Shown here one piece after another: positions 1 through 64,000 of a stretch of DNA of 64,000 nucleotides. Below the pieces are notes generated by a model that worked only from the letters and a program-made list of their open reading frames with translations, ran no database searches and had not been told where the DNA came from. The DNA lies in assembly GCA_016214845.1 (NCBI GenBank), contig JACRMS010000036.1, positions 1 to 64,000 of the forward strand, given 5' to 3'. Position 1 is the stretch's first letter; every line of letters begins with the position of its first letter. The DNA is from Nitrospirota bacterium. GTDB lineage: Bacteria; Nitrospirota; Thermodesulfovibrionia; UBA6902. The translations under genes and the position numbers were made by a program.

Positions 1-70
1 CACTCATCACTTGTTCCATGACTTTAACTCTTTGTATTTCCTTCTGACTCAAAACTATTTCTCCCTTCAT
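1..70 (-). CDS. transposase N-terminus, ISNCY-like (partial)
   Basis: Twenty-three codons are visible before the window edge, starting MKGEIVLSQKEIQRVKVMEQ. The pattern of a short acidic start, LSQKE, then an amphipathic RVKVMEQV segment resembles the start of ISNCY/integrase-core transposases, in which a helix-turn-helix follows. An AAGGAGGAG ribosome binding site lies just upstream. The catalytic region is outside the window, so the family assignment rests on the N-terminus alone. Confidence 0.55.
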   Translation of the reverse strand, partial: MKGEIVLSQKEIQRVKVMEQVMS

Positions 71-140
71 AGGCTTCTCCTCCTTGAAGGGGACATTTTA
101 CCTTTGCAGTTAATAGGGCCATTATCCCTTTGCTATCACA
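1..140 (-). mobile_element. left end of an insertion sequence (ISNCY-like), cut by window edge
   Basis: The minus strand read leftward from about 140 starts TGTGATAGCAAAGGG, then has a short leader, a strong Shine-Dalgarno (AAGGAGGAG) and a transposase-like start at position 70. The upstream protease reading frame is still recognisable up to about 141 and becomes unrelated at exactly this point, so 140 is the likely IS boundary. The rest of the element lies outside the window, so neither the second terminal repeat nor a target duplication can be seen. Boundary and family are inferences. Confidence 0.6.
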
Positions 141-2037
141 TATTGAGAAATACTTATTGCTGTAATCATAGAAATATGAATTGGAAGTTGAGATGATTTT
201 TATTTTATAATCAGACCCGGTCGCTAACGTATCAGGAACAACCCAATGTCTCAACCCATCATTTGAGGTGCTATTTTCTATTGTGCTTACAAAGTTGCCA
301 CCTTTATATAATTCAATTTTCACATTGGAACCCACATTCCCGTTGCTTGTCCACTGAATAGAGTAATCAGTGCCCTGCTGCCATGATTCACCGCCATTTG
401 GAGAGGTTACTTTCAGATAAGAATTAGAGCTGTCAAGAACCGTAAAGTCATAATATTCAAGTTCACGCCACTCACCTGCAATCTTTGCTTTCGGCACAAC
501 CTTGAAGTTGCCTATATCTGTATCGGTAAACCATGCAAAGGAGGTCCCGAAGTTTTTCGTAGCGCCCGGATTTAGAACAACATTATAATAGTACCTCTCA
601 ACTCCGGTAGCCGGGTCTTTCATATCCCATTTATGATTGTTGTTTGCATCATGAATTGCCAGTGCAAGCTGCTCAATAACAATTGGCTGCTGTCCATCAT
701 TTCTGATACTGAAATCTGCATAAAAGTTAGGGTTAGATAAGCTTGCCCAAGGTTCGCCGCGTATCGGGTCAGACGTTCTCCAGAAATAATATACAGTGGG
801 ACTTCTGGAGATTATTTTATAGGTAACAATATTACTGGTGACATGGGTAAAATCATCCTCAGCCCACCATTCATAAATACCTAACGGTTTATTGGCGGGA
901 ACCGGATAAGGTATATCGAAATGCCCGATGGAATCTAAATTCTGTGATAGCGTTGAACAGTTGTTAGTGCCTTGCACGCAGAAATGAAGTGTTGCCGTCC
1001 TATACGGTGTAAAACCAGTATCCCACTGTGCAAATGTTGTCACACCGGGGATGCCTATCTCAGGAGTCTGAGCAATGGTCGGATCGAATGTAGAAGGATT
1101 TGTGATTGTATAAGTAAGATAATCGCTGCATATTGTTATTGTCTTATCAATTGTCGGCGTCAGATCACATGCCCGCCATTTGTATTCTCCGGGAGCTTTA
1201 TTAGCAGTATAAGGAATATCCAAATGTCCGCTATCATCTACGGTGTAAAGAGGCGGATAATCCGTAGATGAGTCGTTCAGATTTATAACTTCAAGGCGCA
1301 CCTGAGCATTGGGAATGAAATAATCAAGCGTCTGCGTGAATGTCGTTCCCGGAGGGCCGGAGTCAGGGGATTGGGAGATAAGCGGAGGATATAAAATTCT
1401 GGCGCTTCTTTATCGTCCGGATAAAGATCACGCTCTAATGCAGATAGAGGTGTGTTTCCTAAAACTGTTTTTTCAAGTGCTGAAGCACCAGGCGGTTCAG
1501 TTGGGTGAGCAAGTCCAATAAAGTGACCAATTTCATGTAAGGCAACGCTTTCGAGATCATTCCATACAAACGGGCACTGGTTGATGACACACCAATCATT
1601 TGTTGTAAACGTATTGTCGCTATTAAAAATTATAACTGCATTATAGATATCCGACCCTTTTTCAGGAGGATAACGGTATGTACAAGCACGATTCTCTCGA
1701 ATATTACAACCTTCATAATTAATATATTCAGCAGGAATTTCTTCGGGACTTTTCTTTGTTATTAAATGGAGAGTGTCTGGATTATTAGGAGACGGGTTAA
1801 GGGTTTGGCCAATATAAGGTTCCCTTCTAAACTTCAAGTGTGAACCTTCAATATATCCCCACTTATTAAATGCGCTTTCAATTGCTGCAACTTCATCAGT
1901 ACTAAATGCATTCGTGTCAATAATATATGTAATTGGATCATTGCCAGGCCATTTGCTATGTCTCAACGGCCTTGCAACGGCACTTGAAGCAAAAAGGACT
2001 AATATCAGAACCGATAAAAAAAAATCTTGCGAGCCAT
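141..2037 (-). pseudogene. secreted matrixin-type zinc metalloprotease with Kre9-like C-terminal domain, frameshifted
   Basis: The gene is broken into three reading frames. A start with good Shine-Dalgarno (GGGGGAC) lies at 2037. It opens a signal peptide whose frame is lost in a run of nine T (2016-2024); one more T would join MARKIFF to LSVLILVLFASSAVARPLRH, a normal signal peptide running into the protease. The second frame (1966-1283) carries HEIGHFIGLAH, the metzincin HExxHxxGxxH zinc site. A second break near 1405-1425 moves into the third frame, which continues with PPLISQSPDSGPPG. That frame holds Ig-like/structural repeats and a Ser-Thr-rich Kre9/KNH-type domain (SPNGGESWQQGTDYSIQWTS), and it ends where the IS begins. 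The domain order suggests an exported protease. The breaks could be true decay, slippage in the T run, or sequencing indels. Confidence 0.8.
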
Positions 2038-2057
2038 AACGTCCCCCTTTAAAATTA

Positions 2058-2090
2058 GTGTCAAAGAGTCAGAGTATCAAAGGTCAAAGT
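2058..2090. repeat. degenerate octamer tandem repeat (GTGTCAAA-like)
   Basis: About four imperfect 8-base units (GTGTCAAA, GAGTCAGA, GTATCAAA, then a shortened one) lie at the 3' end of the four-helix gene. A related array lies at its 5' side (2459-2514). Confidence 0.6.
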
Positions 2091-2446
2091 CGGATGGATT
2101 TCATAAACGCGTTCAGCATCATACCAAGCTCTTCGCGCATAGTTTCATATTTTTCGTATGCCTTCTGATCAATGAATTTCAGTTCGCAAGCTATTTCCAG
2201 CAGATACTCGGTTTCAACCAGTGATCTGTTTTCTATATTTAGAAAATTCAGGAATTCTTTTTTGCTTCTGCTTGCCTGTCCTTCGACAATATTCAAAGGC
2301 ACAGAGAATGCCGCTCGTCTTATCTGCGAGGTCAATCCATAAAGCTCTTCCTTCGGAAATGTCTTGCTTGTTGCGTATATTTCCATAGCAAGCCCATGCG
2401 CCTTGTCCCATACTTTCAGCTTTTTGCAGCCCTTCTTTTCCATCAC
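2084..2446 (-). CDS. four-helix bundle protein (23S rRNA intervening-sequence protein family)
   Basis: This 120-residue, all-helical protein shows the family core: LKVWDKAHGLAMEIYATSK at the start, LTSQIRRAAFSVPLNIVEG in the middle (the conserved SIP.NI.EG signature), and a run of helices to the end. The family was first found encoded in rRNA intervening sequences and is now known as free-standing genes, often next to mobile or repeat DNA. Its biochemical role is not established. It is flanked on both sides by degenerate octamer repeats, and its last codons run into one of them. It stands alone on the minus strand, with no operon partner. Confidence 0.85.
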   Translation of the reverse strand: MMEKKGCKKLKVWDKAHGLAMEIYATSKTFPKEELYGLTSQIRRAAFSVPLNIVEGQASRSKKEFLNFLNIENRSLVETEYLLEIACELKFIDQKAYEKYETMREELGMMLNAFMKSIRL

Positions 2447-2458
2447 TTATCCCCCGAT

Positions 2459-2514
2459 AGTGTCAAAGATCATAGTGTCAAAGTATCGAAGCATCAGAGT
2501 GTCCGAGTGTCAAT
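2459..2514. repeat. degenerate octamer tandem repeat (GTGTCRRA)
   Basis: Units of 8 bases such as GTGTCAAA, GTATCGAA, GCATCAGA, GTGTCCGA and GTGTCAAT follow each other upstream of the four-helix gene. They match the array at its other end (2058-2090). Confidence 0.65.
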
Positions 2515-2526
2515 CAGACTGCGATT

Positions 2527-2769
2527 CTATGCGGACAATGATGTGACTTCCACCATATGATGCTTTTGTCTGGCATCATTCACAATCTCTTCCAGTTTGG
2601 CAGCAACAGCATCATTGATCCAGTCCGCTCCGCACTGTGAGCAAACAGTAGCAGGAACATCCCTCACAACAACAACGCCAAATCCCAAATCAACTGTAAA
2701 TGTGGTTTTCCCTTCCTTCTTGCTGCCTCCGCAAAGCGGACATTTATCGGTCGATGTGTCAAACGCCAT
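2527..2769 (-). CDS. YgiT/MqsA-type zinc-finger antitoxin
   Basis: The start at 2769 is chosen because a GAGGAGGAAG ribosome binding site precedes it; the longer reading frame has none. The 80-residue protein has two CxxC pairs typical of YgiT-type zinc fingers: KCPLCGG near residue 10 and VCSQCGADW near residue 45. An acidic helix, AKLEEIVNDARQ, follows. The family acts as antitoxin of small RNase or DUF4258 toxins, with a zinc-binding N-terminus. The gene overlaps the end of the DUF4258 gene by 11 bases, so the two are translated together. There is no C-terminal helix-turn-helix, so any autorepression would need another domain or partner. Confidence 0.85.
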   Translation of the reverse strand: MAFDTSTDKCPLCGGSKKEGKTTFTVDLGFGVVVVRDVPATVCSQCGADWINDAVAAKLEEIVNDARQKHHMVEVTSLSA

Positions 2770-3079
2770 ACTTCCTCCTCGTTTTATAATCTGATTCAAA
2801 ATGTTCCAAATCCGGCTTATATGCAGTGATAACAAAACAGCGACGTTTGTCGGTGTCTAATGCCGAAACAACGTGAAACGGATTCCCATCAACCCATCCA
2901 AAAAGTAAAGCACTCGGGAAAGGCTTGTCATCAGGATAATCTTCAATAACTTCTCCTGTCAGTAGAACTTTCATGACGGTATTCCTTGGAATCCCTCTTT
3001 CCATCATCCTTTCAAGTGCATGCCTCTGCCATTCGATATTGCCATTTTCAACTGCTTCTTTAAGCCCGTCTCTATTCAT
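2759..3079 (-). CDS. DUF4258 domain putative toxin
   Basis: This 106-residue protein matches the DUF4258 pattern. An N-terminal helix carries WQRHALERMMERGI (the conserved H..ERM.ERGI motif). VIEDYPDDKPFPSALLFG follows, then the strand pair FHVVSALD and RCFVITAYKPD near the end. DUF4258 proteins have a RelE-like fold and are regularly encoded directly before YgiT zinc-finger antitoxins, as here. The start codon overlaps the stop of an upstream ParE fragment (ATGA), tying it into one transcript with the unrelated antitoxin upstream. Toxicity and target are inferred, not visible. Confidence 0.85.
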   Translation of the reverse strand: MNRDGLKEAVENGNIEWQRHALERMMERGIPRNTVMKVLLTGEVIEDYPDDKPFPSALLFGWVDGNPFHVVSALDTDKRRCFVITAYKPDLEHFESDYKTRRKYGV

Positions 3080-3168
3080 CTATAGTACATGTGTGAATCA
3101 TGTGCAATATAATCGTAAATGTTCTCAATATCGGATATCGCTCTTTCGGCCCAAATCAGTTCTGCCAT
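3076..3168 (-). pseudogene. truncated RelE/ParE toxin (N-terminal 30 residues)
   Basis: A 30-codon frame starts inside the upstream antitoxin gene (13-base overlap) and reads MAELIWAERAISDIENIYDY, the first helix-strand segment of ParE-type toxins. It stops at 3076, where its TGA overlaps the DUF4258 start codon. Full ParE proteins are about 95 residues, so roughly two thirds of the toxin is missing. The clean join suggests that a DUF4258-YgiT pair replaced the rest of the gene. Confidence 0.75.
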
Positions 3169-3344
3169 TTCTTCGAGAGCCTTTCAACGGCATCTTTATG
3201 TGAAAGTGTCCGGCCTTCTTTAATGTCTGCTTCACCTGCCTCGATTTTTTGCAGAAGATATATACGATAAATGAACTCCTCTATATCCACTTTATCAGGA
3301 AGCTCCTTCAATAAAACTTCAAGTTTTGATTTTAAGATTTCCAT
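3156..3344 (-). CDS. ParE-associated antitoxin-like small protein
   Basis: This 62-residue protein is predicted all-helical: KLEVLLKELPDKVDIEEFIYRIYLLQKIEAGEADIKEG, then a C-terminal stretch LSHKDAVERLSKKWQN. The shape, the ending WQN with an overlapping toxin start, and the ParE remnant directly downstream fit the short antitoxins paired with RelE/ParE toxins (often listed as addiction-module antitoxins). It lacks an obvious DNA-binding domain. Since its own toxin is truncated, it is either an orphan antitoxin or now part of the composite locus with the DUF4258/YgiT genes. Confidence 0.75.
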   Translation of the reverse strand: MEILKSKLEVLLKELPDKVDIEEFIYRIYLLQKIEAGEADIKEGRTLSHKDAVERLSKKWQN

Positions 3345-3463
3345 ACCTTACACCTCACTTGCAAGATTTAAGTTTCCTTAAGTGCTACTATCTTGAACTG
3401 GTGAAATTTACTGCTAAGATAATTTATTAAACAACTCACATGTGATGGTTGTCAAGGAAAATG

Positions 3464-3823
3464 TTATTTGCAATTCTTTCTCCTGGGCCAGTACAGCCAC
3501 ACCGACACGATGGCAAGAATAATTGTCAGGGCTAAAATCACTTTCGGAGACATATTCAGGTAAACGATTTCTTCTACATAATGAATGATGAATGAGCCTG
3601 AATAGCTCTGAGACGGGTCGTGCATTTCCCTCAGCCAGATCTCAAGATGTGTAAGAGGGCAGTACCAGCCTAAGAATTGTATACCAAGCGCGAATATCAT
3701 CCCGCCGATGTGGAACCTTTTGACCCATTTATACTTCCTGCCTATAAACGCCCCGAAGATGAGAAAGATTATCCAGAGCAAATGAAGGATTACGGTAATG
3801 TCGGCGGCTATGCGGTAGAGCAT
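3464..3823 (-). CDS. DUF2784 family inner-membrane protein
   Basis: This 119-residue protein has three predicted membrane helices: about residues 8-30 (ITVILHLLWIIFLIFGAFIG), 38-55 and 95-112. A conserved central segment, GWYCPLTHLEIWLRE, lies between them. The HLLWI and CPLT.LE motifs are characteristic of DUF2784, whose function is unknown. It ends in a short basic tail (WPRRKNCK), consistent with a cytoplasmic C-terminus. It is a single gene with repeat-rich DNA upstream. Confidence 0.85.
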   Translation of the reverse strand: MLYRIAADITVILHLLWIIFLIFGAFIGRKYKWVKRFHIGGMIFALGIQFLGWYCPLTHLEIWLREMHDPSQSYSGSFIIHYVEEIVYLNMSPKVILALTIILAIVSVWLYWPRRKNCK

Positions 3824-3842
3824 GGGAAATCAATCATTAAGT

Positions 3843-3911
3843 AAAATCCCCCTTCACCCCCCTTTTTTAAAGGGGGAGAGTTCCCCTCTATTAAGAGGGG
3901 GCAGGGGTGTG
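3843..3911. repeat. C/G-run inverted repeat element
   Basis: The segment has nested inverted runs: CCCCCTT against AAGGGGG near 3845-3885, and CCCCTCT against AGAGGGG near 3883-3901, then a CAGGGGTGTG tail. It lies between the DUF2784 gene and rnhB. It resembles dispersed non-coding palindromic elements and encodes nothing credible. Confidence 0.55.
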
Positions 3912-3930
3912 TTCTCTCGTTAGTTGAAAG

Positions 3931-3957
3931 AAGGATTCCCGACAAGCGGGAATGACA
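3931..3957. repeat. GGATTCCCG...CGGGAATGACA palindromic element (short copy)
   Basis: An inverted repeat TTCCCG/CGGGAA with a trailing ATGACA lies here. The same family appears in longer two-hairpin form at 13130-13217, 16477-16564 and 57208-57284, each in a gap between genes. Confidence 0.6.
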
Positions 3958-3979
3958 TATCGTTAAGTTATTACTGCAA

Positions 3980-4630
3980 TTAATAATCAAGAGACAGTTG
4001 ATCGTCCCTGACTTTCCTGAAACTCTTTCTGTGGATCGGGCACGGCCCGTGCTGCTGAATGCATTCCATATGCTCTTTTGTAGAGTATCCCTTATGCCCG
4101 CTGAAATTATACACAGGGTATTTAGCGTGATAGTCATGCATGATATCGTCCCTGACGACCTTTGCGATAATTGATGCCGCTGCTATTGAGGCGCTGATGG
4201 ATTCCCCTTTTATCATGGAGCGCTGGTTGATGGGAACGTCTTTTAGTTTAACGGCGTCTATGAGCAGGATATCGGGTCTGATTTTCAGGTCTTCGACCGC
4301 CATTTTCATGGCAAGTTTTGTGGATTCGAGAATGTTGATTTTATCTATAACGTCAGCGGCAACTATTCCAACTCCGACAGCAGCGGCGTGATGAACAACC
4401 TTCCAGAAGATACTTTTCCGTTCGCTTTCGGTAACGACTTTTTTTGAATCTCTCAGCCCTTCGATCACGGTCCCTGACGGCAGTATCACTGCCGCAGCCA
4501 CGACCGGGCCTGCGAGAGGGCCCCTGCCTGCCTCGTCAATCCCTGCTATTAACGGGTGGTTCCGGCGTGCTTCTTCATCGTATATAAATATGGCAGGCAC
4601 ATCTGCTTTGGAGGTCTTTCGTGGAGACAT
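3980..4630 (-). CDS. rnhB: ribonuclease HII
   Basis: RNase HII cleaves RNA in RNA-DNA hybrids and excises single ribonucleotides from DNA. The 216-residue protein has the signature AGIDEAGRGPLAGPVVAAAV near residue 30 (the acidic DEAG pair), RDSKKV, a third acidic residue in LLIDAVKL, and VRDDIM carrying the fourth. The GHKGYSTKEHME segment near the end is also typical. About 25 residues before the core suggest a family-typical N-terminal extension. It is the last gene of the ffh-rpsP-khpA-trmD-rplS block, a conserved association, though about 110 bases holding a CACAGATT-family repeat separate it from rplS. Confidence 0.95.
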   Translation of the reverse strand: MSPRKTSKADVPAIFIYDEEARRNHPLIAGIDEAGRGPLAGPVVAAAVILPSGTVIEGLRDSKKVVTESERKSIFWKVVHHAAAVGVGIVAADVIDKINILESTKLAMKMAVEDLKIRPDILLIDAVKLKDVPINQRSMIKGESISASIAAASIIAKVVRDDIMHDYHAKYPVYNFSGHKGYSTKEHMECIQQHGPCPIHRKSFRKVRDDQLSLDY

Positions 4631-4646
4631 GAGAAAGTTAAAAACT

Positions 4647-4733
4647 CTCCACAGATTGCACAGATTGACACAGATTTTTGCGAGCCATTCAATGAATCTG
4701 TGTTATCCGCGAAATCTGCGGATAAATATTATC
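4647..4733. repeat. CACAGATT-family inverted repeat
   Basis: Direct copies of CACAGATT on the left arm (CTCCACAGATTGCACAGATT) face AATCTG copies on the right arm ending ATCTGCGGATAA. The same arrangement is found at 9845-9926 and 45690-45765, always between genes. Confidence 0.7.
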
Positions 4734-4742
4734 ATTCTTTAC

Positions 4743-5102
4743 CTACTGCTTCTGGGTCTCTGTGAAAGCCTTTTCTTTTACTTTGGCAGCCTTCCCTTTT
4801 TTGCCGCGAAGGTAATAGAGCTTGGCCCGTCTTACGCGTCCTTCCTTGACAACTTTGATAGTATCAATAAGCGGTGAATACAAAGGGAAGATCTTTTCAA
4901 CGCCGACGCCGTAAGAGATTTTTCTTACCATGAAGGTCTCACGCGTGCCGTCGCCTTTCCTTGCAATGACAATGCCTGTATAGGTCTGGATCCTCTCCTT
5001 GTCGCCTTCTCTGATCTTCATGTCTACACTGACAGTGTCGCCGACTTTGAAATGCGGCATTTCTTTCTTATATACTTCTTCTACAGCTCTTATGGCAATC
5101 AT
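4743..5102 (-). CDS. rplS: 50S ribosomal protein L19
   Basis: L19 sits at the 30S-50S interface near the aminoacyl-tRNA site. The 119 residues match the usual length. The core reads [20 protein letters not shown], then [29 protein letters not shown] and the basic end [20 protein letters not shown], all standard for bL19. Its start overlaps the trmD stop by four bases (ATGA), so it is translated with trmD. Confidence 0.97.
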
Positions 5103-5833
5103 GATACTTCCTCCTCAATTTCGGAAATTAATTTTTTATCTAATTCTGTAAGCTCTACTTTTCCAATAAGGTCAGGTCTCTTTTGTATGGTCCTTTTTAA
5201 GGCCTCTTTTCTCCTCCAGCGCCATATTGCCTTATGGTCACCTGAGAGAAGCACCTGAGGGACTTCCATCTCCCTGAATTCCCTCGGCCTTGTGTAATGA
5301 GGGTAATCAAGCAGCCCCCACGAAAACGACTCGTCCTCAACGGATTTCTCATCTCCGAGTGCGCCGGGGACAAGCCTGGTCACCGCATCGATTATAACAA
5401 GAGCGGCCAGTTCTCCGCCAGTTATTACATAATCTCCAATGGAGACTTCCTCATCAATCAGCGTTCTGACCCTCTCATCAATGCCTTCGTAACGGCCGCA
5501 AATGAATACGAACCGGCGGCCTTCTTTTGCGTAAGCCTCCGCCATCGACTGATTGAAAGGGCTGCCCTGCGGACTCAAGAGGATTACCTTCCGGGGTTCG
5601 CCGTCTTCCTTCAGAAAATCCATTGCCCTGAACAACGGCTCCGGCTTGAACACCATGCCGGCCCCGCCCCCGTAAGGGGCATCATCAACCTGCCTGTGCG
5701 GCCCTGATGCGAAGTCCCTGATGTTGATCAGCCTTACATCAAGCAGGTTCTTCTCCCGCGCCCTTTTTAAAATGCTTTCATTCAGACAGGCAGTTAATAT
5801 GTCGGGGAAGAGCGTCAGGACGTCACATTTCAT
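5099..5833 (-). CDS. trmD: tRNA (guanine-37-N1)-methyltransferase
   Basis: TrmD methylates G37 next to the anticodon using S-adenosylmethionine and so prevents frameshifting. The 244-residue protein carries the SPOUT trefoil-knot elements: [11 protein letters not shown] at the start, [38 protein letters not shown] and [20 protein letters not shown] (knot and SAM site). PHYTRPREF then leads into the C-terminal tRNA-binding domain. It lies between khpA and rplS; the usual rimM gene is not upstream. The 93-base gap to khpA holds an inverted heptamer-repeat array. Confidence 0.96.
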
Positions 5834-5838
5834 TTTAA

Positions 5839-5922
5839 CTAAGAAGTAACAAGTAAGAAGTAGGAAGTGGAAAAATAAAGACTTGCTGATTCATTATATT
5901 TCTTACTTCTCAGTTCTCACTT
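5839..5922. repeat. inverted heptamer array (AAGTAAG / CTTACTT)
   Basis: The left arm (5839-5870) has 7-base units TAAGAAG, TAACAAG, TAAGAAG, TAGGAAG. The right arm (5901-5922) has their complement (TTACTTCTCAGTTCTCACTT). It fills the gap between khpA and trmD, where rimM is usually found, and could form a long imperfect hairpin in the transcript. Confidence 0.7.
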
Positions 5923-5926
5923 ATTT

Positions 5927-6163
5927 TTATTCCAGTATTTCAAGTACGCAGCGTTTGCCGATCTTTGTGCCTGCTGCGCTCAGGATAGTTCTAATTGAGC
6001 GTGCTGTTTTTCCCTGCTTCCCGATTACCTTGCCAAGATCCGATGTAGCAACCCGAAGTTCGAAAACAGTGGTCCTTTCTCCGTCTACTTCCGCCACTGC
6101 AACTTCCTCCGGTTTGTCTACCAGAGCCTTTGCTATGTCTTCCAGTAGTGACTTCATATCCAC
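5927..6163 (-). CDS. khpA: KH-domain RNA-binding protein KhpA
   Basis: This 78-residue single type II KH domain contains the diagnostic GxxG loop in [18 protein letters not shown] near residues 45-62. KhpA (YlqC) binds RNA broadly and pairs with KhpB in many bacteria, where it affects cell length and sRNA activity. Its position between rpsP and the trmD-rplS pair is the conserved one. It lies 24 bases after rpsP, so co-transcription is likely. Confidence 0.93.
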
Positions 6164-6187
6164 CTCCAGATGCTTTTGGGCCGTGAC

Positions 6188-6424
6188 TTACATGCCCGAA
6201 ATTTTCAAAAGTTTTTTTACGACTGAAGTTGGCTGTGCCCCACAGCCAAGCCAGTACTTGGCTCTCTCTGTATTTATTTTAATCTCAGAAGGGTCTTTCA
6301 TAGGATCGTAAGTTCCGATAATCTCTATAAACGGGCCGTCTCTTCTTTCCTTCGAGTCGGTGACAATCACTCTGTAAAAGGGCTGCTTTTTGGCGCCTTT
6401 CCTTGTTAGCCTAATCTTTACCAA
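6188..6424 (-). CDS. rpsP: 30S ribosomal protein S16
   Basis: S16 is an early-assembly protein of the small subunit body. The 78-residue sequence begins [20 protein letters not shown], the invariant bS16 start. It continues with [21 protein letters not shown] and [14 protein letters not shown], all canonical. The tail is short, as in most bacteria outside the plastid group. It lies between ffh (110 bases upstream) and khpA. Confidence 0.97.
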
Positions 6425-6534
6425 ATCAAAATCCTCCGTGTTAAATGATTTTTATGTTACAGGATACACAATTTAATATATAAAATACAAGGTTTAAATA
6501 ATGAATTAGAATTGCTTATAGCAGGAGTTTATTG

Positions 6535-7851
6535 TCAGAATTTGAATTGAGGCATCCTGAATTTTCCGCTTTTGAACCGCTTCAGCATCTTCTTCATTTC
6601 CATATACTGCTTCAGCAGCCTGTTGACGTCGGCGACTGTTGTGCCGCTTCCGGTTGCGATTCTCTGTTTACGGCTGCCGCCGATAATGACCTGATTATTC
6701 CTTTCCTTCATTGTCATTGAATTGATCATTGCCTCGACCTTTACAAACGCCTTATCGTCGATATTGACGCCTTTCATCTGCTTGCCGAGGCCGGGGATCA
6801 TGCCGAGGATATTTTCAAGCGGTCCCATCTTTTTGATCTGTTTGATCTGGTTTTTAAGGTCGTCGAAGGTAAAACTGTCTTTCCGCAGCTTTTCCTCAAG
6901 CTGGGCGGCCTCATCCATGTTCACTGCTTCCTGCGCCTTTTCCACGAGGGAAACAACATCACCCATGCCCAGGATCCTGGATGCCATTCTTTCGGGATGG
7001 AAGGGTTCGAGGAAATCGATCTTTTCGCCGACACCGATCAGTTTAATAGGCTTTCCCGTAACAGTAACAATTGAAAGCGCCGCGCCGCCGCGCGCATCGC
7101 CGTCCATCTTTGTGAGGATGACCCCGTCAATGTCGAGCTTGTCGTTAAAAGACTTCGCGATGTTCACGGCATCCTGTCCTGTCATGGCGTCAGCGACAAA
7201 CAGTATCTCCTTGGGCTTTGCCTCTTTTTTCAGGTCTTCAAGCTCCTTCATTAGATCTTCATCTATGTGGAGTCTGCCCGCAGTGTCGAGTATCAGGATG
7301 TCCCGGCCTTCCTGAGTTGCCTTTTTCAGCGCCTCCGGGAAGATCCTTACAGGGCTGTCCCCGGGTTTTGTGGCATAAACCGGCACATCAATCTGCGTGC
7401 CAAGGGATTTAAGCTGATCGATCGCAGCGGGCCTGCCTGTATCAAGCGCAACAAGCATCGGCCTTCTGCCGTCTTTTTTGAAATTGCTTGCGAGTTTTGC
7501 CGAGGTTGTTGTTTTACCGGAGCCGTGAAGACCCACGAGCATAATGATCGTCGGCGGATTAGGAGCAAGGCTTATCTTGCGCACGCCTCCGCCCATGAGG
7601 TTGCAGAGTTCATCATAGACTATTTTTACTACCTGCTGTCCGGGGGTGATGCTGTCGATCACCTCTTTGCCTACCGCCCTCTGTTTTACCTTATCAGTAA
7701 AGTCCTTCACCACCTTGAAGTTGACGTCAGCCTCAAGGAGCGCCATCCTGATCTCCTTCATGGCCTCGGCGACGTCAGGCTCCCTGAGAAGGCCGCGGCC
7801 TTTGAGCTTCTTGAAGATGCCTTCTAATTTTTCCGATAGTGATTCAAACAT
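6535..7851 (-). CDS. ffh: signal recognition particle protein Ffh (SRP54)
   Basis: Ffh binds 4.5S RNA and signal sequences and targets membrane proteins to the Sec translocon together with FtsY. The 438-residue protein has the N-domain four-helix bundle (1-85), then the G domain with GLHGSGKTTTSAKLA (P-loop), DTAGRLHID and TKMDGDARGG. The methionine-rich M domain follows from about residue 320 (KKMGPLENILGMIPGLGKQM). Length and motifs match intact Ffh. It is the first gene of the rpsP-khpA-trmD-rplS-rnhB run and is separated from trxB by an inverted heptamer array. Confidence 0.97.
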   Translation of the reverse strand: MFESLSEKLEGIFKKLKGRGLLREPDVAEAMKEIRMALLEADVNFKVVKDFTDKVKQRAVGKEVIDSITPGQQVVKIVYDELCNLMGGGVRKISLAPNPPTIIMLVGLHGSGKTTTSAKLASNFKKDGRRPMLVALDTGRPAAIDQLKSLGTQIDVPVYATKPGDSPVRIFPEALKKATQEGRDILILDTAGRLHIDEDLMKELEDLKKEAKPKEILFVADAMTGQDAVNIAKSFNDKLDIDGVILTKMDGDARGGAALSIVTVTGKPIKLIGVGEKIDFLEPFHPERMASRILGMGDVVSLVEKAQEAVNMDEAAQLEEKLRKDSFTFDDLKNQIKQIKKMGPLENILGMIPGLGKQMKGVNIDDKAFVKVEAMINSMTMKERNNQVIIGGSRKQRIATGSGTTVADVNRLLKQYMEMKKMLKRFKSGKFRMPQFKF

Positions 7852-7860
7852 AATTTCAGT

Positions 7861-7947
7861 TGTTAGGGTTTGGGGATTAGGGGTTAGTTACTTAACGTGT
7901 GGCCGTTGCTTTTTTGCCAATCCCTAATCCCTGACAACTAATCCCTG
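7861..7947. repeat. inverted heptamer array (GGGATTAGGGGTTAG / CTAATCCC)
   Basis: The left arm (7861-7890) is made of 7-base units such as GTTAGGG, TTTGGGG and ATTAGGG. The right arm (7917-7947) is its complement with units like AATCCCT. It fills the ffh-trxB gap. The same sequence family recurs between thiG and thiS at 18097-18169. Confidence 0.7.
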
Positions 7948-7950
7948 TAG

Positions 7951-8871
7951 TTAAAAATTTTCCTCTATATACTTTACTGCCGCCATCGCGGCTGTGGCGC
8001 CGTCGCCGACAGCGGTGGCTATCTGCTTTAAAGGCTTGCTCCTCACATCTCCCGCGGCGTATATCCCCGGGGCGGAGGCCGCCATATTCTTATCGGTGAT
8101 GATGTAGTTGCTTTCATCAAGGTCTACCAGGCCCCTGAGAAACTCGGTATTCGGATTATAGCCTATATAAATGAAGACCCCCTGTACATCGAGCACCAGG
8201 TTTTCGCAGGCCTTCAGGTCCCTGATGTGCAGCGCGTTAACGCCGTCATCGCCGGATATCTTTTCCGGGACAGCGGTCCATATGAATTTTATCTTCGGGT
8301 TTGAGAAAGCCCTCTCCTGCAATATCTTCTCCGCCCTGAGCTGGTCTCTCCTGTGGATGACGTAAACCATCTCCGCGAATTTCGTGAGGAATATCGCCTC
8401 CTGCACAGCGGAGTCGCCTCCGCCCACAACGGCAATCTTCTTGCCTTTGTAAAAGGCCCCGTCACAGGTCGCGCAGTATGAGACACCCCTGCCGCGGAAC
8501 TCGTCCTCTCCCTGGATCTTCAGTAGCCTCGGATGAGCCCCGGTCGCAAGTATAAGGCTTTTGGCTTCATAACGCTGATCGCCTTCAAGGACCATTTCTA
8601 TGATTTTCTTATTTACAGAAATATCAATGACAGTCCCCTGTGTGATCTCAAGGCCGAACCTTGTTGCCTGCTTTTCCATTTTCTGGGCCAGTTCAACGCC
8701 CATAATGCCTTCTTCAAACCCGGGGTAATTCTCAACCCATTCAGTGGTTGTGACCAGACCGCCGGGCAGGCCTTTCTCGATAAGCAGGCTCTTCAGCCTT
8801 GCCCTTGCAGTATAAAGCCCTGCCGTAAGTCCGGCAGGGCCTCCTCCGATAATTACAACGTCATAGAGCAT
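7951..8871 (-). CDS. trxB: thioredoxin-disulfide reductase
   Basis: TrxB passes electrons from NADPH through FAD and a CxxC pair to thioredoxin. The 306 residues show the FAD-binding start VVIIGGGPAGLTAGLYTARA and the redox pair C133-x-x-C136 in SYCATCDGAF. The nucleotide domain carries VVGGGDSAVQEA plus HRRDQLRA, the basic pattern for NADPH. The final FAD motif is GIYAAGDV. It lies 6 bases after trxA, forming a trxA-trxB operon. Confidence 0.95.
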   Translation of the reverse strand: MLYDVVIIGGGPAGLTAGLYTARARLKSLLIEKGLPGGLVTTTEWVENYPGFEEGIMGVELAQKMEKQATRFGLEITQGTVIDISVNKKIIEMVLEGDQRYEAKSLILATGAHPRLLKIQGEDEFRGRGVSYCATCDGAFYKGKKIAVVGGGDSAVQEAIFLTKFAEMVYVIHRRDQLRAEKILQERAFSNPKIKFIWTAVPEKISGDDGVNALHIRDLKACENLVLDVQGVFIYIGYNPNTEFLRGLVDLDESNYIITDKNMAASAPGIYAAGDVRSKPLKQIATAVGDGATAAMAAVKYIEENF

Positions 8872-8877
8872 ATTTTT

Positions 8878-9207
8878 TTACATCAGGGAATCGATCTTGG
8901 ATTTGAGCTGGCCTTTCGGCACTGCGCCAACTACCTGATCGAGCATCTTTCCGTTTTTGAAAAATATTAAAGTGGGAATGCCTCTTATATTATAGCGGCT
9001 TGCGAGGTCCGGGTTTTCATCCGTATTTACCTTTGCAAAGGCGACCTTGCCTGTATATTCTTTTGCAAGCTCTTCAACAACAGGGGCTATTATTTTGCAC
9101 GGGCCGCACCATGTTGCCCAGAAATCAACCATCACGAGAGTAGATGCCTGCAGAACCACTTCATTAAAAGAAGAGTCCCCTGTAACACTTGTAACTGCGC
9201 CTGACAT
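8878..9207 (-). CDS. trxA: thioredoxin
   Basis: This is a general cytoplasmic dithiol reductant. The 109-residue protein has the active site WATWCGPCKI with C34 and C37, and a cis-proline in IRGIPTLIFFKNG near residue 75. It has no signal peptide. It is first in the trxA-trxB pair. A second thioredoxin-fold protein, with UGA in place of the first cysteine, is encoded at 48651-49010. Confidence 0.96.
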   Translation of the reverse strand: MSGAVTSVTGDSSFNEVVLQASTLVMVDFWATWCGPCKIIAPVVEELAKEYTGKVAFAKVNTDENPDLASRYNIRGIPTLIFFKNGKMLDQVVGAVPKGQLKSKIDSLM

Positions 9208-9360
9208 ATATTTTCCTCCTTACAAAGTTATTGAGTAATAATTATATTCCCCGAATTACTTCTTTGTCAATTTTCCGGTGGAATGGAAACGTCGATATAA
9301 TTTTATCATGCTTTCGCCGGTTATCGTATGCAAAATGATATTATCTGATTACAATATACC

Positions 9361-9789
9361 ATGAAGAAAATCTATACACTTGGAACCGGGTTACGCAGCC
9401 TTGAGGACTTCACCGAGATACTGAGCGATTACAGCATAGAGGCGGTCATCGATGTGCGAAGTTATCCGGTGAGCAAGCTCGAACATTTCAAAAAAGTGAA
9501 CCTCGAACCTTTACTCAGGAAAGAAATGTTTGAATACTACCACCTCAAGGAACTCGGCGGTTTCAGAAAAGGCGGTTATGAAAACTATACTCTCACAAAA
9601 GAATTTGAGGAGGGTATAGACCTGCTTGAAAGGACCGCATCAGCCAAAACATCGGTCGTCATCTGCGCGGAACGCTTCCCCTGGAAATGCCACAGGCGTT
9701 TTATAGCGCGTGCCCTGCAAAAAAGGGGATGGCTTGTTGAACATATCATAGACAAGGGAAAGGTTTGGGTACCCAAGCAAACAAATTGA
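9361..9789 (+). CDS. DUF488 family protein
   Basis: This 142-residue protein has the DUF488 features: YTLGTGLRSLEDFTEIL at the start, VIDVRSYPVSKLEHF, HLKELGGFRKGGYENY, and the late pair VICAERFPWKCHRRFIA, with the conserved C....P..CHR..I motif. Family function is unknown; the conserved Cys-His-Arg cluster suggests a catalytic or nucleic-acid role. It is preceded by an AT-rich stretch with no clear ribosome binding site and followed by a CACAGATT-family repeat. Nothing in the neighbourhood points to a pathway. Confidence 0.88.
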   Translation: MKKIYTLGTGLRSLEDFTEILSDYSIEAVIDVRSYPVSKLEHFKKVNLEPLLRKEMFEYYHLKELGGFRKGGYENYTLTKEFEEGIDLLERTASAKTSVVICAERFPWKCHRRFIARALQKRGWLVEHIIDKGKVWVPKQTN

Positions 9790-9844
9790 AAAATTCTTAC
9801 CGGACATATAAAATCAATTCGCAGAAAGTATGAAGACAATTTCT

Positions 9845-9926
9845 ATCCACAGATGACACAGATTGGCACAGATTTTTTCTGAGAAGAGTTTATTCTATCT
9901 GTGCAATCTGCGAAATCTGTGGATAA
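9845..9926. repeat. CACAGATT-family inverted repeat
   Basis: ATCCACAGATGACACAGATT on the left faces GCAATCTGCGAAATCTGTGG on the right, with a 20-base spacer. It ends just before the ribosome binding site of the next gene. Confidence 0.7.
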
Positions 9927-9947
9927 ATTTTATATCAGGAGGCATTG

Positions 9948-10337
9948 ATGGCAGAGATAAAAAGCCGTGAGGACAAGCCCCTACCGGGGATAGAATATTC
10001 AGAGATCCGGATACCCGATGAAGACAATCTCGGAAACGGTATTTTCACAACTGTTCTTGAACCTAAGGCCCTGGCAAAGATCAACCCGATTCTGAGCTCT
10101 ATAAGTAATGAACCAGTATTTCAGTTGCTTGTCAGTATAAACGCGGCAGTGCATGAGATCACCGTTCTGCTTGGCAAGGCGGACAAAAGTCCCGCGACTT
10201 CAAGGGAAGTATTTGTGCTGCCCAAAAAACTTGATGATTCAAAGGCGCACCGGGTTGACGTGGTTTTTAAAGACTGGAAGATAACCGGGTTAAAGATGGA
10301 CGGTGATGACCTGGAGCGGGTGACGGCCTGTCAGTAA
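9948..10337 (+). CDS. hypothetical protein
   Basis: Not recognised. The start at 9948 has an AGGAGG site seven bases upstream, better than the TTG one codon earlier. The 129-residue product is soluble and mixed alpha/beta, with no signal peptide, membrane segment or metal motif. Visible blocks are MAEIKSREDKPLPGIEYSEI, EPVFQLLVSINAAVHEITVLL and a C-terminal half rich in charged strands (HRVDVVFKDWKITGLKMDGD). It converges on the next gene, with six bases between the stops. Confidence 0.7.
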   Translation: MAEIKSREDKPLPGIEYSEIRIPDEDNLGNGIFTTVLEPKALAKINPILSSISNEPVFQLLVSINAAVHEITVLLGKADKSPATSREVFVLPKKLDDSKAHRVDVVFKDWKITGLKMDGDDLERVTACQ

Positions 10338-10343
10338 TTTCCG

Positions 10344-10886
10344 CTATTCCTTCTTTGATCCGATAAACCAGTCCTTCTTGTCGCTGAATAACACATTGAA
10401 TGTCGTAAGCGAGCCGTAACACCTGGTGATATACTGCTGGAGATTTACCTTTTCACTTTCAGTAAATTTTTCAGAGGCGTTGATATTCTGCTCAAGCACC
10501 CGCAGTTGATTGCGGATCATTACAATCTTGTGGAAGAAGACGTCGATCGGGACACTCTTTTCCTGCATCCCCGGTTTGCCGGGTTTCATGATCATCTCCC
10601 CGCCGTTCCATTTGTCGGCAAGAGGGGTTATTCCAACGAGACCTTCTTCAAATAGAATGTCCCGGATAGTTTCTTTCAATTGATCTAAATCCATGTCTTG
10701 TGCCTGTGCTCCTTTTTCCTGTTGAGTTGGCGGGTCGGACAATTCCGTCTCCGCTTCAGCCTCAGTAAAATACTTTACCCCGGCGGCAATAAAGTTTATC
10801 ACAAGGCGTTCTTTTTCAACATGCACTACCTTGCCGGTCCCGAAAGCTTTATGATAAACGACCTTCCCTGTGTAGAATTCTTCCAT
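10344..10886 (-). CDS. hypothetical protein with Tudor/CarD-like N-terminus
   Basis: The first 40 residues (GKVVYHKAFGTGKVVHVEKE, then VINFIAAGVKYF) have the pattern V.H..FG.G.V with a trailing V.F..GVK. This is seen in small SH3/Tudor-like barrels such as the UvrD/PcrA C-terminal domain and CarD. A low-complexity QQEKGAQAQD linker follows near residue 60, then a helical part (DQLKETIRDILFEEGLVGIT, and FHKIVMIRNQLRVLEQNI). The whole protein is 180 residues. A role binding nucleic acid or RNA polymerase is only a guess from the N-terminus. Confidence 0.7.
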   Translation of the reverse strand: MEEFYTGKVVYHKAFGTGKVVHVEKERLVINFIAAGVKYFTEAEAETELSDPPTQQEKGAQAQDMDLDQLKETIRDILFEEGLVGITPLADKWNGGEMIMKPGKPGMQEKSVPIDVFFHKIVMIRNQLRVLEQNINASEKFTESEKVNLQQYITRCYGSLTTFNVLFSDKKDWFIGSKKE

Positions 10887-10956
10887 GGTATCACCTCATA
10901 ACTGTAAAAGACTTAGTTGATATGATACAAAAGAAGATGAGAAAACTCTATTGTAT

Positions 10957-11355
10957 TTAGATACCTGAGCAACTGGCCGTGTTTCTGAAGCTTTTGATGG
11001 CCTTGATCAAACTTCCCAAACTCACGTTTGTCTCCCTGGATATCACTTCCCAGGTCTTCCGCTTTCTTTCGTCAGAAATCTTTTTCACTGTCTGTCCCGA
11101 GAGGCCTGCAAAACACAATATCGCCGCAGTCTCTCCCGGCGAGGTCTCTTTGAGAAGTTTTTTTATGACGGCCTCGTTTACATTGAAAAAGAAGTCTTCG
11201 AGCTTTCTCTGGAAATGTTCAATCTTTTTTGACGAGGTCCGATCAATACCGGATATGAGGTTGTTGAGCTCTTCTGCTTTGGTAACGGCATGGAGAGAGT
11301 GCGTCAGAAGGAGAAGGTAGATGAGTGCAAGCATAAACAGTTTTTTTCTTTTCAT
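10957..11355 (-). CDS. exported hypothetical protein
   Basis: This 132-residue protein has a clear signal peptide (basic MKRKK, then FMLALIYLLLLTHSLHA, cleavage near residue 24). The mature part is helical and basic. Most of it is one charged helix, EHFQRKLEDFFFNVNEAVIKKLLKE, followed by ETAAILCFAGLSGQ and RKRKTWEVISRETNVSLGSL. No family was recognised. It lies downstream of the hypothetical Tudor-like gene's promoter side and shortly after the porin gene, on the same strand. Confidence 0.65.
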   Translation of the reverse strand: MKRKKLFMLALIYLLLLTHSLHAVTKAEELNNLISGIDRTSSKKIEHFQRKLEDFFFNVNEAVIKKLLKETSPGETAAILCFAGLSGQTVKKISDERKRKTWEVISRETNVSLGSLIKAIKSFRNTASCSGI

Positions 11356-11429
11356 TAATACGCCTCAAACCATAAGGAGAACCGGGAGGGACAGATGTCC
11401 CTCCCGTCTAACCATAAAAGGAGGGGTGG

Positions 11430-13067
11430 TTAGAACTGTACGTCTATTGTTGCGTAGATGTCCTGTGCCTTTTCGAGCGGCATGAACATCTGGGCATTTC
11501 CTGCTGCGAAATCACTTGCTGACGCCTTCAGATCAGAAATGCTCTTGGGCTCTCCGACCCATGAGTTGCTCCCTGTGTAATCAAATTTGTAATACTGATA
11601 ACCAATCCTGAAAAACACCTTTCCTCTTTTAGCGATAGGCTTTTTATTCAGCTCCTGGATGATATAGACCTCATAGACGTCGCCCCTTGTGCCGAGCTTG
11701 CTTGTCCACATGTCGTCTCCTGCCGGGACCATTCCGATCCAGTATTTTGAGCCGTAGTTATATTCAGCGCCGATCTTTGTACCAGTGGATTCGATATCAT
11801 ATCTTGCGCCGACATAAACGGCAGAGCCGGTGTGGTTTTCCGTGTCACTGCCCGCTGTCATCGGATTGTCATCATAAAGCAGCCCTGCTCCTGTACCAGG
11901 GTTGTCAAAGGTGCCTACGTCAGCGATATCCCCGTCACCGTTGCCGTCAACGGCAAAGGTGAACATATCTTTTCCGGCATCCGTCCTGCTCATGGCTGCC
12001 GAGGCAAAGAGATTGAGAGTGCCGGGGCCTACCTTGTCCAGTTTGCCCATCACCAGTCCGCCAAACCATGTTATGTCTCCGAGGTTCGCCCTTACGCCTG
12101 AATCAGGCATGTTGTCAAAGATGTCGTATCCCTTGTTGGCCTGGAGTTCGACGTGAAGATCATCCGTGCTGTAAGGGACCACGGCGATGCCCGCAAAATT
12201 AACATCCTTTAGATTCGCGGTGTCCGTCTTGTAACCGCTGTCAAATCCTTTGCCGTAACAAAACTTTGTAAAGGCCCCGGGCAGTGAAGCGATGTCAGGC
12301 GCATAGCCGATTGTTAAACCGTCAAAGGCATAATCAACCAGAAGTCCCTGAACGCCTGCCGTTGTGCTGAGCCTTTCGGAATTCTGCCTTATGTAGGTTG
12401 GCGGGCCGCCTGTTGAAGGCCTTCTGCCGATAGAGAACCATGCCGGGATTCCGCCGATATTGGACCATGTGGCATAGGCATAATCAACCCTCAATGTGTT
12501 GTCCTGCGGGACATGGACTACTGAGCCGTCGAAGGGGCCGTTGGCCCTGTCTGCAAAATACGAGCCCTGTACAGGCCCCATTGTCTCATGCCCCCAGACT
12601 TTATACATAGCCAGCCGCGCCTTGACCCATACGTCCTCTACCGGGTTGGCCGTCACGTTCAGCCCGAAGCGGTTAAGGAGCAGTGATTCGTTTTTCACCT
12701 TTTGCTCCCCTATAATATTGCTGGCTGTGCCTCCCACAAAGACAGGCAGCGAAGTTCCGTATGTTCCCAATGATGTCCTTCCAAAAGCTGAACTCGGTAT
12801 GAGCAGATAATGGTCATGAATATCACCTCTCAACGAATCAAGCCTGAACCTGTAATCTCCTTCAATCCTCAGCCATGACGGCCATGCTGCTTTGCTGTCC
12901 GTGTCCTCCACCTTTGCGGATTGCGTGTCCTGCATCTGCTGCTTCAGTTGCTGTAATTCCTGTGTGAGGGAGTCAAGCCTGATCTTCAACTCCTCATCAG
13001 AAGCTGCAAAAGATGCAGCCGGAAGCAACAGGGTCAGCACTGCAAAAACCAATAATGCTTTCCTCAT
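11430..13067 (-). CDS. outer-membrane porin-like protein, DUF3373 family
   Basis: This 545-residue protein has a signal peptide (KALLVFAVLTLLLPAASFAA, cleavage near 22). A short coiled coil follows (LKIRLDSLTQELQQLKQQMQ), typical of porins anchored to the envelope. The rest is a beta-barrel rich in alternating aromatic strands, beginning WLRIEGDYRFRLDS and ending with the amphipathic strand DIYATIDVQF whose last residue is phenylalanine. The LRIEGDYRFR segment and overall length match DUF3373. Substrate is unknown. A sigma-54-type promoter lies upstream at 13263-13278 and a sigma-54 activator gene is the next gene upstream, so it is probably the regulated target. Confidence 0.85.
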   Translation of the reverse strand: MRKALLVFAVLTLLLPAASFAASDEELKIRLDSLTQELQQLKQQMQDTQSAKVEDTDSKAAWPSWLRIEGDYRFRLDSLRGDIHDHYLLIPSSAFGRTSLGTYGTSLPVFVGGTASNIIGEQKVKNESLLLNRFGLNVTANPVEDVWVKARLAMYKVWGHETMGPVQGSYFADRANGPFDGSVVHVPQDNTLRVDYAYATWSNIGGIPAWFSIGRRPSTGGPPTYIRQNSERLSTTAGVQGLLVDYAFDGLTIGYAPDIASLPGAFTKFCYGKGFDSGYKTDTANLKDVNFAGIAVVPYSTDDLHVELQANKGYDIFDNMPDSGVRANLGDITWFGGLVMGKLDKVGPGTLNLFASAAMSRTDAGKDMFTFAVDGNGDGDIADVGTFDNPGTGAGLLYDDNPMTAGSDTENHTGSAVYVGARYDIESTGTKIGAEYNYGSKYWIGMVPAGDDMWTSKLGTRGDVYEVYIIQELNKKPIAKRGKVFFRIGYQYYKFDYTGSNSWVGEPKSISDLKASASDFAAGNAQMFMPLEKAQDIYATIDVQF

Positions 13068-13129
13068 TTTTTTCCTCCTCCTAAGTTTTAGAAATTTTGA
13101 AACTTTTGCAAAAGTATCAAGAAAACCGG

Positions 13130-13217
13130 TTTTGACGTCATACCCGCGAAGGCGGGTATCCAGAAGTCTTTGGTCTTAAAGAATACTGGATTCCCGATAA
13201 AAGACCTCGGGAATGAC
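13130..13217. repeat. GTCAT(T)CCCG...CGGGAATGAC two-hairpin element
   Basis: The outer ends ACGTCATACCCG and CGGGAATGACG are inverted. Inner hairpins CCCGCGAAGGCGGG and CCCGATAAAAGACCTCGGG flank a central spacer with CCAGAAG and TACTGGA. It lies in the porin leader region between its promoter and start codon. Confidence 0.65.
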
Positions 13218-13262
13218 GAACAAAAACTTTTGCAAGAGTCTCGTTTATTACAAAAAATAAAA

Positions 13263-13278
13263 CGCAACATTCGTGCTA
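13263..13278 (-). promoter_or_regulatory. sigma-54 promoter for the porin gene
   Basis: The minus strand reads TAGCACGAATGTTGCG. This matches the sigma-54 consensus TGGCACGnnnnTTGC except for one base in the -25 position, with correct spacing. The leader to the porin start would be about 185 bases and includes a dispersed repeat. Confidence 0.65.
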
Positions 13279-13386
13279 ATGAAGTGGAACGTTTTAGGAA
13301 TTACTGAACATATGGATAACATTAAATAAATCAGGCGAGGGTACTGCAGAATGAAATCCCCGGATGTTTAGAAGTGAAACATTATT

Positions 13387-13407
13387 GCTGAAACAGTTGT
13401 TTCAGCT
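13387..13407. promoter_or_regulatory. palindromic candidate activator site (TGAAACA..TGTTTCA)
   Basis: GCTGAAACAGTTGTTTCAGC is a near-perfect palindrome about 110 bases upstream of the sigma-54 promoter, with another TGAAACA about 14 bases to its left. The activator gene's stop codon lies inside it. Position and symmetry fit an enhancer site for a Fis-type activator, but it could also be a hairpin at the gene end. Confidence 0.45.
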
Positions 13408-15153
13408 TGTTACGGGCAGGTTATATTTTTTGATCTTTCTCCAGAGGGTGGTCCGGCTGATGCCGAGGCCCTTTGCGGTCTTTGACAGGTTGCCTTTATG
13501 CTTTATCAGCCCGTTCTGGATAACCAGCTTTTCCATCTCAGCTACCCCTCCGGGTTTGTCGTCAGTTTCATTTTCCGTCCGGCCCTGTTTACAAATTGTG
13601 GCTATATGCCGGGGAAGGGAATTGAGCTCGATTACATTTCCCAGGGCGCGAATATAGGCATGTTCTATAATGTTCTCAAGTTCTCTCACATTGCCGGGCC
13701 ATTCATACTCCATGAAAGCCAGCATGGCCTCCTGCGAGACATCTGTGATCTTTTTTCTGTGAGGGAATTTCAGGGCGCATTTTTCGAGGAAATGATTGAC
13801 AAGCAGTGGTATGTCTTCCTTTCTCTCTCTGAGATGAGGCACTTTTACCGGGACAACGCATAATCTGTAAAAGAGGTCCTCCCGGAATTTTTTGGTCTTT
13901 ATTGCTTCTCTTAAATCAATATTTGTGGCGGCAATGACCCTTACATCCACTTTCTTTGTCTTTACATCGCCGACCCTTTCAAATTCCCCGTCCTGCAGCA
14001 CGCGCAGCAGCTTCGGCTGTGACGAAATCGGCATGTCTCCTATCTCGTCAAGGAATATCGTGCCCCCGTCCGCCAGTTCAAATTTCCCTATCTTGTCCCT
14101 GATGGCGCCTGTGAAGGCCCCTTTAACGTGGCCGAACAATTCGCTTTCAAAGAGACCCTCAACTATCGCAGCGCAGTTGACCTTTATAAAAGGCTTGTCT
14201 CTCCTTGGGCTGTGATGATGAACGGCCCTTGCGATGAGCTCCTTGCCGGTGCCGCTTCCTCCCTGGATAAGGACAACGCAGTCCGTATCACTCATGGCCT
14301 CAATCGAGTCAAATATCTCCTGCATCTCCCTGCTGCCGCCGATGATGTTGGAGAACCTGTATCTCTCATTCAGCTCCCTCTTCAGCCTTTCGGTCTCTGT
14401 AGCGTCTTTTATGGTGGCTACAAGCCCGACGTTCCTCCCGGCGTTATCTTTGAGAATTGCGGTCGAGAGATAAACCGGTATCGTGGCCCCGTCTTTTCCG
14501 ACTATCCTTTCTTTGCAATTGGCCAATCCGTATCCATTTCTCAAGGCAAATAAAAGAGGGCATTCCCTGTCGCAGTTGTCAGCCATCAACACCTCGCTGC
14601 ATTTACGTCCGATGGCTTCCTTTGCCTTTAAGCCCGTAAGCTGTTCAAGCCCTTCATTAAAGCTCGTGATCCTCATCTCCGCGTCTGTTGTGAAAACGCC
14701 GTCAGCGAGGCTGTTGATGATGGAGTCTATCCGGCTTTTTTCCTGTGAAAGAAGGACGTTGTTTTTTTCCAGCGAGTCTATTATCTCAACAATGTCCCTC
14801 ATAGGCCTGAAATTCTCGATGACGCCGATGGTGTTTCCGTTAGCGTCCTTCAGCGGCGAGACATTCAGGCACAGGGGGATTGGAAGGCTGTTGCGCTTAT
14901 GCAGATTAATATTGATAAAGTGGGAAGCGCAACTGTTATTTACAATAGTGTGCAGGGGGCAGCCGGTCAGGCAGAGATCGGTATTCATTACTTCTTTGCA
15001 GGAAAGTCCCTCAGGGACCGTGTCCGGCAGTCCTATAAAATTCTTTGCCGTATCGTTAACAAACATGATCTTGCCTTCGAGGCTTATAACAACAATCCCT
15101 TCCCCGATGTTCTGAAGAATAAGCCGGCAATTGTTGTCCAGTTTCTTTTTCAT
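13402..15153 (-). CDS. PAS-PAS sigma-54-dependent transcriptional activator
   Basis: This 583-residue protein has two PAS domains (about 10-125 and 140-250). The AAA+ domain (about 265-500) carries LIQGGSGTGKE (Walker A), the sigma-54 contact motif GAFTGA, and GGTIFLDEIGDMP (Walker B). A Fis-type helix-turn-helix lies at the end (LSKTAKGLGISRTTLWRKIK). Both PAS domains contain the same cysteine pattern C-x8-C-x3-C followed by PL (SCKEVMNTDLCLTGCPL and KCSEVLMADNCDRECPL), which could bind a metal or sense redox state. With no receiver domain it senses its signal directly. It lies upstream of the porin gene and its sigma-54 promoter and likely controls that gene. Confidence 0.92.
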   Translation of the reverse strand: MKKKLDNNCRLILQNIGEGIVVISLEGKIMFVNDTAKNFIGLPDTVPEGLSCKEVMNTDLCLTGCPLHTIVNNSCASHFININLHKRNSLPIPLCLNVSPLKDANGNTIGVIENFRPMRDIVEIIDSLEKNNVLLSQEKSRIDSIINSLADGVFTTDAEMRITSFNEGLEQLTGLKAKEAIGRKCSEVLMADNCDRECPLLFALRNGYGLANCKERIVGKDGATIPVYLSTAILKDNAGRNVGLVATIKDATETERLKRELNERYRFSNIIGGSREMQEIFDSIEAMSDTDCVVLIQGGSGTGKELIARAVHHHSPRRDKPFIKVNCAAIVEGLFESELFGHVKGAFTGAIRDKIGKFELADGGTIFLDEIGDMPISSQPKLLRVLQDGEFERVGDVKTKKVDVRVIAATNIDLREAIKTKKFREDLFYRLCVVPVKVPHLRERKEDIPLLVNHFLEKCALKFPHRKKITDVSQEAMLAFMEYEWPGNVRELENIIEHAYIRALGNVIELNSLPRHIATICKQGRTENETDDKPGGVAEMEKLVIQNGLIKHKGNLSKTAKGLGISRTTLWRKIKKYNLPVTS

Positions 15154-15157
15154 AGCC

Positions 15158-16459
15158 TTAACGTCTCCTCAACGCCTCTTCAACTGTTTTGATGGCGCAG
15201 AAATCTCCGCACATGCTGCATACGTGCGATTCTGTAGGAGGGACTTCAGCGCGCCACTGCCTGACCTTATCGGGATTCAATGACAAAGCTATCTGGCCGT
15301 TCCAGTCAAGCGCCTTTCTTCTCTTTGCCATTTCGATGTCGAGGTCAATCGCGCCTTTGACGCCTTTTGCTATATCAGCGGCATGCGCCGCGATCTTTAA
15401 TGCGATAACGCCTTCTTTTACGTCTTCTATATTCGGCAGCCTGATGTGCTCGGCAGGCGTAACATAGCAGAGGAAATCAGCTCCTGCCGCTCCGCCGATG
15501 GCCCCGCCGATAGCTGCGGCAATATGATCATAGCCCATCGCGATGTCTGTCACAAGGGGGCCGAGAACATAAAATGGCGCGCCCTTGCAGATCTCTTTCT
15601 GCATCCTGATATTAAGCTCAACCTGGTCCAGCGGCACATGGCCGGGGCCTTCAATGATGACCTGCACGCCGGCTTCAAGCGCCCTGTCTCTCAATGCGCC
15701 AAGGGTCAGAAGCTCATCCATCTGTGTCCTGTCAGTTGCGTCGGCAAGACACCCGGGACGCGCGGCATCGCCGAGGCTCAATGTAAGATCATACTTTCGC
15801 GCTATATCGAGAAGGCGGTCATATTTTTCATAAAGCGGATTCTCCCTGTCATTGTAGATCATCCATTCAACGAGGAATGCGCCGCCCCGGCTTACGATAT
15901 CGAGTATCCTGCCGTCTTCTCTCAGGGTTTGAATAGTTTTTCTTGTCAGCCCGCAGTGGACGGTCACGAAATCAACGCCCTGATCAGCGTGCTCCTCAAT
16001 GATGTTAAAAAGGTCATCAGCGCTCATCCTTGAGATCGAGCCTTTGTCCCCGGCAGCCTTTGCGACCGCTTCATAAATGGGAACAGTGCCGACCGCAATG
16101 GGCGATTTTCTGAGGAGCAGTTTTCTGATGTCCTTTATCGGGCCGCCTGTTGAAAGGTCCATCACGGCGTCAGCCCCGTATTTCACCAGGACATCGAGCT
16201 TCTCCATCTCCTCATCAAGCGAGATCTTGTCCTTGGACGTCCCGATGTTGGCGTTTACCTTTGTCCTCAGACCTCGCCCGATGCCGAGAGGTTTAATATC
16301 GTGGAACGCGTTTCTCGATATAACACTGACGCCTGACGCGATGTCCTGAGAAAGTCTTTCAGGCTCGACACCTTCATCAATGGCAACCTGTTTCACCTCA
16401 TCGGTGATGATGCCTTTCTTTGCAAGCTCAATTCTCGTATGCTGTAACGGTTTTTTCAT
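15158..16459 (-). CDS. thiC: phosphomethylpyrimidine synthase
   Basis: ThiC is a radical SAM enzyme that turns aminoimidazole ribotide into the thiamine pyrimidine HMP-phosphate. The start at 16459 follows AGGAGAATATT and begins MKKPLQHTRIELAKKG; a longer frame exists but has no ribosome site. The core carries GVDFVTVHCGLTRKT, SRGGAFLVEWMI, EGPGHVPLDQ and TDIAMGYDHIAAAIGGA. The cluster-binding CSMCGDFCAIK (CxxCxxxxC) is at the C-terminus. At about 433 residues it is the shorter type without the plant-like N-terminal extension. It is last in the thi operon, with a two-hairpin repeat between it and thiE. Confidence 0.96.
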   Translation of the reverse strand: MKKPLQHTRIELAKKGIITDEVKQVAIDEGVEPERLSQDIASGVSVISRNAFHDIKPLGIGRGLRTKVNANIGTSKDKISLDEEMEKLDVLVKYGADAVMDLSTGGPIKDIRKLLLRKSPIAVGTVPIYEAVAKAAGDKGSISRMSADDLFNIIEEHADQGVDFVTVHCGLTRKTIQTLREDGRILDIVSRGGAFLVEWMIYNDRENPLYEKYDRLLDIARKYDLTLSLGDAARPGCLADATDRTQMDELLTLGALRDRALEAGVQVIIEGPGHVPLDQVELNIRMQKEICKGAPFYVLGPLVTDIAMGYDHIAAAIGGAIGGAAGADFLCYVTPAEHIRLPNIEDVKEGVIALKIAAHAADIAKGVKGAIDLDIEMAKRRKALDWNGQIALSLNPDKVRQWRAEVPPTESHVCSMCGDFCAIKTVEEALRRR

Positions 16460-16476
16460 AATATTCTCCTTGATTG

Positions 16477-16564
16477 TCATTCCGCACTTGATGCGGAATC
16501 CAGTAAGGGCAATTCATGAATTGCCCAACATTTCTCTGGATTCCCGCCTTCGCGGGAATGACAT
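16477..16564. repeat. GTCATTCCGC...GCGGGAATGACA two-hairpin element
   Basis: GTCATTCCGCACTTGATGCGGAATCCAG and the mirrored TCTGGATTCCCGCCTTCGCGGGAATGAC flank GGGCAATTCATGAATTGCCC. It lies between thiE and thiC and could fold into three hairpins within the operon transcript. Confidence 0.7.
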
Positions 16565-16579
16565 CGCACTACTTAATAT

Positions 16580-17317
16580 TTAATTTATATCTTCTAACAA
16601 GCCAATCATCTCTCTCGTCTTTCCCTTAATATCATCCGCCCCCAAAATCTCCGATATCATAGCGACTCCGTAAGCCCCTGCGTTTTTAGCTTCATTCACC
16701 CTGTGGCTTTTTATCCCGCCGATTGCGAAAACAGGGACCTTGATTTTTCTGCTGACTTTTTTCAACGTGTCAAGCCCCGGAGGTTTTCCGTATTTTAATT
16801 TCGACGGAGTTTTATAAATAGGTCCAAATGTTATAAAGTCAGCCCCGGCCTTCTCAGCCTCTTTTGCCTCTTTCAAGGAATGTGTTGAGACGCCGATCAA
16901 AAAAGGTGACGAGTGACGAGTGACGAGTGACGAGTGAACGGCTTTTCTAACCGCGTCCGCGGGAATGCTGTTTTGCGTGAGGTGAACGCCGTCTGCGCCA
17001 ACAGCAAGCGCAATATCGGACCTGTCGTTAATGAAAAGCTTCGCATTATATTTTTCGGTCAGCTCTCTCATCCTGTATGCCAGTTTTAATAATTCTCGAG
17101 TCTCTAAATCTTTCTCTCTCAGTTGAATCGCCTTCACCCCGCCTTTTAATGACTGCCTGATGGCGGTCATTAAGTGAGAAGTGGGAAGTGAGAAGTGAGA
17201 AGTTTCTCTGAACTGTTTTCTATCAGTAATCAGATAAAGTCTAAAGCCCAAAGCCGGGAGTCCGTGTTTTGTTTTTTTACTTCTGACTTCTGACTTCTGA
17301 CTTCTGACTTGCTTCAC
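16580..17317 (-). CDS. thiE: thiamine phosphate synthase interrupted in frame by heptamer repeats
   Basis: ThiE joins HMP-pyrophosphate and thiazole phosphate. The start is taken as GTG at 17317, which overlaps the thiG stop (GTGA); longer frames run inside thiG and encode nothing family-like. Core motifs are [69 protein letters not shown] and VFAIGGI. The 245 residues exceed the usual 210. The excess is encoded by repeat arrays: 17279-17310 ([11 protein letters not shown]), 17171-17204 ([10 protein letters not shown]) and 16906-16937 ([11 protein letters not shown]). The last lies between core beta-strands. The motifs remain intact, so the enzyme may be active, with extended loops. Confidence 0.9.
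16906..16937. repeat. heptamer tandem repeat GTGACGA x4.6 inside thiE
   Basis: Four perfect 7-base units and a GTGA remainder lie inside the thiE coding region. Because 7 is not a multiple of 3, gain or loss of one unit would shift the frame. Confidence 0.85.
17171..17204. repeat. heptamer tandem repeat (AAGTGAG) inside thiE
   Basis: About 4.5 near-perfect 7-base units (AAGTGAG, AAGTGGG, AAGTGAG, AAGTGAG, AAGT) lie here. The same family forms the inverted arrays at 5839-5922 and 20813-20886. Confidence 0.8.
17279..17310. repeat. heptamer tandem repeat (ACTTCTG) at the thiG-thiE join
   Basis: Four perfect ACTTCTG units and a remainder lie immediately after the thiG stop, encoding the first residues of ThiE. 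A second 7-base-period stretch (AAAGTCT, AAAGCCC, AAAGCCG) lies at 17235-17255. Confidence 0.85.
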
Positions 17318-18096
17318 AGCATTCCCTCTATCGGGCTGCTTGCTGTTGCGTAGAGTTTCTTCGGCATCCTTCCAGCTTTGTATGCGAGGCGTCCCGCGAT
17401 TACTCCATGCTTCATGGCCTCCGCCATCGAGATCGGGTCTTTTGCCCCGGCTATCGCGGTGTTCAATAATACTGCGTCGCATCCGAGCTCCATTGCGAGC
17501 GCGACATCCGAGGCAGTTCCCACTCCGGCGTCAACTATGATCGGCACCTTTGCCTGTTCAAGTATTATTTTTATGTTGTAAGGATTTCTTATTCCAAGCC
17601 CCGACCCGATCGGCGCGGCAAGCGGCATTACAGCGGCAGCTCCCGCATCCACAAGTCTCAACGCCATAACAGGATCATCATTTATGTAGGGCAGAACAAT
17701 AAAGCCCTCTTTAGCTAAAATCTCGGTTGCTTTCAGTGTGGCGCAGTTATCGGGGAAGAGGGTTTTTTCATCGCCGATGACCTCAAGCTTGATGAGGTCT
17801 GAAACGCCTGCCTCCCTCGCAAGCCGCGCGTATCTCAACGCGTCTTCCATTGTGTAGCACCCCGCGGTGTTCGGCAGGATCCTGTATTTCTTCGGATCAA
17901 TATAGTCAAAAAGGTTTTCCGACTTCCTGTCAAAGATATTCACCCTCCTCACTGCGACCGTAACAACGTCCGCGCCTGACGCCTCAATGGCCTTTCTCGT
18001 CTCTTCAAAATCTTTATACTTCCCTGTCCCGACCCAGAGACGGGATTTGAATTCAATGCCTTTGATGATCAATTTATCGTCCATACGTTCCTCCAT
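17314..18096 (-). CDS. thiG: thiazole synthase
   Basis: ThiG builds the thiazole phosphate of thiamine from deoxyxylulose phosphate, ThiS-thiocarboxylate and dehydroglycine. The 260-residue TIM barrel shows [15 protein letters not shown] near the start, [18 protein letters not shown], and the Schiff-base lysine region [53 protein letters not shown] and [10 protein letters not shown] follow. It ends in EGML, overlapping the thiE GTG. It is separated from thiS by an inverted heptamer array. Confidence 0.96.
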
Positions 18097-18169
18097 TTTA
18101 GGGGATTGGGGATTAGGGGTTGGGGATTGGTTAAAAGACTAATCCCCAACCCCTAACAACTAACCCCTG
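18097..18169. repeat. inverted heptamer array (GGGGATTAGGGGTTG / AATCCCC)
   Basis: The left arm (18097-18130) and right arm (18138-18169) are complementary runs of 7-base units, able to form a near-perfect hairpin between thiS and thiG in the thi transcript. It is the same family as 7861-7947. Confidence 0.75.
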
Positions 18170-18173
18170 CTGT

Positions 18174-18374
18174 TCATCCGCCTCCGACAAAATTCACAAC
18201 CTCTACTGCATCGCCGTCTTTAAGGACATGATTCTGAAAATCGCATTTTTTAATAATATTCAGATTTACCTCAACAGCGACCCTTGCAGGTTCAATCCGC
18301 AATGTCTCAAGAAGTCCGGCGACTGTGAGGTTGTCATTTAGATCAGTTTCGTTTCCGTTTAATTTTATTTTCAT
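18174..18374 (-). CDS. thiS: sulfur carrier protein ThiS
   Basis: ThiS is a small ubiquitin-fold carrier. Its C-terminal Gly-Gly is adenylated and thiocarboxylated before giving sulfur to ThiG. The 66 residues start MKIKLNGNETDLNDNLTVAG, with the expected LLETLRIEPARVAVEVNLNI, and end VVNFVGGG. The start overlaps the stop of the upstream HydG-like gene by four bases. ThiF, needed for activation, is not in the window. Confidence 0.94.
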   Translation of the reverse strand: MKIKLNGNETDLNDNLTVAGLLETLRIEPARVAVEVNLNIIKKCDFQNHVLKDGDAVEVVNFVGGG

Positions 18375-19675
18375 ATATGAATATCTCTCTTCCCTTTTTC
18401 TATTAATTTGAATTTCTCAGCGAGGCCGTTTGCGCTCTTTGTAAGCTCTGCGTCCAGGATTTTTCGCAATTGTTCCTTCACTTCATCTGAAGCGCAGTCT
18501 TCCATATATTCTTTGAGCGAGAGGACTGCATTCTCGTGACAGAAGTTTTTAATTGTTTCCCCCTCTGCAAGATGCCTGAAAGTCTCACCGCTTCTTCCCT
18601 CTCTGTAGCAGGCCGTGCAGAGACTCGGCATAAGACCGAGACTTACGATCTTGCCGATAATTTCTTCAAGCCCTCTTGTGTCGCCTATCTCAAATTGCTC
18701 GGTATCGCCGTCATGCAGATATCCCGAAGGGCTGGTCTTAGATCCCGCTGATATCTGCGATGCGCCGATGCACAGCAATTCGTCCCTCAAACCGGCATGC
18801 TCTCGTGTGGAGACAACAACTCCGACATACGGGAGCGCCAATCTGTAAATGGCGACTATTTTTTTGAAATCATCGTCAGAAACCCTGTAACGGGAAGTTA
18901 TCTGCGAACCCTGCGCGGGCTGAAGCCGTGGGACCGAGAGGGTATGAGGCCCGAAACCGTATTTGCTTATCAGTCTTTTGCTGTGCGCGATCAAGGCCCC
19001 GACTTCCCAGCGCCAGTCATAAAGGCCAAGCAGCACGCCCATTCCGACGTCTTCAAACCCGGCCTCAATAGCCCTGTCCATTGCATTGAGCCTCCAGGCA
19101 TAATCTGATTTCGGTCCCGTTGGATGCATATGCCTGTACGTAGGGATGTGATAGGTCTCCTGAAAACACTGATACACGCCGATGCCGGAACTCTTTAATC
19201 TCTTGAAATCCTCCACGCTCATCGGCGCCGCGTTTGCGTGTAAAATGCGGATGTCCGTGCTCTCATAGATCGCGCGGACAACCTTTTCAATGTAATCAAT
19301 GCCCGCAAGTTTTGTGTGCTCGCTTGCCACGAGAAGTAATCTTTTATATCCCCTGCCGGACAAAAGTTTTGCTTCCTGCACCGCTTCATCCACACTCAAT
19401 GTCTTTCTTCGCGCATCCCGGTTGCCCGTCCTGAAGCCGCAGTAGAGGCAGTCGTTCGTGCATTCATTGGAAAGATATAGAGGCGCAAAAAGGACGATCC
19501 TTTTTCCGTATACTTTTTCCTTTACCCTGCGCGCCGTATCAAGCGCTTCCAGCCAGAGGTCTTTGTCCTCAAGCGCCAAAAGCGCAGACACTTCAGTGAG
19601 ATTTAAAACCTGCATCTCAAGTGATTTGGCGAGGATTTCTTTGATGCGGGAGGAATCTGTGTTTATGTGTTTCAT
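18371..19675 (-). CDS. HydG-like radical SAM tyrosine lyase in the ThiH position
   Basis: The start at 19675 (MKHINTDSSRIK) is preferred over an upstream frame that runs through a repeat. Radical SAM cysteines C72, C76 and C79 occur in NECTNDCLYCGF. The core has LLLVASEHTKLAGIDY, YQCFQETYHIPTYRHMHPTG, GVLLGLYDWRWE and SVPRLQPAQGS, shared by ThiH and HydG. Unlike classical ThiH (about 375 residues) it has the C-terminal domain of HydG with C353-x2-C356-x22-C379, the second-cluster motif, and 434 residues. It is preceded by a TPP riboswitch and followed by thiS-thiG-thiE-thiC. Its expected role is cleaving tyrosine to dehydroglycine for ThiG. No hydE, hydF or hydrogenase gene is in view. Confidence 0.9.
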   Translation of the reverse strand: MKHINTDSSRIKEILAKSLEMQVLNLTEVSALLALEDKDLWLEALDTARRVKEKVYGKRIVLFAPLYLSNECTNDCLYCGFRTGNRDARRKTLSVDEAVQEAKLLSGRGYKRLLLVASEHTKLAGIDYIEKVVRAIYESTDIRILHANAAPMSVEDFKRLKSSGIGVYQCFQETYHIPTYRHMHPTGPKSDYAWRLNAMDRAIEAGFEDVGMGVLLGLYDWRWEVGALIAHSKRLISKYGFGPHTLSVPRLQPAQGSQITSRYRVSDDDFKKIVAIYRLALPYVGVVVSTREHAGLRDELLCIGASQISAGSKTSPSGYLHDGDTEQFEIGDTRGLEEIIGKIVSLGLMPSLCTACYREGRSGETFRHLAEGETIKNFCHENAVLSLKEYMEDCASDEVKEQLRKILDAELTKSANGLAEKFKLIEKGKRDIHI

Positions 19676-19688
19676 AATTAATACCTTT

Positions 19689-19717
19689 GTAAGGGCGGGT
19701 TTAAAACTCGCCCCTAC
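19689..19717. repeat. GC-rich palindrome (GTAAGGGCGGGTTT.. family)
   Basis: A 29-base palindrome of the AGGGGCGGGTTT / AAACCCGCCCCT family, slightly diverged. It lies between the riboswitch terminator and the HydG-like start codon. Related copies lie at 22290, 39742, 48616 and 61829. Confidence 0.75.
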
Positions 19718-19724
19718 CACAAAC

Positions 19725-19768
19725 TAAAAAACCGCATTCCCTATGGCTGCATATTAAAGGGAACACGG
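19725..19768 (-). terminator. riboswitch expression-platform terminator
   Basis: On the minus strand CCGTGTTCCCT pairs with AGGGAATGCGG (11 pairs, two of them G-U) and is followed directly by TTTTTT. It lies between the TPP aptamer and the first thi gene, so it is the likely off-state structure. Confidence 0.75.
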
Positions 19769-19780
19769 CATCACGTTCTG

Positions 19781-19876
19781 CTCTTCCCTTTCCTTCGCTG
19801 GTATTACCCGGTTCAGGTTCAGAGGGTCTTCCCGGCACTGCGGAAACTCTCAGGCTGTAAAGCCTCCCCTAGGGTA
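19781..19876 (-). promoter_or_regulatory. TPP riboswitch (THI element)
   Basis: The minus strand carries the conserved THI-box parts in order: a 5' stem near AGGGGAGGCT, then GCCTGAGAGT (the CUGAGA pyrimidine-sensing loop), then CCCTCTGAACCTGAACCGGG, then GGTAATACCAGCGAAGGAA. These bind thiamine pyrophosphate. It stands directly upstream of the hydG-like/thiS/thiG/thiE/thiC operon. Confidence 0.95.
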
Positions 19877-19927
19877 TTTAAAGTATACTGCTATCAAAGA
19901 AATGGTGTCAAGCGTAACACACGGGCA

Positions 19928-20791
19928 TTATCTGCTCAATACGATCAGCAGGAAACCGATGAACATCATTACTCCGCCGATAGCCCTTTCAGCGATCTTT
20001 TCTTCTTTAAATAAAAGATGCCCGTAAAGGATGCTGAAGAGCAGGCTCATGCGTTTTACCGAGATCATATAGGCGACCTTTGTAAGGCCCATTGCAGTCA
20101 TGTGAAATACTATCATCAGGGCATAAGTAATGCCGATCGCCGCAAGAGGCAGAATGTCCTTTCCTGTTATGGCGATCCTGTCCCTGCTTTTACTCAAGGC
20201 TATCGGAGTAAACAGGATGGTCAGGAGTATAAAGTAAAAACTGCCGAAGAAGACCGGGGACGAATTCGTGATCGCCATCTTGCCGAGAGAAGATGTAATG
20301 CTGAAAATGAAGGCGACAATTATCATCAGCACAGAGCCTTTTTCCCTGAAGACTGCCTTTACAGGCTCCAGCAGAGAGTGCCGCACCTTATGGATATGAA
20401 GCGTGTAGCTGCCGGACGCGATGAAGAGGACCCCGATGCCGCCGGTCAAAGAAACCTTTTCACCAAGAATGAAGTAAGACATGAGGATCAACAACAGCGG
20501 GGTCAGCGAGAGAAACGGTGCAGTAAGGCTGATGGGCGAGACCTTCAAGGCCTTTGTGTACAGGATCATGGCGATTATCTCAAACGGCATGGCGATTACA
20601 GTTGCAAGCCAGAAATTTTTGTTCAGGGGCGGTATCTCGATAAACAGCAAACAGGCCAGAAAAACCGGGAGGGAAAACAGCAGTCTTGCCCACGCGACAA
20701 AGTATTCATCCCGCGACGCAAGGACGCGCTTTGTCAGGGCATCGCTTGTGGCGAGAAGGATTGCTGTCAAGAGGGCGTAGATGATCCACAT
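19928..20791 (-). CDS. EamA/DMT family transporter
   Basis: This 287-residue inner-membrane protein has ten predicted helices in two repeated EamA halves. The first half starts MWIIYALLTAILLATSDALT, a typical opening. The halves join near VRHSLLEPVKAVFREKGSVL at about residue 140. The second half contains ALMIVFHMTAMGLTKVAYMI and ends in GGVMMFIGFLLIVLS. Such proteins export or import small metabolites. Its closeness to the thi operon raises a thiamine-related guess, but nothing in the sequence supports a substrate. Confidence 0.85.
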   Translation of the reverse strand: MWIIYALLTAILLATSDALTKRVLASRDEYFVAWARLLFSLPVFLACLLFIEIPPLNKNFWLATVIAMPFEIIAMILYTKALKVSPISLTAPFLSLTPLLLILMSYFILGEKVSLTGGIGVLFIASGSYTLHIHKVRHSLLEPVKAVFREKGSVLMIIVAFIFSITSSLGKMAITNSSPVFFGSFYFILLTILFTPIALSKSRDRIAITGKDILPLAAIGITYALMIVFHMTAMGLTKVAYMISVKRMSLLFSILYGHLLFKEEKIAERAIGGVMMFIGFLLIVLSR

Positions 20792-20812
20792 GACATCTAA
20801 GCAGGAAGTAAG

Positions 20813-20886
20813 AAATAAGAAGTTGGAAGTCCCTGTCTGTGGTTGTTTATCTTCACTTCTTAGTTCTCACTTCTTACTTCCCACTT
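20813..20886. repeat. inverted heptamer array (GGAAGTAAGAAATAAG / CTTACTTC)
   Basis: The left arm (20813-20830) and right arm (20852-20886) are complementary 7-base-period runs, between the response regulator and the DMT transporter. The same family occurs at 5839-5922 and inside thiE. Confidence 0.7.
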
Positions 20887-22257
20887 TTATTTTTCGAGAT
20901 TGTAGTCCTTGATCTTGGTCAACAATGTCTTGTAGCTGACTTTTAAAATCTCCGCTGCCCTGGTTTTATTTCCGTGCGTGTCTTCAAGGGCCTTCCTGAT
21001 CCTTCGTGATTCGGCGATCCTGAGGGCGGCCTTTGCGACTTCATCAAGCGTGCCGTCGGGAGCGATATCTTCAAGTTTCCCTCCGGGGGTATCCAGCGGA
21101 GTAAGCCGGAGTTCCATTTGAGTTATCGTGCCGCCGTCGCAGAGAATCATCGCCCTCTCGATGACGTTTTCAAGTTCGCGCACATTGCCTTTCCACGAAT
21201 AGTCTTTCAGGACATCCATTGCTTCCCGGCTTATATTTTTGTGCGGTATGTTCATCTCGGCAGATAATTTTGCAATAAAGTGTTCGACCAGCGCGGGGAT
21301 GTCTTCTTTTCTCTCTCTCAGGGGAGGAATGGTGATCGGGAAGACGCTCAGCCTGTAGTAAAGGTCCTGCCGGAATAAATTTCCTGCCACAGCAGCTTCA
21401 AGGTCTTTATTGCTTGCGGCAATTATCCTGATATCTATTTTGATGGAATTTGTGCCGCCGACCCTGTCGATCTCGCCTTCCTGCAGGGCCCGCAACACCT
21501 TTGTTTGCAGAGTGATATCCATCTCTCCGATCTCATCAAGAAATATAGTGCCCTTGTTTGCGAGCTCGAATTTGCCAAGCTTTTTCTCGCCGGCCCCTGT
21601 GAACGCGCCTTTTTCATAGCCAAAGAGTTCGGACTCAAGCAATTCCCTTGGAATAGCGGCGCAGTTTATCGGCACAAAAGGAAGTTCTTTTCTCGGGCTC
21701 AATTCATGGATAGCTCTTGCGAAGAGCTCCTTCCCCGTGCCTGATTCTCCAAGCAGTAAGACGGTGGACTTTGTCGGGGACACCTTCTGGATGTTCTCTG
21801 CCACAGCGAGCATCTTCGGGCTTTTGCCAATGATGTCCGGCATCCCGATGTGCTGTGACAAGGCGTCTTTCAAAAGCAGGTTTTCAGTTGCGAGTCTCCT
21901 GTTTTTAAGAGACCGCTCTATGAGCAGATGCAGGTGGTCGGTATCAAGGGGCTTTGTGATGAAATCATACGCGCCGAGCTTCATGGCATTGACGGCGGTC
22001 TCAACAGAGCCGAACGCGGTCATGACAATCACGGGGGTCAAAGGGTTTTCATCTTTCGATGCCTTCAAGACCTCGATGCCGTCTTTCCTCGGTAACTTCA
22101 GATCGGTAAGGACAAGGTCTACCTTATTCTCCCTGATGATCTTTATCCCCTCGGCCCCGTCTTTTGCAGTGACAACCTCAAACCCGAAAAGCTCAAGGGT
22201 CTCCCTGAGCATCCGGGCCATGGACTCCTTGTCTTCTACAACGAGAATTTTTTCCAT
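20887..22257 (-). CDS. NtrC-family sigma-54 response regulator
   Basis: This 456-residue protein has a receiver domain (1-120, phospho-acceptor D52 in LVLTDLKLPRKDG, with VMTAFGSVETAV and FITKPL). An AAA+ domain follows with LLLGESGTGKELFARAIH, GAFTGA and GTIFLDEIGEMD, then a Fis-type helix-turn-helix (NKTRAAEILKVSYKTLLTKI). All catalytic parts are present. No histidine kinase is adjacent, so the partner and targets are unknown. One speculative target set is the PEP-CTERM genes of this window, which have sigma-54-like promoters. It is separated from gatB by a palindromic repeat. Confidence 0.94.
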   Translation of the reverse strand: MEKILVVEDKESMARMLRETLELFGFEVVTAKDGAEGIKIIRENKVDLVLTDLKLPRKDGIEVLKASKDENPLTPVIVMTAFGSVETAVNAMKLGAYDFITKPLDTDHLHLLIERSLKNRRLATENLLLKDALSQHIGMPDIIGKSPKMLAVAENIQKVSPTKSTVLLLGESGTGKELFARAIHELSPRKELPFVPINCAAIPRELLESELFGYEKGAFTGAGEKKLGKFELANKGTIFLDEIGEMDITLQTKVLRALQEGEIDRVGGTNSIKIDIRIIAASNKDLEAAVAGNLFRQDLYYRLSVFPITIPPLRERKEDIPALVEHFIAKLSAEMNIPHKNISREAMDVLKDYSWKGNVRELENVIERAMILCDGGTITQMELRLTPLDTPGGKLEDIAPDGTLDEVAKAALRIAESRRIRKALEDTHGNKTRAAEILKVSYKTLLTKIKDYNLEK

Positions 22258-22289
22258 GATGTCAATTAAATAATTTGATCTACACGGTT

Positions 22290-22318
22290 GTAGGGGCGGG
22301 TTTGAAACCCGCCCCTAC
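22290..22318. repeat. GC-rich perfect palindrome, carries the gatB stop codon
   Basis: The arms GTAGGGGCGGGTTT and AAACCCGCCCCTAC face each other around a single central base. The TAG stop of gatB (22315-22317) lies inside, so the repeat formed the last codon of that gene. Confidence 0.85.
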
Positions 22319-23739
22319 AGTTTTTTTCTCAACAGCTCATTCACGATCTTTGGATTGGCCTTGCCCTTTGTTGCCTTCATTATCTGTCCCGCGAAGAAAC
22401 CGAGGAGTTTTTCTTCGCCTGATTTGAAACGTTCCACCTCTTTAGGATTGTTTGCGATGACCTCATCTATTACTTTCTCAATCTCGGATTCGTCGCTTAC
22501 CTGAACAAGGCCCTTCTCCTTCACTATAACTTCCGCATCCTTGCCGGTTTTATATATTTCCTCAAAAACGGTTTTCGCGATCTTGCCGCTAATTATATTT
22601 TTATCTATCAGCTTCAACAAGCCGACGAGTTGTCCGGGCTTCAGCGCGGATTCCTCGATCTGTTTTCCTTCTTCATTGAGAAGCCTCATCAGCTCGCCCA
22701 TCATCCAGTTGCTTACGGCTTTCGGTTCGCCGCCTAAAGTGACAGCCTGCTCAAACCACTCCGCGATCGATCTTTCAGATGTAAGCAGTTCAGCGTCTTG
22801 TTCGGGGAGGCCATGTTGACTGATGAATCTCTGCCGTCTTGGATCAGGCAGTTCGACAAGCTGCGACTTTATCTGTTCGATCCATTTGTCGTCAACCTCA
22901 ACAGGCACGAGATCAGGGTCGGGGAAGTAGCGGTAGTCATGCGCCTCTTCCTTTGAACGCATGGATTCAGTTATGCCCTTTGCTGTGTTCCAGAGGCGCG
23001 TCTCCTGGGTTATCCTGCCTCCTTCATTCAAGACTTTTATCTGCCTCTTTATCTCATAATCAAGCGCCTTCTCAATGTACTTGAAGGAATTCATGTTCTT
23101 GATCTCGGTCTTTGTCCCGAATTCATTCCGGCCCTCCGGCCTGACTGACACATTCGCGTCGCATCTTAAAGAACCCTGTTCCATATTCCCGTCGCACACG
23201 CCAAGATAGCGGACAATCGCCCTTAATTTTTTCACGAACTCAGCAGCTTCCTGCGGAGTGCGGATGTCAGGCTCCGAGACGATCTCCATCAGCGGCGTGC
23301 CCGCCCTGTTTAAATCAACATAACTGTAATTACCGGCCCCTTCATGAATGTTCTTCCCCGCATCTTCCTCAAGATGTATCCTTGTGAGGCCAATTTTTCT
23401 TGTGCCGCCATTGACAGTGATCTCCACGGAACCGTGCTCGCATATTGGGAGTTCGTACTGGCTTATCTGGTATCCTTTGGGAAGGTCGGGATAAAAATAA
23501 TTCTTTCTGGCAAACCTGCTGTAAGGCGCGATCTTGCAATCTACGGCAAGTCCGGTCTTTATCACATACTCAATGGCCTTCCTGTTTGCCACAGGCAGGA
23601 CACCCGGCATCCCGATGCAAACCGGACATGTCTGCGTGTTCGGCTCCGAGCCGAATTTTACGGAGCACCCGCAGAACATTTTCGATTCCGTCAGCAACTG
23701 CGCGTGTATCTCAAGCCCTATGACCGTTTCGTATCGCAT
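22315..23739 (-). CDS. gatB: Asp-tRNA(Asn)/Glu-tRNA(Gln) amidotransferase subunit B
   Basis: GatB binds mischarged Glu-tRNA(Gln) or Asp-tRNA(Asn) and phosphorylates the side chain before amidation. The 474 residues open [23 protein letters not shown], with the zinc-site cysteines completed by [10 protein letters not shown]. They continue [46 protein letters not shown] and [13 protein letters not shown]. The C-terminal YqeY-like helical domain ends [13 protein letters not shown]. Length is normal. GatA is encoded 790 bases upstream, with a toxin-antitoxin pair between them; gatC is not in the window. Confidence 0.97.
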
Positions 23740-23763
23740 TTATAACCTCTTATTGTTTAGATA

Positions 23764-24189
23764 TCAAAACAACTTTTTAAGTCCCATTCCCACGTCTTCA
23801 AAATGTTTGTCGGCAGTCAGGACCTCCGAGACGCCTATCTCTTTCAGGACTACAAAGGAAGTAAAATCGAAAAAGGAGATATGCGGTTTATCATTATATT
23901 TTTTGCTTAACTCCCATGCCTTTGCCCATCGCTTTTCATCTATCTTTTCCAGAATTATTTTGCCCTTCCTGGCCGCAATAAGAATTGCTTCAATGAAATC
24001 TGCAGTGCTATACGGATTTATTCTGGCCCTCAAAAGGTTAATGGTTTCAGCAAGAATATAATCTGTAGTAACCGGAAGTCCCTTGCCAAGAAGAAAGGAT
24101 TTGTAAAAAGAGAGCACGGGTTTATGATGGTCGTCATTTTTATTAGCTATTGCGCTCCAACCCCATGTGTCAAAAAAGACCTTTTTCAT
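23764..24189 (-). CDS. PIN-domain VapC-like toxin
   Basis: This 141-residue PIN nuclease has the acidic residues in their usual places: D7 in KVFFDTWGW, E near 48 in DYILAETINLLRAR, D near 106 in HISFFDFTSFVV and D near 126 in VLTADKHFE. VapC toxins cleave tRNA or rRNA. Its start overlaps the stop of the preceding ribbon-helix-helix gene by four bases, the standard antitoxin-first layout. The pair is placed between gatA and gatB, splitting that gene couple. Confidence 0.9.
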   Translation of the reverse strand: MKKVFFDTWGWSAIANKNDDHHKPVLSFYKSFLLGKGLPVTTDYILAETINLLRARINPYSTADFIEAILIAARKGKIILEKIDEKRWAKAWELSKKYNDKPHISFFDFTSFVVLKEIGVSEVLTADKHFEDVGMGLKKLF

Positions 24190-24458
24190 TTCCTTTTCTT
24201 AGGCAGACCATAAAGATAGTAGTCGTGGTTGTCTGCAAGGTCGGGCGGTCCGTCTTTGCAAATACCTGCTACTGACAGAAGTTTTTCAATTGTTTCATCC
24301 TTAAAAGACTTTCCCCGAAGTTTCTTCTTTTCTTTTAAAAACCTGTCAATAGCTTCCCGCACCATCTCTGCGACAGAAGCCCCAGTATCTTGCTGCAGTC
24401 TTTCAAGCACTTCTTTTTGATCTTCTTCCAGAAACATCTGAAATCTTACTTTTGACAT
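24186..24458 (-). CDS. ribbon-helix-helix antitoxin
   Basis: The 90-residue protein begins with an RHH fold: strand VRFQMFLEEDQKEVLERLQQ, then the helix pair DTGASVAEMVREAIDRFLKEKK. The C-terminus (LLSVAGICKDGPPDLADNHDYYLYG) is the type that wraps VapC toxins. It would repress its own promoter together with the toxin. A GGAGGCG-type ribosome site precedes it. Confidence 0.9.
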   Translation of the reverse strand: MSKVRFQMFLEEDQKEVLERLQQDTGASVAEMVREAIDRFLKEKKKLRGKSFKDETIEKLLSVAGICKDGPPDLADNHDYYLYGLPKKRK

Positions 24459-24524
24459 ATTCGCCTCCTACACATATCATAATTGAGTTATGTGTGTATG
24501 TCAACGACTGTTCGCAGCCTGCGC

Positions 24525-25964
24525 CTATAAATTCGGTTTCCTCTTATGCCAATCGGTTGACTGCTCATAGGCGTATGAAATCTTCAATATCGTTTCTTCG
24601 TCGAAGTGCTTCCCGATAATCTGCAAACCCACCGGCAGGTTTTGGGAGGTGAAACCGCAGGGGATTGAAATACCCGGGGCTCCCGCAAGGTTTACCGAGA
24701 TGGTGAAGATATCGGCAAGGTACATCTGGAGAGGGTCGTCTGCCTTCTCTCCAACTTTAAATGCGGGGTTTGGGGCTGTCGGCGTTACTATCGCGTCGAC
24801 TTTTTCAAACGCCTTCCCGAAGTCATTCATTATTAATGTCCTGACCTGCTGGGCCTTTTTGTAGTAAGCGTCATAATATCCCGATGATAGGGCATACGTC
24901 CCAAGGATTATCCTCCTCTTCACCTCAGCTCCGAATCCCGCTTCTCTTGTATTCATGTACATGTCGATAAGGTCTTTCCCTTCGACACGCAGACCGTACT
25001 TAACTCCGTCATACCGCGCAAGGTTTGACGAGGCCTCGGAAGTGGCGAGGATGTAATAAGCCGCAACCGCGTATTCAGTATGCGGGAGGGAAATTTCTAC
25101 AGGAATGGCGCCGAGGGATTCGAGTTTCCTGATCGCCTGTTTCACTGATTCTTCAACTTCCTTGTCCATCCCCGCGATGAAATATTCTTTTGGAACACCA
25201 AGCCTCATCCCTTTTATGTCCTGACCGAGGACGGATGTAAAATCAGGCACCGGCAGATCGGCTGATGTTGAATCACAGGCGTCATGTCCGCTGATGACAT
25301 TGAGAAGGATCGCGGAATCCTTCACGGTCTTTGTGATAGGACCTATCTGGTCAAGTGATGATGCAAAGGCGACAAGCCCGTAACGCGAGACACGTCCGTA
25401 CGTCGGTTTTAATCCGACCACACCGCAGAATGAGGCGGGCTGGCGTATCGAGCCTCCGGTATCAGAGCCGAGGGCCGCTAAACACATATCAGCGGCAACC
25501 GCCGCGGCTGAGCCCCCGCTTGAGCCGCCGGGCACGCGTGTAACGTCCCATGGATTTCTTGTTGTTACGAATGCCGAATTCTCTGTTGATGAACCCATAG
25601 CGAATTCATCGAGATTTGTCTTGCCGATCAATATATATCCCTGCTCTTTTAACTTATTTGTGGCTGTGCCTTCATAAGGCGGGACAAAGTTCTCAAGTAT
25701 CTTTGATGAACAGGTGGTCCTTACGCCCTTTGTGCACATATTGTCTTTTATCGCAAGAGGAATCCCAGCGAGCGGACGCTTGTTGTTTCCAGTCGCCTTT
25801 GCCTGAAGCAGCGCATTTTCTTTATTGATAGTGACGAAGGAGTGTATTTTATCTTCAACAGTCTCTATTCTTTTAAATATCGCCTCAGTCAATTCCTCAG
25901 GAGTGATATCGCCTTTGTCGATAGCTGCTTTGGCCTCCTGAATATTCAGGCTGTAAAGTTCCAC
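24525..25964 (-). CDS. gatA: Asp-tRNA(Asn)/Glu-tRNA(Gln) amidotransferase subunit A
   Basis: GatA releases ammonia from glutamine for GatB. The 479-residue amidase-signature protein has the full Ser-cisSer-Lys triad: K73 in [11 protein letters not shown]148 in VPGGSSGGS and S172 in [12 protein letters not shown], with the spacing of known GatA. The [19 protein letters not shown] stretch and the late [10 protein letters not shown] and [11 protein letters not shown] motifs are standard. It is upstream of the vapBC-like pair and gatB on the same strand. The usual small gatC upstream is not found. Confidence 0.96.
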
Positions 25965-26119
25965 GCATCCTCCATGATAAATTTCGAGTCTATTCTACAA
26001 TTTTATTATTTCAACTCACAACCTGTTCCCGCAGAAAATCTTTGGCGTGGCAAAAGGACACGATTGGCTTCTAAAGAAAAGTCTTTTTAAGAGGATGGTT
26101 ATAGAGAAAGTGGAAGTGC

Positions 26120-26398
26120 TTATTCTTGCTTGGTCAGCAGAAAGAGAGCAACAGCTATTGCCGTAAGCGAAATTACTTCAGCAATCATTACGGGTGCGTC
26201 AATGCTTACATAATTGACTATTGCGGAACTTCCATACTGCTCTAATCCCAGGAATTGTAAAATTGTTGGCCTCAGATGATGCCCCAAGTATGTTTTAGAG
26301 CAGTTTATTCCATACCTGGAAAGAGGTTCTATTATAAAAGTAACCAGAAAAACACAAAAGACATAGAATATTAAAATAAGCTTTTGACGCTTTCTCAT
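26120..26398 (-). CDS. small membrane protein, unrecognised
   Basis: This 92-residue protein has two predicted membrane helices: residues 6-26 (KLILIFYVFCVFLVTFIIEP) and 68-88 (VMIAEVISLTAIAVALFLL). Both flank a polar loop with YGINCSKTYLGHHLRPTILQ. It begins MRKRQK, consistent with an inside N-terminus. A CTCCT-complement ribosome site precedes the start. No family was recognised. Confidence 0.6.
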   Translation of the reverse strand: MRKRQKLILIFYVFCVFLVTFIIEPLSRYGINCSKTYLGHHLRPTILQFLGLEQYGSSAIVNYVSIDAPVMIAEVISLTAIAVALFLLTKQE

Positions 26399-26650
26399 AC
26401 GCTTTCTCCTCTTAAATAAATTGCTTTTGTCAGGACTAAAACAACATTTTGTCTGAATAGCTGTTCGGACTTCATTTTAAAAACCAAATAACATAATAAG
26501 CTTGTTTTATAATTATAATTCAAACAACAAAAAAAATCTTAATTACCGCTTTGTGTATTTTTTTTGTATAATCGTATGATCCTGCAGGTTTGTCGTAGTG
26601 CATTTTGCTGCAAGCGATAAAATAGACAATTTTTAGCGGAAGGAGAACAG

Positions 26651-28555
26651 ATGGTAAGACACGATGTGAGCCTCTTTACCGATCACGATATTTATCTTTT
26701 CAAAGAGGGAAACCATTTTAAACTTTACGATAAACTCGGCTCCCACCTCATGACCGTCAACGGGCAGGAAGGCACTTATTTCGCGGTGTGGGCGCCCAAT
26801 GCAAAGCAGATCACAGTCATGGGGGACTTCAATGGCTGGAACAAGGAATCTCATCCAATCACGTCGAGGTGGGACGGCTCCGGCATTTGGGAAGGATTTA
26901 TCCCCGGCTTAAAAAAAGGCAATATTTATAAGTATCACATAATATCCAACTACAACGGCTACAGTATTGACAAGGGCGATCCATACGCGCTTTACTGGGA
27001 ACTGCCTTCAAAAACAGCTTCCATAATATGGGACCTGGATTATACATGGAACGATCAGGAATGGATGGGGAACAGAAGTAAAGCAAATGCATTAAGCGCC
27101 CCTTTTGCCATATACGAAGTCCATCTCGGCTCATGGAGACGGGTACCGGAGGAAGGGGACAGATTCCTCAATTACCGTGAGATGGCCCATTATCTCACTG
27201 ACTATGTGAAGCATATGGGATTTACCCACGTTGAGCTGCTGCCGATAATGGAGCATCCGTTCTACGGCTCATGGGGTTATCAGACCCTTGGATATTTCGC
27301 CCCAACAAGCAGGTACGGAACGCCGCAGGATTTTATGTACATGATCGACTACATGCATCAAAACGGCATCGGCGTTATTATTGACTGGGTGCCTTCGCAC
27401 TTTCCCTCTGACGCATACGGGCTCTCATACTTTGACGGCACCTGTCTCTATGAACATCAGGACCCGAAAAAAGGATACCATCCTGAATGGAACAGCTATA
27501 TATTCAACTTCGGCAGGAACGAGGTGAGGAATTTCCTCATCAGCAGCGCCCTTTTCTGGCTTGAAAAATATCACATAGACGGCATCAGGGTCGATGCTGT
27601 GGCGTCAATGCTTTATCTTGACTACGCAAGGAAAGAAGGCGAGTGGATACCGAATATATACGGCGGCAGGGAAGACCTCGATGCCATAAGCTTTTTGAAA
27701 AGGTTCAACGAAGCGGTTTACGGAAACCATCCAGACGTTCAAACATTCGCCGAAGAATCGACCGCATGGCCCATGGTTTCAAGGCCGACGCATGTCGGAG
27801 GATTAGGGTTCGGCATGAAATGGAACATGGGGTGGATGCATGACACCCTGAAATATTTTTCAAAAGACCCGATCTTCAGAAAGTACTATCACGACCAGCT
27901 TACATTCAGCATCTGGTACGCGTTCTCCGAGAACTTCATGCTCCCGCTTTCGCACGACGAGGTAGTCCACGGCAAGGGAGCGCTCATTGGTAAAATGCCC
28001 GGAGACGAATGGCAGCGCTCTGCGAATTTAAGACTTCTGTTCGGGTATATGTACGGGCATCCCGGCAAGAAACTCCTTTTCATGGGAGGAGAGATCAGCC
28101 AATGGAAAGAGTGGTGCCATGATGAGAGCCTTGAATGGCACTCGCTTGACTATTCCTTTCAGCAGGGGGTAAACAAGTGGGTCAGGGACCTTAACCACCT
28201 CTACAGGAATGAACCCGCACTGCATGAACTGGATTTTTCCAATGACGGTTTTGAGTGGATAGACTGCCGCGACTGGGAAGACAGCAGCATAAGTTACATC
28301 AGAAAGGGACAGAACACAGGCGAGGTCATTCTGGTTGTCTGCAACTTCACGCCGGTAGTAAGGGAGAATTACAGAATAGGTGTCCCGCACGGCGGATACT
28401 GGAGAGAGCTTCTAAACAGCGACGCTGAAATATACGGCGGAAGCGGCAAGGGCAACGCAGGCGGCGCTCACGCTGAAACAATACCGGCGCAGGGAAGGGA
28501 ATTTTCGCTCTCACTCAATCTGCCGCCATTAGGGATATTATTTTTTAAAGGTTGA
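26651..28555 (+). CDS. glgB: 1,4-alpha-glucan branching enzyme
   Basis: GlgB makes alpha-1,6 branches in glycogen. The 634-residue protein has a CBM48 beta domain near 25-120 ([23 protein letters not shown]). The GH13 barrel carries the nucleophile Asp near residue 315 ([11 protein letters not shown]), the acid Glu near 367 (FAEESTAW) and the third Asp near 435 ([10 protein letters not shown]). A C-terminal beta sandwich follows. It starts after AAGGAGAACAG. A TATAAT lies at 26567-26572 with a poor -35, so a sigma-70 promoter is possible. No other glycogen gene is adjacent, and a strong terminator follows. Confidence 0.97.
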
Positions 28556-28575
28556 ACCGGAAAGACATTCCAATA

Positions 28576-28607
28576 AAAAGGGCCTGTTTTATTCCAGGCC
28601 CTTTTCC
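28576..28607. terminator. bidirectional terminator between glgB and the M6 protease gene
   Basis: AAAAGGGCCTG pairs with CAGGCCCTTTT, with T-rich ends on both strands, serving convergent genes. The flanking sequence CATTCCAATAAAAA...TTTTCCGTT is shared with the terminator at 37506-37534. Confidence 0.85.
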
Positions 28608-28657
28608 GTTTACTGTATCTGATCTGTACTGATCATTAATCAAGAAGCATCCGATAA

Positions 28658-31600
28658 TCAGTCTCCGATGCCGGGGCCCGGAGCTTTGCCATAAAATTTG
28701 CGCCAGATGTTGAAGTCCTGTATCCAAACAGTTCCGTTGCCATCCACATCGATATCAGCCGGGGCTCCTTGCGCAACGGTCTTGCCGGCCCACTTGCGCC
28801 ATTCGTTAAAGTCGATGATATTTACAAACCCGCTCTCGTCAAAATCCGGATCGCACAAATTCCCATAATGCTGTATTCCGGCTGCTGCATTATTATCATC
28901 CTCATTTGCATTACTGTCCATCTGATCAGCATTCGCCACCAACCTGCAATTATCACAGGCATCACCAACTCCGTCAGCGTCCGCATCTTCCTGGGCTGGA
29001 TTTGCAATGTAAGGACAATTGTCGGAAGCATCTGGAATTCCATCCACATCTGCATCAATCAAATCCGAGCCGTCGCAGTCTTCGTCAATGCCGTTGTTCG
29101 GTATCTCAACTGCTCCCGGATGAATTGACGCGTTATTGTCATCGCAGTCAAATGCGGTTATTCCATCTACCGTCACGTTCAACAACCCGGCATTGTCCCA
29201 GTAAAATCCGGGCTCGCTCGATGGATAGCCGAATTGCTGGGCATCGGCAAAACCAAGATACAGTCTGGTCGCTCCCGCAGGCACGTGGAAGTTCTGTGTA
29301 ACTCCAGTGCCTGTTCCGGTCAGCCCGTCTCCTATGAAAAAGGTCTGATTCAACTCCGGGAAAATATCAAAGAAGCTGTCGCCCATTCCATCAGGGGCCT
29401 GCGTGAAGTCCAGACGCGAAGGCGCAGGGCCGGCTGGTTCATTGTCATTAAGGAACACACCTGCAAGGAACATCGTCTTGCCCGGCACGTACGGAAGGGT
29501 CTGCGGATCAGTTGTGAGATCGCCGCGCCCGTATACAATCCCCGATATGCCAAGATACGAAAGTATGTCTGTTGTGCCGCTGGCATTATCTCCGCCGTCC
29601 GGGCCGTTAAACGCAGGCGGATAAGTACCGCAGCAGGACACTTTGCCGTTGACATCGCTGAATGTAATCGAAGATGCGCTTCCTCCGGCAAAACTGACAA
29701 CCGGCGGCATGAGTCCGTCAAATGCGGATGCCCTCCCTGCCGCAAAGATATTTGCCCTTCCATCAACAGCCAATGTTACAACTCCTGAATAATACCCGTC
29801 GCCGTCAAGGTCATTATCTTTAGTGGCTGTGTTGCAGTCGTCATCTTTGCCGTTGTACGGTATTTCTGCCGCGCCCGGATTGACCGAAGGGTCATTGTCG
29901 TTGCAATCGGAACCCTCACCGTGGCCGTCAAGGTCCGCATCCACGTCTGATGTGTTGGCGTTGCAGTCATCGTCAATTCCGTTATTAAGTATCTCAGTCG
30001 CTCCCGGATGTACTGCAGGGTCATTGTCATTACAGTCAATGCAACTGGCGTAACCGTCTCCGTCAAGATCATCAAAACCCTCATCAATCTGTCCGTTACA
30101 ATTGTTATCTATGCCGTCGCAGTCTTCCACTGCACCCGGGTTGACATAGTAATTCCAGTCATCACAATCTCCGCCGCAGTCTGTGTAACCGTCACCATCG
30201 TTGTCAACCGCATTCTCATCAATCTGTCCGTCACAGTTGTTGTCTTTGCCGTCACAAATTTCCTGGGCCCATGGATTGACGGTTGGGTCGTTATCATTGC
30301 AGTCGCCTCCGCAGGCTGAGTACCAGCCATCGCCGTCAAGGTCGAACTCTTCGTCTGCTACGCCATTGCAGTTGTTGTCAATGCCGTCACACAACTCCGG
30401 CGCATTCAGGTAAACCGCAGGGTTTGAATCGTCGCAGTCGCCGTCGCAGATCACATCATGGCCGTCACCGTCCACATCATCGCCGCGTACACATGCCGGC
30501 TCAAATTCCACTACATAACCAGGCAATAATTCCTCACCTGTCGCGTCATTCCACTCTTTGCCGGACGAGGTGATAGCGTGAGCAAAGTGGATGCTGTTTT
30601 CATTTCCGAAGTTATTGGGCTCTCCCGCGCCCCAGTTTGTAAAGGAGCTGAAGTTTTCGTTTGTGACCCATTTCCATCCGCCGTCAGGTTCTGTCGAACC
30701 GGCGATCTGATAACTGCCCATCCAGTGGTCATGGAGGAAGTCCTCCCAATTATCACCGTTGCCAAGTTCGGGATGATTTGTGAGGAAAAGGCTTTCTCCA
30801 ACGGATGCTATGGTTACAAGATGCCCCGGCAGTCCCATATATGTCAGGCCTTCAGCGGCGGTCTTTGCATCATTCCAGTTAATACCGGGCACATCGACTC
30901 TTATGTAGTAATGTCCGTTGTCCAGCCACTGTACGGGTTGATCATGGGTGTAAGGATTGCAATCATCGTCTTTGCCGTTAAACAGGATCTCTACAGCGGA
31001 CGGATTTACTGCGCTATCGTTATCGTTACAATCCCCTGTGCAGGCTGTATAACCATCGCCGTCAAAATCTTCGTCAATATTTCCGTCGCAATTGTTATCT
31101 ATACCATCGCAGATTTCCAACGCGCCGGGATGGACGAAAGAATCCCAGTCATCGCAGTCTCCGGCACAGGTAGTGTATCCATCCCCGTCATTGTCAAAAC
31201 CTTCATCAACATTGCCGTCGCAATTGTTATCTTTGCCGTCACATATCTCCCATGCGCCGGGATTGACTGCCGGATCATTATCATCGCAGTCGCCTTGACA
31301 GTTGGTGTAGCGGTCACCATCATTGTCTTTGGCAAGCCCTTCATCAATATCATCGTTACAGTTATTGTCAATGCCGTCACATATCTCTACGACGCCGGGA
31401 TGAATGGCCGGATCATTGTCATTGCAATCGCCTCCACAAATTGTGTCATAACCGTCGCCGTCAAGGTCAGGCCCCGGAATGCAGATAAATGCGCCGCCAG
31501 TTGGATGTGCCAGTCGAACGGGGATCAGGGAACCGATCTTTGCAATAACGTCTACAGACCCGCTTCGTCCTTCATACACCCTGAATTGTCCGAGCTGAGG

Positions 31601-34600
31601 GCTGTTTAGAAAGTAAATGTAATCAGCGTTCTGTTCAGGCGTATTTCCGGTATTCATTGTTACTACGAGCGACATGGTATCGTTCCAGGTTTGAGCGTCC
31701 AGAGCGGCATTCCCAGAACTGGTCTTTACAGAAAAATCAAACCTGCTCTCCGGGATTATGGCTGTCTTGGCGAACCATGTGCCGTTGGTGTAAGTCAATG
31801 TTGCTATCCTGAATTCATCACCTGCGGAAACAGCCTGATTGTTCACAGTCGTTGCCGCAAGCATATTATGTTCGTCATCCATTCCGCTGTTTGGACTGTT
31901 GCTGTTATATCTGTTCCAGAATTCTACACTTGCCCGCTTCGGGTTGCCATTGGATTGAAGGCCGGGGTAAGCGACTGCGTTTGGAATAAAACTGCCGCTT
32001 CCTGTTCCGTAGCCATACATGATGGAAGCACTCGCAGGTAAGATTATCGTGGTAAATGTCTCATCCAGAACACTCGCCCCAAGTTTGAAGTAAGAATCGT
32101 AGTAATCCTTTCCAAGCGGCCCGGAGTAACCCTGAAACTCGAATATCGTCCCGACACTGCCGTTGCAATTAGTGTCTGCTGAGTCGATTATTCCGTCACA
32201 ATCATTATCCAGTCCGTCAAAACATGATGCCTCAGGATTTTCAGCCGGACTGCCGATGGCGCATGTATCAACCTGTACGCCGTTCTGACAGATTATTGCT
32301 CCTGTCGAGGCGCAAACGCCTGTTCCGCAGGTTGTAGGAATCTGCTGAAAGTTAGCGCCGCAGGTCAGGCTGAATATAGCAGTAACTGACTTTGCCGCGT
32401 CCATTGTTACAATACAAGCGCCTGTCCCTGAACATGCTCCGCCCCATCCTGTAAATATGGAGCCGGGAGATGCTGAAGCTGAGAGATCGACAAGTGTATT
32501 GTAATCGTATAACTCTGAACAGTCAGCCCCGCAGTCTATCCCGGCAGGAGTGCTTGTTACCGTGCCGTTTCCTGTGCCTGGCTTGTTTACTATGAGGGCA
32601 TAAGTATTAAGTGTGAAGTCGGCTGTAACCGATTTTGCGTTATCTATCGTTACCTCGCATACTCCTGTGCTGGTGCAGGCCCCTGACCACCCTGTGAATG
32701 TGGAGCCTGTATCAGGAACTGCAGACAGTTCAACATATGTATCATAATCATACGGTTCAGTGCAGTCAGCCCCGCAGTTTATCCCGGCAGGTAAACTTGT
32801 GACAACGCCGCCTCCAGTGCCCGTTTTACTTACCATCAGGTCATAGGTATCCAGTGTGAAGCCGGCAGTAACGAACCTTGCCGCATCCATCGTTACTATG
32901 CAACTGCCAGTCCCTGAACAAGCCCCTGACCACCCTGCAAATGTAGAGCCTGTGTCTGCAACAGCAGAGAGAGTAACTTCGGTATTATAGTTATAAACCT
33001 CTGTGCAGTCATTGCCGCAGTTAATACCGGCAGGAAGGCTTGTTACAGTTCCGGAACCGTTTCCGCTGATGTTTACCGTGAGGGTCAGATCGCGAAGATA
33101 TATCCGAACAGGGACATTGCTTGTACTTGTAGTCCCGTCTCCAAGCAATTGATTTCCCCAGGCCCATAATGTCCCGTCTGACTTAAGGGCTCTGTTGTGC
33201 CAGGTCCCTGCTGACATTGAGACCCAGTTGGTATCAGCCCCTATCTGAAGAGGAGTTGTTGAACAAGGATTACTCCCACAGGTTTGCGGCCCAGTACTAT
33301 TCCCTATTCCAAGCGTGCCGGCTATATTAGTCCCCCATGACCATAATGTCCCGTCTGATTTGAGGGCTATCGTATGATCTAATCCCGCAGAGGCAGAGAC
33401 CCAGTTATCGTCAGTGCCGATCTGAACAGGTGAATATTGATTCGTTGTCGGCCCGTCTCCAAGTTGGCCAGATGAATTAGCCCCCCATGCCCATAATGTC
33501 CCGTCTGATTTAATGGCTATAGTATGAGCCCCACCAGCAGAAACAGAGACCCAGTCAGTATCAGTACCTATCTTACGAGGAGTTGTTGAACAAATAATAC
33601 TCCCACAGAGTTGAGGACCGAAAGCATTCCCGATTCCAAGCTCGCCATTATAGTTTCTTCCCCATGACCATAATGTCCCGTCTGCTTTGAGGGCTATTAT
33701 GTGCCCCGCTCCGGTTGAGGCAGAGACCCAGTCATTGTCAGTTCCTACCTTAAGAGGAATAAAACTATCAGTATTAGATGTCCCGTTTCCAAGCTGGCCA
33801 ACCCTGCCATATCCCCAGACCCATAAGGTCCCGTCTGACTTAATGGCTAAACTGCTATACCCGTCGGCAGAAACAGATAGCCAATTGCCACCTATCTGAA
33901 GAGGAATTACTGAACAAGCATGAGTATTACAGAGTTGCGGACCACCAATAACATTTACTCCAAGCTCGCCGAATTCATTACCTCCCCATGACCATAATGT
34001 CCCGTTTGATTTGAGGGCTATGGTATGAGACCCTCCGGCAGAAATAGAGGCCCAGTTATTGCCAGTCCCTATCTGACCAGGAAATAATTTATTTGTTAAA
34101 GTCCCGTCTCCAAGCTGGCCCCTGTAATTATATCCCCATGACCATAATGTCCCGTCTGTATTTATGGCTTCAGAGTGACCACCTCCATCAGACAAAACTA
34201 TGCAGGGTGAAGTTGAAAGGGTAGCAGTCATATTAGCGCCTGATGCACTTATGCTGGTAATATTCGCACCACAGGAAGATCCATTGTAGAGACTGCTGTT
34301 TGGACTTGAAGCAGAAGTAAACGAGGTTTTAGTTGTTGAGCCGGGATAGGGGTCTCCGTCGTCTCCAAGGTTGCTCTTGGTTTCAAGCTCCCACAGGTCA
34401 TCCGCCTGTACAATCCTGACGCCGTAATGTTTTACAGCGCATGATAACCCGAATGAAGACCCGGATACAGGAAGACACTCCTTATTGTTAACTTTATTCG
34501 CCCCCCTTTCTCTCGCAATTGTAGTGCCGTCAATATGCCAGATAAGAAGTCCTACCCCCGGCAGTCCCGCGTCGAATCCGACCTGTTGCCTGTTTTCCAC

Positions 34601-35893
34601 AAGGAAGTATTCACCTGACAGAGGAGTTCCCGTTCTGATCTGGTAGACATCTGCATTGGTGGCCGCCTGCTGTATAGACTCTGAAGTTAGCGTCCCTGTT
34701 ACCTGAGCGGGCGTCACCCAGCCGAGAAAATATTTAGACCACGCATCCAGATGAGCAGGCCGGTCGCCGGAACGCGCTCCGCGCGTTATACCGTTCCACG
34801 AGCCGTGCGCCATCACGCTCCAGTTGCCGATGCTGTAAGAACTGTCGTCTGTATCATAGAGGTCGGGAAGCCCGAGCGCATGGCCGTACTCGTGTGCAAA
34901 CACGCCGACAGTAGATATTTGCCCATCAGGAGCATATACCTCCGGTTCTATCACATAGTCATTTACCTTGATAAAGCCGCCGGATGGACATGGATCATCT
35001 GTCGTATATTCCCCGACCCCTGCGTCTGTAAGGTTCCACCTGTGAGACCATATATCAGATGTATTCCCGCTCGCTTCCTCGCCTGTGCCCTGATGTATGA
35101 TGTTTACGGCATCAACATAACAGTCGCCGTCCTGGTCATAGGGCGCAAAATTGAACCATGCAGCATCTGCCGCAGCAACAGCCTCTCTTACCAATTCAGC
35201 AGGATGCTGATCACATCCTGACGGGTCTGCACACGGTACATTCTGTCCGTAGTAATCGTGGCCATTCCCAGCAGTATACCAGCCGGCTACTCCGCCCGGC
35301 CCTGAGGAGACAGTGAATTGTCCGTATGATACCTCTTCATAATAATCCTTCATGCTTCTGTTTCCTGTGCCGAAAAGAAGGGAGCCAAAGTCAGCAGGTG
35401 TGTAAGTAGTAGGTGATAACAGAAAGCTGATAAGAATCACAGGAATGTTGCCTGTGCCTGTAGATGGAACCGCCTGAGCTTCTATAAGACCACCCTGACG
35501 GGAGGCCCGGGGTAAGCTTGCTCCTGTCGCACGTGTTTCTCTTGTAAGCGTTTTCGCGGAGATAATTTGACCTGCCGGTCTAAGCATCAATGAAACATCA
35601 GACGCAGTGTCTTTGCCGACTACAGCCCCGGAGCTTACAAGAGTTCCATCAGCGCCACGCACTGCGTATGTCCACTTGTTGACGGACGTATCAAACAAAA
35701 TAGAATGTCCGTCCTCTGCCTCCCAACCATGACTGTTCTCATCCCCCCATTGCCTTGCCTTGAAAGCTGTGCCGTCCGGCTGATTCATTGTGTGGAGAAT
35801 TGGAGATGCTGGGACCGCAAACGACTCACTGGTGGTAAGGAAAATTGAAACTGTAACAAACAATAAAAAAATTATCTTGCCCTTGATTGACAT
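28658..35893 (-). CDS. giant secreted M6-family metalloprotease with RCC1, beta-repeat, lectin and metal-binding repeat domains
   Basis: This 2411-residue exported protein has a signal peptide (IIFLLFVTVSIFLTTSESFA). In approximate order: propeptide; M6 (immune-inhibitor-A type) protease with zinc site HEYGHALGLPD near 333; about seven RCC1 propeller repeats (564-935, each GxxHTIALKSDGTLWSWG); three 75-residue beta repeats ending GWSGACSGTG (936-1180); an unassigned beta domain (1250-1465); metal-binding repeats of the MopE type (DGDGY..C.GDC.DND..V.PGA.EICDGIDNNCDG); a C-type lectin domain (1653-1798, ending WNDATGEE and GYVVEFE); more repeats; a 210-residue inserted domain; thrombospondin-type Asp repeats; two dockerin-like segments. 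No PEP-CTERM tail is present. It is likely surface or extracellular, binding Ca2+ and glycans. Confidence 0.93.
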   Translation of the reverse strand: MSIKGKIIFLLFVTVSIFLTTSESFAVPASPILHTMNQPDGTAFKARQWGDENSHGWEAEDGHSILFDTSVNKWTYAVRGADGTLVSSGAVVGKDTASDVSLMLRPAGQIISAKTLTRETRATGASLPRASRQGGLIEAQAVPSTGTGNIPVILISFLLSPTTYTPADFGSLLFGTGNRSMKDYYEEVSYGQFTVSSGPGGVAGWYTAGNGHDYYGQNVPCADPSGCDQHPAELVREAVAAADAAWFNFAPYDQDGDCYVDAVNIIHQGTGEEASGNTSDIWSHRWNLTDAGVGEYTTDDPCPSGGFIKVNDYVIEPEVYAPDGQISTVGVFAHEYGHALGLPDLYDTDDSSYSIGNWSVMAHGSWNGITRGARSGDRPAHLDAWSKYFLGWVTPAQVTGTLTSESIQQAATNADVYQIRTGTPLSGEYFLVENRQQVGFDAGLPGVGLLIWHIDGTTIARERGANKVNNKECLPVSGSSFGLSCAVKHYGVRIVQADDLWELETKSNLGDDGDPYPGSTTKTSFTSASSPNSSLYNGSSCGANITSISASGANMTATLSTSPCIVLSDGGGHSEAINTDGTLWSWGYNYRGQLGDGTLTNKLFPGQIGTGNNWASISAGGSHTIALKSNGTLWSWGGNEFGELGVNVIGGPQLCNTHACSVIPLQIGGNWLSVSADGYSSLAIKSDGTLWVWGYGRVGQLGNGTSNTDSFIPLKVGTDNDWVSASTGAGHIIALKADGTLWSWGRNYNGELGIGNAFGPQLCGSIICSTTPRKIGTDTDWVSVSAGGAHTIAIKSDGTLWAWGANSSGQLGDGPTTNQYSPVQIGTDDNWVSASAGLDHTIALKSDGTLWSWGTNIAGTLGIGNSTGPQTCGSNPCSTTPLQIGADTNWVSMSAGTWHNRALKSDGTLWAWGNQLLGDGTTSTSNVPVRIYLRDLTLTVNISGNGSGTVTSLPAGINCGNDCTEVYNYNTEVTLSAVADTGSTFAGWSGACSGTGSCIVTMDAARFVTAGFTLDTYDLMVSKTGTGGGVVTSLPAGINCGADCTEPYDYDTYVELSAVPDTGSTFTGWSGACTSTGVCEVTIDNAKSVTADFTLNTYALIVNKPGTGNGTVTSTPAGIDCGADCSELYDYNTLVDLSASASPGSIFTGWGGACSGTGACIVTMDAAKSVTAIFSLTCGANFQQIPTTCGTGVCASTGAIICQNGVQVDTCAIGSPAENPEASCFDGLDNDCDGIIDSADTNCNGSVGTIFEFQGYSGPLGKDYYDSYFKLGASVLDETFTTIILPASASIMYGYGTGSGSFIPNAVAYPGLQSNGNPKRASVEFWNRYNSNSPNSGMDDEHNMLAATTVNNQAVSAGDEFRIATLTYTNGTWFAKTAIIPESRFDFSVKTSSGNAALDAQTWNDTMSLVVTMNTGNTPEQNADYIYFLNSPQLGQFRVYEGRSGSVDVIAKIGSLIPVRLAHPTGGAFICIPGPDLDGDGYDTICGGDCNDNDPAIHPGVVEICDGIDNNCNDDIDEGLAKDNDGDRYTNCQGDCDDNDPAVNPGAWEICDGKDNNCDGNVDEGFDNDGDGYTTCAGDCDDWDSFVHPGALEICDGIDNNCDGNIDEDFDGDGYTACTGDCNDNDSAVNPSAVEILFNGKDDDCNPYTHDQPVQWLDNGHYYIRVDVPGINWNDAKTAAEGLTYMGLPGHLVTIASVGESLFLTNHPELGNGDNWEDFLHDHWMGSYQIAGSTEPDGGWKWVTNENFSSFTNWGAGEPNNFGNENSIHFAHAITSSGKEWNDATGEELLPGYVVEFEPACVRGDDVDGDGHDVICDGDCDDSNPAVYLNAPELCDGIDNNCNGVADEEFDLDGDGWYSACGGDCNDNDPTVNPWAQEICDGKDNNCDGQIDENAVDNDGDGYTDCGGDCDDWNYYVNPGAVEDCDGIDNNCNGQIDEGFDDLDGDGYASCIDCNDNDPAVHPGATEILNNGIDDDCNANTSDVDADLDGHGEGSDCNDNDPSVNPGAAEIPYNGKDDDCNTATKDNDLDGDGYYSGVVTLAVDGRANIFAAGRASAFDGLMPPVVSFAGGSASSITFSDVNGKVSCCGTYPPAFNGPDGGDNASGTTDILSYLGISGIVYGRGDLTTDPQTLPYVPGKTMFLAGVFLNDNEPAGPAPSRLDFTQAPDGMGDSFFDIFPELNQTFFIGDGLTGTGTGVTQNFHVPAGATRLYLGFADAQQFGYPSSEPGFYWDNAGLLNVTVDGITAFDCDDNNASIHPGAVEIPNNGIDEDCDGSDLIDADVDGIPDASDNCPYIANPAQEDADADGVGDACDNCRLVANADQMDSNANEDDNNAAAGIQHYGNLCDPDFDESGFVNIIDFNEWRKWAGKTVAQGAPADIDVDGNGTVWIQDFNIWRKFYGKAPGPGIGD

Positions 35894-35901
35894 AACCCCT
35901 C

Positions 35902-36294
35902 CTATTTTAGGACTTCTATATTTTTGTGTATCCAGAATTTGCCACCTCTTTCATCACCCGAATAGTACACATGGGCCTTTATCCTTTTCCCGTAAACTTC
36001 AGGGGATGGATTTACTTTTGTAAAGAAGGTCAGTGTTTGACCTTCTTTTCCCTTCAGGAAATTCGTAAAATCTTCTATGTCCTCAGAAGCCTCGACACTG
36101 ATGGTCAACTTGTATATAGTCTGCTCAGGACTCATGCCGTAAAGAGATGATGAGCCTATACTGTATTCCCTGACTGTGCCTACAAGTGCCGCCTTGTTTG
36201 GAATTACAGGAACGGCTGAGGACATAGAGAATGAAGAAAACAAAAAAACAAAAAGGGCCAAACACACTTTTATGACAGGTATAAAATTCCTCAT
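35902..36294 (-). CDS. small exported protein co-transcribed with the M6 protease
   Basis: This 130-residue protein has a signal peptide (KVCLALFVFLFSSFSMSSA, cleavage near residue 27). The mature part is mainly beta with charged helices: AALVGTVREYSIGSSSLYG, YKLTISVEASEDIEDFTNFL, and a second half with FFTKVNPSPEVYGKRIKAHV, resembling an OB- or cystatin-like small domain. No family was recognised. Its stop is nine bases from the giant protease start, so the two form an operon. It could be a chaperone, inhibitor or immunity-type partner, but this is only positional. Confidence 0.75.
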   Translation of the reverse strand: MRNFIPVIKVCLALFVFLFSSFSMSSAVPVIPNKAALVGTVREYSIGSSSLYGMSPEQTIYKLTISVEASEDIEDFTNFLKGKEGQTLTFFTKVNPSPEVYGKRIKAHVYYSGDERGGKFWIHKNIEVLK

Positions 36295-36381
36295 CTCGTT
36301 TTAACTGCAATGTCTGCAAAAGGGTAAGACAATACCGTGGCGTATGACACGCCTAATGAGCAACTAAAATTTCTGTAAAAT

Positions 36382-36413
36382 TTATGCTGACGGGGTTGCC
36401 GCCATCAGCATAA
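36382..36413. terminator. hairpin TTATGCTGA...TCAGCATAA
   Basis: A 9-base inverted repeat with a GC-rich loop, followed on the + strand by TTTATTATTTT. It lies in the gap between the small exported gene and the first PEP-CTERM gene. It may terminate transcription or be an operator; the minus-strand side is less T-rich. Confidence 0.5.
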
Positions 36414-36444
36414 TTTATTATTTTGGAAGTTTAGAATATGTTCT

Positions 36445-36481
36445 TAGTAACAATAATTATACCAGATAATTATTGTTACTA
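36445..36481. repeat. perfect 16-bp AT-rich inverted repeat
   Basis: TAGTAACAATAATTAT and its exact complement are separated by ACCAG. It stands in a 300-base non-coding region that also holds two other inverted repeats. Its AT content and lack of an adjacent T run on one side argue against a simple terminator. It could be an operator or a remnant element. Confidence 0.75.
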
Positions 36482-36532
36482 AAATATTTTTCTGTTATCT
36501 TGAGAGGGGTTAAAGTTTAATTAAATTTCTGA

Positions 36533-36591
36533 GCGGTCCCAATATGTAACATGGCACAAATTGGGACCGCTCAAGAGTGTGTCAAGGCACA
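36533..36591. promoter_or_regulatory. GC-stem inverted repeat with nested TGTG..CACA-type palindromes
   Basis: GCGGTCCCAAT pairs with ATTGGGACCGC (36533-36570). Its loop holds TGTAACATGGCACA (36545-36558), and a second palindrome TGTGTCAAGGCACA lies at 36578-36591. Similar palindromes lie upstream of both PEP-CTERM genes. These sites are about 250-300 bases upstream of the exported-protein/M6 operon and just after the first PEP-CTERM gene. A role as enhancer sites is inferred. Confidence 0.45.
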
Positions 36592-36596
36592 TTATT

Positions 36597-37259
36597 TTAT
36601 AGATTTCTTATGAAATTTTTTCCAAAATAACGTCTTGCCGCCAGTGTGGCCCCGCCCGTAAGAAATAAAATAGAACTTATCGGTTCGGGAGCGACAGCAA
36701 CGTCCAGCCCCGCCACCCTGAAATCATCATCAGACCCGTCAGCCCAGATCCTGATCGTGTTTCCTGTATAACTCACACTGTGCCAGGTGTCCCTCAAATT
36801 AGGATCGTCCGTCGGGTTGGGAGCCGCGTCTATTAATTGATTTGTACCGTTAACTGTAAGGTTGAAGTCATCTGTTGCGCCAACATGGGTGAAATGAATG
36901 CTGTTCAGGGTCACTGTTGAATCAAAAGTAAAAAGCAGGGATTCTCTTTGAGTCGACCCGTCTAAGTTAACGTTATCGCCGGAGTATGCCACTATTCCAA
37001 GGCCTGTAGAGCCTGGATATATTCCCACATCAGGGCTGGTTCCCGTAACATCCGTCCAGAGAGGGTATTCTGTCCCGTTTGGATCTGTTGAGGAGGAAGG
37101 GGTTACATAGACTGTGAGGCCTGCTACGGTCATTTGAGCGGCATCGGGATATCCTGTCCATCCTGTGCCCTGGAAGTCAAAAATAACAGCGTGGGATGAG
37201 GCAACAGCGCCAAAGATAAATACGACGACAGCAAACATCATTAAAATAGTTTTTTTCAT
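36597..37259 (-). CDS. PEP-CTERM sorted exported protein (1)
   Basis: This 220-residue protein has a signal peptide (MMFAVVVFIFGAVASSHA). The beta-rich body has IFDFQGTGWTGYPDAAQMTV and ESLLFTFDSTVTLNSIHFTH, the latter looking like a carbohydrate-binding or PEP-CTERM surface fold. The C-terminal sorting signal is APEPISSILFLTGGATLAAR then RYFGKN: PEP, short hydrophobic helix, basic end. Exosortase would cleave this and release the protein to the surface or matrix. The tail is nearly identical in the neighbour gene. A sigma-54-like promoter lies 38 bases upstream. Confidence 0.9.
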   Translation of the reverse strand: MKKTILMMFAVVVFIFGAVASSHAVIFDFQGTGWTGYPDAAQMTVAGLTVYVTPSSSTDPNGTEYPLWTDVTGTSPDVGIYPGSTGLGIVAYSGDNVNLDGSTQRESLLFTFDSTVTLNSIHFTHVGATDDFNLTVNGTNQLIDAAPNPTDDPNLRDTWHSVSYTGNTIRIWADGSDDDFRVAGLDVAVAPEPISSILFLTGGATLAARRYFGKNFIRNL

Positions 37260-37296
37260 TACGCTCTCCTTTTTTGTAAATTTAATTTACATATAT

Positions 37297-37312
37297 ATCA
37301 AGATTGATGCCA
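37297..37312 (-). promoter_or_regulatory. sigma-54-like promoter of PEP-CTERM gene 1
   Basis: The minus strand reads TGGCATCAATCTTGAT. It matches TGGCA at -24 and TTG at -12, with one mismatch (A for C) in the key -12 GC. The spacing equals that of the better site at 38421-38436, and both sit in conserved upstream DNA. Confidence 0.5.
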
Positions 37313-37450
37313 GTTATTAAGGGAACCCCTTAATTTAATTCTTAGTTTAAAAACAATCAGTTATAGGGGAATTACTTAATTAACTGGAAAGATGAAAGTG
37401 TGGCATGTTACAGTTGTGTGCGGTACAGATATGTGCCAAGTCACATATAT
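37310..37450 (-). promoter_or_regulatory. conserved upstream module, copy 1
   Basis: About 140 bases align with 38432-38575. Shared blocks include the CCCCTTAAT region, AGTTATAGGG, a GGCAT..TTACA stretch and TTGTGTGCGGTACAGATATG, ending in the palindrome TGTGCCAAGTCACA (37432-37445). Conservation in the non-coding DNA of both genes, while the coding bodies differ, points to a regulatory role. Confidence 0.7.
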
Positions 37451-37505
37451 TCCAAGGGCTTTGTTTATAACTCCTCTTTGCAATTCCCGAAATACATTCC
37501 AATAA

Positions 37506-37534
37506 AAAAGGGCCTGGTATAACCAAGCCCTTTT
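37506..37534. terminator. terminator after PEP-CTERM gene 2
   Basis: AAAAGGGCCTGGT pairs with ACCAAGCCCTTTT. On the minus strand it is followed by TTTTTTATT, serving the gene that ends at 37560. It shares its flanks with 28576-28607. Confidence 0.8.
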
Positions 37535-37559
37535 CCGTTAATTCACAAGCAATGAACAA

Positions 37560-38381
37560 TTATTTTTTTCTTTTCCCAAAATAACGCTTTGCCGCCAGTG
37601 TGGCCCCGCCCGTTAAGAACAGAATAGAGCTGATGGGTTCAGGAGCTGCTGCAGAGGAATAACTGTGCCCGCTGTCGCTTTGCAGGGTGACGCCGGGAGT
37701 CTGGGGATCGAGGAAATAATGGATTGTGTTGCCGAACTGTGCTTCTATCGACGCATCCCTGGCAGTTGTCACGTGTACTTGCAGATCGCCGGACAACTGG
37801 ATTCTATTGCCGACATAGTATTGAAATATGGGAATCCCGCTGCTGCCGTCGTTACTGGTACTGTTATTGGTAGTGATGTCGCCCGTCCATGAAACGGTCT
37901 CGGTGGTTTGGATCCATCGATTGATGCCGGCCCCAAAAAACGAGGACATACTCCCCGTCGGCCTATAACCATTAAGCATGAAATTCCCGTCAATCGTCTG
38001 ACTTAATAGTACAGACACCGTGGCGCCGGTGGGCAATGTATCCGACGTGACAGTGATCCAGTCAATGAACGACGCCCTGCCTTTTGTGTCAGAAAAAATT
38101 GTGCCGTTACTAACAGCGCTTAAATTCGCACCCAGGGCGCCGAAGTCAGCGCTAACGCTGCCGTCGCTGTAGCCGGTGCTATTGGTTGTAGCGTTCTGAA
38201 CAGAGTCCGAGGCGCTTGTTCCGGAGTTATTAACCTGTCCGGTGTTCACAGTGTGGGTCTCTCTTTCCACAAAGACGGTGACTTGCGATGTGGTGTAAGA
38301 TGCAGCCAGTGCGGCGCCAATTGAGACTGCCAGACTGAAAAGCATTGATACCGCCAGTATCGCTACAGGGAATTTTCTCAT
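37560..38381 (-). CDS. PEP-CTERM sorted exported protein (2)
   Basis: The start at 38381 (MRKFPVAILAVSMLFS) follows AAGGAACAAAATAATC and is preferred over a longer frame without a site. The 273-residue product has a signal peptide ending SIGAALAA. The body is rich in Ser/Thr/Asn and lacks cysteine (TVNTGQVNNSGTSASDSVQN), with beta-strands such as ASFIDWITVTSDTLPTGATV. The tail APEPISSILFLTGGATLAAK then RYFGKRKK is the PEP-CTERM signal. It shares tail and promoter region with the gene downstream but not its body. Confidence 0.9.
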   Translation of the reverse strand: MRKFPVAILAVSMLFSLAVSIGAALAASYTTSQVTVFVERETHTVNTGQVNNSGTSASDSVQNATTNSTGYSDGSVSADFGALGANLSAVSNGTIFSDTKGRASFIDWITVTSDTLPTGATVSVLLSQTIDGNFMLNGYRPTGSMSSFFGAGINRWIQTTETVSWTGDITTNNSTSNDGSSGIPIFQYYVGNRIQLSGDLQVHVTTARDASIEAQFGNTIHYFLDPQTPGVTLQSDSGHSYSSAAAPEPISSILFLTGGATLAAKRYFGKRKK

Positions 38382-38420
38382 GATTATTTTGTTCCTTTTT
38401 AGAAGATTTGTATTTATATA

Positions 38421-38436
38421 CGCATGATATATGCCA
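38421..38436 (-). promoter_or_regulatory. sigma-54-type promoter of PEP-CTERM gene 2
   Basis: The minus strand reads TGGCATATATCATGCG, with GG-N10-GC at -24/-12, about 40 bases before the start codon. PEP-CTERM genes in other bacteria are known to be under RpoN and PrsK/PrsR control, which agrees. Confidence 0.65.
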
Positions 38437-38575
38437 GCCATTAGGAAAACCCCTTAATATTTTTTATTAGTTTGAAAACAGTTAGTTATAGGGAAGGTGC
38501 TTAATCAGCAGGAAAATGAGGGGTGCGGCATATTACACTTGTGTGCGGTACAGATATGTGCCAGGCACAAATATA
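38432..38575 (-). promoter_or_regulatory. conserved upstream module, copy 2
   Basis: This is the counterpart of 37310-37450, with the block TTGTGTGCGGTACAGATATG and the perfect palindrome TGTGCCAGGCACA at 38557-38569. The palindrome lies about 130 bases upstream of the promoter, a normal enhancer distance for sigma-54 activators. Confidence 0.7.
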
Positions 38576-38598
38576 TCAGGACACTTCGCAAAACGCCA

Positions 38599-40044
38599 CT
38601 ACATTGTTTCTCTTCGGCGAAAGACGTCATTTTTCACCCACAGCCAGAAGAGGCTTTTGAATCCTTTTGCAGCGGCTTTTACATCGTGGATGCTTCTTAG
38701 ATTCAAAATACGCCTGATAATAAATTGCGGTCTTGAATAAAACTTTTTAAACGCGATCTGCCTGAGCTGAGCGATCTCTTCTCTCGTCATTGTATACGGG
38801 ACAAAAGCTGCGCCCTGATAAGTGAAATCTGTGAGGTCGCCGGACATTGTGCCGTACTTCTCTAAGTTGTCGTAAAGCTCTGTGCCGGGGAAAGGTGTCA
38901 ATGCGTGGAAGTTTGCAATATCGGGGTTGATCTCGCAGGCGAACTTGATACTCTCAAGCCCGTCCTCAAATGTCTGTCCTGGGATGCCGAAAAGGAACGG
39001 CGTGTAAACAGTCAGCCCGGCTTTCTTTGCCGCTCTGACCGCCCTGCGTGTCTGGTCAAGCGTTATCCCTTTCCTGACGGTATTCAAATTTCTCTGCACC
39101 CCGCTTTCCGCGCCAAGCAATACTGCCCAGCAGCCCGCGTCTTTGAAGGCCTTCAGCAAAGGATAATCCACCTGGTTCACACACGCGGAGGCAAACCACG
39201 TAAAGTCGAGCTTGCGCCTTTTTATCTCCCGCGCAATTTGCATGGCCCTGTCATAATCAGCGGCTAGTGTGTCGTCAATAAATTTTATCTCGCGGTATCC
39301 CTGCTTCAGGCAAAGCTCAACTTCCTGCATGACGTTTTCCACGCTGCGAAAACGAACGCCGCTCTTTCTTTCTTTATCGATCTGAAAGCAGAAGATGCAC
39401 CTCCTGTTGCAGCCGCGAGCGGTCATGATCACTGCAACGGGTTTTCTCTTGTACGTTGCCGGAGGAGGGATGTAATTAGTTGTATCGCCTAAAAGCTTCC
39501 GCGCAGGGAAGGGCAGGGCGTCAACATCAGTGATAAGAGGGCGCGGAGGGTTTTTTATGATTTCATCACCATCTCTGAAAACAACCCCTTCGACTCCTTC
39601 AAGACTTTTCCCCTGTGACAACCTCTCCAATATTTCGACAACAGTAATCTCTCCCTCCCCTGTGACAACAGCGTCAATGTCCGCCGGGTCTGCGAGACAT
39701 TTCTCCTGCATCGCGATAGGGTAGGGCCCGCCGACGGTAATGTAGGGGCGGGTTTGAAACCCGCCCCTACGAATCTCCGCTGCCGTATACATCGCCTTCT
39801 TCCATCCGAAGACGGTTGAGTAAATGCCGATGAAATCAGGTTTGAACTTTGATATCTCGCCCATTATCTCATCGTGCTGCATGAACGCGCCGTTCAAAAA
39901 TCGCACATCGTGTCCTGCCTTCATCAAAGAGGACGCTACGTAAAGGGTCCCAAGCGGCTGCCAGTAGTTTATTTGTGAGGCTGCGGTCTTCGAGGAAAAG
40001 ATGTCTTCAGGTACCCACGAGGGGATGACAAGGGCGCACTTCAT
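38599..40044 (-). CDS. B12-binding-domain radical SAM protein
   Basis: This 481-residue enzyme has an N-terminal cobalamin-binding-like Rossmann domain (1-150: QPLGTLYVASSLMKAGHDVR, PDFIGIYSTVFGW, TVGGPYP). The radical SAM barrel has the CxxxCxxC site in ARGCNRRCIFCFQID, then GYREIKFIDDTLAAD, and the typical LNTVRKGITLDQTRRAVRAA and GIPGQTFEDGLESI. The N-domain contains an in-frame palindromic repeat (39742-39770) encoding [10 protein letters not shown] between the TAAEIR helix and the TVGGPYP strand. It overlaps no neighbour but lies five bases after the FAD oxidoreductase, so they are likely co-transcribed. The substrate is unknown; many relatives act in lipid or surface-glycan modification. 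Confidence 0.88.
   Translation of the reverse strand: MKCALVIPSWVPEDIFSSKTAASQINYWQPLGTLYVASSLMKAGHDVRFLNGAFMQHDEIMGEISKFKPDFIGIYSTVFGWKKAMYTAAEIRRGGFQTRPYITVGGPYPIAMQEKCLADPADIDAVVTGEGEITVVEILERLSQGKSLEGVEGVVFRDGDEIIKNPPRPLITDVDALPFPARKLLGDTTNYIPPPATYKRKPVAVIMTARGCNRRCIFCFQIDKERKSGVRFRSVENVMQEVELCLKQGYREIKFIDDTLAADYDRAMQIAREIKRRKLDFTWFASACVNQVDYPLLKAFKDAGCWAVLLGAESGVQRNLNTVRKGITLDQTRRAVRAAKKAGLTVYTPFLFGIPGQTFEDGLESIKFACEINPDIANFHALTPFPGTELYDNLEKYGTMSGDLTDFTYQGAAFVPYTMTREEIAQLRQIAFKKFYSRPQFIIRRILNLRSIHDVKAAAKGFKSLFWLWVKNDVFRRRETM
39742..39770. repeat. GC-rich perfect palindrome inside the radical SAM gene
   Basis: The sequence is the same 29-base palindrome as 22290-22318, here in frame and translated within the cobalamin-binding domain. 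Confidence 0.85.
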
Positions 40045-40048
40045 AAAT

Positions 40049-41455
40049 TTATACTCCGACAGGAAGGGCGTTTCTTTCTTCCCTTAACTTTGACTTCCTG
40101 ATAATATTCCCGGCTGCCTCAATCCCGGTCTCAATAGCGCTGTCCATGTTGTAATATTTAAACATACCGCTTCTGCCGATGATGTGGAGGTTTTTAAAAC
40201 CGCGCAGATACTCCACGACTTTTGAGTAATGACCGTTGTATCCAACTTCAAAAAGGGGATACGCGTGGGGCACCCTTATAACGCAACTGTCGATGACCTG
40301 GTCCATTTCGATAAGCCCGAGTTTGGCCAACTGCTGCACCGTCATGGAAGTCAGCGCTTCGTCGGTTAAGGTCCAGATACCGTCTCCCTTAAAACAGAAG
40401 TACTCGGAGACTACGTGCGTTTTTCCTTCCGGCGCCATATGAAGACTCCAGTTCTTTGGCTCATGGATCCTGCCGAGGGGCATCTTTTTCTCAGGCAGAT
40501 ACAGCCAGGTGAGGTCAGAGACCCTCGGCTTGTTAAGCATGACTGTTACTATCACCATGTCCCTGTATCTCAGCTTTGAGGCCGCGTCGAGTATGTCCGC
40601 GGGCGGGGATGGATTGAGCATCTTTAAGAGGTTCGTCAGGGGGATGCTGGAAATAAAATCACTGCCTTTGACATCATATTGACGCTCGCAATTGTCCGCA
40701 ATTATATTCGTGATAACAGGGCCGCGATGATTTATCCGGGAGACCCTTGTGCTGGTCAAAACGGTGTCCTTTTTTTCAATTTCTTCTTTCAGCCTTTCGG
40801 ATATTTGCCCGATCCCCAGTGCGGGATAAATGAACTTGTCCACAAGCGTGCTGACCTTGCGCCCGCTGAATTTAAAGAACGCGTTCTTTATTGCCACTCC
40901 AAGAGAGAGGCCGTCTATCCTCTTTGACACCCATTCTTCACTGATGTTCCCGCATTCAAGTCCCCACACTTTTTCACTGTATTCCTTGAAATAAAGCGTG
41001 AACATGGTCCTGCCGAAATGCGCCACCACCCAGTCTTCAAGGGAGATATGTTCGGGAGAGGTAAAGAGCTTCTTTATCTTTTCCTTGCCGTAATCAGAGA
41101 TGGCCTTCACAGTAGTTGGAATGCCGAGGCCGAAAAGCGCATTGGACGGCTTGAGCGGATAGTCGAAGAATTTGCCGTTCATGTAGATCTTGCTCTTGCG
41201 CGGCACAGTCAGGTACTGGCCCCGCAGCAGGTCTTTTACAAATTGTTCCGTCCGGATATTATTTGTGAGGAACCTGTGGCCGCCAAGATCAAACCTGAAA
41301 TCACCGTGCCGGATGGTCCTTGAAAGCCCCCCGACTACGGGGCCGCTTTCAAACACTGCTACCGGATGTCCTGCCTTCACAAGACTGAAGCCGGCGGAAA
41401 GCCCTGCAAGCCCGCCGCCGAGGATGATGGTAGAATCGTTCCGGGAGAAATCCAT
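40049..41455 (-). CDS. FAD-dependent amine-oxidase/protoporphyrinogen-oxidase-like protein
   Basis: The start is placed at MDFSRNDSTIILGG (41455); a TTG five codons earlier is possible, and neither has a good ribosome site. The 468 residues have the Rossmann motif IILGGGLAGLSAGFSLVKAG, ESGPVVGGLSRT, and FDLGGHRFLTN. They continue with ECGNISEEWVSKRIDGLSL and the C-terminal FAD motif GRSGMFKYYNMDSAIETG. This resembles UDP-galactopyranose-mutase and protoporphyrinogen-oxidase relatives that act in glycan, carotenoid or heme pathways. It is the first gene of a pair with the radical SAM protein. Confidence 0.82.
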   Translation of the reverse strand: MDFSRNDSTIILGGGLAGLSAGFSLVKAGHPVAVFESGPVVGGLSRTIRHGDFRFDLGGHRFLTNNIRTEQFVKDLLRGQYLTVPRKSKIYMNGKFFDYPLKPSNALFGLGIPTTVKAISDYGKEKIKKLFTSPEHISLEDWVVAHFGRTMFTLYFKEYSEKVWGLECGNISEEWVSKRIDGLSLGVAIKNAFFKFSGRKVSTLVDKFIYPALGIGQISERLKEEIEKKDTVLTSTRVSRINHRGPVITNIIADNCERQYDVKGSDFISSIPLTNLLKMLNPSPPADILDAASKLRYRDMVIVTVMLNKPRVSDLTWLYLPEKKMPLGRIHEPKNWSLHMAPEGKTHVVSEYFCFKGDGIWTLTDEALTSMTVQQLAKLGLIEMDQVIDSCVIRVPHAYPLFEVGYNGHYSKVVEYLRGFKNLHIIGRSGMFKYYNMDSAIETGIEAAGNIIRKSKLREERNALPVGV

Positions 41456-41509
41456 GACTTGATTATACAAATTAATTGCGGGAAATTTACAGAAGCAGGC
41501 AGTCTTAAA

Positions 41510-41737
41510 TCATGTGCAGCAGGGGGTGCCGCTTACACGGGCAATGAAATGGTCTCCCTTGTTTTCAATCTCTGTCCGGCATCCTGACATTGAGGCAAAG
41601 GATTTTATTCTTCTGGAATCTTCAAGCGTGTTGACCTGGACCTCAATTAAAACCTCCGCGCCGCACTGCAAGGAGAGCAGCTCCTTCAGCTTTTTAAAAA
41701 GTTCCAGAGATGTCATGGAGCGTGCATCGATGTTCAT
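41510..41737 (-). CDS. TusA-like sulfurtransferase-fold protein lacking the CPxP motif
   Basis: This 75-residue product has the TusA/SirA two-layer pattern: NIDARSMTSLELFKKLKELL, AEVLIEVQVNTLED, then IKSFASMSGCRTEIENKGDH with IARV. The Cys-Pro site normally following the first strand is replaced by SMTS. Cysteines remain at the C-terminus (GTPCCT) and in LQCGAE. It lies downstream of the YeeE/YedE gene, and that transporter family is often paired with TusA-like proteins. A terminator hairpin separates the two, and the start has no clear ribosome site, so translation is uncertain. Confidence 0.55.
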   Translation of the reverse strand: MNIDARSMTSLELFKKLKELLSLQCGAEVLIEVQVNTLEDSRRIKSFASMSGCRTEIENKGDHFIARVSGTPCCT

Positions 41738-41752
41738 GGCGTCAAAAACAAA

Positions 41753-41782
41753 GGCGCTGAAGAACCGTGATCCTTCAGCGCC
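41753..41782 (-). terminator. terminator between the yeeE-like and tusA-like genes
   Basis: GGCGCTGAAG pairs with CTTCAGCGCC (10 pairs, 10-base loop). On the minus strand it is followed by TTTGTTTTT. Its T run overlaps the presumed leader of the tusA-like gene. Confidence 0.75.
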
Positions 41783-41797
41783 CTGAAAACAGAGATA

Positions 41798-42889
41798 TTA
41801 CATGTCTTCCATCGGCTTGATGAATTTGAAATAAACCATTGTCCAGTTGCCGAGGATGATAGAGATTGTTGCTACAATGCTTCCGATGGAGAGGGTGGAG
41901 GACCCTGTGATCCCCTGTCCGATATTACATCCCCCGGCGACCATGGCTCCGAAGCCCATCATCATGCTTCCGCCAAGCACGGTCAACAATTCGTCAACTG
42001 GCGGGACTTTCCACTTGAATTCCTTTAAAATCTTTGCGCTGAGAAAGGCGCCGAGCGGCACGCCGATAATGAAAAAAGATGCCCATGTTACGGTAAAAGA
42101 ACCGATGGCATACATGGGGAATACGTTTACGAGCGGGTGGTTCTCCGGCATGGCGGTGCCTGTCAGTAGTGTGTAGAATAATTCTCCCGTGGGCGTTGTG
42201 AAGGAAAGCCCTCTTGGGAAGCCTTCCCATACTGAAGCCGCCCAGAAAGCCGCTACCGCAAGCACGCCTAACATCAGGCCTGTCAGCGGCCAGCTAAAAC
42301 CTTTTTGTTTGCCGGGTGAGAACGGCTTGCCCATTAAAACAAATATCCCGATTGCGATAACAACGGCTGCGATTACTCCCCATTTTACGGAAGGACTGTC
42401 GCCGATTAGATGATACAGGGCCGGATTGTTAATTTCGCCGACCGGGACCCTGACGCTTCTTAAAAGTTTATAAAGTGGGTTCAGCACGCCGGTAGCTGTT
42501 GCCTGAATGCTTGTAAAAAAACCGACAACGGCCACTATCGCATTGAACTGCCCTTCACCGATCTTGTACCATACGCCGCTTCCGCAGCCTCCCGCTAAAA
42601 CTATTCCGAGCCCGAATATGTAGCCCCCGATAATATTGGCCAGCGGAAAGAACGGCTGTACTGCCAGGCTGATAACTTCCATGTCATTCAGCACGTTTGC
42701 CCCGATAATCGTGACCATTAAAGCGATTAAATATCCGCGCAGCAGGGTCAAGTCCTTGATGAAGATAGTGTCCCTGAAGGCTGTGTTCATGCAGAAGCGC
42801 CCGCGCTGCAGCACAAACCCGATTGCTAATCCGAGCAATAGCCCGGATACAATAAATCCAAAAGTTATACCTGGTAAAGTCTCTTCCAT
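41798..42889 (-). CDS. YeeE/YedE family sulfur (thiosulfate-type) transporter
   Basis: This 363-residue inner-membrane protein has about nine helices in two repeats. The conserved cysteine motifs line the path in thiosulfate transporter TsuA relatives: QRGRFCMNTAFRD near residue 30, VLAGGCGSGVWYKIGEG near 97, and MVAGGCNIGQGITGSS near 325. A GKPFSPGKQKGFSWP loop lies in the middle. Members import thiosulfate or, in the YedE subgroup, work in selenium metabolism. The adjacent TusA-like gene fits either. It is divergent from the mlaEFD genes. Confidence 0.88.
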   Translation of the reverse strand: MEETLPGITFGFIVSGLLLGLAIGFVLQRGRFCMNTAFRDTIFIKDLTLLRGYLIALMVTIIGANVLNDMEVISLAVQPFFPLANIIGGYIFGLGIVLAGGCGSGVWYKIGEGQFNAIVAVVGFFTSIQATATGVLNPLYKLLRSVRVPVGEINNPALYHLIGDSPSVKWGVIAAVVIAIGIFVLMGKPFSPGKQKGFSWPLTGLMLGVLAVAAFWAASVWEGFPRGLSFTTPTGELFYTLLTGTAMPENHPLVNVFPMYAIGSFTVTWASFFIIGVPLGAFLSAKILKEFKWKVPPVDELLTVLGGSMMMGFGAMVAGGCNIGQGITGSSTLSIGSIVATISIILGNWTMVYFKFIKPMEDM

Positions 42890-43022
42890 TCAGTCCCTCC
42901 TGAGAAGTATTTTTGCTTGCTAAAATAGCATATGAATCCTGTATTGGTCAATGGGTTTTTTAGGCGCGAAAGACATATGCCATCGAAAAAGGTATAATTA
43001 CGATAATTATAAATTCATAGTT

Positions 43023-43787
43023 ATGAACTTCAGGGAAAACATAGCCAGGCTCCAGGATTTCTACCTTCTGTCCATCAAAGCCCCCATCGGTATTTTTCGC
43101 AGACCTTTTTATTTCACGGAAATGATAGAGCAGATGGATTACATGGGTACCGGCTCGCTTTTCATTATTGTCCTCGTTTCTCTTTTTATAGGAATGGCTT
43201 TGTCCCTTCAAATATCCGCGGAACTTTCTACCCTGGGACTGAAGATGTATACCGGAAAATTAGTCGGTGTGTCCATAATCAGGGAGATAGGCCCGGTCTC
43301 AATCGCACTGAGTTTCGCAGGCAGGGTAGGCTCCGGCATGGCGTCTGAGATCGGCTCGATGGTGCTCGGACACCAGGTGGACATCCTGAGGGTGCACGGC
43401 GTCAACCCTGTAAAGAAGCTGGTCACGCCCCGTGTTGTAAGCGCGGTCCTGATGCTCCCCATTCTTACAGTAATAGGCGATGCGGTGTCCCTGTTCGGCG
43501 GATATTATATCGCGGTCTTTGTAAGTCACCAGAGCGGTTCTTTCTACTGGAGCCAGATAAGGGACATTATGGATTTCAAAAACATCTTTTCCGGGATCGC
43601 GAAGCCTTTTATATTCGGCTATTTCATATCCTGCATAAGCTGCTACATGGGACTTGCGACAAGGGGAGGGGCAAGGGGACTGAGGAAGGCAACGACTACG
43701 GCAGTCGTTTTCTCAACGATTGTGATTATTGTAGCTGACTTCATGATGACAAGGGCACTGCTGCTTCTGCTTGGAGAGTCGGTATGA
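43023..43787 (+). CDS. mlaE: MlaE-type phospholipid transport permease
   Basis: MlaE is the membrane channel of the ABC system that moves phospholipids between inner and outer membranes. The start at 43023 (MNFRENIARLQD) is preferred to a 5' extended frame through AT-rich DNA. The 254 residues have the conserved EIGPVSIALSFAGRVGSGMASEIGSM block (amphipathic coupling segment) and GMALSLQISAELSTLGL. Then come PRVVSAVLMLPILTVIGDAV, SCYMGLATRGGARGL and a terminal helix. Its stop overlaps the mlaF start by four bases. Confidence 0.93.
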   Translation: MNFRENIARLQDFYLLSIKAPIGIFRRPFYFTEMIEQMDYMGTGSLFIIVLVSLFIGMALSLQISAELSTLGLKMYTGKLVGVSIIREIGPVSIALSFAGRVGSGMASEIGSMVLGHQVDILRVHGVNPVKKLVTPRVVSAVLMLPILTVIGDAVSLFGGYYIAVFVSHQSGSFYWSQIRDIMDFKNIFSGIAKPFIFGYFISCISCYMGLATRGGARGLRKATTTAVVFSTIVIIVADFMMTRALLLLLGESV

Positions 43788-44539
43788 TAGAGTTCCGTGA
43801 TGTCACGCTTGCGTACGGAGATAACGTCGTGCTTGACAAGGTGAGTTTCAAAGCTCAATTTCACGAGAGGGTTGCCGTCCTCGGCGGAAGCGGAGAGGGC
43901 AAGACAACCATCCTTAGGCTTATCCTCGGTCTTGTGCGTCCTGATGATGGAAAGATTTTGATAGACGGCCGGGACATTACTGAACTTTCAGAATCAGAGC
44001 TGAAGGACATACGAATGAAATTCAGCATAGTATTTCAGGAAGGGGCCTTATTTGATTCAATGAATGTAAAAGAAAATGTGGCATTTTGTTTCAGGGAATA
44101 CTCAAATTATTCCGAAGATGAAATAGAAAAGCGCGTGAGAGAGTTCCTGCGCATTTTGGGAATAGAGGACGCTATCTACCTCATGCCCGAAGAGTTGAGC
44201 GGGGGCATGCAGAGAAGGGTCGCCATCGCACGCTCCCTTGCCGGCTGCGAACCGGAGATGATGCTTTACGATGAACCGACTTCAGGCCTGGACCCGCTCA
44301 CGGCGGACAACATTTGCAGGTTAATAATTGAACTTTCAAAGGGAGAGCCGCCTGACAGGATGGGTTTTATTATAGTGACCCATAAGGTGACCGATGCGGC
44401 GAAGGTGGCTGAACGGTTTTTATATATAAGAAATGGTAGTATAATTTTCGATGGAAATATCACGGAGCTGAAGAGGACGAATGACGCGGAACTGCGGAAT
44501 TTTATCAATGAACTTTATGCATCAGAAGGATGTTTCTGA
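43784..44539 (+). CDS. mlaF: MlaF-type phospholipid transport ATPase
   Basis: This ABC ATPase energises MlaE. The 251 residues contain LGGSGEGKTTILRLI (Walker A), VFQEGALFDSMNVKENV (Q-loop and family segment), ELSGGMQRRVAIARSLA (signature), MMLYDEPTSGLDPLTADNI (Walker B and D-loop) and IIVTHKV (H-loop). It follows mlaE with a four-base overlap and precedes mlaD. A small repeat (44552-44583, AATTCGTG family) lies in the gap. Confidence 0.94.
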   Translation: MIEFRDVTLAYGDNVVLDKVSFKAQFHERVAVLGGSGEGKTTILRLILGLVRPDDGKILIDGRDITELSESELKDIRMKFSIVFQEGALFDSMNVKENVAFCFREYSNYSEDEIEKRVREFLRILGIEDAIYLMPEELSGGMQRRVAIARSLAGCEPEMMLYDEPTSGLDPLTADNICRLIIELSKGEPPDRMGFIIVTHKVTDAAKVAERFLYIRNGSIIFDGNITELKRTNDAELRNFINELYASEGCF

Positions 44540-44551
44540 GTCCTGATCTTA

Positions 44552-44583
44552 TTCGCGGCAATTCGTGAAAATTCGTGGCTGAA
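44552..44583. repeat. AATTCGTG short direct repeat
   Basis: ATTCGCGGCAATTCGTGAAAATTCGTGGC contains two or three near-copies spaced about 10 bases. It lies between mlaF and mlaD and resembles dispersed intergenic repeats. Confidence 0.5.
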
Positions 44584-44591
44584 AAAGATCT

Positions 44592-45653
44592 ATGTACGAT
44601 TACGTAAAACAACACAGGTGGGCAAAACTGAGGGTCGGGCTGGTCATAACTATTGCCGTCGTGACCGTCTTTTTTGCGGTAATGTTTGCCGGCAATATTG
44701 AAAAGTTCTTTTCTCCAAAAGTGAAGATATATGCCTTGTTCAGTGATATAAAAGGACTCAGGGAAGGTTCGCCGGTATGGTTTTCAGGCGTTGAAATAGG
44801 CTCGGTGAAATCCATGCACTTCACCATCCAGAAAAAGATCCAGGTGGAAATGTCGATAGCCTCCGACACCCTGAAACTTCTCAAAAAGGACTCAAGGGCC
44901 AATATCCTTACCCTCGGCCTTTTAGGCGACAAGTATGTTGATCTGGTCCCCGGGTCAAGTGAAGCAGCGAGTTTGAAGGCGGAGGACACAATCATGGGGC
45001 AGACAACTACAGAGATACAGGACGTTGTGGAGACGAGCCAGGCGTCTATAATTAAAATAGCCGACTTCGTCAATACCCTTGAAGGAATGATTGAGAAAAT
45101 GGAGAAAAGCAACGGCACCGTGTCAAAACTCCTGAGCGATCCTTCCGTACATGACAATCTTAAAGAGACGACAAAGGAGCTGGCGGGCCTGCTCAAGAAG
45201 ATGGAGAGCGGCCAGGGCACAATAAGCAGGCTGGTGAATGAAGGCGATGTTTACAATGACCTCTCGTCATCCGCGAAGGACATAAAACTATTTGCAAAGT
45301 CTCTCCGGGAATCCGACGGGACGCTGAATAAATTAATCACAGACCCGTCGCTTTATAACAGATTTCAGAAGGCGTCCGAGAACCTTGATACATTTACTCA
45401 AAGGCTTGAAAGGTCAAAGGGCACGGTCAATAAACTGATCGAAGATGAAAGCCTTTATGATAATGTCAATTCCGTTTCGATAAAACTCGGCGCACTTCTC
45501 GAAAGGGTGGACAAGGGCGAAGGGGTTGTAGGCAGTCTCATGAAAGATGAGGACCTTTCGAAAGAGCTCAAAAGCACTCTCAAGGAACTGAACGCCCTGA
45601 TAAAAGATGTTAAAGAACACCCCGGTAAATATTTTAAGTTCAGTTTGTTTTAA
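44592..45653 (+). CDS. mlaD: MlaD-type MCE-domain protein
   Basis: MlaD is the periplasmic hexameric shuttle of the Mla system. The 353-residue protein has one inner-membrane helix (about 15-38: LRVGLVITIAVVTVFFAVMF) and a single MCE domain (40-130, with LREGSPVWFSGVEIGSV and ITLGLLGDKYVDLVPGS-like strands). The long C-terminal part has five roughly 45-residue repeats marked by GTVSKLLSDPS, GTISRLVNEGD, GTLNKLITDPS, GTVNKLIEDES and GVVGSLMKDED. These probably form an extended helical assembly. No MlaC or MlaB gene is adjacent. Confidence 0.92.
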   Translation: MYDYVKQHRWAKLRVGLVITIAVVTVFFAVMFAGNIEKFFSPKVKIYALFSDIKGLREGSPVWFSGVEIGSVKSMHFTIQKKIQVEMSIASDTLKLLKKDSRANILTLGLLGDKYVDLVPGSSEAASLKAEDTIMGQTTTEIQDVVETSQASIIKIADFVNTLEGMIEKMEKSNGTVSKLLSDPSVHDNLKETTKELAGLLKKMESGQGTISRLVNEGDVYNDLSSSAKDIKLFAKSLRESDGTLNKLITDPSLYNRFQKASENLDTFTQRLERSKGTVNKLIEDESLYDNVNSVSIKLGALLERVDKGEGVVGSLMKDEDLSKELKSTLKELNALIKDVKEHPGKYFKFSLF

Positions 45654-45689
45654 AATAGCCGCGGAGTATAGAGAAGGAAATAATCTTTG

Positions 45690-45765
45690 GCCACAGATTT
45701 TCACGGACCCCGCAGATAAAAAACTTCCAAGGAAATCTGTGTAAATCTGAGTAATCTGCGGATGG
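45690..45765. repeat. CACAGATT-family inverted repeat
   Basis: GGCCACAGATTTTCACGG on the left faces AAATCTGTGTAAATCTG on the right, a diverged copy of 4647-4733, between mlaD and the cyclophilin gene. Confidence 0.6.
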
Positions 45766-45822
45766 CTTATTTTCTCTATGTTCTCTGTGGTAAACTTTTC
45801 AACATAATCAAAGGAGGATGTT

Positions 45823-46419
45823 ATGAAAAAATTCAAAATGTGCATGGCTGTTGTTTTTATACTGTTGTTCACTTTTTCTGCTTATGCGGAGGAACCGAGG
45901 AATAAAAAATTTACAAAAGAGGAGATCAAAAAAATGGCTGAAACAAAGGCGATCATCGAGACGAAATTCGGAAATATCGAGTTGAAATTTTTCCCCGACG
46001 TTGCCCCCAATCACGTAAACAATTTTATTGAGCTTGCCAAAAAAGGATTTTATGACGGTACGACTTTTCACCGCGTTATTCCCGGGTTCATGATCCAGGG
46101 CGGCGACCCCAACTCAAAAAGTCCTGACAAATCAAAACACGGCATGGGCAGCCCCGGATATACTGTGAAGGCCGAGTTCAACGACAAACCCCACAAGAGA
46201 GGCACGCTCTCCATGGCAAGGTCCGGCCATCCCGACAGCGCGGGCTCGCAGTTTTTTATCTGCGTGGCTGACTCACATTTCCTCGACGGGAAGTATACGG
46301 TCTTTGGTGAAGTCGTCTCAGGCATGGACGCAGCAGACAAGATAGTCGGCCAGCCGAGGGACAGCCGTGACAATCCCAATGAAAGGGTCGAGATGAAGGT
46401 CAAGGTCGTGGAGAAGTAA
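45823..46419 (+). CDS. exported peptidyl-prolyl cis-trans isomerase (cyclophilin)
   Basis: This 198-residue protein has a signal peptide (MCMAVVFILLFTFSAYA) and so acts in the periplasm. The cyclophilin fold shows IIETKFGNIELKFFPDVAPN, FHRVIPGFMIQGGDP (catalytic Arg and Phe region), GTLSMARSGHPDSAGSQFFI and FGEVVSGMDAADKI. It follows a good AAAGGAGGATGTT ribosome site and lies one base before the next gene. Client proteins are unknown. Confidence 0.94.
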   Translation: MKKFKMCMAVVFILLFTFSAYAEEPRNKKFTKEEIKKMAETKAIIETKFGNIELKFFPDVAPNHVNNFIELAKKGFYDGTTFHRVIPGFMIQGGDPNSKSPDKSKHGMGSPGYTVKAEFNDKPHKRGTLSMARSGHPDSAGSQFFICVADSHFLDGKYTVFGEVVSGMDAADKIVGQPRDSRDNPNERVEMKVKVVEK

Positions 46420-46420
46420 T

Positions 46421-47167
46421 ATGGTCAATCTCTCCCTTGAAAAACTTAAACCTGTCGCCGCAAAAGAGATAAAGCCGTTTTTCGAAGAGGTGTTAAGCAA
46501 ACACCAGGCAAGAATCCATTCCATTTACGTGACAGGCACCTCGATTACGGACGATTTCAATGAGAAGACATCCGATGTGAATTCCGTTATCGTGTTAAAA
46601 GAGATGGATATAAAGTCTCTCGAATTACTCTCTCTTCTCGGCAAGAAATACAGCAAAAGCAGGGTCTCGGCCCCGCTTCTCATGACGCCGAAATACATAG
46701 CAACGTCCCTTGATGTATTCCCCATTGAATTTCTGAATTTCAAACTAATCCACGCAACCGTATCCGGCGAGGACATGTTTGAGAACCTTGAAATAGGAAT
46801 GATGGATTTAAGACGGCAGTGCGAGAGGGAACTGAAGGTCAAGCTCATCTCGTTGAGACAGGGTTATATTTCATCGCTTGGAGACAGAAAAATACTGACT
46901 GAAGGTCTTGCAAAACATATCACAGGCTATATGCCCCTTTTCAGGGGGATAATTGTTTTGTTAGGCAAGCAGCCGCCGGTAATGCAGGATGAGATAATCC
47001 GTGTCCTGTCCGAAACGGCGAATATAAACACCGGTGTATTTTCCAAAGTACTCAGGGTTAAGAAAGAGAAAATAAAACTCTCCGTTCAGGAACTCAATAG
47101 CATATTTGAAGATTACTACACGGCTGCCGAAAAGTTAGGAGAAATAGTAGATGAAATCAAGGAATAG
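46421..47167 (+). CDS. nucleotidyltransferase-fold-like protein, possibly degenerate
   Basis: Not assigned with certainty. This 248-residue soluble protein begins with a helix and strand that look like a nucleotidyltransferase core: IHSIYVTGTSITDDFNEKTS then DVNSVIVLKEMD. The usual GS..x..SDID pattern is partly kept as GTS..SDVN, with Asn where a second catalytic Asp is expected. The rest is helical (FEDYYTAAEKLGEIVDEIKE at the end). It overlaps the next gene by 17 bases and follows the cyclophilin gene directly, so all three may share a transcript. Confidence 0.6.
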   Translation: MVNLSLEKLKPVAAKEIKPFFEEVLSKHQARIHSIYVTGTSITDDFNEKTSDVNSVIVLKEMDIKSLELLSLLGKKYSKSRVSAPLLMTPKYIATSLDVFPIEFLNFKLIHATVSGEDMFENLEIGMMDLRRQCERELKVKLISLRQGYISSLGDRKILTEGLAKHITGYMPLFRGIIVLLGKQPPVMQDEIIRVLSETANINTGVFSKVLRVKKEKIKLSVQELNSIFEDYYTAAEKLGEIVDEIKE

Positions 47168-47936
47168 GTACTTAGTCGTAGCTCTTCTGACCATCTGCCT
47201 TCATCTGCTTGCAGCCTCTTCGTTCGCTGAGGTTGCCATCCCCGATAAACCTTATAATCACGTGGTGGACCTCGCCGGGATAATCAACGACGATGTAGAG
47301 GGCGCGCTTAACGGATATCTTCTTGAACTGGAACAGAAGACTACGGCACAGATGGTGGTGCTGACAATCGGCTCCCTTGAAGGCGGGTCTCTTGAAGATT
47401 TCTCGATCAATATAGCTCATAACAAATGGAAGCTGGGGCAGAAAGGCAAAGACAACGGCGTCCTGCTTCTTGTGTCGCTTCAGGACAGGAAGTACAGGTT
47501 TGAGATCGGCTACGGCCTTGAAAGTGTCCTGCCGGACAGCCTCACCGGCACCATCGGCAGGCAGTATCTCGTACCGTATTTCAGGCAGGGCGATTATTCA
47601 ACCGGAATATATACGGCGACATTGGCCGTTATTCATACAATCGCAGCCGACGCAAGCGTTGAGATCGCGGGAATGCCGAAGATGAGGTCCCGGTCGGCGT
47701 CAGGGGCGAGAGGAAAGCCTTCCCTGCTGAATATGGTTTTTGCCGCGCTCTTTTTTATAGGACTGATCTATATGTTCATACGCCATCCGCGCCTGCTGCT
47801 TTTGTTCCTCGCGATGAATATGCTTGGCGGCGGCAGGAGAAGCGGCTGGGGCGGCGGCGGCGGCTTCAGCAGCGGCAGTTTCGGCGGCGGCGGAGGAGGA
47901 GGCTTCGGCGGCGGCGGTTCTTCCGGGAGCTGGTAG
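47151..47936 (+). CDS. TPM-domain exported protein with Gly-rich tail
   Basis: This 261-residue protein has a signal peptide (VVALLTICLHLLAASSFA). A TPM domain (about 30-170) shows NHVVDLAGIINDDVEGALNG, TTAQMVVLTIGSLEGGSLED, NNGVLLLV-like KDNGVLLLVSLQDRKYRFEIGYG and VPYFRQGDYSTGI. A membrane helix lies near 195 (MVFAALFFIGLIYMF), and the tail is extremely Gly/Ser-rich, ending GGGSSGSW. TPM proteins are often next to LemA, as here. Their role is unclear, with some acting in photosystem or respiratory complex repair. Confidence 0.9.
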   Translation: MKSRNRYLVVALLTICLHLLAASSFAEVAIPDKPYNHVVDLAGIINDDVEGALNGYLLELEQKTTAQMVVLTIGSLEGGSLEDFSINIAHNKWKLGQKGKDNGVLLLVSLQDRKYRFEIGYGLESVLPDSLTGTIGRQYLVPYFRQGDYSTGIYTATLAVIHTIAADASVEIAGMPKMRSRSASGARGKPSLLNMVFAALFFIGLIYMFIRHPRLLLLFLAMNMLGGGRRSGWGGGGGFSSGSFGGGGGGGFGGGGSSGSW

Positions 47937-48037
47937 CTGCCCATGTTTGATTTAATAATCTTTCTTGATAGCATTTTTGAGTTATGATAATCTGTCTGGT
48001 GTAGTAATCAAGCAGTTTATTCCCAAAGGAGGGCTTC

Positions 48038-48613
48038 ATGTCAAAAGGTTTAAAGATTACCCTGATAATTTTAGGCGTCTTAGTGATTACAGGTTTTGTT
48101 CTAGCCAAGTGGATAATCGGTGGATACAACAGTGTGATTGCAATGGACGAGCAGGTAAAGGCGCAGTGGGCGCAGGTAGAGAACCAGTTAAAAAGAAGAT
48201 ACGACCTGATACCCAACCTTGTTGAGACTGTGAAAGGGTACGCAGGCCATGAGAAAGAGGTATTTGAGCATATTGCTGACGCAAGGACCAAATACTTTCA
48301 GGCTAATACAGTAAAAGACAAGATACAGGCTTCAACGCAGCTTGAAGGGGCGTTGTCCCGCCTGCTCCTGCTGCAGGAGAATTATCCGCAGCTAAAGGCG
48401 AATGAATCGTTCCTGAAACTACAGGACAGCCTTGAAGGCACAGAGAACAGGATAGCAGTCGAAAGGAAAAGATACAACGAGGCGGTGCAACTGTTGAATA
48501 CTTACATACGGACCGTCTTCGGCAGATTTTTTGGTGCGCTGGCTGGTGTGTCGAGCGCCGAATATTATGAAATCCCGGAGGCAGAGAAAGCGGCCCCGAA
48601 GGTAAAGTTTTAG
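48038..48613 (+). CDS. LemA family protein
   Basis: This 191-residue protein has an N-terminal membrane anchor (LKITLIILGVLVITGFVLA). The helical LemA domain has the signature YNSVIAMDEQVKAQWAQVEN, RRYDLIPNLVETVKGYAGHE, RLLLLQENYPQLKANESFLKLQD and IAVERKRYNEAVQLLN. The family is membrane-attached with cytoplasmic or periplasmic helical bundle; function is unknown. It follows an AAAGGAGGG site. The TPM gene upstream is a common partner. A REP-like palindrome lies right after its stop. Confidence 0.93.
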   Translation: MSKGLKITLIILGVLVITGFVLAKWIIGGYNSVIAMDEQVKAQWAQVENQLKRRYDLIPNLVETVKGYAGHEKEVFEHIADARTKYFQANTVKDKIQASTQLEGALSRLLLLQENYPQLKANESFLKLQDSLEGTENRIAVERKRYNEAVQLLNTYIRTVFGRFFGALAGVSSAEYYEIPEAEKAAPKVKF

Positions 48614-48615
48614 AT

Positions 48616-48643
48616 GTAGGGGCGTATTGCAATACGCCCCTAC
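48616..48643. repeat. GC-rich palindrome variant (GTAGGGGCGTATTG..)
   Basis: A perfect palindrome with the same GTAGGGGCG end as 22290-22318 but a different centre. It lies just after the lemA stop and may act as a terminator. Confidence 0.75.
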
Positions 48644-48650
48644 AATTTGA

Positions 48651-49010
48651 TCACAATTTCCCGATGATCTGCAGGGCGCTTATAAGTTGCCCTATGAAGT
48701 CTTCAGGGGTGAAATAACCTACCATCCTGTAAAGTTCATCACCGCTTACATCGAGGATAAAGAATGTCGGTGTTGCGAATATGGCGTACTTACTGAACTG
48801 TTCGGAATTTTTGCCTGATTCATATTTAACAGGGACAAAATGTTTTGCGATATGCTTCTGCACATCGGTATGGGGAAACGTACCTGTTTCCATCCTCTGG
48901 CAGGCGTCTCAGGTCGGAGAGTAAAAATCAAGCAGGACCAATTTGCCTTCTTTTTTCGCGGACTCAAGCGCCTCGTTGAGGGTTTTCATCCAGGTTATTT
49001 CATTTGCCAT
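48651..49010 (-). CDS. selenocysteine-containing thioredoxin-like protein (UxxC), in-frame UGA
   Basis: The start at 49010 has AGGAGGAATAAACA upstream. The reading frame is open for 119 residues except for TGA at codon 34 (48909-48911). The context is LLDFYSPT-U-DACQRM, so the UGA stands at the first redox position of a CxxC motif, giving U34-x-x-C37. The cis-Pro region FATPTFFILD and the ending GYFTPEDFIGQLISAL are those of thioredoxin-fold proteins. Relatives with UxxC are known selenoproteins. A stem-loop directly after the UGA (48878-48908) resembles a bacterial SECIS, with CCTG/CAGG and CCA/TGG pairs and a GAGGA apical loop. selA/selB are not in view. Without Sec the product would stop after 33 residues. 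Confidence 0.85.
48878..48908 (-). promoter_or_regulatory. candidate bacterial SECIS-like stem-loop
   Basis: Immediately after the in-frame UGA the minus strand can pair ACG with CGT, CCTG with CAGG and CCA with TGG around a GAGGA loop. The apical loop starts about 12 bases after the UGA, a little closer than most described elements. SelB recognition is inferred. Confidence 0.5.
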
Positions 49011-49278
49011 TGTTTATTCCTCCTGTTGATTTTTGATATGGAAACAACATCTTTTTTATAGTAAATCTTATTCAAACATATAGCAAGCTGTTGCTATGGC
49101 AACACACGGGTTGTATCCCCTGTACTATTAAAAAAGAAATCAGTTAAAATAGCCCATAAGATCAGGGAATGACCGAAATGATGCATTTAAAAGTTCGGTT
49201 GACAAGATAACAGTAAAGTAAGAATTTGTTAATATTGATTATTGACTTATCTAACGTTAAGAAGGGAAGCAAGCTGTC

Positions 49279-49626
49279 TTGGGTAAACTTAATTGCTGGG
49301 AATTTATGTCTTGCGGGAAAGCTCCTGCCGGAGACGTATCAGATAATGATAACGCTTGTCCAATTGCAACCGAAACATTGGCAAATGGTTTAAACGGCGG
49401 CGTCAACGGCGGAAGGATTTGCTGGGTGGTTGCTGAGAGTTGTGACGGGCATAATAATAATGAGCATAAAATCAAGATGCTGAATTTCCAGAAGAAGTCC
49501 TTCTGTTTTCAATGCGAGTTCCGTTATAAGGTCATGTCTGAAGAAGGCTTGCTGGATTCATGCAGGGCGGTCGGAACATATTTAACAAATCTGCGTTTAC
49601 TGCAAAAAGATAAACAACCTGCCTGA
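49279..49626 (+). CDS. two-CW (NCWEF) domain protein
   Basis: This 115-residue protein appears to start at TTG, because the conserved opening GKLNCWEFMSCGKAPAG follows directly. A GAAGGGA site lies upstream. A second Cys-Trp occurs in GRICWVVAESCDG, and a CxxC in SFCFQCEFRYKV. The NCWEF..CG pattern defines the two-CW family, presumed metal- or redox-binding and often linked to sensory proteins. It stands alone between the divergent selenoprotein gene and the convergent methyltransferase gene. Confidence 0.8.
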   Translation: MGKLNCWEFMSCGKAPAGDVSDNDNACPIATETLANGLNGGVNGGRICWVVAESCDGHNNNEHKIKMLNFQKKSFCFQCEFRYKVMSEEGLLDSCRAVGTYLTNLRLLQKDKQPA

Positions 49627-49643
49627 TTACATAAAGGGCAGTC

Positions 49644-50819
49644 TCAGGTTATTGCGATAAAGCACTTCAGGTACTCTCCCTCAGTAAAAGGCGCTAATTC
49701 GGCGTGGTCAATCCCATGGGTGTAAGTTTCAAGAAACCGCAGGGACTTTCTTGCTTTCCCGGCCGCTTCAACAAGCAGGTACCTGAAATCCTGCAGGGAC
49801 AAATGCGCGGAGCAGGAGCAGGTCGTAAAGATCCCGTTTTCAGGCAATATCCTTAGCGCCATTTCATTGATGCTCCTGTAGCCGGCCAGACCTTCATTTA
49901 TTTTCCGCCTGTCCTTGATGAAAGCGGGTGGATCAAGAATAATCAGGTCGAATTTTTCATGAGGGGCATTTTTCAGATATTTTTTCACATCGTCACAAAT
50001 GAATTCGCATTTCCCCGTGTCAAGATTGTTCAGTTTTATGTTTTCCTTCAGCAGGTCGAGCGCGGCGGCAGACGTATCTATGCTGGTGACTGACCGGGCC
50101 CCGCCTGCCAGGGCATAAACGGAAAACCCCCCTGTATAAGAAAAGCAGTTCAGGACAGGTTTGTCTTTTACATATTTCAACAGCGCGCGCCGTTTGTCAC
50201 GCTGGTCAAGGAAAAACCCTGTTTTCTGCCCGCGCTTCACGTCAACTAAAAACTTAAAGCCGTTTTCCTTTATCGTTACCAGCTCAGGGACATTGCCGTA
50301 CAATAAGCCTGATTGATTTTCCATGCCTTCGATCTTTCGCGACGGGATGTCAGACCTCTCGTAAATGCCCGCCGGGTTTATGGTCTCAATGAGCGCCCCG
50401 GTCACACTTTCCTTCCACTGCTCAATGCCGCGCGTATGGCACTGCAGGACCAGGTGGTCATTGTATTTATCAACGATCAGCCCGGGCAGGAAATCGTTTT
50501 CGCCGTTTATCAGCCGGTATGAATCCGTATCTGCGCTCTCGACATATTGTCTTCTTATCGCGTGGGCGTTCCTTATCCTCTTTGCAAAAAATTCTTTATC
50601 AACTGTCTCGTTTTCATCATAACTCCATATCCGCACTGCGATCTGGGAGTAAGAATTAAAATACCCGGTTGCCAGGAAACCGCCGCTCTCTGTTACCAGT
50701 TTAACAGGCGTGCCAGGCATCAGATTGTCGGGGACATTCTCCAGCGCCTGTGAAAAGACCCACGGATGCCGGTTCATGACGGGCCCGGTCCTCTGCCGTT
50801 TAATATTAAGCGTAATCAT
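49644..50819 (-). CDS. class I SAM-dependent rRNA methyltransferase, RlmI-like
   Basis: RlmI methylates C1962 of 23S rRNA in E. coli; this is the closest familiar enzyme. The start at 50819 (MITLNIKRQRTGPV) is preferred over an upstream frame. The 391 residues have a PUA-like domain (HPWVFSQALENVPDN, PVKLVTESGGFLATGYF) and an EEHEAD-type linker. The Rossmann methyltransferase shows VLNCFSYTGGFSVYALAGGA (SAM site), VTSIDTSAAALDLLKENI and DLIILDPPAF, and the late TTCSCSAHLS. Motifs are complete. It faces the TetR gene divergently with a 79-base gap. Confidence 0.87.
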   Translation of the reverse strand: MITLNIKRQRTGPVMNRHPWVFSQALENVPDNLMPGTPVKLVTESGGFLATGYFNSYSQIAVRIWSYDENETVDKEFFAKRIRNAHAIRRQYVESADTDSYRLINGENDFLPGLIVDKYNDHLVLQCHTRGIEQWKESVTGALIETINPAGIYERSDIPSRKIEGMENQSGLLYGNVPELVTIKENGFKFLVDVKRGQKTGFFLDQRDKRRALLKYVKDKPVLNCFSYTGGFSVYALAGGARSVTSIDTSAAALDLLKENIKLNNLDTGKCEFICDDVKKYLKNAPHEKFDLIILDPPAFIKDRRKINEGLAGYRSINEMALRILPENGIFTTCSCSAHLSLQDFRYLLVEAAGKARKSLRFLETYTHGIDHAELAPFTEGEYLKCFIAIT

Positions 50820-50855
50820 ACAGCAGTAATTATACATTAATTCATGACGCTTCTC

Positions 50856-50884
50856 TTGACAATCCACTCCCGCGATACTAAAAT
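50856..50884 (+). promoter_or_regulatory. sigma-70 promoter of the efflux operon
   Basis: TTGACA (50856-50861), a 17-base spacer and TAAAAT (50879-50884) form a near-consensus promoter. The expected transcription start is about 50891, which makes the leader to the ATG at 50899 only about 8 bases. Confidence 0.75.
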
Positions 50885-50914
50885 GAATCAGCGTTCATAT
50901 GAATCAGCGTTCAT
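50883..50914. promoter_or_regulatory. tandem TetR-type operators overlapping promoter and start codon
   Basis: Two exact copies of the 16-base palindrome-like unit ATGAATCAGCGTTCAT (ATGAA-N6-TTCAT) stand end to end. The first overlaps the -10 and transcription start; the second begins at the tetR start codon. A bound TetR dimer would block initiation, so autoregulation is likely. Confidence 0.75.
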
Positions 50915-51480
50915 TAAATAAGTCACCGAAATCTAAAGTGCTGCAGGCGGCCCTTGACCTGTTTTCTTCCAAAGGATATTCGGAAGCAAAGATGGCCGAG
51001 ATAGCCAGGGGAGCGGGGTTGAGCGTGGGCGCCCTTTACCTCAGGTTCAAGAACAAGGAAGAACTGTTCCTGGAGCTTATTAAGGACCAGACAAGGGATT
51101 TTGTTGAGCGCACCGGAAAGTTACAGGTTGAAGACCCTGTTGAGGCCCTGAGGAAATATATTGCATTGAACCTTGAGTATTCGTTTCAGAAAAGGCAGAT
51201 GATATCCATATTCTTTAAGGAATACAATCTTCCTTTTCTTCAGCCGCTGAGGGGAAATTTTTTCAGGGCACAGCACACGATAATAGCTGATATACTTGTA
51301 GCAGGTATCAAAAGAGGAATTTTCAGGCCCATGAACGTCAGGGATACGGCGGCGGTTATTTTTGCGAGCATAAGGGGCGCTGTATTATTGAAATTAATAT
51401 TCGGGATCGGGGATGTAAGCAAAATGAGCAAATCCCTGTTCGCGCTGATCACAGACGGCATAAGAAAGGACGCAAGATGA
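50899..51480 (+). CDS. TetR/AcrR family repressor
   Basis: This 193-residue protein has the N-terminal TetR helix-turn-helix (VLQAALDLFSSKGYSEAKMA, EIARGAGLSVGALYLRFKNK, EELFLELIKD). A helical ligand-binding domain follows, ending LIFGIGDVSKMSKSLFALIT. It starts inside its own operator and close to the predicted transcription start, so the mRNA has a very short leader and no Shine-Dalgarno. The tolC-like gene follows with a four-base overlap, and the efflux genes continue on the same strand, so it is the likely repressor of the operon. Confidence 0.92.
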   Translation: MNQRSLNKSPKSKVLQAALDLFSSKGYSEAKMAEIARGAGLSVGALYLRFKNKEELFLELIKDQTRDFVERTGKLQVEDPVEALRKYIALNLEYSFQKRQMISIFFKEYNLPFLQPLRGNFFRAQHTIIADILVAGIKRGIFRPMNVRDTAAVIFASIRGAVLLKLIFGIGDVSKMSKSLFALITDGIRKDAR

Positions 51481-52805
51481 AACGAAGACTACCATCCGCA
51501 ATCTTATTCATGCTGCTTATCATTCCTTACTCTTCTTACGCTGAGGAATATTCACTCGACGACCTTTATAAAATAGCGCTTCAAAGAAGCGAGACGATCA
51601 AGATATCGGAAGAAGACATATATATTTCTGAACGCGAAAAAGACAGGGCCATGGCTGCGCTTTTTCCGAAACTTTCCGCTTTTGCAAACTACACTGAATA
51701 CCCCAGTGAAAAGACAACGGACCTTTTTGTGATACAGCCTAACAACAGCACATCCTGGGGCTTGAGACTGGACCAGTCTTTGTCTACGAGCGGCAAGGAG
51801 TTGACCGCGCTCGGAATCGCAAAAGAGTCCATTGTAAAAAGCAGGGTTGATCTCGAAAGTGTGAAAGAGGGGTATCTCCTGAATGTTGCCTCCTCGTATT
51901 ACGATGTATTAAAAGCAAAGAAGGCGCTGGACATAGCAAAGGCGAGCGAGGAAAGGCTGACAAAATACAGGAACGCGGCACAGACGAGACTGAGAGTGGG
52001 AGAGATAACTAAGACAGTGCTTTTGAGGGCGGAGGCGGAACTTTCAGGCGCCCAGTCGGAGTTGATAAGGGCTGAAAACAATCTCAAGCTCGCAAAGGCG
52101 GTTTTAGCCAGGAAAGCCGGCATCAGTGGTGATTACGATTTGAAAGAAGATCAGCCTTCAGCAGTCAGCGGTCAGCAGTCAGCAGTATTAACAACGACAC
52201 TCGATGATCTCAAGCAGACGGCCTTTTCAGAAAGAAGCGAAATAAGATCAGTCGAGCTTCAGAAGAAGATTGCCGGAGAGCAAATTAAATATACGAAAGG
52301 CTCATATTGGCCGGATGTGTCCGTGGAAGGAGTATACGTCAGGAACGAAAGCCATCCCTCCGCGGCTTTTACGAATAATGAAAGTATCTTCGGCGGCATA
52401 AAGCTTAACTACCCTTTTTTTGAAGGAGGCTTAAGACGTGCCGAGGTAAAAGAGGCTGAGGCGCGTTTCAGGCAAGCTGATTACAGGCTGGCGGATTTAT
52501 ACAAATCAGTCAATATTGAAGTTGAAAATGCTTATCTGAATTTTTTAACGGTGTCAGGGACCCTTGAAAAACTGCAGGCTGAGGCGGCATATGCCGCAGA
52601 TAACTACAACGCCGTATCAAAACAATTTGAATTCGGACTGGCGAACAGCCTGGATGTCATGGACGCAAACACACTGCTTGTCACCTCTGAAAGACAACTT
52701 GCCAACGCAAAATATGATCATCAGTTTGCAATTTTACAATTAAAACGCGCGACGGGAACGTTGTTGAAGACGGCAGGCAGTAGTCAGCAGACAAGTAGTC
52801 GGTAG
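51477..52805 (+). CDS. TolC-family outer-membrane efflux protein (1)
   Basis: This 442-residue protein has a signal peptide (RRLPSAILFMLLIIPYSSYA). The two halves of the TolC fold show long coiled alpha helices such as KEGYLLNVASSYYDVLKAKK and LAVARKAGISGDYDL-like segments, mirrored by SVNIEVENAYLNFLTVSGTL and FGLANSLDVMDANTLLVTSE. Between the halves lies a run of four CAGCAGT-type heptamers (52159-52186) encoding SAVSGQQSAV. The C-terminus (AGSSQQTSSR) is also formed by heptamer repeats, with the stop codon inside. It is followed by an AcrA- and AcrB-type pair. Confidence 0.92.
   Translation: MKRRLPSAILFMLLIIPYSSYAEEYSLDDLYKIALQRSETIKISEEDIYISEREKDRAMAALFPKLSAFANYTEYPSEKTTDLFVIQPNNSTSWGLRLDQSLSTSGKELTALGIAKESIVKSRVDLESVKEGYLLNVASSYYDVLKAKKALDIAKASEERLTKYRNAAQTRLRVGEITKTVLLRAEAELSGAQSELIRAENNLKLAKAVLARKAGISGDYDLKEDQPSAVSGQQSAVLTTTLDDLKQTAFSERSEIRSVELQKKIAGEQIKYTKGSYWPDVSVEGVYVRNESHPSAAFTNNESIFGGIKLNYPFFEGGLRRAEVKEAEARFRQADYRLADLYKSVNIEVENAYLNFLTVSGTLEKLQAEAAYAADNYNAVSKQFEFGLANSLDVMDANTLLVTSERQLANAKYDHQFAILQLKRATGTLLKTAGSSQQTSSR
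52159..52186. repeat. heptamer tandem repeat (CAGCAGT x4) inside tolC
   Basis: Units CAGCAGT, CAGCGGT, CAGCAGT, CAGCAGT lie in frame, encoding part of a linker between the two halves of TolC. Confidence 0.85.
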
Positions 52806-52886
52806 GTAGTAGTTAGTAGTCAGGGAACGGTAAGCGAAATATCTTGTCCTCCCTAACTACTAACTACTTCCTACTATCTACCTGCT
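52776..52886. repeat. inverted heptamer array (GTAGTTAGTAGTC / TAACTAC)
   Basis: The left arm (52776-52835) has 7-base units like AGTAGTC, AGCAGAC, AGTAGTT. The right arm (52851-52886) is made of TAACTAC, TTCCTAC, TATCTAC. The tolC stop (52803-52805) lies inside the left arm, so the last residues of TolC come from the repeat. Confidence 0.75.
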
Positions 52887-52913
52887 TAATCTTTATTAAG
52901 GAGTTATTGAATC

Positions 52914-54023
52914 ATGAAGAAAATAATTTTACATTGCTCCATGCTCTTTGCCCTTTGCTTTTTGCTTTCTTTGTCGGCATGTTCAAATGATAAAGCAAAG
53001 CAGCCTTTGAAAGCGGCCCCGGTGCCGGTGACTGTCGGCACGGTGGTCCAGAAGCCCGTCCCCGTGCAGCTCCGCGCCATCGGAAATGCGGAGGCCTATT
53101 CAACTGTGGGAATTAAGGCCCAGGTCGGAGGGACGCTTATGCGCGTGCATTTCAAAGAAGGGCAGGACGTGAACAAAGGGGACCTCCTTTTCACAATCGA
53201 CCCCCGCTTCTACGAGGCCATGCTGAAACAGGCGGAGGCAAACCTTGCGAAGGACAGCGCGCAACTGGAACACGCGCGCGTAGAAGTGCGCCGCTATGAG
53301 GACCTTGTGAAAAAGGGATATGTGGCCCAGGAGCAGTATGATCAGATCCGCACCAACTTCGCTGCCCTTGAAGCAACAGTCAACGCGGACAAGGCCGCTG
53401 TTGAAAACGCGCTGCTGCTGCTTAAATATTGCTATATCTACTCTCCGGTCACAGGGCGCACGGGAAGCGTCATCTCTTACGAAGGGAACCTGATAAAGGC
53501 CAATGCGGACACCTCCATGGTGGTGATAAACCAGGTCCAACCCATATATGTTACTTTTTCAGTCCCCCAACATGACCTTGCTGAGATCAAAAAATATATG
53601 GCAATTGAGAAGATCAAGGTCCAGGCTGTTATAGGAAAGGATGACGCTGATCCCGTAGAAGGCGTCCTCACTTTTGTGGACAATACGGTAGACACCGCCA
53701 CAGGAACAATAAAACTTAAAGCGACTTTTACAAACCAGGAAAAGCGGCTGTGGCCCGGGCTGTTTGTGAGCGTCACTGTGATACTCACCAGCCAGCCGAA
53801 CGCTGTTGTCGTTCCTTCACAGGCGGTGCAGACAGGACAAAAAGGCACATATGTATTTATTATCAAAAACGATCAGAGCGCTGAATCGCGTCCCGTCTCA
53901 GTTGACAGGTCGCTCGACGGCGAGACCGTTGTATCCGGAGGGCTCCGCGCCGGTGAGACCGTTGTGACGGACGGCCAATTGCGGCTCGTTTCCGGCGCCA
54001 AAGTTGAAATCAAAAAGGAATGA
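52914..54023 (+). CDS. RND efflux periplasmic adaptor (AcrA/MdtA type), lipoprotein
   Basis: This 369-residue membrane fusion protein has a lipoprotein signal (FALCFLLSLSACSND, lipobox LSAC). The body has the barrel-sandwich halves GIKAQVGGTLMRVHFKEGQD and KYCYIYSPVTGRTGSVISYE around a helical hairpin, and beta-barrel GTIKLKATFTNQEKRLWPGL. It links the outer-membrane TolC with the RND pump. The signal peptide DNA (52940-52967) has a 7-base period, TTTGCTT, and so derives from a heptamer repeat. Confidence 0.94.
   Translation: MKKIILHCSMLFALCFLLSLSACSNDKAKQPLKAAPVPVTVGTVVQKPVPVQLRAIGNAEAYSTVGIKAQVGGTLMRVHFKEGQDVNKGDLLFTIDPRFYEAMLKQAEANLAKDSAQLEHARVEVRRYEDLVKKGYVAQEQYDQIRTNFAALEATVNADKAAVENALLLLKYCYIYSPVTGRTGSVISYEGNLIKANADTSMVVINQVQPIYVTFSVPQHDLAEIKKYMAIEKIKVQAVIGKDDADPVEGVLTFVDNTVDTATGTIKLKATFTNQEKRLWPGLFVSVTVILTSQPNAVVVPSQAVQTGQKGTYVFIIKNDQSAESRPVSVDRSLDGETVVSGGLRAGETVVTDGQLRLVSGAKVEIKKE
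52940..52967. repeat. heptamer-period tract (TTTGCTT) in the adaptor signal peptide
   Basis: Units CATGCTC, TTTGCCC, TTTGCTT and TTTGCTT follow in register over 28 bases and encode part of the hydrophobic lipoprotein signal. Confidence 0.6.
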
Positions 54024-54026
54024 TTT

Positions 54027-54054
54027 GACCACAGAGACACAGAGTCACGGAGGA
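54027..54054. repeat. CACAGAG-family half element
   Basis: CCACAGAGACACAGAGTCACGG lies between the adaptor and RND pump genes, a single arm without a visible facing arm. The family occurs in full at 60482-60580. Confidence 0.55.
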
Positions 54055-54088
54055 AAATAAAAATGCCTCAGTGGTTTGAATTTAGATT

Positions 54089-57000
54089 ATGAACTTGTCT
54101 GAAATTTTTATACGCAGGCCGATCATGACCACGCTGGTCATGCTGTCCATACTTGTCTTCGGACTGGCGGCATACAGGTTTCTCCCCGTAAGCGATCTCC
54201 CGAATGTGGATTTCCCCACTATACAGGTGAGTGCCAGCCTGCCCGGGGCAAGTCCTGAGACAATGGCATCAGCGGTTGCGACCCCGCTGGAGCGCCAGTT
54301 CTCAACCATCGCGGGCCTCGATTCAATGACTTCAACCAACGGGCTGGGAAATACGCAGATCACTTTGCAATTCAATCTGAGCAGGAATGTTGATGCCGCA
54401 GGCCAGGATGTGCAGGCCATGATAGCCAAGGCCTCGCGGCAGCTCCCGCAGAATATGCCGACCCCCCCGACGTACAACAAGGTAAACCCCGCTGACCAGC
54501 CGGTCATCTACATTGCGCTCAGTTCAGCCACACTGCCTCTTTCCAAAGTATTCGAGTACGCGGACACCTTTATTTCCCCGCGCATATCGATGATAAGCGG
54601 CGTGGCGCAGGTGTCGGTTTTCGGGGCGCAGAAATTTGCCGTGCGCGCGCAGCTTGACCCGATGGCCCTGGCTTCAAGGCAGATCGGCATTGATGAAGTG
54701 GCAAGCGCGCTGGACCGGGGAAATGTGAACCTCCCCACAGGCCAGCTTCAGGGCAAGCAGCAGGCCTTTACCATACAGGCAACAGGACAGTTGTATAATG
54801 CAGAGGACTACCGCCCGCTGATAGTCGCCTATCGCAACGGTTCGCCGGTCCGCCTCGAACAAATCGGCAGGGTCATCGACAGCGTTGAAAATAATAAGGT
54901 GGCAAACTGGTACAACAATACCCGTTCAGTTGTTCTTGCCGTCCAGCGTCAGCCCGGGACAAATACGGTCGAAGTAGTGGACAGCATCAAGGGCCTTCTG
55001 CCGTCCTTCCGCGCCCTGCTGCCTCCGTCGGTCAACCTGGACATCCTCTATGACCGGTCCGTGTCCATCCGTGAGTCGGTCAATGATGTTAAATTCACAC
55101 TTCTCCTGACTGTCTTCCTTGTGGTCCTGGTGATATTTCTTTTTCTGCGCAATCTCTCGGCGACGATCATACCGAGTCTTGCGCTGCCTTTCTCAATCAT
55201 CGGCACGTTCGCTGCCATGTACGTGATGGGCTTCAGCATAGACAACATTTCTCTTATGGCATTAACTCTGTCAGTCGGTTTTGTAGTGGACGACGCCATT
55301 GTCATGCTCGAAAATATCATGCGTCACATAGAAAAGGGTGAAAAGGTCCTCGACGCCGCGCTTACAGGCTCCAGGGAAATAGGGTTTACCATTTTATCCA
55401 TGACCCTTTCACTTGTGGCGGTCTTCATTCCGGTGCTTTTCATGGGCGGGATCATGGGCCGGATACTTCATGAATTTGCCGTGACGATCAGCATGGCTAT
55501 TTTAATATCGGGGATTGTTTCCCTGACGCTCACGCCCATGCTCAGCAGTCGTTTCATCAGGCCGCATTCGGCAGCGGAGAAACACGGCCGCATGTACATG
55601 TTTATGGAACGGTTCTTTGACGGGATGCTGCACGCCTACCAGCGCACTCTCAAATCAGTGCTTCATTATCGCCGCACAATCATGGCGGTCACTATAATTC
55701 TAACTGTTGCAACGGGCTTTTTATTCTGGAAGATCCCGATGGGGTTTCTCCCCTCGGAAGATACCGGCCAGGTCTTTGCATTTACCGAAGCGGCACAGGG
55801 TATTTCTTTTGAGGATATGGTGGAGCACCAGAAAAAATTAGCCGCAATAGTTTCAAAAGACCCGAACATCGATGCCTTTATGTCCGCTGTCGGTGCGAGC
55901 GGGGCAAGCGTAGCAAATAATACGGGCCGTATGTTCATGCGCCTGAAACCACGCAAGGACAGGGAATTGAGCGCGGACGAAATTATCCAGGAACTGCGGC
56001 CAAAGGTCTCAAAGGTCCCAGGCATACAGATGTTCATGCAAAATCTCCCTGCCATCCGCATCGGGGGACAGTTGACCAAGAGCCAGTACCAGTTCACAAT
56101 GCAAAGCCCGGACCCCGGCGAACTTTACACCCGGGCAGCGGAACTGGAAGGCAAGATGCGCGCTCATCCGCAGCTGCAGGATGTTACAACTGACATGCAG
56201 ATCAAAAATCCCCAGGTAAATATAGAGATCAACCGTGACAAGGCTTCCGCGTTGGGCGTTACAGCAGAGCAGGTCGAGAATGCCCTGTCCCTGGCTTATA
56301 GTTCGCAGCAGGTCTCGACCATCTATGCCCCGAACAACCAGTACAAGGTCATTATGGAGCTTGAACCAAAGTACCAGACAGACCCCTCGGCGCTCTCACT
56401 GCTCTATATACGGTCCAGCTCAGGGCAGTTGGTCCCGTTAAACACTGTAGCGAACCTTACCAGGAACGTCGGCCCTCTCACAGTGAACCATCTGGGCCAG
56501 CTCCCTGCGGTCACTATATCTTTTAACCTCAGGCCGGGGGTAGCGCTTGGTGACGCGGTTGCGGCAGTTGATAAACTTGCCCGCGAAACCCTGCCGCAGA
56601 CTATCAGCACCAGCTTCCAGGGGACGGCCCAGGCGTTTAAGGCGTCAACCCAGGGACTGTGGATACTGCTCATCATGGCGCTGCTGGTTATTTACATTGT
56701 GTTAGGAATTCTTTATGAGAGCTTTATCCATCCCCTCACCATTCTATCGGGACTGCCCGCTGCTTTGTTCGGCGGGTTGATCACCCTTTTGATATTTCAT
56801 AAGGACCTGAACATCTATGCCTTTGTGGGCGTGATAATGCTGCTGGGCATAGTGAAGAAGAATGCCATCATGATGATAGACTTTGCACTGGAGGCGCAGC
56901 GCAAGGAAGGGAAGTCGCCAATCGACGCTATTTATGAAGGCGCAATAACACGTTTCCGCCCTATCATGATGACCACAATGGCAGCGCTGATGGGGACATT

Positions 57001-57193
57001 GCCCATTGCCATCGGTTTCGGCGCCGGCGCTGAATCGCGCCGCCCGCTCGGCCTGGCTGTTGTCGGAGGCCTGCTCGTTTCCCAGCTGCTGACCCTGTAC
57101 ATAACCCCGGTGGTTTATTACTACATGGACAGATTCCAGGAGAAGGCCGGTCAAAGGTTCAAGTCGCGCGGGGAAGGACATGCAGGGATTTAA
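54089..57193 (+). CDS. RND multidrug efflux pump (AcrB/HAE1 type)
   Basis: This 1034-residue inner-membrane pump has about 12 helices and two large periplasmic loops. It opens with MNLSEIFIRRPIMTTLVMLS, the typical AcrB-type start. The proton-relay Asp pair appears in TLSVGFVVDDAIVMLENIMR, and the Lys of the tenth helix in MLLGIVKKNAIMMIDFAL. It acts with the adaptor upstream and a TolC to move drugs out through the trimer. Substrates cannot be inferred from sequence. Confidence 0.95.
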   Translation: MNLSEIFIRRPIMTTLVMLSILVFGLAAYRFLPVSDLPNVDFPTIQVSASLPGASPETMASAVATPLERQFSTIAGLDSMTSTNGLGNTQITLQFNLSRNVDAAGQDVQAMIAKASRQLPQNMPTPPTYNKVNPADQPVIYIALSSATLPLSKVFEYADTFISPRISMISGVAQVSVFGAQKFAVRAQLDPMALASRQIGIDEVASALDRGNVNLPTGQLQGKQQAFTIQATGQLYNAEDYRPLIVAYRNGSPVRLEQIGRVIDSVENNKVANWYNNTRSVVLAVQRQPGTNTVEVVDSIKGLLPSFRALLPPSVNLDILYDRSVSIRESVNDVKFTLLLTVFLVVLVIFLFLRNLSATIIPSLALPFSIIGTFAAMYVMGFSIDNISLMALTLSVGFVVDDAIVMLENIMRHIEKGEKVLDAALTGSREIGFTILSMTLSLVAVFIPVLFMGGIMGRILHEFAVTISMAILISGIVSLTLTPMLSSRFIRPHSAAEKHGRMYMFMERFFDGMLHAYQRTLKSVLHYRRTIMAVTIILTVATGFLFWKIPMGFLPSEDTGQVFAFTEAAQGISFEDMVEHQKKLAAIVSKDPNIDAFMSAVGASGASVANNTGRMFMRLKPRKDRELSADEIIQELRPKVSKVPGIQMFMQNLPAIRIGGQLTKSQYQFTMQSPDPGELYTRAAELEGKMRAHPQLQDVTTDMQIKNPQVNIEINRDKASALGVTAEQVENALSLAYSSQQVSTIYAPNNQYKVIMELEPKYQTDPSALSLLYIRSSSGQLVPLNTVANLTRNVGPLTVNHLGQLPAVTISFNLRPGVALGDAVAAVDKLARETLPQTISTSFQGTAQAFKASTQGLWILLIMALLVIYIVLGILYESFIHPLTILSGLPAALFGGLITLLIFHKDLNIYAFVGVIMLLGIVKKNAIMMIDFALEAQRKEGKSPIDAIYEGAITRFRPIMMTTMAALMGTLPIAIGFGAGAESRRPLGLAVVGGLLVSQLLTLYITPVVYYYMDRFQEKAGQRFKSRGEGHAGI

Positions 57194-57207
57194 ATATGCA
57201 AGAGTTG

Positions 57208-57284
57208 TCATTCCGGCTTGTCCGGAATCTACTTGCAAACATTGTGAGCAATAAAAGAAAGATTCCGGACAAGCCGGAATGACA
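57208..57284. repeat. GTCATTCCGG...CCGGAATGAC two-hairpin element
   Basis: GTCATTCCGGCTTGTCCGGAATCTAC on the left mirrors AGATTCCGGACAAGCCGGAATGAC on the right. It lies between the RND pump and the second tolC. Confidence 0.7.
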
Positions 57285-57319
57285 GAAATATAGCAATATA
57301 TTTTTTCAGGAGGTTTAAC

Positions 57320-58609
57320 ATGCAAAGGGTCATTGCCCTCGTTTTATTATTGATATTCATATCCATCTCCAATGCAGATGCAGAGGAGCTCATAAAGAAG
57401 GGAGAGACACTCAGCTTGCAGCGGTGCATTGATATCAGTTTGCTGCGCCAGCCGAATATCCTTGCCGCAGCAAGCACTGTTGACGCGAGCCTGAGCAGGG
57501 TGGGACAGGCGCAGGCAAATTATTATCCCCAGATAGACCTGACATCCGGCTACAGCAGGGTGGCCACTGCCGGCTTCAGCAGGACCGGGACCTCTGTTTC
57601 CTCGGATGCCTTTGATCAATATACGGCCCGTGCAGCGCTGAGCCAGAACATCTATGATTTCGGCAAGACATCGACACAGGTGAAGATACAGAACTTCAAT
57701 CTTGATTCTTCCCGGTCCGATCTGGAAAATGTATTTGAGCAGACTGTCTTTAATGTCAAGCAGGCATATTACGGGGTCCTGGCGGCACAGAGGAACGTGG
57801 TTGTCGCAGCCGATTCAGTAAAACAATTCCAGCTGCACCTTGAACAGGCCAAAGGGTTTTACGAAGCCGGTACAAAACCCAAATTCGATGTCACGAAGGC
57901 AGAGGTAGACCTCGGGAACGCAAAGCTGAACCTGATCACTGCCGAAAATTCACTGAAGATATCCAGGGTGGTGCTGAACAACGCGATGGGCGTGCCTGAT
58001 GCGCCTGAGTACGGTATAGAGGACAACCTTGATTTCTTAAAATATGAAATTACCTTAGATAAGGCGCTTGAGACTGCATACTCAAACAGGCCCGACCTGA
58101 AGTCGCTTGTTTTCAGAAGACAGGCAACTGAAAGCTCCATTGACCTTGCCGCTAAAGATTATTATCCCACACTCTCAGGCATTGCAGCGTATAACTGGTC
58201 GGGACAGAAGTTCCCCCTTGATCACGGATGGGAGGCTGGGGTGACCTTATCGTTCCCCTTATTCAGCGGGTTCCTTACCAAATACCAGGTGGAAGAATCA
58301 AGGGCAAACCTGAACGTCATCAGGGCCAATGAAGAGACGTTAAGGCAGGGGGTCCTCCTTGAAATACAGCAGGCGTATCTGGATCTGCAGCAGGCGGAGG
58401 AGAGGATCACTACTGCGGGGCTCAATGTGAAACAGGCTGAAGAGAACTTCGAGATCGCAAACGGCAGGTATGCCGCCGGAGTTGGCAGCCCCATTGAGGT
58501 CACGGATGCGGAGGTGTCCCTGATCAACGCGAAGACGGCTTACAACCAGGCGCTGTATGATTACAAGATCGCCCGGTCAAGCCTTGAAAAGGCAATGGGG
58601 GTAAAATGA
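57320..58609 (+). CDS. TolC-family outer-membrane efflux protein (2)
   Basis: This 429-residue protein has a signal peptide (IALVLLLIFISISNADA) and TolC domain segments: ISLLRQPNILAAASTVDASL, QAQANYYPQIDLTSGYSRVA and ENVFEQTVFNVKQAYYGVLA. They are mirrored by RQGVLLEIQQAYLDLQQAEE and GRYAAGVGSPIEVTDAEVSL. The second TolC of the cluster overlaps the MacA-type adaptor by four bases, so it probably belongs with the ABC exporter downstream. Confidence 0.93.
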   Translation: MQRVIALVLLLIFISISNADAEELIKKGETLSLQRCIDISLLRQPNILAAASTVDASLSRVGQAQANYYPQIDLTSGYSRVATAGFSRTGTSVSSDAFDQYTARAALSQNIYDFGKTSTQVKIQNFNLDSSRSDLENVFEQTVFNVKQAYYGVLAAQRNVVVAADSVKQFQLHLEQAKGFYEAGTKPKFDVTKAEVDLGNAKLNLITAENSLKISRVVLNNAMGVPDAPEYGIEDNLDFLKYEITLDKALETAYSNRPDLKSLVFRRQATESSIDLAAKDYYPTLSGIAAYNWSGQKFPLDHGWEAGVTLSFPLFSGFLTKYQVEESRANLNVIRANEETLRQGVLLEIQQAYLDLQQAEERITTAGLNVKQAEENFEIANGRYAAGVGSPIEVTDAEVSLINAKTAYNQALYDYKIARSSLEKAMGVK

Positions 58610-59790
58610 AAAAAATAATGATCGGCATCCTGATCGCGGCAGCCCTGGGCGCGGCGGCGTTCTTCTCAGTCGGGGACAAAGAGAATGAGGTCAACTACAG
58701 GACTGAAAAGGCCGTCAAAGGAGACATCGTTGCAACCGTTACAGCGACAGGTACGGTCAATGCCGTGACAACCGTTCTTGTGGGCACGCAGGTCTCCGGC
58801 ACAATTAAAAATATCTTCGTTGATTTTAATTCCCCGGTTAAAAAAGGCCAGGTGATCGCATTAATAGACCCGGCAACTTTTGAGGCGCAGGTGGCGCAGG
58901 CAAGGGCCAATCTTCTTTCAGCAAAAGCAAACCTGGAGAAGTCAGAGACTGCTCTTATAGACGCGAAGCGGACGATGGACAGGAACAGGGGATTACTTTC
59001 AAAAAACCTTATCGCCAGAAGCGAACTTGATACAGCGGAGACGAATTACGAAACTGCGAAGGCGCAGGTGAATGTTTCAAAGGCCCAAGTCGCGCAGACG
59101 GATGCAGCGCTTAAGATCTCGGAGACGAACCTGGGGTACACGAAGATACTTTCTCCGGTTGACGGCGTTGTGATATCGAGGAATGTGGACATCGGGCAGA
59201 CCGTTGCCGCGAGCTTTCAGACGCCCACACTTTTCACCATAGCCCAGGACCTGACGAAGATGCAGATCGATACGAACGTGGATGAAGCTGACATCGGGAA
59301 TATAAAGGTCGGGCAGGATGTTGAATTTACCGTTGACGCCTATCCCGATGTTACTTTTAAAGGACTGGTGTCGCAGGTGCGGAACTCCCCCATCATAGTG
59401 CAGAATGTCGTCACATATGATGTAGTTATCGGAGTGGACAACCCCGTAAGAGAGAACGGCCATTCTCCCCTGCTTAAACCCGGCATGACCGCCAATGTCT
59501 CAATAGTCCTGCAAAGTAAAAAGGACATTCTCAAGATACCAAATGCCGCGCTACGGTTCACCCCTGCCGCTAAAGACAAAGGCCGGACGCAGGGGCAGCA
59601 AAGGGAAAAAGGGCCCGGAGTCTGGGTGCTTGAGGGCGGTAAGGCCAAACGCATGCCTGTAAAAACAGGGATCAGCGACGGCAATTACACTGAACTCGTC
59701 TCAGGCGGCGTAAGTGAGGGACAGGAGTTAATAGTTGAGTCTCTTGCGAAACAAAAAAATACCGGCAGCGCTCCACGTCCAAGGTTCTGA
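58606..59790 (+). CDS. MacA-type periplasmic adaptor
   Basis: This 394-residue fusion protein has an N-terminal membrane anchor or signal (MIGILIAAALGAAAFFSVGD). The lipoyl halves show VGTQVSGTIKNIFVDFNSPV and TKILSPVDGVVISRNVDIGQ, with a long hairpin between (PATFEAQVAQARANLLSAKA) and barrel DAYPDVTFKGLVSQVRNSPI. It couples the ABC exporter of the next two genes with TolC. It ends one base before the ATPase start. Confidence 0.93.
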   Translation: MKKIMIGILIAAALGAAAFFSVGDKENEVNYRTEKAVKGDIVATVTATGTVNAVTTVLVGTQVSGTIKNIFVDFNSPVKKGQVIALIDPATFEAQVAQARANLLSAKANLEKSETALIDAKRTMDRNRGLLSKNLIARSELDTAETNYETAKAQVNVSKAQVAQTDAALKISETNLGYTKILSPVDGVVISRNVDIGQTVAASFQTPTLFTIAQDLTKMQIDTNVDEADIGNIKVGQDVEFTVDAYPDVTFKGLVSQVRNSPIIVQNVVTYDVVIGVDNPVRENGHSPLLKPGMTANVSIVLQSKKDILKIPNAALRFTPAAKDKGRTQGQQREKGPGVWVLEGGKAKRMPVKTGISDGNYTELVSGGVSEGQELIVESLAKQKNTGSAPRPRF

Positions 59791-59791
59791 T

Positions 59792-60520
59792 ATGCCGCTT
59801 ATCGAAGCAAACGGGATCCAGAAAGTTTACAGGACAGGCGACATAGATCTCTGCGCGTTATGCGATGTCTCGCTGACTATAGACAAGGGTGAATTTGTGG
59901 CGATCATGGGACAATCGGGTTCGGGTAAATCAACTTTCATGAACATCCTCGGCTGCCTGGACAAACCTACGGGCGGCAAATATATTCTGGAAGGCATTGA
60001 CGTGGGAGGTCTCGACAGGGACGAGCTTGCCGCTATAAGAAACAAAAAAATAGGCTTCGTCTTTCAGGGATTCAATTTGCTTTCAAGGGCCTCCGCGCTT
60101 GAAAATGTTGAACTGCCGATGCTCTATGACGGCCTGTCCTCCAAAGAGAGAAAGCAGAAGGCAATATACGCGCTGAAGAGCGTGGGGCTTGAGGGAAGGG
60201 AAGGACATCATCCCAACCAGCTTTCAGGCGGACAGCAGCAGAGGGTGGCCATAGCAAGGGCGCTGGTGAACAACGCCCCGATCATACTTGCAGATGAACC
60301 CACAGGCAACCTCGATACAAAGACCAGCGCAGAGATAATGGAGCTTTTCGTGAAACTGAACACGGAATCAAATATCACAGTAATACTCGTGACACATGAG
60401 CCTGATATATCCGAATACAGCAAACGTGTAATAAAATTCCTTGACGGCCGGATTGTCAGCGATGAGAAAAAAGGGAATTTACCACAGAGCCACAGAGACA
60501 CTGAGGAAAAGCTGGGATGA
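59792..60520 (+). CDS. MacB-type ABC exporter ATPase, separate subunit
   Basis: The start at 59792 (MPLIEANGIQKVYR) is preferred; a longer frame overlaps the adaptor. The 242 residues have MGQSGSGKSTFMNILG (Walker A), FVFQGFNLLSRASALENVEL (Q-loop), LSGGQQQRVAIARALVN (signature), IILADEPTGNLDTKTSAEI (Walker B) and VILVTHEPDI (H-loop). In E. coli MacB the ATPase and permease are fused; here they are separate. The last residues (PQSHRDTEEKLG) are encoded by a CACAGAG-family repeat. Confidence 0.93.
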   Translation: MPLIEANGIQKVYRTGDIDLCALCDVSLTIDKGEFVAIMGQSGSGKSTFMNILGCLDKPTGGKYILEGIDVGGLDRDELAAIRNKKIGFVFQGFNLLSRASALENVELPMLYDGLSSKERKQKAIYALKSVGLEGREGHHPNQLSGGQQQRVAIARALVNNAPIILADEPTGNLDTKTSAEIMELFVKLNTESNITVILVTHEPDISEYSKRVIKFLDGRIVSDEKKGNLPQSHRDTEEKLG

Positions 60521-60580
60521 GATCAAAACAGGAACTTATTTATTTTCTTATTTTCTCTGTGCCTCCGTGCCTCTGTGGTT
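60482..60580. repeat. CACAGAG-family inverted repeat, codes for the ATPase C-terminus
   Basis: CCACAGAGCCACAGAGACAC on the left faces GTGCCTCCGTGCCTCTGTGG on the right. The ATPase stop codon lies in the spacer after the left arm. Confidence 0.75.
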
Positions 60581-60602
60581 CCTATGAAATGAAGGTGACA
60601 TT

Positions 60603-61832
60603 ATGATTAATATACCTGCTACATTACGGATCTCACTCAGGGCCTTGAGGGTGAACAAAATGCGCTCAGCCCTCACCATGCTCGGAATTATTATCGGGGT
60701 CGGCGCGGTCATCGCGATGCTCGCGGTCGGCACAGGCGCAAGCAGCCAGATTCAGCAGCAGATATCAAGCCTGGGAAGCAACCTCCTGATGGTCGTTCCG
60801 GGGGCCACTTCCTCAGGCGGCGTCAGGATGGGCGCTGGAACTCAATCAACTTTGACGCTGGGAGATGCCGAGGCCGTATTGAAGGAATGCCCGGCGGTAT
60901 CTGATGTGGCCCCGGTGCTCAGCGGTGTCGCGCAGATCGTTTACGGCAATCAGAACTGGTCGACAGGCGTGACAGGGACAACCCCCGGGATGTTAAACGT
61001 GCGCGACTGGAAGCTGTCTGCCGGCAGGGCTTTTACAGAGCAGGACATCAAAAGCGCGACAAAGGTCTGCCTGCTTGGACAAACGGTTGTGGACATGCTC
61101 TTTGGAGGTTTGGACCCGGTGGGGCAAATAGTCAGGATAAAAAAGATACCGTTTACAGTCATCGGCGTCCTTGAGGTCAAAGGCCAGGACCCCAGAGGAC
61201 AGGACCAGGATGACGCGATCTATGTGCCGGTGACAACAGCGCAGAAAAAGCTCTTCGGCACCTCATTCCCCGGCATGATAAGAATGATGATGGTAAAGGC
61301 AAAGAGCACGGAAGACCTTGATTCAGCGGAGAGGCAGATCAACGAGCTGCTCAGGCAGAGGCACCACATCGGGCAGAGGCAGGAAAATGATTTTACCGTC
61401 CGGAACCTCACGCAGATGATGCAGGCCGCGGAGCAGTCCGCGAGTGTCATGACAATGCTGCTTGGCGCGATAGCGTCCGTGTCCCTGCTTGTCGGAGGGA
61501 TCGGCATTATGAACATCATGCTCGTATCGGTCACTGAAAGGACAAGGGAAATAGGGATACGCATGGCAGTAGGCGCAAAGACCTGGGACATAAGGCTCCA
61601 GTTTATAATTGAGGCGCTGGCATTATCATTGACAGGAGGCGCTGCAGGGATAGTCATCGGCCTGACGAGCTCGCAGATAATTTCATCGTTAGCGGAATGG
61701 CCCACGATAGTCTCCCCGCTTTCGGTGCTCCTCGCTTTCAGCTTCTCCGGGCTTGTGGGAATATTCTTCGGGTTCTATCCCGCATATAAGGCCTCACTGC
61801 TTAACCCGATCGAGGCTTTGAGATATGAGTAA
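60603..61832 (+). CDS. MacB-type ABC exporter permease
   Basis: This 409-residue protein has the four-helix MacB/FtsX plan: first helix MRSALTMLGIIIGVGAVIAM, a large periplasmic domain (about 60-275), and three C-terminal helices (MTMLLGAIASVSLLVGGIGI, VSVTERTREIGIRMAVGAKT, LLAFSFSGLVGIFFGFYPAY). The REIGIRMAVGAKT coupling helix is diagnostic. Its stop lies in a GC-rich palindrome (61829-61857). Confidence 0.93.
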   Translation: MINIPATLRISLRALRVNKMRSALTMLGIIIGVGAVIAMLAVGTGASSQIQQQISSLGSNLLMVVPGATSSGGVRMGAGTQSTLTLGDAEAVLKECPAVSDVAPVLSGVAQIVYGNQNWSTGVTGTTPGMLNVRDWKLSAGRAFTEQDIKSATKVCLLGQTVVDMLFGGLDPVGQIVRIKKIPFTVIGVLEVKGQDPRGQDQDDAIYVPVTTAQKKLFGTSFPGMIRMMMVKAKSTEDLDSAERQINELLRQRHHIGQRQENDFTVRNLTQMMQAAEQSASVMTMLLGAIASVSLLVGGIGIMNIMLVSVTERTREIGIRMAVGAKTWDIRLQFIIEALALSLTGGAAGIVIGLTSSQIISSLAEWPTIVSPLSVLLAFSFSGLVGIFFGFYPAYKASLLNPIEALRYE

Positions 61833-61857
61833 GGGCGGGTTTAAAACCAGCCCTTGC
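61829..61857. repeat. GC-rich palindrome carrying the macB-permease stop
   Basis: GTAAGGGCGGGTTT and its degenerate partner AACCAGCCCTTGC form the diverged copy of the family. The TAA stop of the permease gene lies in its first bases. Confidence 0.75.
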
Positions 61858-61883
61858 AAAAATAAGAGAGGACAACAGATTAA

Positions 61884-62981
61884 ATGGAAGAACAGAAAAC
61901 ACCAGCAAACGGAAGTCATAAAAAGAAGATCGCCATCACGATCTTTGTCCTCGTTCTGATAGCAAGCGCGATCACGGGATATTTTTATGTCCAGTATAAA
62001 AATACCCACATCACCACGGATGACGCCTTTATCACAGGGCGCATCCATACAATCGCCTCGAAGGTCCAGGGGACGGTCAAAAAAGTTTATGTTGAAGATA
62101 ACCAGCCTGTGAAGCAGGGCGAGCTTCTTCTTGAGATAGACTCCGCGGATTTCGACGTCAGTGTGAAAGGCGCCTCTTCAGGTCTTGAAACTGAGAAGAC
62201 AAAACTTACAGAGCTGGATTCTCAGCTCGATACGACAAGAAAACAATTTGAGGAGATCAAGTCGGCGGTCGGCGCGGCAAGGGCGAACCTTGAACTTCAG
62301 GAGGCGAACATGCGTCAGGCAGAGACAGATTTGAAAAGGGCCGGGAGCCTTATCAAAGATGAAATTATTCCCAGGGAAACTTACGACAGGACAAAAACAG
62401 CGTACGATGTAGCAGTCGCCCAGGTAAAGGCGGCAAAAGAGGAACTGAAGCGGACTGAATCGCGCCTTGAAACACAGAAGGCTGTTATAAAGCAGGCATC
62501 AACAGCAATTGAGCCACAGAAATCTTTGATAAAACAGAAAGAGGCCTCGCTGGCAGCGGCTGAGCTGAACCTTGGGTACACGAAAATCTACGCCCCTGCT
62601 GAAGGGCGCGTCACGAGGAAGTCCGTTGAGGCCGGCAACCAGGTCCAGGCGGGCCAGCCGCTTATGGCTGTCGTGCCTCTTGATGATATCTGGGTGGTTG
62701 CAAATTACAAAGAAACACAGTTAGACAAAATAAGGCCGGGACAGAAGGCGGAGATAAAGATCGACACATATCCCGATAAAAAATTTACCGGCAAGGTAGA
62801 CAGCATTATGGCAGGCACGGGCGCAGTCTTTTCTTTATTTCCCCCTGAAAACGCTACAGGCAATTTTGTCAAAATAGTGCAGAGGGTGCCGGTCAAGATA
62901 CTTCTTGATAAAGCCACAGACCCCGACCATATTTTAAGAATCGGCATGTCCGTGGAGCCGACGATAGTGGTTGAAAAATAG
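61884..62981 (+). CDS. EmrA-type periplasmic adaptor
   Basis: This 365-residue HlyD-family protein has one N-terminal membrane helix (IAITIFVLVLIASAITGYFY). TDDAFITGRIHTIASKVQGT (lipoyl half) and a long coiled-coil hairpin (about 90-215) follow. Then come KIYAPAEGRVTRKSVEAGNQ, VVANYKETQLDKIRPGQKAE and DTYPDKKFTGKVDSI. It couples the DHA2 pump downstream to an outer-membrane TolC. Confidence 0.93.
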   Translation: MEEQKTPANGSHKKKIAITIFVLVLIASAITGYFYVQYKNTHITTDDAFITGRIHTIASKVQGTVKKVYVEDNQPVKQGELLLEIDSADFDVSVKGASSGLETEKTKLTELDSQLDTTRKQFEEIKSAVGAARANLELQEANMRQAETDLKRAGSLIKDEIIPRETYDRTKTAYDVAVAQVKAAKEELKRTESRLETQKAVIKQASTAIEPQKSLIKQKEASLAAAELNLGYTKIYAPAEGRVTRKSVEAGNQVQAGQPLMAVVPLDDIWVVANYKETQLDKIRPGQKAEIKIDTYPDKKFTGKVDSIMAGTGAVFSLFPPENATGNFVKIVQRVPVKILLDKATDPDHILRIGMSVEPTIVVEK

Positions 62982-63000
62982 ATCTACAAAAGCAGTTGGA

Positions 63001-63125
63001 CCACAGAGATCACTGAGAATGGACCTAATGTCAATATAAAGTCATTTGATATGAGTAAAAACAAGACAGATACAAATTATATAAATAAGTTTTTAATCTC
63101 CGTGTTCTCCGTGCACTCCGTGGTT
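63001..63125. repeat. CACAGAG-family inverted repeat (diverged)
   Basis: CCACAGAGATCACTGAG on the left faces TCTCCGTGTTCTCCGTG and CTCCGTGG on the right, with an AT-rich middle. It fills the gap before the emrB-like gene. Confidence 0.65.
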
Positions 63126-63143
63126 ATTTCCTAAGGAACTTTC

Positions 63144-64000
63144 ATGAACAAATGGCTTGTCGCACTTACAGTAATGCTCCCCACGCTCATCGAGATCATC
63201 GACACGTCTGTAGTCAATGTCTCGCTTGATCACATCCGAGGGAGTCTGTCCGCGGGGATTGATGAGGCGACGTGGACCATTACATCTTATCTCGTATCAA
63301 ACGCGATCATCATCCCGATGACGGGATGGCTAAGCAGGTATTTCGGCAGGAAGCGTTATCTGATATTTTCAATTTCCCTGTTTACCTTCAGCTCGCTGCT
63401 CTGCGGCTTGGCGTGGAACCTGCAGAGCCTTGTATTCTTCAGGATACTTCAGGGCATGGGAGGCGGCGCGCTCCAGCCGATATCACAGTCAATACTGCTT
63501 GAGACCTTTCCTCAAAAACAGCACGGCATGGCGATGGCCATATTCGGCATAGGGATAATGTTCGGGCCAATTGTCGGGCCTCTTTTAGGAGGGTGGATCA
63601 CGGACAGCTGGTCGTGGCACTGGATCTTCTTCATCAATATCCCGATAGGCATCATCTCGATATTGATGGTGATATTTTTTATTGTTGACCCGCTGTACAT
63701 GAAAGGCATGAAGATGAAGATCGACTACTGGGGACTCGCGTTTCTCGCGCTCGGACTCGGCTGCCTGCAGATAGTCCTTGACAAGGGTGAGAGGGAAGAC
63801 TGGTTCGCGTCGGATTTCATAATGTGGTTCAGTATAATCTCGGCAGTCTCCCTGACACTCTTTGTGATCATTGAATTATTCGCGGAGCATCCCGTGGTCA
63901 ATTTGAAGACATTAAAGAACGTGACATTCACAACAGGCAGCCTTATTATGTTCTTTGCGTTTTTCAATCTGTTCGGCAGCATCGTGCTTCTGCCGATATA
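63144..64000 (+). CDS. EmrB/QacA-type DHA2 drug exporter (N-terminal part, cut by window edge)
   Basis: The start at 63144 follows AAGGAACTTTC. The visible 285 residues begin MNKWLVALTVMLPTLIEIID and continue with the DHA2 motif TSVVNVSLDHIRGSL and SYLVSNAIIIPMTGWLSRYF. GRKRYL (motif A), LQGMGGGALQPISQSI and LGPL-like PIVGPLLGGWITDSW follow. At least seven helices are seen. The 14-helix MFS pump would work with the adjacent adaptor. The C-terminal half is outside the window. Confidence 0.93.
   Translation, partial: MNKWLVALTVMLPTLIEIIDTSVVNVSLDHIRGSLSAGIDEATWTITSYLVSNAIIIPMTGWLSRYFGRKRYLIFSISLFTFSSLLCGLAWNLQSLVFFRILQGMGGGALQPISQSILLETFPQKQHGMAMAIFGIGIMFGPIVGPLLGGWITDSWSWHWIFFINIPIGIISILMVIFFIVDPLYMKGMKMKIDYWGLAFLALGLGCLQIVLDKGEREDWFASDFIMWFSIISAVSLTLFVIIELFAEHPVVNLKTLKNVTFTTGSLIMFFAFFNLFGSIVLLPI

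Follow-up and report, generated by a model that had tools for sequence, protein, structure and literature searches.

In this study, we describe a short minus-strand gene in a Nitrospirota genome in which an in-frame UGA, codon 34, very probably encodes selenocysteine in a thioredoxin-like enzyme, as judged from its sequence and that of its relatives. The gene lies within the window, by which we mean the whole stretch of 64,000 nucleotides analysed; the draft genome totals 3.4 Mb in 41 contigs, of which contig 36 contains the window. Our best explanation as a whole, the proposal of a reductase included, is that selenocysteine would be inserted at UGA 34 by way of a hairpin just downstream, giving a cytosolic thioredoxin-fold selenoprotein, and we hold it with high confidence. 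The features on which the argument turns are the following.

48651 to 49010, minus strand: predicted gene for a thioredoxin-like UxxC selenoprotein, 119 codons followed by a TGA stop, with one internal TGA
49019 to 49024, minus strand: Shine-Dalgarno sequence AGGAGG, read from the sequence, 8 nt before the ATG
48909 to 48911, minus strand: UGA codon 34, predicted to be read as selenocysteine, aligned with UGA or TGC (n=8 Cys orthologues) in homologues
48900 to 48902, minus strand: Cys37, putative resolving partner in UxxC, invariant in 26 aligned homologues
48874 to 48891, minus strand: candidate SECIS hairpin GGAAAC-AGGUAC-GUUUCC, loop 48880-48885, with covariation, synonymous constraint and loss in Cys orthologues
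48768 to 48770, minus strand: Pro81, the thioredoxin-fold cis-proline, present in all 26 homologues aligned

Gene frame and genomic setting

A sequence-only reading of this DNA had proposed a minus-strand frame from 49010 that is open except for a UGA at codon 34, placed at the first redox position with C37 as its partner and FATPTFFILD downstream, and preceded by AGGAGG. All of this is found in the sequence: the active site at codons 34-37 reads U-D-A-C, the cis-Pro stretch follows further on, and the ribosome site stands at the spacing given above, with similar G-rich sites ahead of most homologues too. The same reading had expected standard calling to cut the gene, and it does so. Under table 11, the sole ORF listed at the locus is 48651-48893, 80 aa without the active site, which routine calling loses because this ORF starts only at M40. 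Since such a piece is all that is kept, the redox enzyme would be missing or misannotated in genomes of this kind. We scanned the whole window for frames that have a Shine-Dalgarno start, are interrupted by a single UGA and lie clear of other genes; the selenoprotein gene was the only one. This, and the recurrence of its UGA in 17 short forms, puts the frame far beyond chance.

The nearest named relative, encoded in a groundwater metagenome-assembled genome of a Nitrospirae bacterium (L031), has 93% identity along the whole protein. Around the gene, conservation is confined to convergent lemA and its neighbours. No conserved operon partner was seen at the loci compared, so that gene context gives no hint of a substrate. 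Viral contigs held no relatives of the selenoprotein, and plasmid matches were distant only (29-34% identical). Between the convergent selenoprotein gene and lemA lies a perfect 30-base palindrome (48615-48644, TGTAGGGGCGTATTGCAATACGCCCCTACA), present as a single copy in the window; a similar stretch, GGGCGTATTGCAATACGCCC, stands 3′ of the gene in L004. The palindrome is probably either a terminator acting in both directions or a palindromic repeat of the dispersed type. Elsewhere in the window, we observed a TPP riboswitch (19773-19880, minus strand) upstream of a gene at 18371-19720 that scores over the cut-off for HydG and below that for ThiH, and a 2411-residue ORF with an M6 metalloprotease domain (28658-35893, minus strand).

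Conservation of the UGA codon

Homologous proteins were searched for in 61 genomes, the window's own and those of 60 relatives. Among them, 28 places carry one in-frame TGA and no further stop, and one additional place holds TGA plus TAG. The UGA falls in the identical column, followed by xxC, in 17 short forms and 8 longer forms, the short ones being spread over 17 genomes with the window's own gene counted. In G033, a second short-form copy (G033:C1:2319582-2319917) has TGA and TAG inside and is possibly a decaying paralogue.

Alignment with Cys homologues at position 34, as had been proposed from the sequence, gave either UGA or TGC there. TGC, encoding cysteine, replaces the UGA in 8 orthologues, one from the same family (G031) and seven from farther off in the phylum (G409, G259, G232, G324, G188, G089 and G102). 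The gene of G031 sits at the same chromosomal place, convergent with lemA, and this shared locus makes the Sec and Cys forms positional orthologues.

A thioredoxin gene broken by a nonsense mutation, or by a sequencing error, would also present an interrupted frame, and the genome is a draft; nothing else speaks for such an origin. Against it stand the 17 short forms with the same UGA, the orthologues with Cys at this site, the covarying hairpin described below and purifying selection on the codons downstream of the UGA, where the three closest pairs have dN/dS values of about 0.15, 0.12 and 0.22, which is not what a pseudogene would show. The sequence-only reading had set homologues ending before position 34 as the mark of a pseudogene; the homologues continue past it. 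Conservation of the UGA refutes the pseudogene reading, and we consider the chance that mutation or error accounts for the frame to be negligible.

A conserved hairpin downstream of the UGA

Comparison of homologues points to one structure as the SECIS. RNAalifold, applied to 25 UGA homologues, returned a single hairpin with columns 21-26 paired with 33-38, which corresponds to 48891-48874; it lies 17 nt downstream of the UGA, and from the UGA to its apical loop there are 23 nt. In 24 of 24 distinct sequences the stem is complete, with all six pairs (100% of cells), and with seven more homologues added (31 distinct sequences) 184 of 186 cells still pair (98.9%). Compensatory double changes occur at two of the pairs (G-C to A-U and A-U to U-A), and double-change cells number 21 as against 8.6 from shuffles of the 31 sequences. 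Sliding the partner strand by 1-3 bases brings pairing down to 17-58%. Synonymous codon identity is 0.80 at the hairpin codons vs 0.46 elsewhere in the gene, and the top window for synonymous constraint among 97 six-codon windows falls on the hairpin. In the Cys orthologues the hairpin is degraded without exception (8/8), with 1-4 of the 6 pairs left. This contrast between intact and decayed SECIS in UGA and TGC orthologues suggests that the SECIS itself may dictate the residues METGTF beside the active site.

The sequence-only reading had instead placed the SECIS in a hairpin with a GAGGA loop that directly follows the UGA (48908-48878). On paper that hairpin can form in this gene: once the bases of the UGA are folded along, the minimum-energy structures of this sequence and its nearest neighbour both contain it (-12.1 kcal/mol). 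The structure that is conserved is a different one: for the GAGGA hairpin, over the homologues only 78-82% of cells pair, with two pairs lost in about half of the sequences, and it was rejected on these counts, while the downstream hairpin with the AGGUAC loop covaries. The loop bases kept across homologues are likewise those of the downstream hairpin. Moreover, the GAGGA hairpin uses bases beside the UGA, and a ribosome with UGA in its A site covers the adjacent bases and would prevent folds that include the UGA. We thus think it very unlikely that the GAGGA hairpin is the SECIS; our comparison favours the AGGUAC-loop hairpin as the predicted element.

The bacterial consensus (bSECIS) calls for an apical loop of 3-9 nt, an upper stem of 4-16 bp, 16-37 nt from UGA to apical loop, a G within the first two loop positions, usually then G or U, and an energy of -7.5 kcal/mol or lower (PMC13188914). 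The AGGUAC-loop hairpin is within the size limits with its loop of 6 and stem of 6 pairs, its 23 nt spacing is in range, and the loop rule is observed too, since loop position 2 is G in 32/32 sequences, with G or U next in all (PMC13188914). Its six pairs by themselves have an energy of -6.6 kcal/mol; the value is -7.8 when 48897-48862 is folded and -9.1 with the 47 nt that follow the UGA, and the competing fold reaches -12.1. It is no more stable than shuffled sequence, the folds tried having z-scores of -0.2 to -1.6; as the folding energies of either hairpin are not distinct from those of shuffles, the case for the SECIS is wholly a comparative one. Annotation models can take in both the candidate SECIS and the family.

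UGA 34 might also be a regulated stop, yielding mostly a 33-residue peptide, with read-through serving as a selenium-dependent switch and not as the main purpose. At a UGA with a SECIS, a release factor is always a competitor, which lends this some sense. Yet the part after the UGA is under purifying selection and holds the fold, and in the Cys orthologues the full protein needs no recoding. We judge such a switch highly improbable, and favour selenocysteine insertion as the purpose of the codon.

Selenocysteine machinery

The selA, selB, selC and selD genes that the sequence-only reading had proposed to look for all have their counterparts in the genome. selA (1.3e-187), selB (2.2e-107) and a tRNA-Sec with anticodon UCA lie within 12 kb on contig 14, and selD (1.5e-98) is on contig 18 (G000:C18:6917-7831, L044). 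The latter has its own in-frame UGA near the N-terminus and encodes a Sec-containing selenophosphate synthetase. selA is found in nearly every relative (56 of 61 genomes, the window's included), so that the co-occurrence of sel genes with the UGA gene, though a support that the reading needs, hardly discriminates. Of the 25 genomes that carry a UGA form, three (G002, G011 and G046) gave no selA match, probably because of gaps in their draft assemblies.

Fold and proposed role of the protein

The protein scores 56.8 and 57.4 bits against Thioredoxin_2 (PF13098) and Thioredoxin_7 (PF13899), vs a cut-off of 27, and both domains are matched by 26/26 homologues; no NCBIfam model reaches its cut-off. 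A confident AlphaFold2 model (pLDDT 89.7) has DsbH and the DsbD gamma domain as its nearest solved structures, and the closest structure by sequence is 2kuc. Neither a signal sequence nor a membrane segment is visible on reading the sequence, which would place the selenoprotein in a reducing, cytosolic setting. We regard it as a cytosolic single-domain Thioredoxin_2/Thioredoxin_7 protein nearest to DsbH and the DsbD gamma domain.

Most likely, it would be a Sec-based disulfide reductase, with Sec34 attacking and Cys37 resolving; we infer reductase action (rather than that of an oxidase or isomerase), donor and substrate alike. As we envisage it, when the ribosome reaches UGA 34, SelB with Sec-tRNA(UCA) would bind the GGAAAC-AGGUAC-GUUUCC hairpin and selenocysteine would be inserted. 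In the finished protein, the Sec34 selenol would attack a disulfide in a partner protein (alternatively a peroxide or sulfenate), Cys37 would resolve the mixed selenosulfide, and the Se-S bond would be re-reduced by a dithiol or flavoprotein donor. Candidate electron donors are TrxB or TrxA, encoded elsewhere in the window at a distance of 40 kb, where trxA (8878-9207) adjoins trxB (7951-8871; span 7951-9207, minus strand).

A true selenocysteine protein could nonetheless be an oxidase, an isomerase or a peroxide-reducing enzyme instead of a disulfide reductase. The fold is common to all of these enzymes, and 2kuc is named a putative disulphide-isomerase. The nearest characterised folds, DsbH and DsbD gamma, are however reductases, TrxA/TrxB are present, and the cytosol is reducing. 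We see such a role as a serious but minority possibility, and continue to favour a disulfide reductase.

TPR-bearing relatives and evolution

The longer UGA forms belong with a second UxxC selenoprotein family of about 190-200 residues, in which the thioredoxin domain is joined to a TPR-like C-terminal half (L019-L026, L067, L070, L071, L073 and L075-L077). Its members are 30-35% identical to the window's selenoprotein and have the UGA position and the covarying SECIS hairpin in common with the short form. The family is common across the phylum, but a member did not turn up in the window's genome; neither of the two loci looked at showed a link to lemA.

In our tree, the Cys forms make up one clade (support 100/99) placed among the short Sec forms, and the long TPR-bearing Sec family is the other branch. 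The place of the Cys clade suggests from sequence a change in the direction Sec to Cys; in an AU test, a single clade of all short Sec forms was not rejected (p 0.184). The genomes with Cys forms still have tRNA-Sec, and most have selA, so that loss of the Sec trait would not be the driver of the Cys forms. A third Cys occurs in 7 of the 8 Cys forms; it occupies codon 43, the SECIS loop codon of the Sec forms. These observations can be drawn together into a tentative scenario, plausible to us though more doubtful than not: an unnamed, Nitrospirota-centred pair of UxxC families (the short one at lemA and the TPR-bearing one) would share one SECIS and an ancestral Sec; Cys would have arisen once, in place, in an organism keeping its Sec machinery; the SECIS would then have decayed, a new Cys would have appeared at the loop codon, and the Cys form would have spread between families. 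With UGA and TGC orthologues to compare, the benefit of Sec in a thioredoxin-like reductase can be tested cleanly.

Comparison with known systems

UxxC thioredoxin-like selenoproteins are, as the sequence-only reading had said, an established class: those with a thioredoxin fold have been tabulated, one of PF13098 among them (PMC13188914, PMC9312934). The PF13098 UxxC selenoproteins, labelled 'thiol:disulfide interchange protein' (for example WP_011366075.1; PMC13188914, PMC9312934), are the ones to which we liken the present protein by their features, namely a common Pfam domain, UxxC and a bacterial SECIS just after the UGA. With the Sec-containing thioredoxin (PF00085, UxxC, WP_010956703.1; PMC13188914, PMC9312934) it shares the thioredoxin fold and a UxxC active site; it differs in scoring 31 bits vs the TIGR01068 equivalog cut-off of 96.8, in lacking a WCGPC-type site and in coming from a genome with a separate, ordinary trxA.

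The DsbD gamma domain and DsbH provide the best fold matches (2ju5, 1uc7 and 2fwg); DsbD is also the best NCBIfam match by E-value, and DsbH is matched as well. Both remain under their curated cut-offs (DsbD, NF001419, 56/330 bits; DsbH, NF043050, 25.5/190 bits), and in contrast to them the selenoprotein is stand-alone and cytosolic, a single small domain without a membrane domain and with Sec for Cys. Also close are the Cys orthologues, which have the same length and sequence and, in G031, the lemA locus too, but differ by TGC at codon 34, the decayed hairpin and, in 7/8, the third Cys. We found no paper describing selenoproteins of this Nitrospirota clade in the literature searched. The kind is nevertheless one already known, and the clade would be an additional member of the UxxC thioredoxin-fold selenoproteins.
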